Source: Cinnamomum chago (taxonomy: Eukaryota; Streptophyta; Magnoliopsida; Laurales; Lauraceae). From it: a DNA stretch of 64,000 nucleotides. Shown here in pieces: positions 1-64,000 of this stretch (its first letter is position 1; each line of letters begins with the position of its first letter). The stretch lies in assembly GCA_038049695.1 (NCBI GenBank), contig CP142456.1:78391422-78455421 (forward strand), in the 5' to 3' direction. The position numbers and the translations under genes were made by a program. The notes under the pieces are model-generated. The model did not search any database. It saw only the letters and a program-made list of their open reading frames with translations, and had not been told where the DNA came from.

Positions 1-363
1 ATATGAATTTTTGATATTGTAAATTGTACCTTAAAATTAAATAAAAAATTGGACATTTTTATGTATAATAATGGAGGTAGTAGACTTGATACACTGTCAT
101 AAGTTGAATGATATTCTTATTTTAAGAAAAATGAAGAATAAAGAGAAATTAGTAATAATTTTGAAACTAGATTTCAATCCTCTAGGTGGACCTGGTTCCG
201 AACTCGGAATCGGATTTTCTTATTGGAATCGGGTCTGCAACTAACAAAATAGGTTCCGAATCAAAATCAGATCCGGAACTAGAACCATTATTTATAAACG
301 GATCCAGATCCAAGTCCAAATCCACTATGGATTCGATCTAGAACCATCCCGTTTGCAATCCTA
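1..363. mobile_element. hAT-type non-autonomous element, right part, in duplicate A
   Basis: This is the right part of a small non-coding element that continues beyond the left edge of the window. Its right terminus reads TTTGCAATCCTA, followed by the flank CTCCCAAA. The full copy at 28,977-29,458 has the same 8-bp flank on both sides, which identifies the element as hAT-like. The body consists of degenerate GGTTCCGAA/GGATCCAGATCC motifs typical of hAT subterminal regions. Both duplicates carry it at the same site, so it inserted before the A/B duplication. Confidence 0.7.
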
Positions 364-429
364 CTCCCAAATAAACCCCTCCCTCTCAAATATACAAAAA
401 CCAAAATCCCCCAAATAAAGCCCTCCCTC

Positions 430-660
430 TCAAATCCCTTTCCTCTTCCTCAGAGGTGGAGCTTTCGGAGCCGTGGGAGGCTGAGGACTGTTGCCTCGCC
501 GGATAAAGAGAGGTAGCTTGGAAGCCATCTGCTGTGTGTTTGAGGGAGAGGTGGATGTCTTGGAGCTCCTTCTGTTCTTGTTTGCCTCCATGGATTGGAG
601 GCCACCTGGTTTCTTCGAATGCTTGGGATCGAGCGGATCGGAAAGGATGATCCTTGGCAT
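430..660 (-). CDS. Small basic, proline-rich open frame, unrecognised
   Basis: The 76-codon minus-strand frame starts MPRII and ends RKRKGI. It is rich in Ser, Pro, Lys and Arg, with a motif KLPLFIRRGN near residues 48-57. I do not recognise the family. The same frame stays open in duplicate B (29,525-29,755) with two substitutions seen. An overlapping frame that also stays open in both copies (386-706) makes the coding frame uncertain. The A/B duplication is recent enough that conservation alone is weak evidence. It could be an exon remnant of a gene downstream of DLST or a chance frame. Confidence 0.22.
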   Translation of the reverse strand: MPRIILSDPLDPKHSKKPGGLQSMEANKNRRSSKTSTSPSNTQQMASKLPLFIRRGNSPQPPTAPKAPPLRKRKGI

Positions 661-1874
661 TCATTAGATGCACTAGATGGTTATGATCCATTAGATGCAT
701 CGCCATTCCTCACCAAAGAAAAGAAATTTTACAAAACCAGACGTGCAAAAATTAGTGATGGTCTGGTGCAAAGTGCTCAGATGAATACTGATAGAATGTG
801 AACGAATTTATACAGACAATGTTTTTTTTTTATTAAAACCCTAAGGACTGACATCTGACAAGCTTTCAGGCGAGCACAAAATCAGCAGATGGCCTTTGGT
901 GCCACAATAATTCTTAGGTCTGCTAAGAAAAAGACCAAAGGATGAACTCTCCGGATAACAACATCAAAAGAAAGGAAGAAAAGGTATCTCAATACTCAAT
1001 CTAAGAAGCTGCTGATCGATAGCATGCTCTCTTCGCTGCACGAACAATACTATCGACCTGGAAAGGATATGTCCAGGAAAGAATAAACTTATTATGTGAA
1101 GTTTTCGAGATAACAATGTTAATATAGTTTTGGACTTCATTTTAGTCTGGCTTGCAAAATGAAAAGTTTCGGCCGATTCAGAATTTCAGCAAAACTTTTT
1201 ATAATTACATTTTGGGAAAAATATAACGTAATATATAAGTAAAAAAAAATAAAAAAGATAATGAATATAAATTTATTCCATTATAATAATTTTTTTGGAA
1301 TTATATTTTGTGAAAATATAAGAAATACAAAATATATATGTGTAAAAAAAAGTAAAAAAAAATTAATACTGTAAAATTTCATTTTTGCCGAAATCTTGAA
1401 TTTCGGCCGAAATTGACCAAAATTCAAATCGAAAAGTTTTGACCGAAACGAAACGAAATTAATAACTATGATTGGTGAGAGTAAAATAAAGTGGAAAAAG
1501 TAGGGTCAAACCCCTATTTCATGCTACATCAGTTTTAGTGTACTTCTACATCTTCCATCTAAACACTCCAAAGTAAAATATAGAACCTGTTTCTTCACCA
1601 AAATCTAAAGAGTTTATGTCTAAATTCTCCAAAAGTTGTCTCCTAAAGGTAGAATTCGTGAATCCTCATATTAGATTAAACATCTACAAATGCATAAAAG
1701 ATGAAATTTTAAGAATTTTAAAAGTTATTTGAGACTTTTTAGGTAAAATCTGAAATTTTAATAAAAAAAGAAAAAACATTTCAAATGCCATAGAGGACAG
1801 GTAATCACAAGGCTATCACTGCCCGTAAGTGGACAGGTTTCCTTCATCCCTCTTGGTCACCGGGCCAACCTGGC

Positions 1875-1897
1875 AAAAAAAAAAAAAAAAAAAAGAG

Positions 1898-1933
<36 letters not shown>
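1875..1933. repeat. A-tract followed by (GA)n microsatellite
   Basis: About 20 A residues are followed by roughly 16 GA dinucleotides. Duplicate B has a shorter version near 31,026-31,068. The A-tract follows GGCCAACCTGGC in both copies and could be the tail of an old retroposon, but I could not define that element's other end. Confidence 0.8.
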
Positions 1934-1936
<3 letters not shown>

Positions 1937-2113
1937 AGTCATCACATAATGTCCATGAATTTCCCAGATCACTAATTCTCGTGAGGAATTCTAGTAAAAG
2001 AATAGGCCCATTATGTCACAAAAGCCCCTTTTTACTCCTCTTCTACTCCACTTCCTGTTGAACAAACAAAGAATTTAAAAAGAATTATAACAATTACAGC
2101 TTTCTTCTGGTGA

Positions 2114-2525
2114 ATAATGATTGTTTATGGGACAGGCATAATCAGGCCCGACTTAACTTTAAAAATACAGGCCATATATCCAACCTAATCTGACAGGGGA
2201 CATACAGACATGTCAGGTCCAATCTTGCTCATCAAGTCAATTAGGCCCAAGCCCAATTAATAACAAAACACCTATATAATACACCTACAACCTGGAATGA
2301 GTTAATCCTTAGAAACCCTGAAACCCTATATTATTCATGGCGAGCATCCGGCTTTCTACCACTTAATTTAAGCCCTGTCCAAATCTTAATCGGGCCCTCT
2401 TACTTTAAAAAAATAAATATCTAAACATGACCAGAGTACTAAAACCTAGCACAAATTTGGCCCAAAGCAGTCGGGCCAAAGTCAGACCCAGGCTGGCAGG
2501 GTGGCTCAGCCCATGAACACCCCTA
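2114..2525. mobile_element. hAT-type MITE shared by duplicates A, B and C
   Basis: This 412-bp non-coding element has imperfect terminal repeats: AATAATGATTGTTTATGGG on the left, and the complement of TAGGGGTGTTCATGGG on the right. The flanks TCTGGTGA and ACGGGTGA match at 6 of 8 positions and look like an aged 8-bp target duplication. The interior is made of short GGGCCC/GGCCCGA-type motifs. The same insertion is present at 31,253-31,666 and, inverted, at 23,237-23,672, so it predates both duplications of the locus. Confidence 0.65.
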
Positions 2526-3411
2526 ACGGGTGAGAACAATCTACGCAAAGTACTGTATGAATTTGCCTGTAGGGGCCACTTAGGATCAAGGGAATTGTGG
2601 AGGAGGTTAGGAATAGAAAGATTTCAATAAGAATTAAGCGTACACAAAATATCGACTCCATCTCCACTAGGTCACAACCTACACCCTTTATGTAAGGCCC
2701 TGAGTTTGCTCATGTGAGGCCAGGGTTACATGATTGCTAGTATTGAACTCATGGCTTCACGTGAACCAGCAATGGCCAAAAACTAGACCACTTGGCCTGC
2801 AAATACACATTTATGACCTGATTGTTTCATGTAATTGAATTCCTATGAAATCTAAAACTATGTCTTCGTAAATATCTATGAATTGTTATATAAACAAAAT
2901 GAAGGAATATGACATGAATATTAAAAAATGACCATCAAGTAACCTCCCAAAGGAAATTGAATCCTGGGAAGATGGAAACGAATATCCAGCCATCATTACA
3001 GTAATTCAAATCTTAAAGGAAAGTTAAAGACCTCATCTACATCACCACCTTATATCCTTAATCCCTCACCACCTCTTTAACAATCCTTCAATGGAACTCA
3101 TCTGACCATGAATTTCTATATATTCTATGCAAAACAACAGGCCCTCGATGGTTTTCTCGTAAAGCAAAAACAGGTGAAAATGGAAAAGTACTATGAAATA
3201 CCTATATATGCATAGATTTCAATAGGTGAAAATGGAATGTATTGATTAATCAATCATCAATGTGAAAAACATCATGGATACAACTTTGGAATAGTTGAAT
3301 TGCTTGAAAATATACACGAGAAATACTAGATGGAACAACACTTTTAGGCGTCGCAGCCATGATGAGATGTAAAGGTTTCTCTCATTGCCAAATTCAGTCA
3401 CAGTAGCCTGC
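2526..3411. other. Duplicated 3' flank of DLST, present in A, B and C
   Basis: This sequence aligns with 31,667-32,553 (B) and, inverted and more diverged, with about 22,085-23,236 (C). It holds no open frame that I can support. It lies between the shared MITE and the 3' end of the DLST copies and probably contains old 3' untranslated and intergenic sequence. Confidence 0.65.
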
Positions 3412-3416
3412 AACAG

Positions 3417-5720
3417 TGTTAGGCTCCGTCCCGAGTTAATCACAATTAACTCTAGTTAATCAAGCTTAAGACTAATTAAGCTGATTTAAGTGAACTAATG
3501 GTGATTTATTGCTAAATGAAGTTGAATTAGCCTAATGTGATTAATATAGGCTTAATGAAGTAGTAACTATGATTATGAATGAATTGAATGAAAAATGAAG
3601 CTTAATTAAGCAAAAAGAAGGAATTGTGTATAAATACGGATTTATACGTATTTTGTCGAATTCGGAAACTCTTGATACTCGCATGTGTATCTCGACGAGT
3701 ACGATGATTTTCATATAAGGCTTGAATTGATTCGATGAATATTGGATCAAATGGATCTTGAGTTGACTTGAAATGTGTATGAGAGAATAAATGGGGGGTT
3801 TAATGTAAAAATTAACTTATAAGATGAGATGAACTTCATTCATCTCATCCTAAACCTAGGCAACTCCTTCCACAGCTGTTTCTTCTTCTTCTTTCTTCAA
3901 TTTTCTTCATCAAGTGTGTGGTTTAAGTGAAGTGGAGTGAAGAGGAGTTCATCATCTTCATCATCTTCTTGAGTTTTCATTGAAGTTAGAGCTTCAAAGA
4001 GTGAATTTTTATCTCAAATCCAAGCTAAGCAAAGACTAATCTTCAAACAAAGGCAAGTGCTTACATATGTTTATGTTTATTGAGGTGTTTCCATTGATTT
4101 TGATGGAAAGAATTGATGAGTTAGATGTTAGAGTGATTATGGAGTTTGACACCTTAATTAGGTTATGAATTAATATGATAGATTAGTATAATTCTGATTA
4201 GATTAAGTGGATTAGTAGTTTTGAAGTACTTTTGTATATTCATGCTAAAATGGTCAATCAGGTTCCTCACCTACCAGAAGGAAAGGGAGAAAAATCCCTT
4301 CACTGCACTGCAGGAACAAAACTCATGTTCTGTATCTCTAGTGTGGCAGGTCGACCTACCAGCAGGGGCGAGTCGACCTGGCACACTCAAGTGCCTGACC
4401 AAAATACTGTTCCATCCTTTTTCATATATAACTGTAGGTCGACCTGGGCCCTGCCAGGTCGACCTGGCCCACTGGAAAATGTGGAAAAACGTCCGGTTTT
4501 GTCTGAATTTCCGGAATTAAGAGTTTAAGCTTAGAAATTGACCATATTATTTATAGTACGAAAAATTCAGTGAGTTTTGGATTCTACGAGAACTAAGGTG
4601 AGTCTTGAGGGAAGTATGACTAGTATTAGTGCTATACCTCCATAAGTGTTAACTAGGGTTATCTTAATGCATAATCATATACGTAATGTCATCTATAATA
4701 ATCTTTGCATTAATAACCAAAGTTACACTTAGTGGTTGGTTAGAGAATTCATTTAGGATTAAACTGAGATTAATGTGAATTGTTAACGAGTCTGGCACTA
4801 CCTAGTGGTTTCCGAACTCATTATTGAATGGAATTGAATTGAAGTAAGAAATGAACAGTTACGAAAGGTAACAATGAAATGACTATTCCTACTGCAGTAG
4901 ATGAGATTGGGGTGTTCCGGAGCCCGTGGTGACACCAGTGCTCTCTGATCAAGACACTGGGAGATCCCACCTAATTGGACCGAAAGGTCATTGATTGAAA
5001 AGTCATACACGGAGAAGCCATTAATAAATATTGAACAAAATGAATGAATATGAATATGAAATGCTTCCTTTTTAGGAAGATCTGAATGAAGTTGAAACCA
5101 ATGCTAGTGTAGTTGCCAGTATTATTATCATTGTTATTTGTATTTGATATTGATTGCATAGAACTGTTAAGCAATGAATTGTAGGAATTATGAACATGCT
5201 ATAAATATATGTATACCTTGTTGAACCGTCGTGTTCACGGTATTACTGATGATGTTACAGGCTCAGTTGTCCGTACCGGTCCCTCCGAGACCGTCCCGCC
5301 AGCGGAGGAGGCCCATTCGCTACCTCCAGGAGGTCTAGCCGAATGGACATGATTGGAGAGCGCATAACATGGAATATTTTGGAAACTTTTTAGGAATTGT
5401 TTTATATATTCATTTTTGGTATTGTAAGTAAGTCCCCTGCATTGTATTTTAAATATGCAGTGGTTGATATTAGGAGAACTGGAATTGTGTAAAGTGAACT
5501 TTACACTTGAAAGTAAAGAATATGATTCATTTTGATTAAATGGTTGTCAATGTATATTATTTGTATATTCCGCACAATTGTACATTGACAGGTACGTATG
5601 CAAGATCCTTTGTAGATTCGATTAACTTCGGTTAATTCGGGTTTACGGGAGTAAGTATTATTAACATCGCGACTCGGGGGTTAACCTTAATGACTCTGAT
5701 CTCGGGTCCGGGTCGTGACA
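3417..5720 (+). mobile_element. Solo LTR of a long-LTR Ty3/gypsy-type element (fossil)
   Basis: This 2,304-bp insertion is absent from duplicate B. It starts TGTTAGGC, ends GTCGTGACA, and is flanked by AACAG and AACAA, a near-perfect 5-bp target duplication. No internal coding region or second LTR is seen, so it looks like a solo LTR. Its start resembles the reverse complement of the end of the insertion at 18,394-22,011 (TGTTACACCCCGACCCAAT), which suggests one family in opposite orientation. A cluster of GGTCGACC-core palindromes lies at 4,348-4,467. The length and TG/CA ends suggest a gypsy lineage with long LTRs (Tekay/Del-like), which is inference. Confidence 0.72.
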
Positions 5721-5853
5721 AACAATATAACTCATTGACAGAGAGACTTTATCAATAGAAATAAAACTTACAAAACTTTTAGACCGATGCAACAAGAATT
5801 GAAGTATGCCATCAAAAGCCATGGAATGCAAGTAGTAATCCAGTGGCTTTTGT

Positions 5854-8608
5854 TCACACATCAAGAAGAAGCCTGCGAGGGTCTTCAACGACATCCTTAA
5901 TACGACGAAGGAAAAAGACTGCCTCTCTCCCATCAATAAGCCAATGATCGTATGTTAGTGAAAGGTACATCATTGGCCTTAGAACAACGTTTCCATCAAC
6001 AACCATCGGACGACTCACAGTTGAATGCATACCGAGGATGGCCGACTGCGTGAGGTGGTTCATGATTAGTGCCAAATCCGCAATTAAAAAAAGGGAAACA
6101 AGAGATAGAAAGGGGGCATACTTGTGGTGGATTGCTGATTAGTGTACTCAAAAGGCTTCCATAGACTCCACCGTTGGATATTGTAAATGACCCTCCTGCC
6201 ATCTCATCAATAGATATTGTGCCATCGTTTGCTTTCTTCGCAAGAGTATTGATCTCCTTCTCTATTTCAGCAAAATTCGTTTTATCTGCATTTCGGATAA
6301 CTGGGACAACAAGGCCCTGAAAAGAATCGGTAGACTCTGTAAGCAACCCAAATTTTCTTATGTCCAAGCACTAAGATGCAATATGCAGCAAGTTCTATCT
6401 TTACAGTGAAGAGCTAAGCAGCAAATCATCCATGAATTATGGTTGAGAAGTTTTCTTTATGAAGAAAGAAAAGATATCAATAGATAGAGTCCTTACTGCT
6501 ACACTGGCAATCAATTGAGCATGAAAGCTTAGCTTAATTAGGTGTTCTGAAATTTATGATTGGTACAGTGACAGCCACCTCATGTGGAAAATGGGTTGAT
6601 GATAACATCCCTTTTCATTCCATATAAAGAAGAGGATAGCAAACACAGATGCAATTATTGGATAGTCCATACTAACTTCGTTTTTGTACGGACCAGAAGT
6701 ATATCTCAAGGATTATACACATGTTCTACCCATGGTTAACTTTGTAAAACAGTGTATGCCTAACCAGAGTGGACTATTGTAGAAAAAATGACAATATTAG
6801 TAAGAACGATAAATGGAAATTCTGAATTTTCAATTGGTAGCAGGCAAAAAGTCCCTGTGCAGCTCTGACATTTGATTTTAGAGCCTTCAGACTCATTAGG
6901 AACATTTAGAACGGGATAGCAACTTTAAGTCAAACAAAAACTAAATGGATGGGAAAATGACACACCTTCGGTGTACCAACAGCAATGCTGATATCTATAT
7001 ATTCTCTATATATGATATCTTCACCATCAATGACTGCATTTACAATGGGTTGATTCTGAAGTCCACTAACTGCACCCTAAAGAAACAGAGGAATGAGAGT
7101 CAAACCATCAACTAAGGGTTGAACTGCAAATATCACACATATACCATACCTTCACAAATCCTGACATGAGTCCCAACTTCACCCCGTGCTTTTATAAAAA
7201 GGCATCTTTGTAATCAGAACGAAGCTTCATCAAGTTAGTCCTATACCATGAAACATAGGAATGAATGCATCCAGTAACAATCTGATCATTGGATTAATAC
7301 CTACAGAAAAACTTCAAGGACAATCTTATCATTGGATCCCTCTATTACATGCTAATTATTTTTAAGATTTTTTTATTTTTATTTTATTTATTAATTTATT
7401 TTTGGATTAGAGTCAATGTTTGGAACACACATCCATACAGTTTCTGACTTTTCCCATAAGAACTTTGTAGCTTATGAGGGCAATTGCATTACAAGGTTTT
7501 TGCAGCAACCAAGTTACATAGTGACTTGGTTTATGAGTAGGTAGGAATACCCAAATGGTTGAACTCCCAAAATAAGTGCAAACCAAGTTACTTGCACTCT
7601 GTTTACATGGATCCAAACAGGTCCTTTGAAAAAACAAATATGGGGAAAACCCCTGCAACAGCAGATGAAACATGCATATCCTATAACTGGTTGCAGTTTA
7701 GACAAAAGATGGAAGGGGTTCACTGTTGCAACCACCAGCTTGAGGGTTTGAGTGATGTTACCCCATCAAGAAACGATGATTGGCTGTAGTTCATAACATG
7801 CTACATCATATGAATCAACATAGCCTAAATTTATTTATATCATTTAAGTATACTTATAAAAATGAGATTTTACAAGCAGGTGACTCATGAGTCATGAATA
7901 AAGGAAAGACACACTCCACATCCAAAGGGAGTAAGACAATTGAAATCAGTAACTTACATGTCCACCTCATTGAATGTTGTAAGCATTGCAAATGTGTTTT
8001 GAGAGTCCTTCAAGCGTGTAGCAACCCTTTCTCTAAGTCTAGTCATAGGAACCTGAAATAACTCATTTTAAAAAAACATTGAAACAACAATGAGGCTTTC
8101 CACACATTACGTTTCAAGTGTAACGATGAAAGATTTTGCAAACTATACATTGATATAAATGGTAGCAGTTTAGACTTACCCTCCTCTCCCTTTCCTTGGG
8201 AGGAAGCTGAGGTTCTGTAGCTGAGGGTTTGGGAGGAGCAAGGGAAGGAGCTTTAGGCTTTTCTGCTTTAGACTTTTTCTTCTCCACTACCTCCTTTTCT
8301 GCGGGAGGAGAAGGCAGAACAACATCCTCAGATTTCTTCGTAGATGGGGCCTTTGATATACTGCTGCCAGACTTTGAAATGACAGCAACCTTGGTTCCAG
8401 GAACTACAGTATCGCCTTCCTTGGCTACAAACTACAAATACAAACAAGTATCAACACTACTACATTTGTAAATCTATACACTTAAAAAAAAAACTTGGAA
8501 AATAGTAACAGTGGAATATTATAAACAACCATGCTAATGATTTTTTTTTTTTTTTTCATTTACCTTCTCAATAATTCCAGCTTCAGGACTTGCAACATCA
8601 ATGGTCAC
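5854..8608 (-). pseudogene. 5'-truncated DLST (2-oxoglutarate dehydrogenase E2) pseudogene, duplicate A
   Basis: Seven exons equivalent to exons 7-13 of the intact gene remain, at about 8,564-8,608, 8,180-8,431, 7,958-8,052, 7,150-7,240, 6,966-7,076, 6,122-6,316 and 5,854-6,045. Exons 1-6, encoding the mitochondrial presequence and most of the lipoyl domain, are missing because homology to duplicate B stops at 9,406. Exon 10 carries an in-frame TAA (7,192-7,194) where the intact copy has GAA. The linker exon lacks 15 bp. The catalytic motif reads TYDHWLIDG instead of TYDHRLIDG; the catalytic His and Asp remain but the Arg is lost. It cannot make an active E2. Splice sites are largely preserved, so a transcript is possible. 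Confidence 0.9.
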
Positions 8609-9054
8609 CTGAGAGAAGAGACAGTTGAAGTATTATAAGAAGCATTTCTCCTTAGATAGCCATGGGTTCATATATCGGTATCAGATTGAACATTCCCAGG
8701 CAACAAACTATGTATCAGCTGCATCAGTGATGAGGGTCAGCATGATAAAGTTTTAGCTGAAAAGAAAAAGTAATTAAATAGACGCATCCAGATTGTGGTC
8801 GCTCACATCAGCCTGTATGGGCGACACAGATGTGAAACAATTATACCAATGTCCGGTACTAGTTTCTTAAAAAAATTATACAAATCATCCCAATAGTTTA
8901 AATGGATAACCACTATTGTGAATGCTTAAAACCACATCACTTTAAGAATACAGTAGAAAATAAACCATAATAGTCCTTCAAGGGAAAACAGTTTTCTCTT
9001 TTTAACCAATGATGTTATTTGTGGTTAGGACCCGCCTTTCAATAATCCAACTCA
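8609..9054. other. Former DLST intron in duplicate A
   Basis: This region matches the intron between exons 6 and 7 of the intact gene (35,454-35,939). The 36-bp unit that is doubled in B is single here. There is no gene content of its own. Confidence 0.6.
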
Positions 9055-9276
9055 TTTTTTTTTTGCTAACGGAGGGTTCCCAATCCTTTGGACTGGACTA
9101 TTTCCTTCGAGCCCAGAGAGAAGCCGGGTAAAACCACCGTGGCCCCTAAGTGGTAGCACAAGTGGACTCAACCTTCGGTTCCTGAAGAGGGGGGAACCAG
9201 GAGTCGATACCAGGACCTCTAGCTCCGAAAGAGAGAGGAACCGTGACCTTGACCACTCGGCCAACCCCTTGAGGTT
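9055..9276 (-). mobile_element. tRNA-derived SINE
   Basis: This is a 222-bp minus-strand insertion. Its 5' end carries a tRNA-like head with an A-box-like GGCCGAGTGGTCAAGG and a B-box-like GGTATCGACTCC. The body is unrelated to tRNA and the 3' end is a short A tail. A perfect 14-bp target duplication, AATAATCCAACTCA, lies at 9,041-9,054 and 9,277-9,290. Duplicate B has the empty site near 35,929, so the insertion is younger than the A/B duplication. This is not a tRNA gene, because the sequence after the B box does not fold back to the 5' end. Confidence 0.88.
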
Positions 9277-9406
9277 AATAATCCAACTCATTCATCTGGT
9301 GGGCCCAAGGGATGGGCCATTCCTAACCACCCAGCTCCGATAGAAGATAAATCCTAACTTGTGATATATAGATATATCCAAGCCACTTCAAAACGGCCAA
9401 TGTAAG

Positions 9407-10019
9407 ACTCAATTGTATTATGCTGTATATAGAAATCTCGTAGAAATAATATACTGTATATAGCAATTAAACCAGGGTGGACTGCACAATAGCCAAATAT
9501 GTATACATATTGGAATTGAATAGTGAAAAGTGAAAACTACAGACTATTTCTTGCAGGGATTGCAATTGTAATAGATTTCATGAAATATTTTGCTTGGAAT
9601 TAGTATATATCTCAGATGTGAAAAGCGATTTTGTCACAATAGGGTAAAAATCACTCCTCTGTACAGCCCATCTAGGAAATAGCAATGGACATGAGACTAT
9701 ACCACAAGACTGATCAGCCCTCAAAATCCATCAGTGAGACCCATCTCTGAAATCTAAACCACTCATGATCATGGTTCCGTTGAGTATTGGCTGTGGACCA
9801 ATTTTCACTCCAACAAGAGCTGAGCCCACTGTAAGATGAATTTCGTGTAAATACATTATAACTAACCAATGAAAGTGAGAAAAATAAATAAGAGAAGAAG
9901 AAAAGACTCATATTTGGATAATGAACATGTTCAACATCTAAGTTTTTTTTTTAGGTGGGTGATATATGGTAAAAATATGAGATAAAAAAAATCTCAATTA
10001 CCTGCTATGGAGGTCTCAA
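9407..10019. other. Spacer, no homology to duplicate B
   Basis: Homology to duplicate B ends at about 9,406, after AAAACGGCCAA. Beyond it lies AT-rich sequence with no supported gene, then the start of recognisable copia sequence near 10,020. I see no LTR here. Confidence 0.6.
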
Positions 10020-11956
10020 TTTCTGCCTGTTCTTCGAGAAAATGGGCTAATTGGGTTCATAGATGGTATCTATCCTTATCTGTCTGAATTTCTTGTTGAT
10101 TCTGATGGAATTCCAACCAAGGAACCCAATCCTAAATTTGTTGAATGGATCCAACAAGACCAGAATGTCTTGTGTTGGATCAATGCTACATTGACTGAGA
10201 CCGTACTAGCACATGTGGTTGGCTTGTCATCAGCACAGGCAGTCTGGACTGCTCTGGAAAAGCGCTTTGCTTCAATCTCTCGATCTCACATTATACAGTT
10301 GAAGACCCAACTTCAATCTGCAAAAAAGGGAACCCAATCTATCACTGATTACATACAAAAGATTAAGCATCTGTCTGACAGTCTTGCTTTTGCATATTCT
10401 CCTGTTGATGATGACGATTTAGTAATCTATACACTTAATGGATTACCATCTGAGTATGGTCCCTTTAACTATCAGAACTAGTTCTAGTCCTATTTCTCTT
10501 GAAGAACTTTATGTGTTGTTGTTATGGGAAGTGATGAATATCGATACTACACTACAACATGTTCCAGACTTCTCTTCTACTACCCTTCTCTAGTCCAAAG
10601 GTGACTCAGCTAAGTCAAATACTTACAGCAGCAACAGAGGCAGGACTGGTTATCACTTATCAGGGCAGAGGCGGAGGTCGATCTAATCCCAAAGGTAGAG
10701 GTCAAGGCTTTCAGATAAACAGTCCACAGCAGCCCTTTCAACAGAAGCAGTGCTATCAAATCTGCAACAGAACTGGACACTCTGCTATGGATTGTTACCA
10801 GCGTATGAACTTCTCCTACCAGGGGTGCCATCCTCCTTCTCAACTTTCAGCAATGGCAACCTCTCACAACCCTGAGCAGACGTGGTTCGCCGATGCTGGA
10901 GCCACGAATCATATTACCAATGATATCAACAATCTGTATATTCAATTAGAATACCAACGCACAGACAAGGTTGCTATAGGCAATGGTCAAGGTTTGCAAA
11001 TACTGAACTTTGGTTCCTCTATCGTTAGAACCCCCTCTACTGTGTTTTAACTTGATAATATTTTTCGTGTTCCTGACATTGCCACTAACCTCGTCTGTCC
11101 ATCGGTTCTCTAAAGACAACAATTGTGTCTTTGTTTTTGATGCTTCTGGGTTTCGAAGGATTGCAAGTCGGGGAAGACACTTTTCCAAGGGTCGAGTAAG
11201 AATGGCTTATATCCATTTCCAAGTGTCATCTCTTCTTCCACTCATGCTGCTGCTCTTATTGGCGAAACCAGTTCAGCTGAAACCTGGCATAAGCGACTGG
11301 GTCATCCATCTGCTTCCATATTTCATCAAATTGTCTACAATAACTGTTTTCTCAAAGGCTCTGCTAAAGTTCCTTTTTGTGAATTCTGTCGCTATGGAAA
11401 AACTTGTAAACTGCCATTTTCAGTTTCCACTACTGTTACTACTTCTCCTTTGCAGTTGCAACACAGTGATTTATGGGGTCCTGCACCCACTAAGACTGAA
11501 TGTGGATTCAAATATTATGTGCTCTTCATTGATGATTTTACAAGGTACACCGGGTTGTTTCCTATTATCAATAAATCTGATTTTTTGATACTTTTAGATT
11601 GTTTAAATTGCAAATTGAAAATCTACTTTCCTTGTGAATTAAGAGTTTTCGTTCTGATGGGGGTGGGGAATTTATGAGCAAACGATTTCGGTCCCTTCTT
11701 GCTGAAAGTGGGATTCTTCACCAAGTGTCCTGCCCGTTCACACCTGAACAAAATGGGTGTACTGAAAGGAAACACAGACATGTTATTGAGACATGACTCA
11801 CATTGTTGTTCAATGCACATATGCCCACCAAATTTGGGGCTGATGCCTTTCTTACTGCCACCTATTTGGTCAACAGAATGCCCCACCAAATGCCTAAATT
11901 TTGTCTCTCCATGGCAACTTTTGTTCTCCTGTACACCTACCTACTCCACCTTGAGG

Positions 11957-12415
11957 TAGGGCTGCACAAAACCGGACCGGACCGCAAAACCGGACCGGAC
12001 CGGTTTTGAAAAACCGGTTATATCCGGTCCGGTCCGGTCCGGACCTTTTAAAAACCGGTCCGGACCGGACCGGATTAATAAATTTTTTTTTTTTAATTTT
12101 TTTAATACAAAACTTTAAGTATAAAAAATTCCCAAGTCAAATACCATAGTGAAATCGAAGATCTAGTTTCTTACATTTGGAAAAAGAGGCAGGAAATTGA
12201 CTGAAAATGAAAAAAAAAAAAAAAACTTAAAAAAAAAAAAAAAACTAATAAAACCGGTCCGGACCACTTAAGTGGTCCAGACCGGACCGTTTTGGACTGG
12301 ACCGGACCACTTATAAGTGGTCCGGTCCGGTCCTCTCATTTAAGCCGGACCGGAAATCCGGTCCGACCGGATTCCGGTCCAAAAACCGGACCGGATTTCC
12401 GGTTGGGCAGCCCTA
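11957..12415. mobile_element. 459-bp hAT-type element with ACCGGACCGG subterminal arrays
   Basis: The element is inserted in the copia copy. Its ends are TAGGGCTGC and GGGCAGCCCTA, inverted over 9 bp. It is flanked by a perfect 8-bp target duplication, CCTTGAGG (11,949-11,956 and 12,416-12,423), the hAT signature. Dense runs of overlapping CCGGTC/GACCGG hexamers fill both subterminal regions around an AT-rich, A-tract core. It has no coding capacity. It shares ends and core pieces with the larger copy at 20,617-21,438. Confidence 0.92.
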
Positions 12416-14012
12416 CCTTGAGGGTCTTTGGGTGTGCTTGCTATCCTTGGCTTCGTCCCTATCACAAAACAAACTTGAGCCACGCACTAAACAATGCATT
12501 TTCATTGGATACAGCCTCAATTACAAGGGATATAGGTGTCTCGATGTATCCACAGGCAGAGTCTTTCTATCTAGACACGTCATTTTTAATGAAACTCACT
12601 TCCCTTACGAAGCTTCTAATGCTCATAATGCTTTTCCTTCTTCTGTCCCCAATCCCTTTCCCTTCTCATTATGGTTCAGGCCTGGCATTCCTTCATCTCC
12701 CTCCATTTTAGGACCTTACCAGTCCATTGCTTCTACATCAGTTATTCCCGCCTCTCCTATTGTTCCCCCACTTTATATCACTAGGTTCCATCCCACTGCT
12801 TTAGTCCACAGACAATCCACTACTCCTCAACAACCTACTACAGTTCCTTTACCCTCTTCCAGTTCCTCTGTAGCAGTTTCCTCTACATCTCCCTCTACAG
12901 CTTCCACTCAGCCTTGATTCAGACAACAGCCCTTGCCTTCTCCTATTCTTTGAGACCACACTGTAACTGAACCACATTCTCCTGACCCTGCCCTTTCCCC
13001 CTTACCATTATCCTCAAATAGGCATCCAATGGTCACTCGCTCCAAAGATGGCATTAGCAAGAAGGTCTTTTTCTCCACTAAGCATCATCCTACAGTTCCA
13101 TCAAATGACTATTATGATGCAGCAGAACCCTCCACTTATACAGAAGCTTCCAAATCTGTTGTCTGGCGTCAAGCTATGTCAGAGGAATTCTCAACTTTAC
13201 AAAGACAGGGGACTTGGTCATTAGTTCCTTTCTCTCCAGACAAACATGTAGTAGGATGTTGTTGGGTATTCAAGATCCAGCATAAACCTGATGGGTCTGT
13301 TGCTCACTATAAGGCCCGGTCAGTTGCTAAAGGCTTCCACCAATAACATGGAGTTGAAAACAATGAAACCTTCAGTTCAGTAGTCAAGCAAGCTATCATC
13401 AGAGTCATTCTCTCCCTTGCTGTGTTCTATAATTGGACCATTCAACAACTTGATGTTACAAATGCCTTCTTGCATGGGATACTTCAGGAAGACATTTATA
13501 TGGTTCAACCCCAAGGGTTTGTGGATCCTTGCTCTCCTCACCACCTCTGCAAGCTCCATAAATCTCTCTATGGATTGAAGCAGGCGCCTAGAGCTTGGTT
13601 TGAGAGATTCTCTAATTGTCTTCTGAGCCTGGGCTTTCTCAATACCTATGCTGACCCATCTCTGTTTATCAAACATCATCAATCCTCTATTACATTGGTC
13701 TTGGTTTATGTTGATGATCTCCTTATTACCGGGAACAATTCCATCTACATTTCATCCTTAATTCGACAGTTAAGTATGGTCTTTGAGATGAAACACTTGG
13801 GGGATTTACATCACTTTCTAGGCATTGAGGTTATCAGAACATCTCAAGGTCCCTTTCTTTCGCAGAGTAAATATGCATATGACCTTTTACTGAAAACCTC
13901 CATGTTAGGATGCAAGCCCTATGGCTCTCCCTGTAATTACAAGTTGGTTGCTGCTCTAGCTGCATCACTTCCTCTCCCAGATCCCACACTTTATCGTAGC
14001 ATTACAGGAGCT

Positions 14013-14927
14013 CAGTGGCGGAGCTATGTTAGGGCCCGGGGGGGCCAGCCTTTGAAAAGCTATTTTAAAACACCAAATTGGGCCCCCCCAAGGTAAAACT
14101 AGGAAATGTGTTAAAAGGAGAAACCAAGAGATGCATTGGAACCGGGTGCTCTAAAACATCAAGTTTCTGATATTCATTAATCCAAATTAATCCAAGATTC
14201 GGTAGTTTCTCATAATCTAATGGTGGGCTCAGGCCCTCTTATAAAATCAGGAGGTTTGTCTAGTAGGGTCCCACTTGGGTAATTCTGAATCTAATAAGAT
14301 GGAAAGCCTAAATAACAACCGACTCTTTTGACCAAGAGAGAAACAAGGAAGTCTGAGATTTCAAGTTAGTTTTTAAAGAAAGAGATTTCGATTCTCTCCT
14401 ATTTATGAAATCTCCATGTCAGCAAAGAAGAAAGAATTTCATTGCGAAAACAAGGGGCGTTTTTTTTACAAAATGCCCAGGGCGTTTTGTACCCCCCCCC
14501 CCCCAATATATATATAGGGTCACACTACAAAACTCCCTGGGCGTTATTTGCAAGAAAACGCCTCTTCTTCTAAGCCTATGAAAGTGCCATGCCATTCAAT
14601 TTAAATAAAGATAATGAGATTTAACACAAATGGTAACACAAATGGCAAGTTAGAGATTTGTCTTGTGGCATCCATCATATTTTTTCACATGGCATCGATT
14701 ATGTACGTTATGTGTTCAATTATATGGTGGGACTCGCTCATATTAAAATAAGATTTGAAGGATAAATCCATGTAGGAGTCAGGATTCAAGATGAATGATT
14801 TGGGTTATCATCATGTGAACCCACAGTGGGACCCTCTTATTTTAATATGATAGTTACAATAATTAGTGAAATAAAATTTTATTCAAGTTTTGGCCCCCCC
14901 AAAGATGAAATCCTGGCTCCGCCCCTG
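14013..14927. mobile_element. 915-bp hAT-type element with CAGTGGCGGAGC ends
   Basis: This second hAT insertion in the copia copy has termini CAGTGGCGGAGC and GCTCCGCCCCTG, the widespread plant hAT end type. A perfect 8-bp target duplication, CAGGAGCT, lies at 14,005-14,012 and 14,928-14,935. Just inside both ends lie C/G homopolymer motifs of the GGCCCCCCC type. It has no transposase frame. Inside, 14,454-14,572 is an imperfect hairpin (GGGCGTTTT... against ...AAAACGCC) with a poly-C run in the loop, possibly a smaller nested MITE. Confidence 0.92.
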
Positions 14928-15588
14928 CAGGAGCTTTGCAATATCTTACATTGACACGGCTTGATCTCTCTTTTGCTGTTAATCAAGCATGTCGGAAAAT
15001 GCACCATCCCACAGACCATGATTTTACTGCACCCCAAAGGATTCTGCTCTATATTAAAGGCACACTCTGTTATGGAGTTTAGTTCAAGAGAGGCCCTCTT
15101 CAGCTGACAGCATTCTCTGATGCTGATTGGGCTGGTAACCCTCTGGACCGTTGTTCCACCACAGGAATTTTTGTGTTTTTAGATTGCTGCCCAGTCTCTT
15201 GGAGTGCTAAGAAGTAGAGTACTGTTGCACGCTCATCTACTGAGGCTGAATACCGATCTCTTGCCCACATTGCTGCAGAGCTCTCATGGATTTGTATGCT
15301 TCTGCGAGATCTTCGAGTGTTTCTGCCATCTCGACTTATTCTTTGGTGCGATAATATCTTTGCAATTTCTCTGGCTGCTAATCTTGTCTTTCATGCCTGA
15401 ACAAAACGTGTTGAGGTCGATTATCATTTTGTTAGAGAAAAAGTGTTACAAAAAACTATGGAAGTTTGATATGTTAATACTCAAGATCAATTAGCTGACA
15501 TCTTTACCAAGGGTCTCCATCCCAGACGTTTTCAATTGTTGCGTTCCAATCTTCATGTCACTGACAGTCCCATGAGCTTAAAGGGGGC

Positions 15589-15873
15589 TGTTAACCGAGC
15601 TACTCAGGAACTCAGATCAGTTGAAGACAATAGTGACTCAGTCATTCTAAAGAGAGTTGATGGTCATCATCAACTGACAAACAGAAACTAAGTTAGTTGA
15701 TCTTTCAGTTATTCTGTTGTAACAGGAATATGTTCTTCTTGAGTTTGTTATGACCAGTCTATATAAAGACTGAGATGTGTCTGTAATTGCTAAGTTCAAC
15801 AAATGAGAAATCTCTGAACACTTTTTATCTCCTCTTCTTCTTCTTCCTTCCTTCTTTTCTAAGCTTTCTAACA
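15589..15873 (+). repeat. 3' LTR of the copia element (fossil)
   Basis: This 285-bp segment starts TGTTAACC directly after the purine tract AAAGGGGGC and ends TTTCTAACA. A TATAAAG lies within it near 15,763. No matching 5' LTR is present in the window. Confidence 0.75.
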
Positions 15874-17247
15874 GTGACCTATGAAAAGCTATGGCCTATC
15901 AGAAGCATATATAATGATTTTGTTTCCTGAGCCTTCATCGTTGTTCACCTTTAACAATGGGCCAGTACTTGTGCTGGTGAGTTTAAACACATTTAATGCC
16001 AAAAAAATGTTTTTTCAAAATATGTGACAGGGGACATTGACCGATGACCAACAACTCCTAGGACAACTCTACAGGCTCCTAGGACAACTCAACAGGAAAA
16101 GTCATGCATGGAAGTAACAATTCCTGGAGCAATAACTACACAACTTTTTTACCAAAAAAAAAATAAATTACACAACTTGTATGTCACTAGGGCCTATTTG
16201 ATAATTTACCTTTAAAATAAAGTGGAGTAAAGTGAAATGAAAAGAATGAATAAAATATAAGTGAGTTATGATGGTATTTTATTTTTAGTTGTTTGTGATG
16301 GAATATTTTTAACTTTTTGTATGAGGAAATTGAGTTTTTTTGTCTTTTAGTGAGTAAATGTAGTTGTTTTTTGACTTTTTTTTTTGAAAAGATGAAGGGA
16401 GTTTTGGTAAAAAGTGCTTTATATGGGATGTTTAACTTGACTTGACTTGACTTGACTATATTAGTAAAATTACCAAACAGGCCCTTAAGAGTCCCGATCT
16501 TCGAGAAATAGTGAGTGATTGGAGGCTTTGGAACTTCATTGTAGAACTCATCTCTTGAAATCTCAGCTAATACCCTTTTTTTTTTTACATATAATGTCTT
16601 AAATTATTCACTCTTTCCTTATATAATATCTCTCCAAATTTTACTCCAATAGAAGTTGGTCTCACTATAAAATTAAATATATGATTAATAATATAACTAA
16701 CACAAACTTGTATAAGATCTCTCCGAATTTTACTCTAATGGAAGTTGATCTCACTATAAGATTAAATTTGTGATTAATAATGTAACTAACACAATCTTTT
16801 TTTACACATTATCAATAATATTCATTTGTCACATTATTATCAATGGAAAGTTTTCTCCTACGCACACGTTCTTACATGACCCGTGTATTCAGAATGTCAC
16901 CAAAGGTGGGGGCTCTTAATTTCATCAGGGTCCCGCGTGACAAACGATAGTGATGCATAGTGTGAGGTATGTAAGAGAAAGTTGTCCTATTAATGATATG
17001 CTCACTCTTACGAGTGGATCAAGTCCTACTGGATTAAACTTGAGGAAAAGTGATCATTTTGGCTCTACAGGCTGGGCTGCATATTAATAGTAAAAAGTTT
17101 GATAATTGGAGAATTAACATATTTTTCTTTCATCATTTTATTCGTTATTATTCTTATCATTGTTAATGGGTAAAGAAGCGCATCAAAATCCTTGGTCGTT
17201 CAACCATCATTTGCCCCCACCGGAAGAATTTCTTGGCTCCGCCATTG
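15874..17247. other. Spacer with an 89-bp tandem repeat and a hAT terminus
   Basis: I see no gene here. Two tandem units with an 89-bp period lie at about 16,628-16,795 (unit start ATCTCTCC). Related sequence recurs in the hairpin near 61,098-61,227. The interval ends at 17,247 with TTGGCTCCGCCATTG, which matches a CAATGGCGGAGCC-type hAT terminus; the other end of that element was not found. Confidence 0.6.
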
Positions 17248-18322
17248 GATATCAGCATTGCTGTTGGTACACGGAAGGTGTGTCATTTTCCCATCCATTC
17301 AGTTTTTGTTTAATTTAAAGTTGCTATCCCGTTCTAAATGTTCCTAACGAGTCTGAAGGCTCTAAAATCAGATGTCAGAGCCGCACAGGGACTTTTAGCC
17401 TGCTACCAATTGCAAATTCAGAATTTCCATTGATCATTCTTACTAATATTGCCATTTTTTCTACAATAGTCCACTCTGGTTAGGCATATATTGTTTTACA
17501 AAGTTAACCAAGGGGAGAACATGTGTATAATCCTTGAGATATACTTCTGGTCCGTACAAAAATGAAGTTAGTATGGACTATCCAATAATTGCATGTGTTT
17601 GCTATCCTCTTCTTTCTATGGAATGAAAAGGGATGTTATCATCCACCCATTTTCCACATAAGGTGGCTGTCACTGTACCAATCATAAATTGCAGAACACC
17701 TAATTAAGCTAAGCTTTCATGCTCAATTGATTGTCAGTGTAGCGGTAAGGACTCTATCTATTGATATCTTTTCATTCTTCACTGTAAAGATAGAACTTGC
17801 TGCATATTGCATCTTAGTGCTTGGACATAAGAAACTTTGGGTTGCTTACAGAGTCTACCGATTCTTTTCAGGGACTTCTTGTCCCAATTATCCGAAATGC
17901 AGATAAAATGAATTTTGCTGAAATAGGGAAGGAGATCAGTACTCTTGCGAAGAAAGCAAACGATGACACTATTGATGAGATGGCAGGAGGGTCATTTACA
18001 ATATCCAACGGTGGAGTCTATGGAAGCCTTTTGAGTACACCAATCATCAATCCACCACAAGTATGCCCCTTCTCTATCTCTTGTTTCCCGTTTTTTAATT
18101 GAGAATTTGGCACTAATCATGAATCACCTCACGCAGTCGGCCATCCTCGGTATGCATTCAACTGTGAGTCGTCCGTTGGTTGTTGGCGGAAACGTTGTTC
18201 CAAGGCCAATGATGTACCTTTCACTAACATACGATCATCGGCTTATTGATGGAAGAGAGGCAATCTTTTTCCTTCGTCGCATTAAGGATGTCGTTGAAGA
18301 CCCTCAGCAGGTTGCTTCTTGA
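17248..18322 (+). pseudogene. DLST fragment, inverted duplicate C
   Basis: Only the last three exons are represented: the final 30 bp of exon 11 (17,248-17,277), exon 12 (17,872-18,060) and exon 13 (18,137-18,322). Introns and splice sites align with the intact gene, which excludes a processed copy. Exon 12 has lost two codons (DTIDEMAGG for [11 protein letters not shown]). The very end is shifted by one base, changing the C-terminus to DPQQVAS. The catalytic motif DHRLIDG is intact. The orientation is opposite to A and B, and divergence is visibly higher, so it derives from an earlier event. It is not expected to encode a functional protein. Confidence 0.9.
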
Positions 18323-20616
18323 TGTGTGAACAAAAGCCACTGGATTACTACTTGCAATCCATGTCTTTTGATGGTATACTTCAATTCTTGTTGTGTCACA
18401 TCCTGGTCACAAATCACCCTGGCTTAGTGTAATCTCCGAGGTGTAATATATATACTCTCATGCGTTGTACTTATCTCGAGCCAAATACAACACACGAATG
18501 AGAGAAAATAACTTTCCATACACGTGAGTTAAATCTCATTAGAACGCTTCAATAGCAATTAATCATAGCGGAAGCTATAATTCATTGGGTGAGAGTATCA
18601 ATTCCCATTCAGACTATTTAACATTTCAAGTTTAATTCAAAAGAATTTTACATTTATATACATTGCTTTACAAAAGAGGGTGTATAAAAGAGCTCTAAAC
18701 AACATTAGCAAAAGTATAAACAAAAGAATAATTAAACCTTAGTGTGGCCCACGCAAAAAAGGGCTAGCCACACTCTAAGGAAACTCTAAAGAAAGGTCAT
18801 CACGCACTCCGAGGAAGATCACTAAGCGGTTACGGGCTCAGGCCATTCTTCTATTCCTGAAGGTATCTCTGAGGTAACCTTCTCTTCCTCCGAGGCCACA
18901 GCTGAGCTTTTGACACCAAGAATAGTATCATCAATACGACGATTAAGCAAGTATAGGCAATGATAAGGAATTACACAATGTATCAAATTAAATTTAAGAC
19001 GAATAAATTAATAGATGTCAATGATGAGTATCAATTAGGCAAACTGTACAAAATTGAATAATTCATGTTTGTGAGTCAAATAAAATGAAAACATACTTAT
19101 TGGCTACTACCTTAAGCTCATCTCAAAAGAGAGCAAATCTAGTTGGAATGTCACAAGCGGCCCGACCAAAGGCTAGCTGGCTACTCGGGTCTGGAGTTCC
19201 GGTGCTCCAAATGACTTACTGTAGTGGCCTCGAATAACTAAACCAAGTTCAGCCCCGTCGGGTATCACAGGGTCGAAGCTAAGTAGTGTCGACTCGATCG
19301 AATCAAATAAAAAAAATCAAGTAATAATCAATCATAACCAGACTTGAGTAAGTTTGCATTTTTACTTATTCATAATCAAATTGAATATAAATCACATTTC
19401 CCAAACACTTACTCAATCCATATTTTCGACGAATACTGAACCGGTATATAATACTGAAGTTACGAATAGAATGTAAACAATCGGACATCGACAAACACTA
19501 GTGAAGTAACTAATCTACTAATCGGACTTGATTGTCAATAAGAAATTATACTCCAATATGAAATGTTGTAATTTTAAGGAATCAAAATATTTTACGAACC
19601 AATACTAAACTATTGATTTTAGTCTTTCACCGTCCAATACAATGTAAGTTTGGGAAAATCAACATATTACTACCTTATTAGGTGTCACTATTATGAGAAG
19701 TACATTGAGTTTCCAAACTAACCCTCATGGCGTAGTGTTAGACTAATGAATACCCATTGGACCAAGTAATAGGGTCATCGGTTCCATTTTAAAGTCATAA
19801 AGGTCTTAAGGCTCCTAAATCCTATGAAAACAAGGGTATGCATCTCAATTATCTATTTGGAATAATTAAGAGGGGTTATGATAGGTTAAGGGTGGAATTT
19901 CACCCTAAAAATTGGGTCGGAAAAAAGGTCACCTTACAGCTTCAAGTTCGTTCGAGCGAGGTCTTCAGAAGTGTGGTCGCTCGAGCGGAGCCATGTTCGA
20001 TCGAGCAGACCCATCCAGAGGGGTGGACGATCGAGCCATCCTTTTGTTTGCTCGATCCATAGCTTTAAATGGAGGTTCGCTCGAGCGAACTGTCTAGAAT
20101 TTCTGCTTTCAAAATTCCTCATGGTTTCTTTCCCCCATTCATATCTAATTCTCTCCCACTACAGAACCTGCACAAATGGAGTCTTCTCACTCCCATTTAC
20201 ATCATAAATAACCCATTCCATCTAACCCATCCATGAAAACCATAAACACACTAATCCATTTATTTATTGAAGACAGAATCATTAGAAGGAACTTCATTGG
20301 AATCAAACAAAATCAATCATTATGCAAATCCAAATTAGTGCTTATACTTGCCTCTATTAAGAGCTTTTCCAAGCTTTCCAACTCAGACCCAAGAAAAACC
20401 CTAAATGCTCAAACCCTAATCACCAAAATCATGCAAAGAAAGGAAATGAATGTGCATGTATGATCTACCCTAAGAGCCTTTTGTCTCTAATGTAGCTCAA
20501 GATACAAAAACAAAGGGGTTACGGCTCTTACGTACCTTAACAAGGAACCCTAGTTGGGAGGAGTAGGGAATGAAGAAAATAGATTCTTGATCCCAAAGGT
20601 GGGAATAAGGTGAAGA

Positions 20617-21438
20617 TAGGGTTGAACAGAACCGGACCGCAAAACCGGACCGGAACGGACCGGATTTGCGGTCTTTACAGCACAAATCCTGTCCGGTCCG
20701 GACTGGATTCGAAGGACCGGTTATATCCGGTCCGGTCCGGTCCAGACCTTTTAAAAACCGGTCTGGACCGGACCGGACCGGATTAATAATAAATAAATAT
20801 TTTTTAATTTTTTTAATACAAAATTCCAAAGTCAAATAGCTACTAGCAGCCATCTACTGCTGTCTGCTCTGTGGGATCATGAATGGGCCTGCTGGGTGCA
20901 TTCTGAAGGTTTCTCAAACAACGCAGCGTAGATAGTTTAGATGGCCCAGATCAGATTCAGAAACCATTCGGTTTGGGCCCACAACGAAGTCGAGCTCTTC
21001 CTGGATCTTTCGTTGGACATCTGGGTGCTTGATCACCTCCGCCATGGCCCACTCATTAGTCACAGAGGAAGTGTCCGTGGCCGCAGCTATCATGTCCTGC
21101 CCAATCCACTATACCATCATGAGCAAAATCATTTGAATCTTTCTACAAAGAAAAATGTAGCATAAGCAATGGGCCAGATTGGCCCATTGGGCTTCTCACC
21201 TTTAATTATTTCTGGTTTAGTGGCCCGTAGCTTTATCGATGGTTGGTATTGGGCCCATAGATAATCAAGCCTGTTACCTATTAATGTCGGAAAACTAGAC
21301 ATATTTAGGTGTAATTTAGATGTGAGTTGAAAATGAAAAAAAAAAAAAAAAAAACTTAGAAAAAAAAAAATGAAACCGGTATGGACCACTTAAGTGGTCC
21401 AGACCGGTCCGGTCCGGAAATCCGGTTGTGCAGCCCTA
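20617..21438. mobile_element. 822-bp hAT-type element carrying a captured P450 fragment
   Basis: Same family as 11,957-12,415: ends TAGGGTTGAAC and TGTGCAGCCCTA, ACCGGACC subterminal arrays on both sides, and a shared motif GGACCACTTAAGTGGTCC near the right end. A perfect 8-bp target duplication, GGTGAAGA, lies at 20,609-20,616 and 21,439-21,446. It is longer than its relative because of an extra internal segment, which includes the P450-derived piece at 20,866-21,096. It has no transposase frame, so it would have depended on an autonomous hAT. It is nested in the solo LTR and therefore younger than that insertion. Confidence 0.93.
20866..21096 (-). pseudogene. Captured CYP703-like cytochrome P450 fragment inside a hAT element
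   Basis: On the minus strand this reads as an uninterrupted P450 segment except for one stop. It holds the I-helix oxygen-binding region DMIAAATDTS, then NEWAMAEVIKHP, EELDFVVGPNRMV, ESDLGHLNYLRCVV, and the K-helix ExxR as ETFR followed by MHPAGPF. From memory this pattern matches CYP703, an anther fatty-acid in-chain hydroxylase used in sporopollenin synthesis. The codon before ETFR is TGA where an Arg or Lys is expected. The left edge follows TTGGGCAG, which looks like an intron acceptor, suggesting genomic capture. The heme-binding Cys region and the N-terminus are absent, so no function is expected. Confidence 0.85.
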
Positions 21439-22016
21439 GGTGAAGAAGATGAAGATGGAGATGACAATGGGTCCAACTTTAGCTCCTAAGGCACTTGTAC
21501 TCACTCTAGCAGTGATTGAAGGAGAAGAGGATTGGAGGAGAAGAGGAGAAGAGGAGAAGAGAGAGAGTAGAGAGAAAAGAAATGGAAAGGGAAAGAAATA
21601 AGAGGATAGGATTGTATATAAAAAGGGGTAAGGTGCCATTTTGCAAAAAAGTCCATCAACATAGCCTATTATCATTTTAAGTCAAATGAGGGTCCAATTA
21701 CTAAATGGTTGGTCAAATGGAGTAGGTTCTAATATAAAAATCGATATACTCATCAAAATATACGCGATGATGCCAAAATGACATACAAACTATGCAAAAT
21801 GCATAAATTGATAATTACGAAAAAGTCATTGACTCTATTTAACCGAGTTGACTCTATTCCAACTCACCTATTCAAGATTCAAGACTCGACTAACTCAGTC
21901 TATAGGGGTCAGTCAACCCTAATTATCATACTTAGTAGATAAACACAATTAATTTATCTAAAATTCACTTAATTAGTACTAATCAGGGTTTAATTGGGTC
22001 GGGGTGTAACATGTTG

Positions 22017-23236
22017 CATCGGAATAAAAGTTTTGTAAGTTTTATTTCTATTGATAAAGTCTCTCTGTCAATGAGTTATATTGCGGGCTACTGTGACTGA
22101 ATTTGGCAATGAAAGAAACCTTTACATCTCATCATGGCTACGACGCCTAAAAGTGCTGTTCCATTTAGTATTTCTCGTGTATGTTTTCAAGCAATTCAAC
22201 TATTCCAAAGTTGTATCCATGATGTTTTTCACGTTGATGATTGATTAATCAATACATTCCATTTTCACCTATTGAAATCGATGCATCTATAGGTATTTCA
22301 AAGTACTTTTCCATTTTCACCTGTTTTTGCTTTACGAGAAAACCATTAAGGGCCCGTTTCTTTGCTTAGAATATATAAGAATTCATAGTTAGATGAGCTC
22401 CACTGAAGGATTGTTAAAGAGGGGGTGAGGTGTGAAGAATATAAGGTGGCAATGTAGATGAGGCATTTGACTTTCCTTCAAGATTTGAATTACTGAGATG
22501 ATGGGTGGATATTCGTTTCCATCTTCTCTTGATTCAATTTCCTTGGGGAGGTTACTTGATGGTCATTCTTGGATGTTTAGGTCGGATTCCTTCATTTTGT
22601 TTATAAACAATTCATAGATATACGAAGACGAAGTCTTAGATTTCATATATAGGAATTCAATTACATGAACAATCAGCCCATAATTGTGTATTTGCAGGCC
22701 AAGTGGTCTTCTGCTGTAGTTTTTGGCCATTGCTGGTTCGCATGGGAGCATGAGTTCAATACCAGCAATCATGCAAGCCAGGCCTCACACGATCTAACTC
22801 AGGGATCATGTCTGTACTCATCACGTGGCATTTGACTAGGAGCCTTTACCACATGGTTGGAAAAGTGGTTTTATTTTTAGTGGTATGGAACTTTTGAAAC
22901 TATGGGTAGGAATTGATCCCCGGTGCCTCTGTGAGATGAGATGCCCCTTTTCCGCTGTGATTAGGTTACCTCCTTCACACACACACTCCCCAGGGAATTG
23001 CTATGTTTCTCATGTTAGATGGAAAGTGATGTCCTTGGTAACTATCAAAACTTCTTCTTTTTTAACCTGAGGGCGTTAGATCAAGGGTCTATGTTGACCA
23101 AATGGAGATGATATTTGGTGTACGCTTAACTCTTATTGAAATCTTTCTATTCCTAACCTCCTCCGCAATTGCCTTGATCCTAAGTGGCCTCTACAGGCAA
23201 ATTCATACAGCACTGTGCGTAGATTGTTCTCACCGT
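22017..23236. other. Inverted 3' flank of DLST in duplicate C
   Basis: This is the inverted counterpart of 2,526-3,416 and 5,721-5,853 in A. It contains about 250 bp with no match in A or B, near 22,815-23,085, probably a private insertion whose nature I could not fix. No gene is seen. Confidence 0.6.
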
Positions 23237-23672
23237 TAGGGGTGTTCATGGGCTGAGCCACCCTGCCAGCCTGGGTCTGACTTTGGCCCGACTGCTTTGG
23301 GCCAAGTTTGGGCTAGGTTTTAGTACTCTGGTCATGTTTAGATTTTTTTTTAAAAAGTAAGAGGGCCCGATTAAGATTTGGACAGGGCTTTAGATTAAGT
23401 GGTAGAAAGCCGAATGCCCGCCATGATTAATATAGGATTTTAGGGTTTCTAAGGATTGACTCATTCCTGGTTGTAGGTGTATTATGGGTGTTTTGTTATT
23501 AATTGGGCTTGGGCCTAATTGACTAGATGAGCAAGATTGGACCTGACATGTTTGAGGTGGTCAGAGCTCATGCTAGGAATTTATGTCCCGTGTCAGATTA
23601 GGTTGGATATATGGACTGTATTTTTAAAGTTAAGTTGGGCCTGATTATGCCTGACCCATAAACATCATTATT
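23237..23672. mobile_element. hAT-type MITE, copy in duplicate C
   Basis: This is the inverted ortholog of the insertion at 2,114-2,525, starting TAGGGGTGTTCATGGG. Its presence in all three duplicates places the insertion before the split of C. Recognisable homology to A and B ends shortly after it, near 23,702. Confidence 0.65.
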
Positions 23673-23702
23673 CACCAGAATTTAACTGGAATTATTATAA
23701 GA

Positions 23703-23794
23703 AATAATTAGCAAAAGGTCCCTAAAATTGAATCTATCCAGCCTCCAAATAATTAGCAAAAGGTCCCTAAAATTAAATCTATTCAGCCTCCAGT
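23703..23794. repeat. Tandem duplication of about 46 bp
   Basis: Two adjacent units begin AATAATTAGCAAAAGG and differ at two or three positions. They lie just outside the end of duplicate C. The rest of the interval to 24,179 is AT-rich, with no supported gene. Confidence 0.8.
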
Positions 23795-24179
23795 CTAGGC
23801 AAATTCTTTTTAAGGGCTCTGGTTTAAGCAACTAAACTGTTTGCAGCCAGAGGTCCTTAGATACAATTTACATGACTGATTTACTCTTTCAGCCATTTTA
23901 GGAATAAAATTTTGAAATTTGAAATTTGAAATTTTGGATTATCCCTCTTTTTCATTTTGCATTATCCCTCTTCTTCTGGGGCAGCTGGGATTGCAACGGG
24001 TCTGTTTGTGCAGACACCATTTCAACGAAATTGGAGTGGGGGCTTTCGTTCAGAGAAGAAACCCATGATACCACTTGTTTAATGGTTGGCCACTTTTCAG
24101 TTGATGTGAACATTATTTTGGACGATTTCAATCACTGGATCATTGGATCTTGTCGTTGCTGATCCGTGCTTAATCAAAG

Positions 24180-26021
24180 GGTGGCTATCGTCTAGTCATG
24201 GAGTTTGGAAGTCTTGTGTGTGTTTTTCGGTCATGGTTTCTGCTCACATTGCCCCATTCAATGCTCTCACAGAAGGAACAATAGCACCAGGGAAGGGCGA
24301 TTTGGGATCCTATTTTTTCGGCCGGACCCCAAATCGCCGGAGGCGCCTCGTCTCGACCCCACATCTTCGCAGACGTAGTCGCCGCTGCCACTGCGCATCG
24401 ACGGAGAAGGAGGGTTGCCGCCGCTGTCGTTGTGCCATGACCGGAGAGGAAGGAGACCACCACTGGCAGCAGTGTCTTCTGGTTCTTGTTGCAGAACCAG
24501 AACGGGAACAGAAGAAGAACGTGGCCTGGACTCTGCAGCAGTTCCGAGTTGGGTCGAAGTCAGGTTCGACTTGATCGGGTTGTTTTTTCTGCTGGACCCC
24601 ACCTTGAGATCTGAACGTAGTCGAGGGTGCTGCGCCATCGCCTGAGAAAGAAGTTTATCTGAGTTTTAATAAATTTATATGAGTTTATGTCAAATTTATC
24701 TGAGATTTATATATTTTTTTTCAAATTTATTTGAGTTTTGCGCAAATTTATCTGAGTTCTCAAAACAAATTTATCTGAGTTCTAGACAAATTTATCTGAG
24801 TTTTTTGGCTAATTTATCTACATTTTGGAATAAATTTATCTGATTTCTGGACAAATTTATCTCAGTATTTGGCAAATTACTTTTTTATTTTTGAAAAATA
24901 TAGCTGACTTTCTGATAAATTTATCTCCATTTGGAAAATTTTAACTAAGTTTTTAAACTAAACTCAGGATGTTTTTTTTAATTTTATTTGCATTTTTTAA
25001 AATAAATTTAACTGAGTTTTGGCAAAAATACTTTAGTTTTTGGCAATTTTTTCTGAAATTCTGAAAATTGGGTTATCTTAGTTTTGGCAAATATATTTGC
25101 ATTTTTTAAATTTATTTACGTTTTTTTAATTTTATTTGCATCTTTTGAAATTTATTTACAATTTTTGAAATTTATTTTGATCTTTTGAAATTGATTTTCA
25201 TCGTTTGAAATTAATTTATATTTTTTTAAATTTATTTGGATCTTTTAAAATTTATTTGCATCTTTTTAAATTGATTGTCATCTTTTGAAATTTATTTATA
25301 TTTTTTGAAAATTATTTGGATCTTTTGTAATTTATTTGCTTCTTTTAAATTTTTCTACATTCTTTTGAAATTTATTGCATTTTTTGAAATTATTGCATTT
25401 TTTTATATTTATTTGCATTCTTTCGAATTTGTTTTGAGAACTCAGATAAATTTGCGCAAAACTCAAATAAATTTGAAAAAATATATATAAATCTCAAATA
25501 AATTTGACATAAACTCATATAAATTTATTAAAACTCAGATAAATTTCTTTCTCATGCAATGGCGCAGCACCCTCGACTACGTTCAGATCTCAAGGTGGGG
25601 TCCAGCAGAAAAAACAACCCGATCAAGTCAAACCTGACCTCGACCCAACTCGAAACTGCTGCAGAGTCCAGGCCACGTTCTTCTTCTGCTCCGTTCTGGT
25701 TCTGCAACAAGAACCAGAAGACACTGCTGCCAGTGGTGGTCTTTTTCCTCTCGGGTCACGGCACGATGGCAGCGGCGGCAACCCTCCTTCTCCGTCGATG
25801 CGCAGTGGTAGCGGCGACTGCGTCTGCGAAGATGTGGGGTCGAAACGAGACGAGACGTCTCCGGCGATTTGGGGTCCAGCCGAAAAAATAGGATCCCAAA
25901 TCGCCCTTCCCTGGTGCCATTGTTCCTTCTGTGAGAGCATTGAATGGGGCAATGTGAGCAGAAACCATGACCCAAAAACACACACAAGACTTCCAAACTC
26001 CATGACTAGACAATAGCCACC
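24180..26021. repeat. Large foldback: two ~595-bp inverted arms around an AT-rich loop
   Basis: The left arm (24,180-24,772) and right arm (25,426-26,021) are inverted copies with only scattered mismatches, starting GGTGGCTAT outside. The outer part of each arm is GC-rich and gene-like. The inner part and the 653-bp loop are AT-rich, built of degenerate TTTATCTGAG and AATTTATTTGCATC-type units. Several open frames in the arms mirror each other and match no family I know. No clear target duplication flanks it (TAATCAAAG against GTTGTCCTA). It may be a Foldback/MULE-like element with long terminal repeats or a local inverted duplication. A read-through transcript would form a very long hairpin. 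Confidence 0.85.
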
Positions 26022-26343
26022 GTTGTCCTACAAATATTGCAATTAACTTTTCACCCTGAATCCATTATATATGTAGCTTTAGAGTGACATAAGTCAAACA
26101 TTCAATGGGAACATGTGAGTTTGGTATCCCCTGTTTGGACGAAACAGGGGGCCGAAACCGGGGATCCTCTTCCGTGGTGGATTATACGTTGGCGACTTGT
26201 GATTTCTAATATCCTGACACACAAACTGAGTTTGGATGTATGTGAGATGTCACATCCATACTTGCAGTTGTGGGAGAATTTCTAATATCCTGGCCACTTT
26301 CTAAGATGTCACATCCAAACCACACGTTATGGGCAAAAGATGT

Positions 26344-26350
26344 TATATAA
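26344..26350 (+). promoter_or_regulatory. Candidate TATA box of the B3 gene
   Basis: TATATAA lies 117 bp upstream of the chosen ATG, a plausible distance for a short leader. Two ATGs, at 26,355 and 26,381, lie between it and the main start and are out of frame with it; the second makes a three-codon frame. The expected transcription start near 26,375 would leave at least the second within the leader. Confidence 0.4.
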
Positions 26351-26466
26351 TTCCATGCACTCTGTTCTTCTTCTAATTCCATGCAGTGCTAGATTCTCCT
26401 TCCAATTCCATCAACTCTGTTCTTCTACTTCCTGGGTTCCCTTTCTTTGTTATTCTTCTTCTTCAC

Positions 26467-26934
26467 ATGGAGCGGATTCGACTTGGGATTGGTGAGACCC
26501 TAGAGTTGGATCTTCTTGGGAAATTGAAGCACCGGCTGGACAACCACTCTCAACAGGAGGAGGAGGATCACCACAGGCCAGCAGTTTGGGATATTGTCAA
26601 GAGTCTGAAGAGGAGCGACGTCGGTAAGCTGTACAGGTTGGTGTTGCACCTTGACCACGTCAAGACTTTCTTCCCCGAGTGGGATTCTGTTAAGGTGGAG
26701 AGGATTGCAGATGAAGGGTTGCGAGTTCAGGTGCTTGTCAAAGATGTAGACACTGGATTCTCTTCTCATTGGGTGGTATTCCGCCGTTGGAAATCGAACA
26801 GATTATACGTGTTCCAATCTGGATGGAGCCGAGAATTCGTAGTCAGGAGGAACTTAAAGGAAGGAGATGAGATTGGATTGTGCTGGGACTCAAAGCAGTC
26901 GTGTTTCTTGTTTTCTGTTCTAATGCGTGCTTAA
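26467..26934 (+). CDS. Small B3-domain DNA-binding protein
   Basis: The 155-aa, single-exon gene encodes a likely nuclear plant transcription factor of the small, stand-alone B3 type. The N-terminal 40 residues include an acidic/His stretch (QQEEEDHH). The B3 fold spans about 45-153, with the DNA-contact arm LKRSDVGKLYRLVL (47-60), the core strand HWVVFRRW (101-108) and the second contact region WSREFVVRRNLKEGDEIGL (120-138). There are no auxin-response or AP2 domains, so it is not an ARF or RAV. The frame extends upstream without an ATG; ATG at 26,467 is the first in-frame start. It lies about 450 bp from the foldback and is the only gene between duplicates C and B. Confidence 0.85.
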   Translation: MERIRLGIGETLELDLLGKLKHRLDNHSQQEEEDHHRPAVWDIVKSLKRSDVGKLYRLVLHLDHVKTFFPEWDSVKVERIADEGLRVQVLVKDVDTGFSSHWVVFRRWKSNRLYVFQSGWSREFVVRRNLKEGDEIGLCWDSKQSCFLFSVLMRA

Positions 26935-28968
26935 AAGACTAGCCATTGCTTGCTTCAGCGAGTGTTTTCATTCATGTTACAGTCGTTCACTTAAGCTCAT
27001 GTTTTGTTCTGTCATTATTTCTAATGAAGAGAGACATATTTGTCAGTTGTGAATGAATTCTATAATTCTTGTCAAGAATAATGTTTATTGTATTAGATCG
27101 TCGTCAATTCCATTGATTTATTATACTGAAGATGCTGAATGTGTTCGTACTTTCAAATGATGGTGCATTAGAGGGTGCACATTTGAGTTGTCAATCTTTT
27201 CTTTTCAAAAGTAACTGATGGAATTTTACCTGTTAATGGATGATTATAGCCATTGATTTCATGTTCCAAATGATCTCTCGGTGATTACTAACAACAGATG
27301 GTAACCAAGTGATTTCCAGTTACACAGCCCTTGCTTGGTAATTCAATTGGAGATCACTTGGCAATCATCTATTTCTGTTCGTAGTAAGTTCCAACAGAGG
27401 TAAGAAACAAGGCTCTCAATGAAATAATTCAAATCTTCTAAATCAGCATTACTCAGCACCCAACTGCTGTGAATTTGCTATAAAAGACTGCACAGTTTCC
27501 AGTTCCAGTCGTACAAATTGGTTATGTGTTGCGGATTCTGAGATGTTGAATGCATTGGCCAATCGTTGAGTGTTTTGTCCAGAGGACTCGTGTAGATTCA
27601 ACTTGGCTGGGCTTCGGCTCACGCTCAACTCGAGCTTAGCTCACCCACTAGTTGAGTTTAAGCTAGAGCCTATTTTGCTGAACCTGACTTGAGTTCGAAA
27701 AAGCACTTTTGGGTTAATATTATAAATGAGGCTGAGGCCAATCTTGCCTCGTTGATTCCTAACCCAAGCTCAAACCCAGCTCATGGATAATGAGCCCGAG
27801 TAAAAACAAGTCGAATAAAGGGATCAAAGTCAAGCTCAAGCTTGAGCTCTGTTTACAAACCTATAGGCTATAGTTATGCATTCAGGTGGCCCCACATCAA
27901 AGTCTCGCATCATGAACACCAATTTCAAACAACTTACTCAGTCCCTCTTAATCACACAAATCACCCCAAATTGAAGTAGATTATGTTCTCTTTCCATTGA
28001 TGTCTTAACCTATTTTTTATTGCACGCTTCACACTTATATGGGCAAAAAATGAATTGGAAAGTTGAACTAACATCTATACCACATACCTTGCGATTCCTG
28101 GATGATAAACATGGATAATTTTTGCTTTGTTTTAGCTTTCTATATTTCGATACACCCTGGCCAACACTCTCATCGCCTCCTTGTTGCCAACACACTTATT
28201 GTTGAGTGGTGTTGGCACCTTTGTTTCATACATATACATTCCTGTGTCCTCCAAGTTAAAAAGTATCAATCCAGGCCAGTAGTCCAAGAAAAAATGCATT
28301 CTTTGCTTCAATTTTCTTTCTTAGAACTATGTAGGGACCCATGTGACATGTTTGAGAAGCAAATTTGATCTAAGGAAAAAAGAAGTGAACCAATTGAGTA
28401 ACCATTTACCAAAGATCAGCCTCATATCTTGAAAGCCAATTCCATAGTCTTATATCAGATGATTAGAAACTTTTAATGGGCCAAATCTTTGTAAATGTAT
28501 TTTCTAATGTTTACTAGCAATAAGATTGTTCGAACAAGCATGTAAAGCAGTCCATTTTTGCTGGCAACTGAGGATCTTCATTCTTTCCAACTAGATTTGT
28601 ATCTTGTTCTCTTACTACCCTCGATGATCACATCTCTAAATGATCCACCGGCTGGAATTATTGGAAAAACATACTCCTGGTGGGACACGATGACAACCAA
28701 CAAGTATGGCCCAGGAGTCCGCAACATCTTCCAGATTGCACCACTCAATGAGTGGGAGTCCGGATCCTCTGTCGCGGATGATACACGGTAACCGTGAGTA
28801 GTTGAATCCTGTGTCGCCACATCGGCAAAAAGCCAGCTCAGCACCCATTCACCGGAGACACCCACTTACAACACTCTAATGGTTTACATGACATAAAGAT
28901 ATATTAGAGGTTTTTTTGATAAATATTGAAAATATACATCCAAAAACCAAAATCTCACAAATAAAGCC
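26935..28968. other. Spacer downstream of the B3 gene
   Basis: The first few hundred bases are probably the B3 3' untranslated region. Near 27,590-27,870 a segment rich in GAGCTC/CTCGAG motifs, ending TTTACAAACCTA, resembles a decayed hAT-type MITE, but I could not fix its target duplication. A GC-rich stretch at 28,560-28,870 has open frames on both strands that I do not recognise. Confidence 0.5.
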
Positions 28969-28976
28969 CTCCCAAA

Positions 28977-29458
28977 TGGGGTTGCAAATATGTATCTGAT
29001 TTTCTAATTACCTGGCAATTCCTATCCGCAAAAAAATCGGTCTGAAATCCATTTTAGGTTCCGATTGATAAACGGGTCTAGTTCCGGGACCCGGCATATG
29101 AGTTTTTGATATTGCAGATTATACCTTAAAATTAAATAAAAAATTAGACATTTTTATGTATAATAATGGAGGTAGTAGACTTGATACACTGTCATAAGTT
29201 GAATGATATTCTTATTTTAAGAAAAATGAAGAATAAAGAGAAATTAGTAATAATTTTGAAACTAGATTTCAATCCTCTAGGTGGACCTGGTTCCGAACTC
29301 GGAATCGGATTTTCTTATTGGAATCGGGTCTACAACTGACAAAATAGGTTCCGAATCAAAATCAGATCCGGAACTAGAACCATTATTTATAAACGGATCC
29401 AGATCCAAGTCCAAATCCACTATGGATTCGATCTAGAACCATCCCGTTTGCAATCCTA
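28977..29458. mobile_element. hAT-type MITE, full copy in duplicate B
   Basis: This 482-bp non-coding element starts TGGGGTTGCAAAT and ends TTTGCAATCCTA. It has a perfect 8-bp target duplication, CTCCCAAA, at 28,969-28,976 and 29,459-29,466. The duplicate A copy is cut by the window edge. The A/B duplication therefore extends at least from within this element to the upstream DLST intron. Confidence 0.85.
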
Positions 29459-31252
29459 CTCCCAAATAAACCCCTCCCTCTCAAATATACAAAAACCAAA
29501 ATCCCCCAAATAAAGCCCTCCCTCTCAAATCCCTTTCCTCTTCCCCAGAGGTGGAGCTTTCGGAGCCGTGGGAGGCTGAGGACTGTTGCCTCGCCGGATA
29601 AAGAGAGGTAGCTTGGAAGCCATCTGCTGTGTGTTTGAGGGAGAGGTGGATGTCTTGGAGCTCCTTCTGTTCTTGTTTGCCTCCATGGATTGGAGACCAC
29701 CTGGTTTCTTCGAATGCTTGGGATCGAGCGGATCGGAAGGGATGATCCTTGGCATTCATTAGATGCACTAGATGGTTATGATCCATTAGATGCATCGCCA
29801 TTCCTCACCAAAGAAAAGAAATTTTACAAAACCAGACATGCAAAAATTAGTGATGGTCTGGTGTAATGTGCTCAGATGAATACTGATAGAATGTGAACGA
29901 ATTTATACAGACAATGTTTTTTTTTTTTTTTATTAAAACCCTAAGGACTGACATCTGACAAGGTTTCAGGCGAGCACAAAATCAGCAGATGGCCTTTGGT
30001 GCCTCAAGAATTCTTAGGTCATGCTAAGAAAAAGACCAAAGGATGAACTCTCCGGATAACAACATCAAAAGAAAGGAAGAAAAGGTATCTCAATACTCAA
30101 TCTAAGAAGCTGCTGCTGATCGATAGCATGCTCTCTTCGCTGCACGAACAGTATTATCGACCTGGAAAGAATATGTCCAGGAAAGAATAAACTTATTATG
30201 TGAAGTTTTCGAGATAACAATGTTAATATAGTTTTGGACTTCATTTTAGTCTGGCTTGTAAAACGAAAAGTTTCGGCCGATTCGGGATTCCAGTAAAAAA
30301 ACTTAAAATTATACTTCGAAAAAAATATAACATAATATATATACATATATAAGTAAAAAAAATAAAAAAGATAATAAATATAAATTTAATCCATTATAAT
30401 AATTTTTTTGGAATTATATTTTGTGAAAATATAAGAAATACAAAATATATATGTGTAAAAAAAAGTAAAAAAAATTAATTATGCAAAATTTCATTTTTGC
30501 CAAAATCTTGAATTTCGGTCGAAATTGACCGAAATTCAAACCGAAAAGTTTTGACCGAAACGAAACGAAATTAATAACTATGATTAGTGAGAGTAAAATA
30601 AAGTAGAAAAAGTAGGGTCAAACCCCTATTTCATGCTACATCAGTTTTAGTGTACTTTTACATCTTCCATCTAAACACTCCAAAGTAAAATATAGAACCT
30701 CTTTCTTCACCAAAATCTAAAGAGTTTATGTCTAAATTCTCCAAAAGATGTCTCCTAAAGGTAGAATTCTTGAATCCTCATATTAGGTTAAACATCTACA
30801 AACGCATAAAAGATGAAATTTTAAGAATTTTAAAAGTTATTTGAGACATTTTAGGTAAAATCTGAAATTTTAACAAAAAAAGAAAAAACATTTCAAATGC
30901 CATAGAGGACAGGTAATCACAAGGCTATCACTGTGGGTAGGATACTTGCCCCCAAGCTCTACCCAAGGATCAATCTGTAAGTGGGCAGGTTTCCTTCATC
31001 CCTCTTGGTCATCAGGCCAACCTGGCAAAAAAAAAAAAAAAGAGAAGAGAGAGAGAGAGAGAGAGAGAAGGAATAAGTCATCACATAATGTCTATGAATT
31101 TCCCACATTACTAATTCCCGTGAGGAATTCTAGTAAAAGAATAGGCCCATTATGTCACATAAACCCCTTTTTACTCCTCTTCTACTCCACTTCCTGTTGA
31201 ACAAACAAAGAATTTAAAAAGAATTATAATAATTACAGCTTTCTTCTGGTGA
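29459..31252. other. 3' flank of DLST in duplicate B
   Basis: This is the counterpart of 364-2,113. It includes the small open frame at 29,525-29,755 (minus strand) that also exists in A, and a shorter A/GA tract near 31,026-31,068. About 40 bp near 30,935-30,975 are absent from A. No other gene is seen. Confidence 0.7.
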
Positions 31253-31666
31253 ATAATGATTGTTTATGGGACATGCAATAAGGCCCGACTTAACTTTAAA
31301 AATACAGGCCATATCTCCAACCTAATCTGACACGGGACATACAGACATGTCAGGTCCAATCTTGCTCAGCAAGTCAATTAGGCCCAAGCCCAATTAATAA
31401 CAAAACACCTATATAATACACCTACAACCAGGAATGAGTTAATCCTTAGAAACCCTGAAACCCTATATTATTCATGGCGGGCATCCGGCTTTCTACCACA
31501 TAATCTAAGCCCTGTCCAAATTTTAATCGGGCCCTCTTACTTTAAAAAAAAAAAAAATATTCTAAACATGACCAGAGTACTAAAACCTAGCCCAAACTTG
31601 GCCCTAAGCAGTCGGGAAAAAGTCAGACCCAGGCTAGCAGGGTGGCTCAGCCCATAAACACCCGTA
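31253..31666. mobile_element. hAT-type MITE, copy in duplicate B
   Basis: This is the ortholog of 2,114-2,525 at the same position relative to DLST, with the same ends and flanks. The interval from 31,667 to 32,685 that follows is 3' flank and untranslated region of the intact DLST gene, with no further gene. Confidence 0.65.
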
Positions 31667-32685
31667 ACGGGTGAGAACAATCTACGCAAAGTACTGTATG
31701 AATTTGCCTGTAGGGTCCACTTAGGATCAAGGCAATTGTGGAGGAGGTTAGGAATAGAAAGATTTCAATAAGAATTAAGCGTTCACAAAATATCGACTCC
31801 ATCTCCACTAGGTCACAACCTACACCCTTTATGTAAGGCCCTGAGTTTGCTCATGTGAGGCCAGGGTTACATGATTGCTAGTATTGAACTCATGGCTCCC
31901 CGCGAACCAGCAATGGCCAAAAACTAGACCACTTGGCCTGCAAATACACATTTATGACCTGATTGTTTCATGTAATTGAATTCCTATGAAATCTAAAACT
32001 ATGTCTTCGTAAATATCTATGAATTGTTATATAAACAAAATGAAGGAATCTGACATGAATATTCAAAAATGACCATCAAGTAACCTCCCAAAGGAAATTG
32101 AATCCAGGGAAGATGGAAATGAATATCCAGCCATCATCACATTAATTCAAATCTTACAGGAAAGTTAAAGACCTCATCTACATCACTACCTTATATCCTT
32201 CATCCCTCACCACCTCTTAAACAATCCTTCAATGGAACTCATCTGACCATGAATTCCTATATATTCTATGCAAAGAAACAGGCCCTCAATGGTTTTCTCG
32301 TAAAGCAAAAACAGATGAAAATGAAAAAGTACTATGAAATACCTATATATGCATAGATTTCAATAGGTGAAAATGGAATGTATTGATTAATCAATCATCA
32401 AAGTGAAAAACGTCATGGATACAACTTTGGAATAGTTGAATTGCTTGAAAATATACACGAGAAATACTAGATGGAACAGCACTTTTAGGCGTCGCAGCCA
32501 TGATGAGATGTAAAGGTTTCTCTCATTGCCAAATTCAGTCACAGTAGCCTGCAACAGTACAACTCATTGGCAGAGAGACTTTATCAATAGAAATAAAACT
32601 TACAAAACTTTTAGACCGATGCAACAAGAATTGAAGTATGCCATCAAAAGCCATGGAATGCAAGTAGTAATCCAGTGGCTTTTGT

Positions 32686-35600
32686 TCACACATCAAGCAG
32701 AAGCTTGCGAGGGTCTTCAACGACATCCTTAATACGACGAAGGAAAAAGACTGCCTCTCTCCCGTCAATAAGCCGATGATCGTATGTTAGTGAAAGGTAC
32801 ATCATTGGCCTTGGAACAACGTTTCCACCAACAACCATCGGACGAATCACAGTTGAATGCATACCGAGGATGGCCGACTGCGTGAGGTGGTTCATGATTA
32901 GTGCCAAATCCTCAATTAAAAAAAGGGAAACAAGAGATAGAAAGGGGGCATACTTGTGGTGGATTGATGATTGGTGTACTCAAAAGGCTTCCATAGACTC
33001 CACCGTTGGATATTGTAAATGACCCTCCTGCCATCTCATCAATAGATATTGTGCCATCGTTTGCTTTCTTCGCAAGAGTACTGATCTCCTTCTCTATTTC
33101 AGCAAAATTCATTTTATCTGCATTTCGGATAACTGGGACAACAAGGCCCTGAAAAGAATCGGTAGACTCCGTAAGCAACCCAAATTTTCTTATGTCCAAG
33201 CACTAAGATGCAATATGCAGCAAGTTCTATCTTTACAGTGAAGAGCTAAACAGCAAATCATCCATGAATTATGGTTGAGAAGTTTTCTTTATGAAGAAAG
33301 AAAAGATATCAATAGATAGAGTCCTTACTGCTACACTGGCAATCAATTGAGCATGAAAGCTTAGCTTAATTAGGTGTTCTGCAATTTATGATTGGTACAG
33401 TGACAGCCACCTCATGTGGAAAATGGGTTGATGATAACATCCCTTTTCATTCCATATAAAGAAGAGGATAGCAAACACAGATGCAATTATTGGATAGTCC
33501 ATACTAACTTCATTTTTGTACGGACCAGAAGTATATCTCAAGGATTATACACATGTTCTACCCATGGTTAACTTTGTAAAACAGTATATGCCTAACCAGA
33601 GTGGACTATTGTAGAAAAAATGACAATATTAGTAAGAACGATAAATGGAAATTCTGAATTTTCAATTGGTAGCAGGCAAAAAGTCCCTGTGCAGCTCTGA
33701 CATTTGATTTTAGAGCCTTCAGACTCATTAGGAACATTTAGAACGGGATAGCAACTTTAAGTTAAACAAAAACTAAATGGATGGGAAAATGACACACCTT
33801 CGGTGTACCAACAGCAATGCTGATATCTATATATTCTCTATATATGATATCTTCACCATCAATGACTGCATTTACAATGGGTTGATTCTGAAGTCCACTA
33901 ACTGCACCCTAAAGAAACAGAGGAATGAGAGTCAACCCATCAACTAAGGGTTGAACTGCAAATATCACACATATACGATACCTTCACAAATCCTGACATG
34001 AGTCCCAACTTCACCCCATGCTTTTCAAAAAAGGCATCTTTGTAATCAGAACGAAGCTTCATCAAGTTAGTCCTATACCATGAAACATAGGAATGAATGC
34101 ATCCAGAAACAATCTGATCATTGGATTAATACCTACAGAAAAACTTCAAGGACAATCTTATCATTGGATCCCTCCATTACATGCTAATTATTTTTAAGAT
34201 TTTTTTATTTTTATTTTATTTATTAATTTATTTTTGGATTAGAGTCAATGTTTGGAACACACATCCATAAAGTTTATGACTTTTCCCATAAGAACTTTGT
34301 AGCTTATGAGGGCAATTGCATTACAAGGTTTTTGCAGCAACCAAGTTACATAGTGACTTGGTTTATGAGTAGGTAGGAATACCCAAATGGTTGAACTCCC
34401 AAAATAAGTGCAAACCAAGTTACTTGCACTATGTTTACATGGATCCAAACAGGTCCTTTGAAAAAACAAATATGGGGAAAACCCCTGCAACAGCAGATGA
34501 AACATGCATATCCTATAACTGGTTGCAGTTTAGACAAAAGGTGGAAAGGGTTCACTGTTGCAACCACCAGCTTGAGGGTTTGAGTGATGTTACCCCATCA
34601 AGAAAAGATGATTGGCTGTAGTTCATAACATGCTACATCATATGAATCAACATAGCCTAAATTTATTTATATCATTTAAGTATACTTGTAAAAATGAGAT
34701 TTTACAAGCAGGTGACTCATGAGTCATGAATAAAGGGAAGACACACTCCATCCAAAGGGAGTAAGACAATTGAAATCAGTAACTTACATGTCCACCTCAT
34801 TGAATGTTGTAAGCATTGCAAATGTGTTTTGAGAGTCCTTCAAGCGTGTAGCAACCCTTTTTCTAAGTCTAGTCATAGGAACCTGAAATAACTCATTTTA
34901 AAAAAACATTGAAACAACAATGAGGCTTTCCACACATTACGTTTCAAGTGTAACGATGAAAGATTTTGCAAACTATACATTGATATAAATGGTAGCAGTT
35001 TAGAATTACCCTCCTCTCCCTTTCCTTGGGAGGAAGCTGAGGTTCTGTAGCTGAGGGTTTGGGAGGAGCAGGGGAAGGAGCTTTAGGCTTTTCTGCTTTG
35101 GAGGCTTCTGCTTTAGACTTTTTCTTCTCCACTACCTCCTTTTCTGCGGGAGGAGAAGGCAGAACAACATCCTCAGATTTCTTCGTAGATGGGGCCTTTG
35201 ATATACTGCTGCCAGACTTTGAAATGACAGCAACCTTGGTTCCAGGAACTACAGTATCGCCTTCCTTGGCTACAAACTACAAATACAAACAAGTATCAAC
35301 ACTACTACATTTGTAAATCTATACACTTAAAAAAAAAACTTGGAAAATAGTAACAGTGGAATATTATAAACAATCATGCTAATGATTTTTTTTTTTTTTT
35401 TCCTTTACCTTCTCAATAATTCCAGCTTCAGGACTTGCAACATCAATGGTCACCTGAGAGAAGAGACAGTTGAAGTATTATAAGAAGCATTTCTCCTTAG
35501 ATAGCCATGGGTTCATATATCGGTATCAGATTGAACATTCCCAGGCAACAAACCAATATGTATCAGCTGCATCAGTGATGAGGGTCAGCATGATAAAGTT

Positions 35601-38600
35601 TTAGCTGAAAAGAAAAAGTAATTAAATAGGCGCATCCAGATTGTGGTCGCTCACATCAGCCTGTATGGGCGACACAGATGTGAAACAATTATACCAATGT
35701 CCGGTACTTGTTTCTTAAAAAAATTATACAAATCATCCCAATAGTTTAAATGGATAACCACTATTGTCAATGCTTAAAACCACATCACTATAACCACTAT
35801 TGTCAATGCTTAAAACCACATCACTTTAAGAATACAGTAGAAAATAAACCATAATAGTTCTTCAAGGGAAAACAGTTTTCTCTTTTTAACCAATGATGGT
35901 ATCGGTGGTTAGGACCCGCCTTTCAATAATCCAACTCATTCATCTGGTGGGCCCATGGGATGGACCATTCGTAACCACCCAGCTCCAATAGAAGATAAAT
36001 CCTAACTTGTGATATATAGATATATCCAAGCCACTTCAAAACGGCCAACGTATCCATGTTGCACTTGCATCATATCTGTTACTTCATTTGTACTGTAAAA
36101 GCATCCATGGCACGTCTCTGTCATATCCATCCTGAATCTGGGCATTATAGGGCCTCCCTGTCCAGTTAGACACTTCCAGATTGGCAACTACCGTCAACAG
36201 TTTAGCAGGAGAATTTCATACAGTTAGGATAATATAAAATTATGGAGTTTTCTTTTAAGGCATCTGCCATCCTTGATAGGGAATGTCATATGCAAAAGAT
36301 GGCACAAATGTAAGCTCATGGGGTCAAATAACTATAAAGGAACATTATAGATTCCCTTTATAAGTAATTGTCTTATTAGAGAATGTTTGAATAATTTGCT
36401 GAGAAAGTAACTTAAATAAAATGTCATCATCGGGGAGGGAAAAGGCCGTGTAAAGGAGTACACTTTCTGATAATCTAAAGTAATGTAAAGTAAGATGAGA
36501 AATCAACAAGTGGTAAAGTAACCACTCTAACTATGATAAAAAGCAATTTTTCGGTGGATGGGACTTTTTTTTTTTTGAAAGGTGTGCATGGAACTTTACT
36601 TTCCCACTTCTTATGACCAAACAAACAAAGTAAAATTTCTGACTGTTGGGATTACTTTTCCACAGATTTCACTTTACCTTGGGAAACACAAACATTAAAT
36701 TAAAGAAAGTACCTTATCAGTTTCGACCTGAGCAATCGTCTCATCAACTTCCACATGGTCACCAGGCTCTGTTCCCATGGATAAGAGGTGTAAGTTCTCA
36801 ACAAACAAGAAAGAATACATTACACCAAGACACTTTCAATGGATGTTACCTCATAAATGGAACTTTCCTCCTTTTTTTTTTCCTGTTAAGTCTAAAGAAT
36901 TCGTAATAACAAAGAAAATTACAGGTGAGAGAGAGAGAGAGCAATATACATACTCTTCAAGAAAGCCGCCAGAGTGCCATCCGTAATGGACTCACCCATA
37001 AATGGTACAACTGCATCAACCTGGTCCCCTTCATTGTACAGAGGAATCATCTGATTACTTAAGCAGTCTTTAATATATTGAAATTGAATAGTTACTCAAA
37101 ACAGTAAAGAGATATAAGCCAAGAGAAGGGAGAAATCCAGTGCTCGCACCATTATCTGAAGCAAATGACCTACTCAATAGTTGGTAAGGTGAGACTTTCT
37201 GAAGGTATCCAACTTCCCTGCATATATCCAAAAAAAAAATTAGAGGAAAGGGTGAGAGAGCAATATGCACAATAAAAATCCCAAAAAAGGGCTGGTCATA
37301 TTTTCCAGCCCACAAACTGAAGCTAATACATAAAGTGAGCAGCAACCCAAGAAAGGCTTCAATAATCAAGAGAAAGTGTTTCAGCATTAACTGTAAAAAA
37401 TAAAATATTTTTTTTTCAGCCACTTACTTCAGGCTCTTTGAACTGACTGGACCACCTGCATGACATATAAATTGCAGTGGTTAGTCTCTGCAAAGATAAC
37501 AGACATAAGTAAGCACCCATTGGTTGCAAAAGAGTTTATATCATGACCTGGCAAAAGATGGTGACTGAAGTTCCGAACTTGTCCATATCCTCTTATCAGT
37601 AATAATGTCTGGAAAAGTTTGCTAAAATATCAAGATTATGAAGCTTATCTCAAAAATGACAGAAAGGCAAAATGCTACTATATCTTCTTCAAATATTTTG
37701 CGGTGTACCGTGACAAGAAATTTTTGAATAACCAGGGAAACAGCTCAAAAGTTAAATATTTTTTTACATTAATGAAAAAAAAAAAAACACAACAATTCCT
37801 CCATGTATCAGTACTTTGCATTGTGTTGTACCAAAGACCAAAGACAAGTGAGATCATTTTTTAAAATTGGCTATAAAAACTTTCCATACTAAATTATGAG
37901 TCCACTTTAGAAGCTAGCCCTAATTGGGGTGTTCCACAGAGACAACGTGCTACTACAAAGTCCAGGTGTAGTGCGCGCCCCCGCCCCCCCCCCCCCAATT
38001 TTGTGAGAAATAGGCAAGGGCTCCTACACCTTCAATAGGGGCTGGAGTAAAGAAACTAGCCCAAAAGTTACAATTGGCTGATCAGAACATGGGTATTTAT
38101 TTAAACAGGGAAGAGTCTAGGTTGGTAAAACTTAATAGAAAAGGACAAGGATTAATCTAGGCCGCTTCAATCACTAACACTTAGATACGAAAATCCTTAA
38201 TTTTACTCAAAAAGGCACTGTGGAACTTGCTGGATGTTTTAATATAACATATAATGTACACACACGTACATATAATATTGATAAAAAATACAACAATAAA
38301 AGATTTCAGTGGTCATGTAACGAAGAAGATGGCTACAGATAGGATAACGCACATGAAGGATGCAGGTGACATTTCAGAGTGGTTCTAACAAGATACAAAT
38401 AGGTTTTTTTTTACAAGACATAGGAACACTTAATCAACAAGTATTCTGAAATTATCCCAGGATACAATCTTCCTGGCATGACATAGAATATCGATTTTGG
38501 ATATCCCATTAAGGACAATATAGCTACCAAGGAAATGATCAATTGTCCGAAATAAGGTGTTGGAGCCTTTTAAAACACTCAAAGAGATGTTATTGAGGCT

Positions 38601-39218
38601 TGGCATTCGCCAAAGACATGGTTGGGAGTCCAAGGCGCATAAAGTTGTTCACAAAAGGAAATTCAGTGGTGATACAGAAGTCCAAAAGATTAATAATGAA
38701 AAGCAAGCATTAAGGAATGACAGAGAACAAAGATTATATAAAAGAGTTAAATAAAAGGTATCTATAACTTTACCAAGTTCAGAGAATCAGAAAACTCTTT
38801 GATTTAGTACTCCACTCAAGATTCAGCCAACACCCAAATGCACCTTCATCAATTTCTTTCAAAACTCCCACTTTAAAGCGAGAATCCAAACATCACACCA
38901 CAAATTCCACCAAAAGAAATCCATTCAATTCAACCAATTCCATAAACCCTAATCCTAAAAACCTAACTCATAATCATGCCATTAACATCCAAACTCTTCC
39001 AATAATCATCAAATCAAGGGGAAACGCATCATCAACATAAAAATAGGAAAAAGAGAGCCATCTTTCAGGAAACAAACAAACAAACAGAGATCTCAAAACG
39101 AAAGATCAATAACCCAAATGATGGGGAAATCATATGCAGTGAAATTGAAAGAACATAAAGAGGAATCCGAGCTTACCGACACGGGGCGACGAATGAGACG
39201 AGCGATTCTCGATGCCAT
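32686..39218 (-). CDS. DLST: Dihydrolipoyllysine succinyltransferase, E2 of 2-oxoglutarate dehydrogenase
   Basis: This mitochondrial TCA-cycle enzyme moves the succinyl group from lipoyl-lysine to CoA. Thirteen coding exons give 441 aa in one consistent frame with GT-AG introns: 39,177-39,218; 37,548-37,608; 37,428-37,455; 37,150-37,217; 36,954-37,028; 36,713-36,768; 35,409-35,453; 35,010-35,276; 34,788-34,882; 33,982-34,072; 33,798-33,908; 32,954-33,148; 32,686-32,877. The N-terminus [14 protein letters not shown] is an Arg-rich presequence. The lipoyl domain holds ETDK with the lipoylated Lys at an exon end. A Pro/Lys/Glu-rich linker follows in exon 8. The catalytic domain ends in TYDHRLIDG with the His and Asp intact. 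The length is near that of other plant E2s. It is the only complete one of three copies in the window. Confidence 0.93.
35754..35825. repeat. 36-bp tandem duplication in a DLST intron
   Basis: Two perfect units begin ATAACCACTATTGTCAATG, in the intron between exons 6 and 7. Duplicate A has a single unit near 8,915-8,950, so the doubling is private to B, if A has not lost one. Confidence 0.85.
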
Positions 39219-39417
39219 TTCCGAGATTTCCTTCGATCGAAGGGAGAATCTGAAAATGAGATGAATCGAGGAAGAAAACAAAACCCTAGAAATGGAATCG
39301 AATGAACAGATCTGTTTCCGTTTTTATGCTTATTGCGTGCTGGGAGAGAGACCAAAGAAAGAGTACAGAGAGCAGGAAATAGAAGTGGAGGGATCTTTTT
39401 TTCTTTATTGCCCTCGG

Positions 39418-39423
39418 TTTATA
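39418..39423 (-). promoter_or_regulatory. Candidate TATA box of DLST
   Basis: TATAAA on the minus strand (within ATGTATAAACC), about 200 bp upstream of the DLST ATG, is compatible with a leader of roughly 170 bases. No upstream ATG is needed to explain the start in exon 1. Confidence 0.35.
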
Positions 39424-40838
39424 CATATATGAATTGAATTCCAAGGTCATTTTGGGAACATGGAGATTTCGGTTCCTATTTGAGTCTTCCATATAAAAGA
39501 TGTGCATGTGCAGAATCCGAATCCGAATCCGAGGACGAGGGTTGTTGCCCGCCTTGTAAATCCATTAGCGGGGGCCCACTTATAAAATCCATACACCTTC
39601 AACATCATAGGCCCCTCATGTATTGTGGCCCACTTTGGTTTTAGTGTATGAAAAATAATACTCGACCCAAATCCTAACAACACACTACCAAAGCTGCTCC
39701 TAATAGGAGCTTGTCAGGTGTGGATCCCTTTTTTAAACCCAATCCATTGTCATCCTATACCCCAAACCAAAGCTGCCCTTGCACAGGAATTCTTACCATT
39801 GGTGTTTAAAAATTTAGATTAAAGGCGAATGTCCAAAATCTCAAATAACTTCCCCTCATGTGAAAATAAAATGAAAGAAAGATGGGAAATAAACACACAA
39901 CCATCACCCTACTATTTCAAGTTCGTAGAAAGTCAATGTCTCATCTACATTACTGCCTAATATCCTTCACCCCACACTTTTTTAATAATCTTAAAAATGA
40001 AGCTTTATTTACCATAAATTTCTATATATTCTATATAAACAAACCAGCGTCAAGTTCTATTTTAATCAAAATTAGCCAACCATCTACATTGATTACATGG
40101 AAAACACGTGTTTCATTCGTGATCAGTTTAACATTTGCCATGACCTTAATTAAGGTAAAGATGTTGATGACCCTCATTTTCTCAAAGTTGGGCTTTACCA
40201 GGGTGGTCATGGGCAGGGCCAGCGTTCGCCAAACCTCGGCAGTGCCTGCCTTGGGCCAAGTTCGGGCCTTGGGTTTGGTACTCAGTCCACGGATGAAGTT
40301 AAAAAAGTTAGTACCGTTTAATATTTGGGCCGGACTTGGGTTTTGTGCTTATAAGGTAGTGACTTATTTGCTCAAACAAGTGATAGAAACCCTTGAACAA
40401 ATGATATAAAGCTCAGCCCCGCTCGGCTTGATCCGATTGACTAAATGGGTGGGCTCGAGCCTGCCATGTTTGATATGCGGTACTTAAAATTGGGTCCCGT
40501 CTGGATACCCCTCATCCAAATGCTATTAAAATCATCATTCTCAACACAACAATATGCATGTGTTAAGCTCCTAGCTCAACTAGTCAATGCCTCAAATTTT
40601 CTCTTGCCATATAAGGGCTTGTTTGGCATCATTTATCTGTTGAAGATGGTAACATATTAGCATATCTTAAATTCAATTTCACTACAGCGCCTTGACTGCA
40701 GCCCCCTTAAATTTTTTTTTTATCTTATCCTTGACCCATCCATGAATATATAAGATATGGGTGTCACTGTCAGGCAATGATCTTTTCTCCCTTCTTTCTT
40801 GACCACTCCATCACTTTCAAAAGAGCCGTGCTACGCAC

Positions 40839-40903
40839 CCCGGGATCCATACCCCAACCGGACCCCGGGGTGCCTGGGATCCGTCTGGGGTATGGATCCC
40901 GGG
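40839..40903. repeat. Perfect 18-bp inverted repeat with GC-rich loop
   Basis: CCCGGGATCCATACCCCA (40,839-40,856) is perfectly complementary to 40,886-40,903 across a 29-bp loop. No T-tract follows and no gene end is nearby, so it is not a plausible terminator. It may be the centre of a small MITE. Confidence 0.85.
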
Positions 40904-42557
40904 TCCTTAGACTTTTTCCTTTCAAAACCCATACCTTTGCCTTTCCAGTGTGGAAGAGATGACCACGCAAAAGAAGAGGTAGGGTATGGGTGGATTTGAG
41001 GAATACTGGAGGTACGTGCACAAAAGGATTCTGGATAGTTTAATGTATGGCTTGAAACCAAATGACTCGCGTTATAAACAGAGAATAGAGCCGTTTTTTG
41101 TTTTTTCCTTAAAGTGGGAGTCGGGTAAATCCCATATAGTCTTAGTATGATAGTGCAGTTTCAAATCCTTAATCTCCGAGAACAAAATTGAATATAGAAG
41201 TTAATATAAGGACCGGATACCTTGGATAGACAAGTCTGGGGGGCATTCCAAACTCTTACTTCCCTTCAGCTTTATTAAGGAGAAAAATTTAAGTGACAGA
41301 TGTTCCTATGAGAGATATCTCTCATTTTAAATGAGAGATTGGGTTGGGAGCCTTCACATCCATATCCAATGCCAACAACTTAAATGTATGAGGGCCTCAA
41401 CCCCTATCTCTCATAGGAGCATCTCTTATTTTAAGTAGGTCGACTAACCCACAATATTGTTGCTCATGATATTTTTTGAAGGTCATGCAAGTTTTTTTTT
41501 TTTCTTTTGAAGTACAATTAATGCACTCTAATGACATCTTTATATCCTTTTATCATTTGCCCATGAGAATCGAGTTTAAAGGCACTAATTTGTAAAATTC
41601 ACATATCTTCATGTTGAAATTAGATTGTGCTGATCTGCAATAAATTTGTTGGGAAACATTCTATGCTGTCGAAATAATCTACATTATCATCAAAGCTCCG
41701 TCCCAACCATGTTGGCGTCGAGTATATGAATTTTATTTTTTCATTCCGTTCTATCATAAGCAAAGTTCTCAAAGAAGTTGTACCTTTTTTTTTTCTATTT
41801 TTACCACATCCTTTTCAACCTATTCCTACCCCTTTGGTGTGCCATCAACTATACGTTTTCTTACTGAGGCCGTTCCTGGCCTGCTGTGAGAATGGTCTAG
41901 AATTAACAAAATTAGCATAATCATATTTCCTTTAGATCTAAATTAATTAAGAGCCTAGAAAAAAAAAAAGAGATAAAAAAACACATGAATGAAGTGTTTT
42001 GTTGTGTGGAAGAACCATAGCAGATCCCTATGCGATTTGGCAAGTGCAGGGGCGGCTTTTCTCCTTGCATTACCTGGTCCAGTAATTTTGGAGCAAAGGG
42101 TATTGGAAGGTTTGACTTTGCAAACAGGAAAGGAACGGGTCAAACTTCCCTTTGAAGGGTGGCCCCGCAAGCTTGTTAGCTAGAATGATATCAACCGTCA
42201 GATCGTTTGAAGCAGTCATAATTCGGTGGGCCGCAAACGTACGAAGGTTGCAAGGGAGACTGGGCCTAACATTGATTGAGCCTATTTTTCACCTGAATTC
42301 GAACACTGGTATTTTAGAGGCCCACATGTTTAAGACATATCCTTTCCTGGCCTAATGATTAAATGTGATAGGCTTGAGCTGCTAAATAAATGGGCCATCT
42401 CAAGGTCTAACAATAATGGGCCCATTAGGCTCAATAAATAAATGGGCTAGGCCCCCTGAAGAGCTTTTTAACTTCACCAACAATGCATAAGGAAGAATAT
42501 CATGGGCCGGTTTCTTTACAATAACTCTGGAAATTCTCCAAAAGGTGCTGTCCACCT

Positions 42558-42614
42558 GGTGGAATTCCTGAATCCTCCTCTTGGGTGGAATTCCTGAATC
42601 CTCCTCTTGGGTGG
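42558..42614. repeat. 26-bp tandem repeat
   Basis: Two perfect units begin GGTGGAATTCCTGAATCC, with the start of a third. There is no associated gene. Confidence 0.85.
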
Positions 42615-42686
42615 ACCATCCAAAAAATTTTAGCAAAATCCAAAGAGGTTGGAATTCCGAACGTCTTTTGACATTGTTTTTATGAT

Positions 42687-42857
42687 ATATACTGTATTTT
42701 TAAGTAATGTAAAGAAAGAAAGATGGTTGGATAGTACACCCCATCTCCAACTTATCCATCCTTATTTCAAGCATTTTACTTCTCTACTGCAAAGCAAATA
42801 AGAAGAAGAGAATAATGCGGTGAAAATGAACACATGCACTTCAATATGAAAATATAC
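42687..42857. repeat. Direct repeat flanking the gypsy element, left copy
   Basis: This 171-bp host sequence starts ATATACTGTATTTTT and ends GAAAATATAC. It is repeated at 48,341-48,514 with one substitution and one 3-bp length difference in a GAA run. It abuts retrotransposon sequence on its right. It lacks TG/CA ends and primer-site context, so it is not an LTR. Confidence 0.9.
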
Positions 42858-45800
42858 GGGCCTGTGTACGACTTCCTGTAGAGCTTGACTTCGGGAGATA
42901 GCCAAAACCGGGCTGCTTTGAGTCTGATTCGATGGGCATCGCTGCTGTCTTCGGGCAGCTTGTCGTCCTTGAGGTAAGCGATGATGGGGTCCATCCAACT
43001 CGGGCCGAGGTCAATACACGACACTTCCCGAGGTGGATGGGGCTGATGCTGGGTGCGGCCAAGGATTCCACTTCAATGGTTCTCTTTCTTCCTGCTTCGA
43101 CAGCGCTGGCCAAATTTACAAGGGCATCTGCATGGGAGTTCGCTTCTCTGCCTATCTGTTTGATTTCGGCCGTATGGAACTGAGAGAGCAACTTCTTTGC
43201 CAGGGCCAAATACGCAGACATCCGGTCGTCGCGAGCTTGGTAGTCCCCAGTCAGCTGGTTTGCCACCAACTGTGAATCACTGAAGACCACCAGCTGTTGA
43301 GCTCCGAGGATTTTGGCGCTGTTCAGTCCGGCTAAAAGGGCTTCGTACTCAGCTTCATTGTTCGACGCCTTGAAATCCAGGGTCAGAACCTGCTCGATGA
43401 CCAGTCCTTCTGGCGATTGGAGAACAACCCCTGCTCTGGCTTTTCTCGAGGTGGAAGATCCGTCAATGAAGACTTTCCAAACTGGGGCGACGGCTTCGCA
43501 TTGTGATTGTTCAGAGCCCGTGGGCGCCTTATTCTCCTTGCCCCCCAGTTCGGTGCCGAGCTGGGTTGGTGCCGAACTTGAATCGAATTTGGCAAGGAAA
43601 TCCGCCAGAACCTGGGCTTTGATCGTTGTCCTGGGCTGATACTGAATCTCATGCTGCCCCAGTTCGACAGCCCATCTTGAAATTCTTCCTGAAAAGTCAG
43701 CATTTCTGAAAACAGACTTAAGTGGGTGTTCCGTAACAACCACTATGGTATGTGTTTGAAAGTAATAAGAGAGCTTCCGTGAGGCACTAACTAGTGCCAG
43801 TGCTAGCTTCTCGAGTGGCAAGTATCTGGTCTCGGCATCAATCAGGGTTTTGCTTGTATAATAGATGGGTTTCTGGATCCTATCCTCTTCTCGGAGGAGG
43901 ACCGAACTCACTGCATGGTCCGAGACCGCCAGGTATAAATACAAAAATTCTCCGTGAATCGGAGTGGACAGTAGAGGAGGTGAGGATAAATAGACCTTTA
44001 GCTCCTACAAGGCCTTGTCACATTCCGGAGTCCACTGAAACTTACAATTCTTCTTAAGAAGTTGAAAGAAAGGCCGGCACTTATCTGAGGATCTGCTGAT
44101 GAACCGATTCAGTGCGGCTGCCATCCCGGTCAGCTTCTGGACTTCCTTAGCCGAGGTGGGACTCTGCACTCTGAGGATTGCCGAGATCTGATCTGGATTT
44201 GCCTCAATTCCCCTGCGTGTGACTAGGCTTCCCAAGAATTTGCCGGACCCGACACCAAAGGCACACTTGGAGGCATTGAGCTTTAGCCCGAATCTCTTCA
44301 GTGTGGCGAAAATACTAGCTAGGTCTGCCAAATGGTCGTGGGCTCGCTTGGACTTGACCACCATATCGTCGATGTAAATCTCAACAGTCTTGCCGAGCTG
44401 ATCACGAAACATCTTGGTGACGAGTCGCTGGTAGGTGGCGCCTGCATTCTTTAACCCGAATGGCATGACTTTATAACAATAAGTCCCTCTGGGTGTAATA
44501 AAAGCTGTCTTCTCTTCATCCGGCCCATACAACGGAATCTGGTGATAGCCGCGGTATGCATCGAGGAAGCTCATTCTATCATGTCCGGCTGTGGCATCGA
44601 TCATCTGGTCTATCTTCGGGAGGGGAAACCTGTCCTTGGGACAGGCCTTGTTCAGGTCGGTAAAGTCGACACACACTCTCCATTTGCCCGTCTTTTTTTT
44701 TACGACCACGGTGTTGGCTAGCCAAGTCGGGTATTGGACCTCTCTGATGGCGTCGGCCTCGAGCAGTTTATCCACCTCTTCGACCACGGCTTCGGTTTGT
44801 GGCACCCCGGTCTTGCGAGCTTTCTGCATCACAGGTTTATGATCATGGTTTACATTCAATTTATGGCATATTACCTCCGGGTCGATGCTAGGCATTTCTT
44901 AAGGCGTCCAGGCGAAAGCTTCTTTGTTCTGCACCAGGAAATGGATCAGTTTGGTCCTCTCTGGCTCCCCGAGCTGACTGCCGAGCAAGAAGAACCGTAC
45001 CGGATCGTGTGAATCGATCCTGATTTCGGTCAGGTCCTCCACGCTCTTACTCTCTGGGTCTTGGCCGACCTCGTCTAGCTTCTTCTCCAGCCTCTTCTCC
45101 ATCTCGGCCATGTTAACCTCCTTGGGCTCTCGTTCTCCGGATACCACAGCTGTCAGGCATTGCTTGGCTGCCTGCTGATCTCCTTTGACTGTGACGATTT
45201 CAACTCGGTCATTCTCCCTTGCCCACGGAAATTTCAGCTTCTGGTGAAGAGTGGAAGGGACTGCCTCCAGACTATGGAGCCAAGACCTGCCCACTATGGC
45301 ATTGTAAGGCGAGGGTGCGTCGACCACCATGAAGGTCGTCGTAACAGGCGCGCCACCGGCCTCGACCTTGAACGTCACCTTCCCCTTGAGGTAAACTGGT
45401 TTGGCGCTGAAACCAATGAGGGGAACTCGGGCTTCCTGCAGATCCTTTTCCGTCAGTCCCATCCTCTGGAAACTGTCGAAATAAAGGATCTCGGAAGAAC
45501 TGCCAGGGTCGACGAGAACCTTCTTTACGGTGCAATCCTTCACGCCCTGCTTAGAGCAATCAAACCTCAAAGTAACGATCAGTGGGTCGTTGTGGGGAAG
45601 CTGCACTCCATCCAAATCTGCGTCTGTGAACCTGATTTCGGGCCGCTCCCTCCGGGCCCTCTTCGGAGCCGAACCGAGCTCGGCTGCCATGACTTGCTCA
45701 GTGTGAGATGCTCGCCTGGCCTCGGCACGGGCTCGGTTACTCCCCTTGGGCGACGGGGCTAAATGTATGACATTAATGATCTTCTCCGACCCGTCGCTGT

Positions 45801-48339
45801 CATGGCCCCTCTCATCTCGGCGTGGAGCTCGGGTATCGGCTCTGGTGTCTGCCTTGACGAACTCCTGCAGGTGTCCCTCCTGGACAAGCTTTTCCAAATG
45901 CGACCGCAGTATTCTGCATTCTTCGGTCTTGTGGCCGCCCTCCTTGTGATACGCACAAAACCTCGTCTGATCTCGGGTAGACGGGTCGCCTTTCATGGGC
46001 TCTGGCCAGCTGAAGTATGGCCTTGTCTTAATCTTATACATGATCCTGTGGATGGGCTCCCTGAAGACCGTGTTGACTGCCCGATATGCGTCCTCGGATA
46101 GCCTGGGCCTCTTGCTTCTTGCTGAGGCGAACATCTGGGTCCTTGCCGAGCTGGTTGGCGCCCAGCGCCTGTCTGGCTCGTCTCTTCGTCGCTCGTCTCC
46201 CCGAGGCTCATCTCTCCGGGAGGGTCCTCTATCCTTCTTGGAGGGCCTCTCGCCTTGGTTCTTCTGCGTGGTCCCATGGTTCTCCCGAGCCCGGGCCTGG
46301 TCGTCCTCCTGGGCAATGTAGTGGTTGACAACGGACATGAGCGTTGTTATGGAGGAAACCGGGTTTCTGGCCAAATCTTTGCGAAGGTCACTGTCAGGCA
46401 GCAGGGCATTCCGAAATGCGAAGATGACCACTTCGTCCTTTGAATCTTCAATCTGGCTGTAAACCGTCCAGAATCGCTTCGCAAACTGGGTAACGTTCTC
46501 CCCTTGCTTCATCTTCATGGCCATGATATCTGCATCTGTCTTCGGAAGGACTCTGTAGGCCTGGAACTTCTTCATAAATGATTGCTGGAGCTGCTGCCAG
46601 CTCGAAATGGATCCCTCCGGTAGTGCACAGAACCACTTCAGGGGGAGGTCACCCAAGCTGGAGGAAAAAACTCGACAGTTCAGATGACCCTCATCTCCCC
46701 AGACAGACATCCTTTGGGAGAAATGCCTGAGATGCGCCGCTGGGTCCGAGACTCCGTCATAAGTAACGAATCTTGGTACGGTGAACTTCTTCGGCAGGGG
46801 GTACCTCCTGATGTCTTGAGAGAAAGGAGACGCGCCGAGATCAATGGAGTCGTAACAAACGTCCTTTTGGCCTCGGCTGAGACCAGCCACCTCCAGATTA
46901 CGCTGGACCGTTTCCCTTATGCGGGCATCCAACCACTCCTGATCATGATACCTGCTCTCCGGAATGGTTTCGGACGTCTTCCTCGAGTAGCTATGGCTGG
47001 CACTCGAGCCTTCGTCTCGAGTTCGGTCAAGCCTTTTCTTGTTCAGATGGTCCCTCAAGTCCTTCTCGGGGGAGTCGGGGCGCCTGCCACGAGACATCCT
47101 CCTCTCGTGCTGTCGCTGTGAGCGCTGTTGTTGTCGCAACCGCTGCTGCTGAGACTGCTGATGGGACTGTTGCCGGAGCCCTGCTGAACCCGTGGCTCTT
47201 TCCAGCTGCTGCTGGAGCTGGAGGATCAGAGCGTCTCTCTCCTTGATGGCCTCATTCTGTACTCTAATCTCTTCAAGGGTGGAGTCGAAGTCATCATCAG
47301 AGTTGTACTCCTCATCCTCAGTGTCTTCAACATCCTCCACCTGATCAAAGGGGCGTGGTCCGTCGACCACTGGAGACTTACTCCGCTGGTTTCGTCCCAT
47401 CAGGAGACCTGCAGGCTGCTGCTGGGTATCTCCCCTCCGGGGAGCAAACTCCGAGCGAAGGTCACGCTCCTGAACGTTGATTCGGATGAGATCATGTTCG
47501 GCGTCGTCCTCTGCAACTGGTTGCTTCCCAGACCTCTTCTTGGCAGGAAGGAGGTCAGAGGATGGTCCCGCACGCCTGGTCTTGGAAGTTTCTCCGCCTT
47601 TAGCAGCTCTCCTCGTCATGGTGATAGGGAAGATTATGTCGATCGTTCCCCACAGACGGCGCCAATTGTAAGTGTTAGAAAAGTATACTCACAAGGTTAG
47701 GAAGCCTTCAAGGACTTACTCACAGTACCGGAGAAGCAGCTGCGATAGGTTGAACCTGAAAGGGGAGAAATGAGAGAGTCAGAGGACCCTGACTGTGGGC
47801 AGCACAGGGCTCTCCGATGCTCAAGTTAGTCTCTGATCGGAGGAGGAGGAGAGGAAGAGAAGAGATCTCTCGTTCTATATGTGAAAGTGCTTACCTTCCT
47901 CCTGGTTGTCTTGTGCCTTATGTAGGGAATAGTTTTGATGATTGTGCCAGTGGGCCTTGTGATGTGACTAGGGTCTCATCAGCCCACAGTCATTAATGAG
48001 GGTCCATCACAGCCCTCATTGCATTTAATGAGGGTCCGATCCGCCCATACTGCATTTAATGCCAGTCACATTGGGCCTGATCTTGCCCTGATCTGTTGAC
48101 GGCTGAGGTCCCATCGGACCCCTTTCTTGGGCCCCGTCCTTATGGGGGCTGTAGCCAAGGGATGCAGTTATAATCTGAGTAGCCGAGACTGGATGAGGTG
48201 GCGCGGCCGAATTGAATATCACTTTCCCGATATCAGCAGCTGGGGCCGAGACCGGAGCAGCAAGGGTCCGTGTCCGAGACCGATATGGACGTGCTTTGCC
48301 GAAACCGAATGGGGGTTTATTCACAAGATGGTCCCCACA
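42858..48339 (-). mobile_element. Ty3/gypsy Tat-lineage LTR retrotransposon, incomplete (fossil)
   Basis: In minus-strand order the parts are: LTR (48,339-47,667), short leader starting TTGGCGCCGTC as a primer-site-like sequence, gag beginning MTRRAAKGG (near 47,619) with a retrotransposon gag domain, a retropepsin region (VDPGSSSEIL), reverse transcriptase (YIDDMVVKS, near 44,370), RNase H, and a second archaeal-type RNase H (FIDGSSTS, near 43,460). The extra RNase H is a hallmark of the Tat lineage. No integrase or second LTR is recognised. The coding region has few breaks, so it looks relatively young, but the element is incomplete and cannot move by itself. It is flanked by long direct repeats rather than a 5-bp duplication. 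Confidence 0.9.
47667..48339 (-). repeat. LTR of the gypsy element (fossil)
   Basis: This 673-bp segment reads TGTGGGGACC to ACACTTACA on the minus strand, directly before the primer-site-like TTGGCGCCGTC. Only this one LTR is present, so an LTR-divergence age cannot be obtained. Confidence 0.8.
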
Positions 48340-48340
48340 C

Positions 48341-48514
48341 ATATACTGTATTTTTAAGTAATGTAAAGAAAGAAAGATGGTTGGATAGTACACCCCATCT
48401 CCAACTTATCCATCCTTATTTCAAGCGTTTTACTTCTCTACTGCAAAGCAAATAAGAAGAAGAAGAGAATAATGCGGTGAAAATGAACACATGCACTTCA
48501 ATATGAAAATATAC
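48341..48514. repeat. Direct repeat flanking the gypsy element, right copy
   Basis: This is the 174-bp partner of 42,687-42,857. One base separates it from the outer end of the LTR. Sequence beyond it (from 48,515) continues as unduplicated host DNA. Confidence 0.9.
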
Positions 48515-51365
48515 TTTTTTTCAGGTATAATCAAAATGATAATTTTCCATGGAAATTCAAGCATTGTAACACAACAAATAGGATAACTACAAACACAATC
48601 TTAGGAGTGCAAGGGTGACCAGCAAGCAAATGCAGACCAGAGAAGAGTAGTTCAAAAAGATACCCCAGATAAATAAGCTGCCTTGGATCCACTGTATAAA
48701 CAAAAGTGCATAGGATGCAATGGTCGTGATGGTGGCGGACATGCCCACTGTTTAATGTATATATTAAAGTAAAATGTTCTGCTATACAATTTTGACCAGC
48801 TCCTCTCGGTGTTGCTGATTCTAGACCAAGAATGGCAATGGATTTGAGTTTTATATAAGTTGGGGCTAACCTGAATATACCTTGAATCACACATACCCTT
48901 GTGCTCTTGCCTGACCTGTGACTGGTTTATAATCTGTGATCCTAAACCAAGAGTTGGGTTTGATACTAGATGTTCTTTTGGAGTGGGCCAGCCAAAACCC
49001 GAACCCACACCAAACCTGACTCGAGTTGCAATATTTAAGTTTATGAGTGCTCTGAACTCAACACGCGCGCGCACACAGCCAAACCCGCATAGGAGGGGAT
49101 TCGAGTGGGTCACCCATTTAATCCAACCTGTTGCCATCCCCACTTCCAAACAGTCCAACTGATGATAATAATAATAAAAAAAACCTTGGTAATGCAATGA
49201 CAGAGTTGAGCTTTATATATATTTATATATATATATATTATGATGATGAGATTGGTATGGCCGAGGTCTTTGACCCAACATGACTAATCCCCCTGGGTGG
49301 TGTCCCCTAAACCCACGTAAACGCACACTGGGCAAATTTGGGGCCATTTCGAACACAAGGCATGGAGAGCTAGCAAACCCACACCTAATGTCTCTCCTAA
49401 CTGGTAAGAAGGATTTAAGATGAAGGCAATGGCAATTTAGATGAGTGGACATTATAAGCTCAACGCCTAATGCCACTCCTAACTTGTAAGAAGGATTTAA
49501 GAGATCTGATAGGGACCCATGTGAGGAAGAAGGTGCAGTAGGTTGAGCAAGGTCAGAAACCAAAGCATTTTCTTAGCATTTTTAATTTGTTTACATTGCA
49601 ATTTCATTCGAATTTGTGAGATCAAATTACATGAGCATTTTTAAACATGCATTAAAATTACCCTCCTTTAAATATTTTGGACAAGGAATAAAGGCAATGA
49701 AAAATGGGCTTCTTCATCCAAAGTGGTTGAAGTATCGTCATATATTGGGCACAGTTCTAGCAAGAGGTGTACTATTCTCAGGACTTCAAAGTTGTTCAAG
49801 GCTCAGGTCATAGGAGCCCATACAATTCAGATGAAGGCAATGGCAAATGTTACCTTATAAGCTCAAATAAGCAACTTGAAACACAAGTCAATGGACAACA
49901 CCTCCGCATGCAAAACACAATGCCGATGAAGCCTTGACTCAAGTCACCCATGGATTGGGACGATTGGCCTGCTGATGGAAAAATCATCATCTCAGAAGAT
50001 GCCTTCTTTGAAAAGCATACCAAGTTTGCCATCAAATATTAAATTGTGCATGATTGTCAAATCAGTCATTATAAAAGAAAATGAATTTTAACGCAGAACA
50101 GCATGGAAATAGAGTCTTGCATTACATTGTTGACACCTCTGACCTCACACTCCCAAAAAGAAAATAATTAAGCCCTTGCAATCCCATCTATTAGACATGT
50201 CTCTCCATGGAATCAGCCAACAACACCACTCAACCTTCTGTTAATTGTCCATGTCCATCTCATCTAGCTTTGACTTCTAACAATGTTTAGGTCCTTCACT
50301 ATATCCATAGCTATCATGTCATCCATCTGCAAGAAAAGAAACTCTAATACAGTAATACCAAAACAACACCCAAAGCACTCCACAACCTAATATAGTTAGC
50401 AACACAACTGGCATACAAAGTCAAAAGGGCAATAAAATGACATGTTCCACTCAACCATGAGAATTTCCCACTACCTACCTATTCATTCTATTTTCACCTT
50501 GGAGACTGAGGTCATGCCAATGATCTCCATATTCAAGGTAATTTATTCCTGCCTAACCAAAAAAATAAAAGAGAAACAAGAAATTGGCTTAAAAGAAACA
50601 ATTGCAATCATAGAGAGCAAACCCTATCAATCTGATATCTGAACAAATAATCATGCTTAAGGGCTAACATATTTTCATACTTTAAACTAAAAAAATTGAC
50701 AAGAAATTCACGAATACAAGCAAAAAATAGCAAACAAGAAAAAAAAAAAAAAAAGGTCTCTCTTAGGAAGTGAGTCAAAGATATAAGGTGGAAATGTAGA
50801 CGGGATCCTCACTTTCCTCAGATTTGATCTTACTGGGGTGATGATTGTGTAAGGTGTACTAATTTTCCACCCAAGGGGAGATTACTTGATGACCATTTGG
50901 TGATCTTCAATTCTTCACCTTACTTTCTTCAATTGCAGCCTCTTTGATGAGAAGATATTTCCTAGAATTCCTAGGAATTCAATTTCTTACAAACAAACAA
51001 GCCCTTGGTTTTAATCTACTTATGCAACATTTGCTGTTGAATTAATTAAAGATCAATGCCACTCTATCCCTACCCGTACCACACCCTACATCCAAAAAAG
51101 AAAGGGATTGAAATACTTACCAAGGAGATATTGAGGTATCATTTACTATAAGACTAAAACGATAACATATACAGCAAAGAATGCTGGAAGCACAGAAGAG
51201 GTTTCCAAAACTTTCCGCCAATTATATATTATAGACCTAATAATTACATATAAAGACGAATATATACTATGTTTAAACTGAAAGGCCCCCATCAAATGCC
51301 TTAATTTCTTAAATGCAACTGAGTAGTGCTCCAACTGAGATACTGGCCTACCCTGAGCCTGAGCC
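48515..51365. other. Spacer with a possible exon and decayed MITEs
   Basis: Apart from the candidate exon at 48,587-48,742, no gene is supported. A segment at about 48,825-49,135 has GAATGGCAATGG and CTGTTGCCATCCCC near its ends and looks like a decayed hAT-type MITE. Two diverged copies of a roughly 40-bp motif (CTCCTAACTGGTAAGAAGG type) lie near 49,385-49,420 and 49,470-49,502. Confidence 0.5.
48587..48742 (-). CDS. Possible last exon of an unrecognised membrane protein
   Basis: The 51-codon frame starts MSATITTIASY, is strongly hydrophobic with two probable membrane spans separated by QWIQGSLF, and ends in a stop. A splice-acceptor-like TTAAACAG lies 5 bp upstream. I do not recognise the family and found no other exons, so it may be a remnant or a chance hydrophobic frame. 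Confidence 0.2.
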   Translation of the reverse strand: MSATITTIASYALLFIQWIQGSLFIWGIFLNYSSLVCICLLVTLALLRLCL

Positions 51366-51540
51366 TAGATATTAACAAGCTACCAAGCAGGCTTGGGGAT
51401 TTGTTTCTGCATAATGGGTGGGTTTGGGGCTAGGGCATTAAAAACCTGTCAGGGTGGGGTTTGAGCCTGGGTCTTACATATATAAAAGCTGAGGACTAGC
51501 TCATATAAGTTTGGCTGAGTCCAGTCCGTTGCCACCCCTA
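51366..51540. mobile_element. Decayed hAT-type MITE
   Basis: The right end, GTCCGTTGCCACCCCTA, is a common plant hAT terminus (TAGGGGTGGCAACGG). The left end TAGATATTAAC is poorly preserved. Flanks CCTGAGCC and CCTGAGTA match at 6 of 8 positions. The interior holds GGGTTTGGGG/GAGCC motifs and no coding frame. Confidence 0.4.
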
Positions 51541-51599
51541 CCTGAGTATGCAAAATAAACATCAAAATTTAATATTCTTAAATTTTTGGATTTTGAAGG

Positions 51600-52757
51600 A
51601 TACTTTTAGTATTTTGTGTTACAACACATATACTCAGATAAATGATAGGTCTCACTCTGCTGCAAACATTTGCTCCCTTCACATAAAAATCTCATTGGAT
51701 CATCACCATTCTTTCTGCCATAGCCACTAAAATCAATTTTTTTTATCTCTTTGAAACAGATTGCTACTATTATATTAAATGAACACAAAACAGGCTGGAA
51801 ATTTTGTTCTTTTGTTTTAATTAAGGCAATCATTTCCTCTGTAGAAATATAATTTCTTTTCAACATAGCCAACTTATTTTCAAATCTTTGCATCACAATC
51901 CCTAAGTAAACTTACATCTTGGATTCTCATTCTACAAAGTCAACTTCTTCTGAATCCTTTTCATCACAAGGTCATACATAGCCTTAGAAATAGGATTTGC
52001 ACCTAACAGGAGGATGAAAAAAAGATACAACAATTGTAAGCTCCCCACTTCCTAATTGCTTAAGGATGGAAGATGGCCCAGTAATCCCTTATCCACGCAA
52101 ACCCGAGTCATGTCACTCCTGCCAAAACTTACCTAAAAGTTTAAGTGGTCTTTAGCGCATTTCAAAACGGTCTTCACCACTTAAACATCTTCCTTTAAAT
52201 CATCACAAATAATTAGTGTAGTGTATCACCTGCGAATTGGAAATGGTAGATCAACAAATTCTCACTTGACTCCGTTAAACAAACCTAAATCTTCCATTTA
52301 TGCCAAAAGCTTCCTTCTACCATGATCATGAACAAAGGCATAAACCGATGAAGGATCATTTTGCCGGACTCACCTTCAACCTTTACTCAACAGTTTACAA
52401 TAATTAAAAAGAGCTTTAAATAACAGTTGGCAGCCCATTAACTAAAATCGAGAAAAGAACCAGTATGTATTCTAGGTTCCATTTCATTTTATTTTGAACT
52501 GAAAACCAGCCTTCCTAACATGTATGGTTCAAAATCCCATTCTACATTATCATAGCCCTTTACTAAATCGATTTTCAGTAGAGCTGCTTAATTTTCCTTG
52601 TTTTCTTTTGAGTGAAGACAGTCATTGGTGATGAGAATAACATCAAGAATTTGTTTTCCACTTACAAAAGCCCCTTGAGTAGCTTCAATGATATTCCCAT
52701 TACTCGCCCAAGCAGAATAGCTAATACAGTAGATATAATGTTATAAATATGGCACAT
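51600..52757 (-). mobile_element. Decayed L1-type LINE reverse transcriptase fragment
   Basis: Fragments in LINE order on the minus strand are: IYNIISTVLA and TQGAFVSGKQILDVILI (near 52,750-52,650), LLKIDLVKGYDNVEWDF (near 52,590-52,540, RT core), SILVNGLP (near 52,440), a YTTLII remnant of the FADDT catalytic box with the Asp pair lost (near 52,220), then RFENKLAMLKRNYIS and ALIKTK (near 51,880-51,820). Several frameshifts and stops separate these pieces, and no endonuclease or 3' tail is seen. It is an old 5'- and 3'-incomplete copy. The pattern matches plant L1 elements from memory. Confidence 0.75.
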
Positions 52758-54196
52758 AAAGTTTTATAAAATAAAAAAAAAAACCCTCCAATTCACATTG
52801 CACCTTCCACTCATATAATCATAGTGATAAGGATGTGTTCAGTTTCATGCAGAGAATACTATTCAATGGACCTCCTCCAGTGATGCTCAAACACCTCACA
52901 CTACTCACCTTGTTGTTGTGTATTTTTGCTCAAACACCTCACACTAGTCACCTTGTTGTCGTGTATTGTAACAATAATTGACAATCTAACTCGAGGTATT
53001 TTACCTTCAGTAAAGGAAATCTGTCTCTTGGAAGAGCAAAAACAAATTCTGATCACCAGATTCAAAGGGTAAAAAAAAGGACAGGTAGCTATGGCCCATG
53101 GAACCAGAAACCTGTATAAGTTTGAGGGGGTTCAAGTCACTCTTCCCCTTGAGATATATTGTATTGTGGTAAGTGACAATTCATATAGCTTCACATCCCA
53201 TTTATCATGACTGCCACTTTGTTTCTGAAAAAGAAGGTGAAGGTTCAAGAAGTGAGCACTCTTAAGTAATCTAATAATCAAACAGCTAATTTTGTCACTG
53301 AAGGTAAGAAACTTAGTCTATTGTCGTCCAGTTTGACGAGGAGCACTTTGGACCAAGCTTGTGTTGGGTTTTTATGGTGCCCAGCTTTTGGGTCCTATAG
53401 GGATTAACCAGCCTTATGGAACAAATCTTTCCGACTTTCTCCCTAATGTTCTACTATTTCTCATCATGTCTCCATCTTCTAGTGTGTTTCCTATAATTAA
53501 CTTCAACTCCAGCTTTTGGGTCCTATAGGGATTAACCAGCCTTACCCCAATCCGAGCAGGCAAGCACACAACTCCAGTGCTCCAATTTTTTTCTATAGCA
53601 CAAGAGCATTAGCGCAAAATTCTAAATATAAAACTAAAGATAGGCAATACTGTGAACTAAAATAATCATTTTGCCCTATGTTTGGCAACCAAAATAACAA
53701 CACTCAAAGCTCAATGCAACTAAAAGAACATCAGCAGCATTTTTATATTTTTACACAAATAAAAAAGGTTATACTCTGAAAACAATAGTGATACATACAC
53801 ATACATATATGGAATAAAGAGAGAATATCAATACAATATTCAGATTATGAATGATGATGATGAGAGTAAGGATACAGCAATCACAGTTTATGGGTTTGAG
53901 TGCATATTGTCTGCTCAAAATACAATACAAATTCCAAAAATCACCACCCCCCCCCCCCCCCCCCCCCCCACACACACACCAAAAAAAAAAAACACCAACA
54001 CTAGATAAGCAAGTGATTTATTTAAAAAAAAAACACAAAATGAATCTAAAAAATTTACAAAATATGCTTCATTCAAAATGAAATGAATTTACATTTACCT
54101 TATAGCGCATAGAATTCAAAGTGGAGTGGGTGATTGATGGTGCAGAGGACTTCACTTGACATACCAAGAGTTAAAGAAAAGGCTCGGATGGCTCAA
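52758..54196. other. Spacer with short direct repeats
   Basis: No gene is seen. Two tandem 43-bp units lie at 52,885-52,970 (start GCTCAAACACCTCACAC). A 36-bp segment (CCAGCTTTTGGGTCCTATAG at its start) occurs at 53,381-53,416 and again at 53,509-53,544. A C-tract of about 23 bases lies at 53,947-53,969. Confidence 0.65.
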
Positions 54197-54548
54197 CTTG
54201 CATCACGTCACTATTTACAGACTTTTGCCCAAATGTAGGGAGGGCTTCTAAGCAGTTTTAAAATTGCCCATCCTCAGAGAAATCAACTACAACTGAAACA
54301 GTTGCTCCATTTGGCAAGAAACCTCTCTCATCCATCATATATAAAAAATTCAATTGGTTTATACACAGCTTGCATCACATCACTAAGTATGGTCTTTCGC
54401 AAAAATGAAGGACTGACTTCTAAGCAGTTTAAAATTGTCTATCCTCTGAGAGAAATCAACTACAACTGAAAAAGTGCCAGCATTTGGTAAGACATCTCTC
54501 TCATGATCTCATCCATCATATGGAAAAATTCTATTGGTTTTATACATT
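54197..54548. repeat. ~175-bp tandem duplication downstream of the PPR gene
   Basis: Units at 54,197-54,368 and 54,369-54,548 share order and most bases (for example GAAATCAACTACAACTGAAA in both), with several substitutions and indels. Lying just beyond the stop codon of the minus-strand PPR gene, they probably fall in its 3' untranslated region. Confidence 0.8.
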
Positions 54549-54581
54549 TCAGTCAGTTTACAAAAGCCGTATATAATTGGA

Positions 54582-57092
54582 TTAATGTGTGGATGACTGG
54601 ATGTTTAACAAGCAACCATTTTCTTCCATCTTTAACAACAATTCATCAGCCTCCTCCATTAAACCTTCTCTACGAAGGCTATTGCTCATTATTTCATACG
54701 TATTGGAATCAGGCACCAAACCATACCCGGAGATGCCATCAAATAGCTCTTTTGCTGTTTCAGGCTTCCCGTCTTTACAGATACCAACAATGAGGATATT
54801 AAAAATTTCGGTACTAGGCTTGGAGTTAGAGTTGATCATATCATGAAACAAATTTATTGCCTCGTCAATGCAATGATTTTTGCAAAGCCCATCCATTAAT
54901 GTAATGTAGGTAACATGGTCAGGACTTAGCCCACAAGCTTTGATCTCATTGAAAAGATTCTGTGCAGACGTAACATTACCAATGCTCAATAATCCACCCA
55001 AAAGGGTGTTGTACGTAATGATATCAGGCACTAATCCCTTATGCTGGATTTCTTGGAAGAGCCTCAGAGCCTCATCCAATCTCCCACACTTGCAATACCC
55101 TTTGATTAAGATATGATAGCTGCATAAACTATGCTCAAGGCCCCAAGCAGCCATGGAGTCAAAGAGTTTTACAGCAGAATCCATTTGGCCTTCCAAACAA
55201 TAACCATCCATCAACACTGAACAGGAAATCGCATCTGGTTTCTTACCTCTCTGAATCATCAATTCAAATAAATCATGAGCTTTTACAAGCAGCCCTTTAC
55301 TGCGAAGGGCACCAATCATTATCTTGAAGGTTACGGCATCTGGGGATATATCCCTACCTATCATGTCACTGAATAATCTTGAGGCTTCTTCCCACTGACC
55401 TGAACTGAACAATCCTTGGATTAAGGAATTATAAGTGATAACATCTGGTGAAATGGTACTAGCAATCATTTCTGAAAAGATGTCCAAAGCATTATTTAAC
55501 AACCCACCTTTGCACAAGCCATCGATGATGATGTTGTATGTCCAAGTATTTGGCCTACATTTTGCCTTCTCCATCCTCTTGAACAAATCGAGAGCATCAC
55601 TGGTGTTTCCAGTTTTGCAAAGCCCATTTATGAGAGTGCTGTATGTAATTACATCAGGTAGATTTCCATTCTCCTCCATTTCTGAAACGAATAATAGGGC
55701 CTCCTTTACCGACCCGGTTCTGCAATAACCATCAATGATCATGTTATATATGGCTGTGTCCGGCTTGCATCTCCCCTTTTCCATTGCCTTTAGTATCTCA
55801 AGAGCATCATCAACTTTTCCAATTTTGCATAGCCCATTTATGAGGGTGCTGTAAGTATTTACATCATATGGGTACCCCTTCTCTAGCATTTCTTGAAAAA
55901 GGTCTACAGCCTCTTTCAGCAACCCATCTTTGCAAAGACCATTGATGATCATGTTATATCTAGTGCTGTTTGTCTTGCATCTCTTTTCCATTGCCTGGAG
56001 CATTTCAAGAGCATCATCAACTTCTCCCATTTTGAAAAGCCCATGTATGATGGTGCTGTATGTAACAGCATCTTGCGGGCACCCCTTATCTGCCATTTCT
56101 GAAAACAAGTCCAGGGCCTCTTTCACCAACCCATCTTTGCAAAGACGATCAATGATTGTGTGATATATAATGTTGTTCGGCCTACATATTCCTTCTTCCA
56201 TTCCCCTGAGCATCTCAAGAGCTTCAACAACTTTTCCCATTTTACAAAGCCCATTAATAAGGGCACCACATGTAATTACATCAGATGAGTACCCCTTGTC
56301 CACCATTTCTGAAAAAAGGTCCAACGCCTCTTTCAACAAGCCACCTCTGCAAAGACCATCGATGATCGTGTTATATATAGTGGTGTTCGGCCTACAATTC
56401 CCCGTTTCCATTGCCCTAAGCATCTCAAGCGCGTCTTGGACTTTCCCCGCTTTGCAAAGCCCATTGATGACAGTACTGTGCGTAATCACATCAGCTGGGT
56501 ACCCCTTCTCCACAATCTTCTTCAAGAGCACAACCGCCCCACTGATATCACCCACAAAACAGAGCCCTTTAATCAAAGTAGTCATAGTTACAGGATCAAG
56601 CTTGCAACCCCTTTTAAGAATTTCCCCCAAAACAGCAAAACCGAGATCGACTCGCTTCAAATGGCAGTAACAATTGATTAGAGTGTTCAGAGTAACCCTA
56701 TGTGGTTTGATTCCAGCCAAATTCATCCTTCTATACAGATCAACAACGGTGGAATAATGTCTCATTCTGGAAACAGCACCCAACAGCCGATTAAACGGGT
56801 CGATTGAAGGAAAGGGTCTCATCAGAAGCATTTGATCGAACATATTCAGTGCATCATCAAGCTTCATGTTCTCCAAGTTGTTACATTGATATTTCAAGGA
56901 ATCTAAGAACTGGGTTCTACTGAATTCATCATCAGGATTCAAATTGGCAGCAATATTTGAATAAGATATCCTAATAATTGCAAATGGGTATGAGAATAGA
57001 GAAGATTGGGAAGGATTTGTACCATTTTGGAATGCAGAAGTGGCTGTTCTTGAGGAAGAAATGGAGAGAGCTGAAGCTCTCATCAACATCAT
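54582..57092 (-). CDS. P-class PPR protein, restorer-of-fertility-like, 836 aa
   Basis: This RNA-binding organelle protein has 21 consecutive 35-aa PPR motifs, one of them 34 aa long, spanning residues 97-830, with only IQSSTH after the last. There is no E, DYW or SMR domain, so it is P class. The N-terminus (MMLMRASALSISSSRT) is rich in Ser/Arg and lacks acidic residues for about 50 positions, as expected of a mitochondrial presequence. The region before repeat 1 (LDDALNMFDQMLLMRPFPS) and repeats 1-2 (HLKRVDLGF) carry the sequence signature of the RFL clade, which includes fertility restorers. Repeats 4-13 are five copies of a two-repeat module. The gene is intronless, as is usual. It is divergently paired with the gene at 58,621. 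The RNA target is unknown. Confidence 0.93.
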   Translation of the reverse strand: MMLMRASALSISSSRTATSAFQNGTNPSQSSLFSYPFAIIRISYSNIAANLNPDDEFSRTQFLDSLKYQCNNLENMKLDDALNMFDQMLLMRPFPSIDPFNRLLGAVSRMRHYSTVVDLYRRMNLAGIKPHRVTLNTLINCYCHLKRVDLGFAVLGEILKRGCKLDPVTMTTLIKGLCFVGDISGAVVLLKKIVEKGYPADVITHSTVINGLCKAGKVQDALEMLRAMETGNCRPNTTIYNTIIDGLCRGGLLKEALDLFSEMVDKGYSSDVITCGALINGLCKMGKVVEALEMLRGMEEGICRPNNIIYHTIIDRLCKDGLVKEALDLFSEMADKGCPQDAVTYSTIIHGLFKMGEVDDALEMLQAMEKRCKTNSTRYNMIINGLCKDGLLKEAVDLFQEMLEKGYPYDVNTYSTLINGLCKIGKVDDALEILKAMEKGRCKPDTAIYNMIIDGYCRTGSVKEALLFVSEMEENGNLPDVITYSTLINGLCKTGNTSDALDLFKRMEKAKCRPNTWTYNIIIDGLCKGGLLNNALDIFSEMIASTISPDVITYNSLIQGLFSSGQWEEASRLFSDMIGRDISPDAVTFKIMIGALRSKGLLVKAHDLFELMIQRGKKPDAISCSVLMDGYCLEGQMDSAVKLFDSMAAWGLEHSLCSYHILIKGYCKCGRLDEALRLFQEIQHKGLVPDIITYNTLLGGLLSIGNVTSAQNLFNEIKACGLSPDHVTYITLMDGLCKNHCIDEAINLFHDMINSNSKPSTEIFNILIVGICKDGKPETAKELFDGISGYGLVPDSNTYEIMSNSLRREGLMEEADELLLKMEENGCLLNIQSSTH

Positions 57093-58620
57093 ATTTGGTG
57101 AAGAAAAAAGCCCCCCTTTTTTTTTCTGGCTTTTGGTCTTCTTCCTTCAAAGGTTTCCTGGTCTGTGAGGGTGGAGAGGTTGAAAGCGGTCGGCACTGGA
57201 TCCCAACGATTTCATTGGGAAAGAGAAAAGCTGACCATGGTAGAGGTGAAAAGGCCGCGCGGGGTTTGCCCATAGTTGTAGAAGGCCCGGACCCATTTAA
57301 GGGCCTGCATTACCTAGGCCCTTTTCCTACCCTCGTGGACCTGGGCTGAGCCAAAGTCTTCTCTAGGGATATTGCCTACATAGCTGCCCTTAGACTTGAG
57401 ATTCGCTCTTGAGTGGTCAAAGTTTAAGTATTTCTCCATACGATATCTTTGGGTCGTGCGATATCGGACACATCATACTGTGCAATGTCCTAAGGCTGTG
57501 CGATATCGCACACATCATTCCATGTAATATCCTAGGACTGTGCGACATTGCACTATTATTGTAGGAACAGATCTACGTGAATTATATAAAGCTTAATTGT
57601 TATGGGGCAAATGTAAGATGTAAGAACAGTTGTACGATCAATATCCTTTTCTTCTACATTATCATCCTGCACGTTTATCATCCTCCTTTATTTGGGTTTT
57701 GAGTTACAATAAGCAACATGAATTAAGTCTTTATTTTAAGTTCGTAGACCTGTAGTTGGAATAAAAAACATGTATTTTATAACAAATATATAAATAATTC
57801 TATAATCACACAACAAATGATTCTTTACATATGTTACATAGCAACTAGTGGGGACCACCTCATGACTCATCCAAATGGAAACCCTCCCCGATGGTCACTA
57901 ATCCTATAGTTTTGCATGGATCCGAATGGATTGGATCATTAGATTAACGATCAGTTTTATTTTATTTTTATATAAAATCATTAAACTTACGGTCCATGTA
58001 TGAAGGGGTTAGAGTCACTAAATTGGCTTTAAATTTGATGTTCAGGGTGGTCCCACTTGGGATCTCTCATCCTTCATGTCCCATGATTTGTGATATCTTC
58101 AACAACTTATATACACACTAAAGTATGTACATGATCATTTTTCTATTGTCAAGTAGGCATTAACGTATTAAAATGATTAAATCAACCTTACACATGTATT
58201 TATCATCCATCCTGATAAACCGTGCATCACACCGGTCTTACCACTAGAATACATTATACAAGAAAAAAAACCCAAAAAGCCCTCAATTTTGAGAAAGAGA
58301 GAGAGATTGTTTTCACCTGGCTATCAGGGTTTGATCCTGGGCATGCCACCTTCCCTCACCCGTGGGTTTGTCACCTCACCCAAATCGGGTCCCAAATATA
58401 GGCACCTATAGCTGGGTACAAAATAAAAAAAAGAGAGGAGGGGGCCCGTTGTGGAGTTGAGTCACTCTGTGAAGCTCAAAATGCTGGGCCTACTTCATCT
58501 TTTTGTGATTCCGGAAACAGCACTAGCATTAGCATTAGCAATAGCAATTGTAGAATTCAAAGGACAGCATTACTCAAACGCCTACCTATTATTTGAAATA
58601 ACGTTCTTCTGCTAAGTGAA
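57093..58620. other. 1.5-kb divergent intergenic region between two PPR genes
   Basis: Both PPR promoters must lie here, but I see no convincing TATA box placed for either. At 57,456-57,553 three units with a 42-bp period begin GTGCGA. The middle unit carries the perfect palindrome TGTGCGATATCGCACA (57,497-57,512). A B-box-like GGGTTTGATCCTGGG at 58,328-58,342 hints at a SINE, but no matching A box, tail or target duplication was found. Confidence 0.55.
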
Positions 58621-60696
58621 ATGGTGGCTGTGAGAAGATCTGTTGTAGCCTCATTGTACCCAACTGCAACAACAGCAAGAAGAAACGCTGTGCAATATGG
58701 TACGGCCACGGGCATTTCTGATCTTTCTAGTCATCTTGGAGAATCGGATGGCTTTTCTACTCGAACCCAATTCGAGAATTTTGTCAAAAGCCAAAGCAAA
58801 GTAGGCAATCTCAGACTCAATGATGCACTGCACCTGTTCGATAAAATGCTTCGGATGGAACCCAAGCCTTCAGTTGCGACTTTCACTCATCTATTAGGAG
58901 CTATGTCCAAAATGAAATATTTTTCCACAGTGGTTTCTTCTTGTAAGATGATGAATTCGGTTGGAATTCTACCCGACTTGCATACACTCAGCATTCTGCT
59001 CAATTGCTTCTGCCATTTGAAACGGGTCGATCTCGGTTTCGCCACTTTTGGGGGCATCCTTAAAAGAGGTTGCAGACCAAATGTCATAACCTTCACAATT
59101 CTGATTAAAGGGCTTTGTAAAGCTAGTAAGATCAATGAAGCAAGAGAATTCTTTGCGAAAATGGTAGAAATGGGGTGCTTATGTGATGTAATTACATATG
59201 CCACCCTCATAGATGGGCTTTGCAAAGCAGGTAACATTAAAGAGGCTCTTGGGTTGCTCAAGGAAATGGAAGCAAGGAGGCTTGCACCAAACATGGTGGT
59301 GTATAACACAATCATTGATGGTTTATGTAGAAGTGGGTTGATGAGTGAGGCCATGGAACTCTTTTTGGAGATGGTAGAGAAGGGGTACCCATGTGATGTA
59401 TTTTCTTATGGATCTCTCATAAATGGGTTCTGTAAGATAGGAAATAATCGGGCGGCTCTTGGGTTGCTTAGTGAAATGGAGAGGAGAAGATGCGTGCCGA
59501 ATGTAATTGTGTATAACACAGTCATTGACAGTCTCTGCAAAGATGGATTGACAAAAGAAGCCATTGAGATCTTTATGAAAATGTCCAATGGCGGCATTTC
59601 ACCAGATGTTATTACTTATAACTCCTTAATTCATGGCCTTTGTGCTTCAGGGCAATGGAAAGAAGCAAAGAGGATTTTTGATGAAATGTTGGGTTGTGGA
59701 GTCTCACCGGATGTGGTAACATTTAGCATACTGATGGATGGTCTTTGCAAAGAGGGAATGCTAGAAGAAGCGAAAGAAATTTTAGTAGTGATGATTCGAA
59801 TAGGTGAGAAGCCTAATGTGGTTACATATACTACATTGATGAATGGGTATTGTTTGAAAGACCAAACCAACAATGCAGTAAAGCTCTTTGATTCCATGGT
59901 GGACAGGGGTCTTGAGCCAAATGCTATCAGCTACACTGTGCTGATTAATGGGTATTGCAAGTGCGGGAGAATAGATAATGCTATGGGGCTCTTTCACGAA
60001 ATGCATCGTAAGCAGTTGGTGCCAAATCTATTTACTTACAACACTCTTTTAGGTGGATTGTGCAGCACTAATAGAGTAGCGACTGCACAAAAACTCTTTA
60101 GTGAGATGCAAACTCACGGCCCAAGTCCTGACCTTGTTACATACGTAGTATTGTTGGATGGGCTTTTGAAAAAGCAAAGGATTGTGGAGGGATTGAGATT
60201 ATTTCAAATGATGATCGACTCTGGAATCAAACCTAATATTCAAATCATTTCTATCCTTATTGATGGCTTGTGCAAAGATGGAAATCTAGCTGCTGCGGAG
60301 GAAATATTTAATGGCATGTCTACCAATGGCTTTGTGCCCGATGTTGTGACATACAATATAATGATAAATGGGCTTTGTCAAAAGGGACTAATGCAAGATG
60401 CTAGTGACTTGCTGGTGCAGATGGAGAAAAATGGTTATATGCCCAACACTAATACTTTGAATCCAATAATTTGTGGCTTCTGGAAGAGCGGAGAGATAGA
60501 TAAAGCAATGAAATTCCTTCATGTAATGGCTGAGAAAAATGTCATTCCAGATGCACATACTGCCTCTATTGTTGTTGATTTACTTTCAAAGGATGATCGG
60601 CGTGAAGACCGTTTAAAATCTCTTCCTACATTTCCGCGTAAGCCTGGGGTTGGTGATAATTTTACTCCCAACACTGATATCATCTTTAGAGGCTGA
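58621..60696 (+). CDS. P-class PPR protein, restorer-of-fertility-like, 691 aa
   Basis: Sixteen complete 35-aa PPR motifs run from residue 85 to 644, followed by a partial motif and a 30-residue tail. There is no editing (E/DYW) domain. The N-terminus MVAVRRSVVASLYPTATTARR is Arg/Ser/Thr-rich and fits mitochondrial targeting. The same RFL hallmarks as in the neighbouring gene appear (NDALHLFDKML before repeat 1, HLKRVDLGF in repeat 2). The first ATG of the long frame was chosen because it begins the presequence. The gene is intronless. It is a paralog of the minus-strand gene, 1,528 bp away head to head, as is common in RFL clusters. Its likely role is binding one or a few mitochondrial transcripts. 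Confidence 0.93.
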   Translation: MVAVRRSVVASLYPTATTARRNAVQYGTATGISDLSSHLGESDGFSTRTQFENFVKSQSKVGNLRLNDALHLFDKMLRMEPKPSVATFTHLLGAMSKMKYFSTVVSSCKMMNSVGILPDLHTLSILLNCFCHLKRVDLGFATFGGILKRGCRPNVITFTILIKGLCKASKINEAREFFAKMVEMGCLCDVITYATLIDGLCKAGNIKEALGLLKEMEARRLAPNMVVYNTIIDGLCRSGLMSEAMELFLEMVEKGYPCDVFSYGSLINGFCKIGNNRAALGLLSEMERRRCVPNVIVYNTVIDSLCKDGLTKEAIEIFMKMSNGGISPDVITYNSLIHGLCASGQWKEAKRIFDEMLGCGVSPDVVTFSILMDGLCKEGMLEEAKEILVVMIRIGEKPNVVTYTTLMNGYCLKDQTNNAVKLFDSMVDRGLEPNAISYTVLINGYCKCGRIDNAMGLFHEMHRKQLVPNLFTYNTLLGGLCSTNRVATAQKLFSEMQTHGPSPDLVTYVVLLDGLLKKQRIVEGLRLFQMMIDSGIKPNIQIISILIDGLCKDGNLAAAEEIFNGMSTNGFVPDVVTYNIMINGLCQKGLMQDASDLLVQMEKNGYMPNTNTLNPIICGFWKSGEIDKAMKFLHVMAEKNVIPDAHTASIVVDLLSKDDRREDRLKSLPTFPRKPGVGDNFTPNTDIIFRG

Positions 60697-62622
60697 GGCT
60701 TATTTTATTCCCAATGAAGATCTGGGAGAGACTCCACATTATATATGGGAGCTACTTTATAAACAAACTGTACTTTGTAGAGATGTATGTGAATTTACTT
60801 TTATTTTATTTTTTTATAGTGATCATTGTCCCCATCATACACAAATGCAAGACTTGTGGGAGTTGTGGCACAAGAAGAAGGTCAGATCCTCATTCTGTTG
60901 TTGAGAACCTTGTGTTGTGACATCACTTGTTTTTTTCTAATTTAAATGTTTCTTTATATTTGGGTATGGACCAAGTAGATGCAGAATCATGTCGATATCA
61001 TTACTGTGATGTAGTTTGGCTCATTATGATCTAAAGCAGGAGAACCAAGATGGTCCAACACAGAGCTGTAATCGATCTCCAGGCCCTCCCTCTCCCTCAA
61101 AGTGAATTGTTCTAAAATTTTACCCCGATAGAAGTTGGTCCCACATAAAATTGAGCACATTACATTTTTATTCACATACTCAATCTTATAATGGGAACAA
61201 CTCCTATTGGAGTAAAAAAATTCACTTTTAGGGGCTCGGATTCTTAAGATGTGGGCTCTATCCCCTTAGCTCCGCCATTGCATTTACACATAAACCACTG
61301 TTTTTTAGTTATGTTGGCCCTAGAATTGGAACCAGTATTGCTTAAATTTCTATTGATCTAATAACTCGAAGACATTTAGTTTCATTTATTAAATCTGCAT
61401 AAAATATAAGAAAATATCAAAAAATAAATAAATAATTTCCACCTATACATTTGCACTCGTGTGGGGTCCACATTTATGATCTTAACCATTCAACATCCTC
61501 GTATAAAGAAAACTTTAAAATCTCAAGTTTCGTGTTTAGACCCTCAATAATATTGAGAACAATGCAAACCCAAAAACAACTAAATCCATATTAGTTACTC
61601 ATGTGATAATGTTCCTTCCAAAGAAACATGATGATAAACATCACATATGTATATTTTCATGCTCAAAATACAATCGACCCTTTAGTAAGCTCCAATTGAA
61701 CTGAGCCCAACATTGAAAAAAACCTTATATCCCTTTATATCTCAAATGGGTAAAAAGTTTTTTAAAAAGGTATTTTTTGAAAAATGAAAATAAATATCCT
61801 TATATCTTTTTTTCAAATCTTTCTTTAATTAATCATATAAAAGAAATAATCAAGTCTAACCAAAATGGCCTAGTAGGGCTCACGTCAGCTACCTTTATGC
61901 GTGGATGGTTAAAAAAGGGGATTTCAAATGACTAAATAACTAGTTTTATCAAATGGTTATAATCATCAAAATCAAAATCATCCGTTTTCGGAAGAAAAGA
62001 GGATAAGTAAAGACAAAAATAATGTTATTTTTTTCATTTCTCAAAAAATTATGGAGAGGACTTAGATAGAAAAAAATTGTTGAAAACTTTTATAATTTTT
62101 TAAAATATTCAAATCACCTATACTTTATTTTAAAACAAGGCAAAAGCTTGTACCTTTTCGAGATTTTCCCTATCCCAAATATTAGTAAAAGTAATTTTCA
62201 TCTATTAGAATTTTGTAGTTGGGGCCCAGCGATAGATTCCCGTTTCCCACCCTCAATATGACCGTTGAAGTTGAACGACTATCTCTCTCCAAATCAATTT
62301 TAAAATAAATTTTCAAATATGACCGTTGGAAACCCAGGCGTTTCTCAACACCTCAAATATCTCTGAAACCCCCCCTCCATTTCTCCTCACAACAGAACTC
62401 GAACTAAAATCACACGTTTCTCTCCTGCAATTTGGTTTCTTCTCATCTCTCTTCACGCAAAGCAAACTACGAAATCCATCACAAATTCTGTCGCAACACA
62501 CACAAAGCACACCCACCCACTTTCAGAATCCATCAGAAATTCTCCACACAAAAAAACACACGCACAATCAAACAAAGATTTTTCCATTTTCTCTGCAATC
62601 TTTCTTGTTTTAGTTTTCATTC
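60697..62622. other. Spacer between the PPR gene and the membrane-protein gene
   Basis: No gene is supported. Near 61,098-61,227 an imperfect hairpin (AAGTGAATTGTTCT against AAAAATTCACTTTT) looks like a small MITE, related to the 89-bp repeats at 16,628-16,795. A GTTAGCTCCGCCATTG-like hAT terminus lies near 61,267-61,281 without a partner. The last ~330 bp before 62,623 are probably promoter and leader. Confidence 0.55.
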
Positions 62623-63285
62623 ATGGCAGAATACAGAGATGCCCATGTCGTCGAAATCCCAGTCGACGAAGAGCACCAACAGCGAAATCATTCCATACCC
62701 AACAATGCCTCCCTAATCCACCACCACCCATTAATGGAGATCTCCCAGAGCCCTGGCCATCTCTTGCTTCTCAAGCTCTGGCAAAGAGAAGAAGACCTCT
62801 TCGGCCGGAGAATCGCTCTCAAAGAAGCCCGATTGGATTGCATTAAACGCGAGGTCTTCCAATTGTGCTGCTTCTTTTTTGCATTCCATGGATTCCACCT
62901 GACCCTTCTCTTCACCTCCTCAATTCACAGGGAAGAAGGGGCTTGCCGGAAATGGTGGGTCCCATCTTTTCTGTCTCTCTTCACTTCCCTTGTTATAGTC
63001 TCTCTTGTGCAGTTGAAGCTTTTCAGGTACTTTAAGGTTTTGGGGCAGTTGCAGAGGGAGAGGAGCGATAATAGGGCCCTTGGTAGATGTATTCAGGAAT
63101 TGAGAATGAAAGGGGCAAGCTTCGATCTAATGAAGGAGCCGCAGACGGTGAAGAGGATGAAGAGCTCGAGCGTTGAGATCAAATGGAAGCCCAGGAAATG
63201 GTGCTCTGACAATGTTGTTACCATTTGTCTCCTCTGCTTTACGGGTTTGGTTTTCCCTGCTTCCAAATTCATCATATGCAGTTGA
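62623..63285 (+). CDS. Conserved plant membrane protein of unknown function, 220 aa
   Basis: The single-exon gene encodes a soluble N-terminus with a His-rich patch, a charged conserved block SPGHLLLLKLWQREEDLFGRR (residues 43-63), and three hydrophobic segments at about 78-101, 112-135 and 196-218. A basic cytosolic loop between spans 2 and 3 carries LQRERSDNRALGRCIQELR. The C-terminus is hydrophobic and ends in KFIICS. I recall closely similar uncharacterised proteins across seed plants, but no function. There is no signal peptide. The start MAEYRDAH is the first ATG of the frame. Confidence 0.8.
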   Translation: MAEYRDAHVVEIPVDEEHQQRNHSIPNNASLIHHHPLMEISQSPGHLLLLKLWQREEDLFGRRIALKEARLDCIKREVFQLCCFFFAFHGFHLTLLFTSSIHREEGACRKWWVPSFLSLFTSLVIVSLVQLKLFRYFKVLGQLQRERSDNRALGRCIQELRMKGASFDLMKEPQTVKRMKSSSVEIKWKPRKWCSDNVVTICLLCFTGLVFPASKFIICS

Positions 63286-64000
63286 ACTGAGGACTGGTGG
63301 TTTCTTTGAGAAACAAAAAACAAGTGGGTAAGTTGGATCATCTTTTAAATGGAAGATCATAGATTAAGGTAAGAACTAATTGTCATTTGCAGGGCATGTT
63401 TGGTAAGGGTCAGAAATCCACGAGGTGGGTATGTTGGGTCTTTAAATGGAAGATCACAGATTAAAAAGGTAAGAACTTCTCATTTACAGCTTTATTTTGT
63501 TTTACATCACTTGTTGAGGGCATGTCTCTGGCAAGGGTAAGAAATCCACCAGGAATCTGCGGATTTGATGATTCTTTTCTGCCTTCGAAGCAGGGATTCC
63601 TCGCTGACGATTTGTATACTTGGGGATTTTACATTAATATCAATGCATATGGTTGAGAAAAAATTCACAACAGGTTAGGAACGTGCGAGGAAACCTGCTG
63701 GGCTTGAATTCAGTGATAGAAAGCTTGAAGCTCAGACAGGCCCAAGTAATGAGTGCTTGTAATTTTTGTGATTGCCATTGGGATGAAGGGATTTTCATAC
63801 ATGGGAAAAAAAAGAGAGTCCAGTGTGAAGGGTAACATTTTTATCACATTTGACACATGGAGAAAACCATAACCGAAGAGGAGAGAAAAGCTCAATGTTT
63901 CCAAACAAACTTGAATCCTTCCTTTGTCACTCAAGGGTAAGCTTTTAATCAATACACATTTTGTCACAGTTGTCATACAAATGACACGTGGAGAAATCGA
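63286..64000. other. 3' region with degenerate short direct repeats
   Basis: Diverged copies of a motif containing AAATGGAAGATCA and GGTAAGAA occur at about 63,345-63,385 and 63,435-63,475. GGCATGT...GGTAAGAAATCCAC follows near 63,520-63,550. A TCACA...GACAC(A/G)TGGAGAAA motif repeats near 63,845-63,866 and 63,964-63,997. The first part is probably 3' untranslated region; no further gene is seen. Confidence 0.5.

Follow-up and report, generated by a model that had tools for sequence, protein, structure and literature searches.

A non-autonomous hAT transposon of 822 bp that carries a piece of a CYP703-type cytochrome P450 gene between its ends (a Pack-hAT) was identified at positions 20,617-21,438 (plus strand) of the window, the 64,000-nucleotide stretch of Cinnamomum chago DNA analysed here (C6:78,391,422-78,455,421 of a genome of 1.06 Gb in 14 contigs). 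The CYP703 DNA was very probably captured by a hAT element and then spread with it. The donor gene, two relatives with transposase domains, both joins, five sister copies and a related unoccupied site were all found in one genome, which makes this an unusually complete example of a hAT taking up host gene DNA. A sequence-only reading of the window had proposed that a CYP703 fragment was captured by a hAT, and these findings bear it out.

The element and its hAT relatives

The 822-bp element has the ends TAGGGTTG...CAGCCCTA and is flanked by the target-site duplication GGTGAAGA at 20,609-20,616 and 21,439-21,446, the left and right copies matching at 8/8 positions, so the earlier description of a non-autonomous hAT with intact ends and a perfect 8-bp duplication holds at this size. 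The strand assigned to it is the one on which the full-length relatives encode transposase. Two such relatives were found. The C4 element (4,995 bp) is flanked by the perfect duplication CTTTCAGC (8/8) and contains the domains hAT-like_RNase-H and Dimer_Tnp_hAT. The C5 element (4,389 bp) is flanked by the perfect duplication GTCCCAGA (8/8) and contains zf-BED, hAT-like_RNase-H and Dimer_Tnp_hAT in separate pieces. The terminal inverted repeats TAGGGCTG...CAGCCCTA of the 822-bp element are shared with both. The 8-bp duplication, the shared terminal inverted repeats and the relatives with hAT transposase domains place the element in the hAT superfamily.

Element bases 1-256 and 674-822 match the end regions of the C4 and C5 hATs, and the CYP703 piece replaces their interior. 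The hAT 5' end and adjoining interior (20,617-20,872, plus strand) share homology with the full-length elements over ~260-280 bp at their start. In the initial 226-228 bp the identity is 90% to C4 and 88% to C5, and over the following 29 bp it is 97% and 93%, respectively. The hAT 3' end (21,290-21,438, plus strand) is homologous to the final ~210-230 bp of those elements, with 92% identity over its first 101 bp (C4) and 122 bp (C5) and shorter matches beyond. The first 52-56 bp of this 3' part were also detected at 33 further places in a DNA search (among the best 40 of 91 candidates). The element contains no transposase, its interior being composed of parent end regions and CYP703 only. Host gene DNA between the ends, a donor that is still present and the lack of a transposase of its own are the features of a Pack-TYPE element, here a Pack-hAT.

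The left-end pattern of the hAT family, 23 bases searched with at most two mismatches, occurs 428 times in this genome, versus 0 times for the reversed control. A 459-bp relative lies within the window at 11,957-12,415 (plus strand) and is flanked by a perfect duplication, CCTTGAGG. Its sequence agrees with the family ends and gave no match to the P450 piece, whose absence had been noted from the letters alone. This relative apparently lies within a Ty1/copia element, as judged by eye, with RVT_2 downstream at 13,422-14,096.

The insertion site of the 822-bp element (window 20,400-20,616 and 21,447-21,700) is a diverged dispersed repeat that gave 40 matches at 67-100% identity, two of them the site itself, as the best 40 of 63 candidates. 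A paralogous unoccupied site at C12:21,950,664-21,950,880 has a single copy of the equivalent octamer, GATGAAGA.

The captured segment and its donor gene

The captured DNA occupies positions 20,870-21,291 of the window and corresponds to 420 bp of the gene, of which 193 bp are intronic and 227 bp belong to exon 2. The corresponding donor segment, C7:42,623,206-42,623,625, matches element bases 254-675 only, with 96% DNA identity over 422 query bases. An identity of 96% at the DNA level to an intact gene at another genomic location shows that the P450 match is not due to chance. Relative to the direction of the transposase, the insert lies in antisense.

The exon part (20,870-21,096, minus strand; aligned to the donor) corresponds to the opening 227 bp of exon 2 of CYP703, from the I-helix motif AATDTS to MHPAGPFMIP. 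The minus-strand translation of 20,866-21,096, with X at the stop, gives a Pfam p450 match with an E value of 5.2e-22. The stop is an in-frame TGA at 20,914-20,916 (minus strand) that is CGA in the gene. This change is private to the window copy, which has A at a site where the gene and the other five copies have G. The sequence-only reading had placed a P450 segment with one TGA on the minus strand of 20,866-21,096. The segment reads as it described, and the best match is a P450 and not another protein. Its edges require correction, as the captured DNA spans 20,870-21,291 and the final residues QS are encoded by hAT bases.

The remainder of the insert (21,097-21,291, minus strand) aligns to the 3'-terminal 193 bp of the CYP703 intron, with 195 bp in the window copy owing to a 2-bp insertion. 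It includes the splice acceptor AG at 21,097-21,098 (minus strand), which is present in five of the six copies and lost in one of the two copies on C2 (C2a). The acceptor suspected earlier at the edge of the P450 segment is genuine, and the intron beyond it (21,097-21,291) had been overlooked. As the element contains 193 bp of intron together with a genuine acceptor, the capture was from genomic DNA, which had also been suggested. The presence of the intron rules out mRNA as the source. An additional captured upstream exon was considered and rejected, since a 73-aa reading of the intron has no Pfam match at an E value of 0.001 and the exon 1 donor site is 1.7 kb away.

The donor is an intact P450 gene on the minus strand of C7:42,622,794-42,626,074 that encodes 521 aa (Pfam p450, 327 bits). 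Exon 1 (C7:42,625,148-42,626,074) and exon 2 (C7:42,622,794-42,623,432) are separated by a GT-AG intron of 1,715 bp, all on the minus strand, with the splice sites assigned by eye and by reading frame. The next-best other P450 in the genome shows 57% identity over the segment (best 150 of 310 candidates), and the donor is therefore alone of its kind among the matches found. Membership of the family takes more than 40% identity to a named CYP703. A comparison of the donor with a provisional Arabidopsis CYP703A2 sequence gave 74% identity over 480 positions, a value that serves as a lead only. Both AATDTS (I-helix) and PERH (clade signature) are present in the donor. The available part of PMC8839735 gives these two signatures and a structure of two exons and one intron as characteristic of CYP703, and by these published features the donor is a CYP703 gene. 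It further resembles the family in being the only such gene found here, CYP703 being described in the accessible text of PMC6162277 as a family with a single member, the knockout of which gives male-sterile plants in Arabidopsis, rice and maize. The mobile piece differs from CYP703 proper in that it is a fragment without start codon, heme site or natural stop.

Joins, copies and the route of capture

The left join contains a 3-bp microhomology, TGT, at 20,870-20,872 between the hAT interior and CYP703 exon 2, and it is the same in all six copies. The parents and the donor were compared at this point. The parent reads GCTCTGTAG, the donor CATGTGGG and the element GCTCTGTGGG, with TGT common to all. 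Filler DNA at this join was considered and rejected, as the relatives carry the bases concerned. The right join contains a 2-bp microhomology, GA, at 21,290-21,291 between the CYP703 intron and the hAT, at the same place in all six copies. Here the donor reads GTCTGATG, the parent AAGAAAAC and four copies of the element GTCTGAAAAC, with GA in common; the window copy and the C12 copy each differ by one base just beside GA.

The six insert-bearing copies are located on C6 (the window copy), C2 (two copies, C2a and C2b), C12, C7 and C4. These six copies and the one gene are the only long matches, both for the whole element (best 40 of 626 candidates) and for the interior (best 40 of 91). The search for other copies with the same ends that had been proposed earlier found the piece inside the same element boundaries in 6/6 copies. 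The target duplications match at 8/8 positions in three copies and at 7/8 in the other three. Because both joins are common to the six copies, a single capture was followed by amplification. Six substitutions relative to the donor are also common to all six copies, and the distance between copy and donor ranges from 1.9 to 4.7%. The possibility that an independent P450 pseudogene or other insertion came to lie in a hAT by accident is compatible with the window copy taken by itself and found no other support. The same insert, joins and boundaries in all six copies at separate sites refute it, and its probability is negligible. In the surroundings of these copies, a peroxidase-like coding sequence (Pfam peroxidase; locus L061, about 2,300-3,831 and 4,297-5,174) lies ~0.5 kb upstream of the C7 copy, and a histone H3-like gene (Pfam Histone; locus L063, 203-914) is located ~3.6 kb from one of the C2 copies.

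The joins bear on how cut-and-paste transposons acquire host DNA. A gap-repair model has been proposed for Ac/Ds elements (as cited in the available text of PMC2213677), and a gap-repair step from a foreign template is the probable route here, which we infer from its products and not from the repair itself. A full-length hAT would have lost its interior, and 420 bp of the CYP703 locus would have been copied into the gap. This copying may have taken place while an excision gap was being repaired, the template being switched at the 3-bp and 2-bp microhomologies. Against this reading, by our own estimate overlaps of at least 3 bp are expected at ~5% and of at least 2 bp at ~16% of random joins.

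A different route, in which two neighbouring hAT insertions flanked a CYP703 segment and were then mobilised as one unit, has been proposed for Pack-type elements from rice and maize data, and hAT examples are mentioned in the available sections of PMC8903248. Such a capture could have left no trace. However, no parent-like hAT sequence was found in the 9.9 kb around the donor by comparison with both full-length relatives, and each join sets parent interior directly against CYP703, with no leftover inner element end. Capture by flanking insertions is accordingly considered unlikely, and the joins appear to fit template switching in gap repair better, without proving it. The maize Ds elements attributed to abortive gap repair (as cited in the consulted part of PMC2213677) are similar in being internally deleted derivatives of a full-length element, whereas in the present case the gap would have received 420 bp from an unlinked gene.

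After the single capture the chimera spread, and its copies later decayed, with cytosine methylation as the probable cause. Transposase from full-length relatives presumably recognises the retained ends and moves the element; the transposase domain pieces of the C4 and C5 relatives lie in several frames, which counts against this explanation. The exon frame is open in the C4 and C7 copies, contains an in-frame TGA in the window copy and C2b, and is frameshifted in C2a and C12, so that a stop or frameshift is present in 4/6 copies. The open frame in the other two is not taken as a sign of selection. Among the private changes, 26/33 are C>T or G>A when counted per copy, with changes shared by two copies counted twice, and 23/30 when counted by distinct site. 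These 26 changes are distributed over the CG, CHG and CHH contexts as 7, 12 and 7, against an expectation, based on the available cytosines, of 3.1, 5.3 and 17.6 (p 5e-5). The count omits alignment columns 81-98 of the C12 copy, which are misaligned by a small indel; its 4.7% distance includes them. The pattern is what methylation at CG and CHG sites would be expected to leave and suggests that the copies have been methylated, in a small sample and with CG sites that mutate fast anyway.

Further captures, known systems and possible effects

Other captures by the same hAT family were surveyed in 20 loci (~1.1 kb each) fetched from 44 listed places with the exact left end. Long inserts between both family ends were identified in two of the 20 loci (L067 and L081). 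Six of the 20, these two included, show no closing duplication in the sequence fetched. The other four of these six (L069, L070, L074 and L082) end in 505-768 bp unlike the two relatives. Locus L066 was left out of the duplication test, its left flank lying outside the fetched sequence.

The second capture (L084/L081, C5:13,374,128 onward) contains an insert of ~840 bp that is present at nine places, itself included, at 97-100% identity (best 40 of 81 candidates). Its likely donor is C9:6,095,426-6,096,226, at 94% identity in the same search (best 40 of 81 candidates), where inspection of 1,051 bp by eye found no clear coding frame. The third capture (L087/L067, C1:52,225,089, minus strand) contains 763 bp, and the near-full insert is present at four places including itself (best 40 of 132 candidates). 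From about base 53 on, the L067 insert also matches 17 other places at 87-94% (again among the best 40 of 132 candidates), and this part is a dispersed repeat. Perfect duplications were found at L084, L085, L087 and L089, and none was found by the patterns used at L086 and L088, two of the six other-capture loci. Outside DNA has thus entered the family on at least three occasions; for the second and third captures, the direction of transfer was less closely tested than for CYP703.

Pack-MULEs and Helitrons belong to superfamilies other than that of the 822-bp hAT and differ from it in their ends and in the length of their target duplications. Their likeness to it lies in the transduplication of gene fragments, as described in the accessible parts of reviews including PMC13317346. 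The capture of genes by hATs is already known, and the CYP703 case is a clean, well-resolved further example. The earlier statement that transduplication is less common for hATs goes beyond the evidence. In grapevine, transduplication is common in elements of every superfamily, hATs included, according to the available text of PMC2528002, and Pack-hATs have been described in maize in a study that also surveyed rice (Gisby and Catoni 2022, PMC8903248, as far as its available sections go). The maize Pack-hATs presented there are likewise non-autonomous hATs with an 8-bp duplication and host gene DNA, whereas the donor, the full-length relatives, both joins and six copies are resolved here for one case in a different genome. 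Copies of grapevine Hatvine-6 (PMC2528002, available text) share hAT ends, while their interiors vary and match introns and exons of genes. They differ in sharing transposase coding sequence, of which the 822-bp element keeps none. A search of open-licence literature by title gave no title on the capture of CYP703 by a hAT or other transposable element.

The copies might act in trans, their transcripts or small RNAs silencing or tuning CYP703 in anthers. The small-RNA effect suggested by the sequence-only reading also goes further than the evidence, and action in trans is judged very unlikely. In its favour, 144/207 of the 21-mers of the donor exon have an exact counterpart in one or more copies, so that the gene could be matched by small RNAs made from them. 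The antisense orientation of the insert relative to the transposase and the mutation pattern, which suggests that the copies are methylated at CG and CHG sites, also speak for it. Captured sequences also yield small RNAs in maize Helitrons, Pack-MULEs and Sireviruses, according to the parts available of a 2026 review (PMC13317346). Against it, the donor stays intact, methylated copies need not imply an effect on the gene, and carriers that silence essential donors may be removed by selection, a point also made in the available text of that review (PMC13317346). The wider proposal, that a repeatedly capturing hAT family has turned CYP703 into a dispersed antisense set of six copies whose small RNAs in anthers would tune, or conflict with, the single pollen-wall gene, is likewise regarded as highly improbable. 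If true, it would link transposon copy number to male fertility. The donor family is needed for male fertility and is usually single-copy (PMC6162277, accessible text), which makes this a sharp place to test for small RNAs directed from captured copies to their donor.

The captured exon could also have been retained for coding, for instance by being spliced into new host transcripts. The open frame in the C4 and C7 copies, the acceptor AG retained in 5/6 copies and the position of the C7 copy ~0.5 kb downstream of a peroxidase-like coding sequence are compatible with such retention, but the stops and frameshifts in 4/6 copies argue against it, and it is hardly to be expected. Most likely, the CYP703 piece is a passenger without a protein product.
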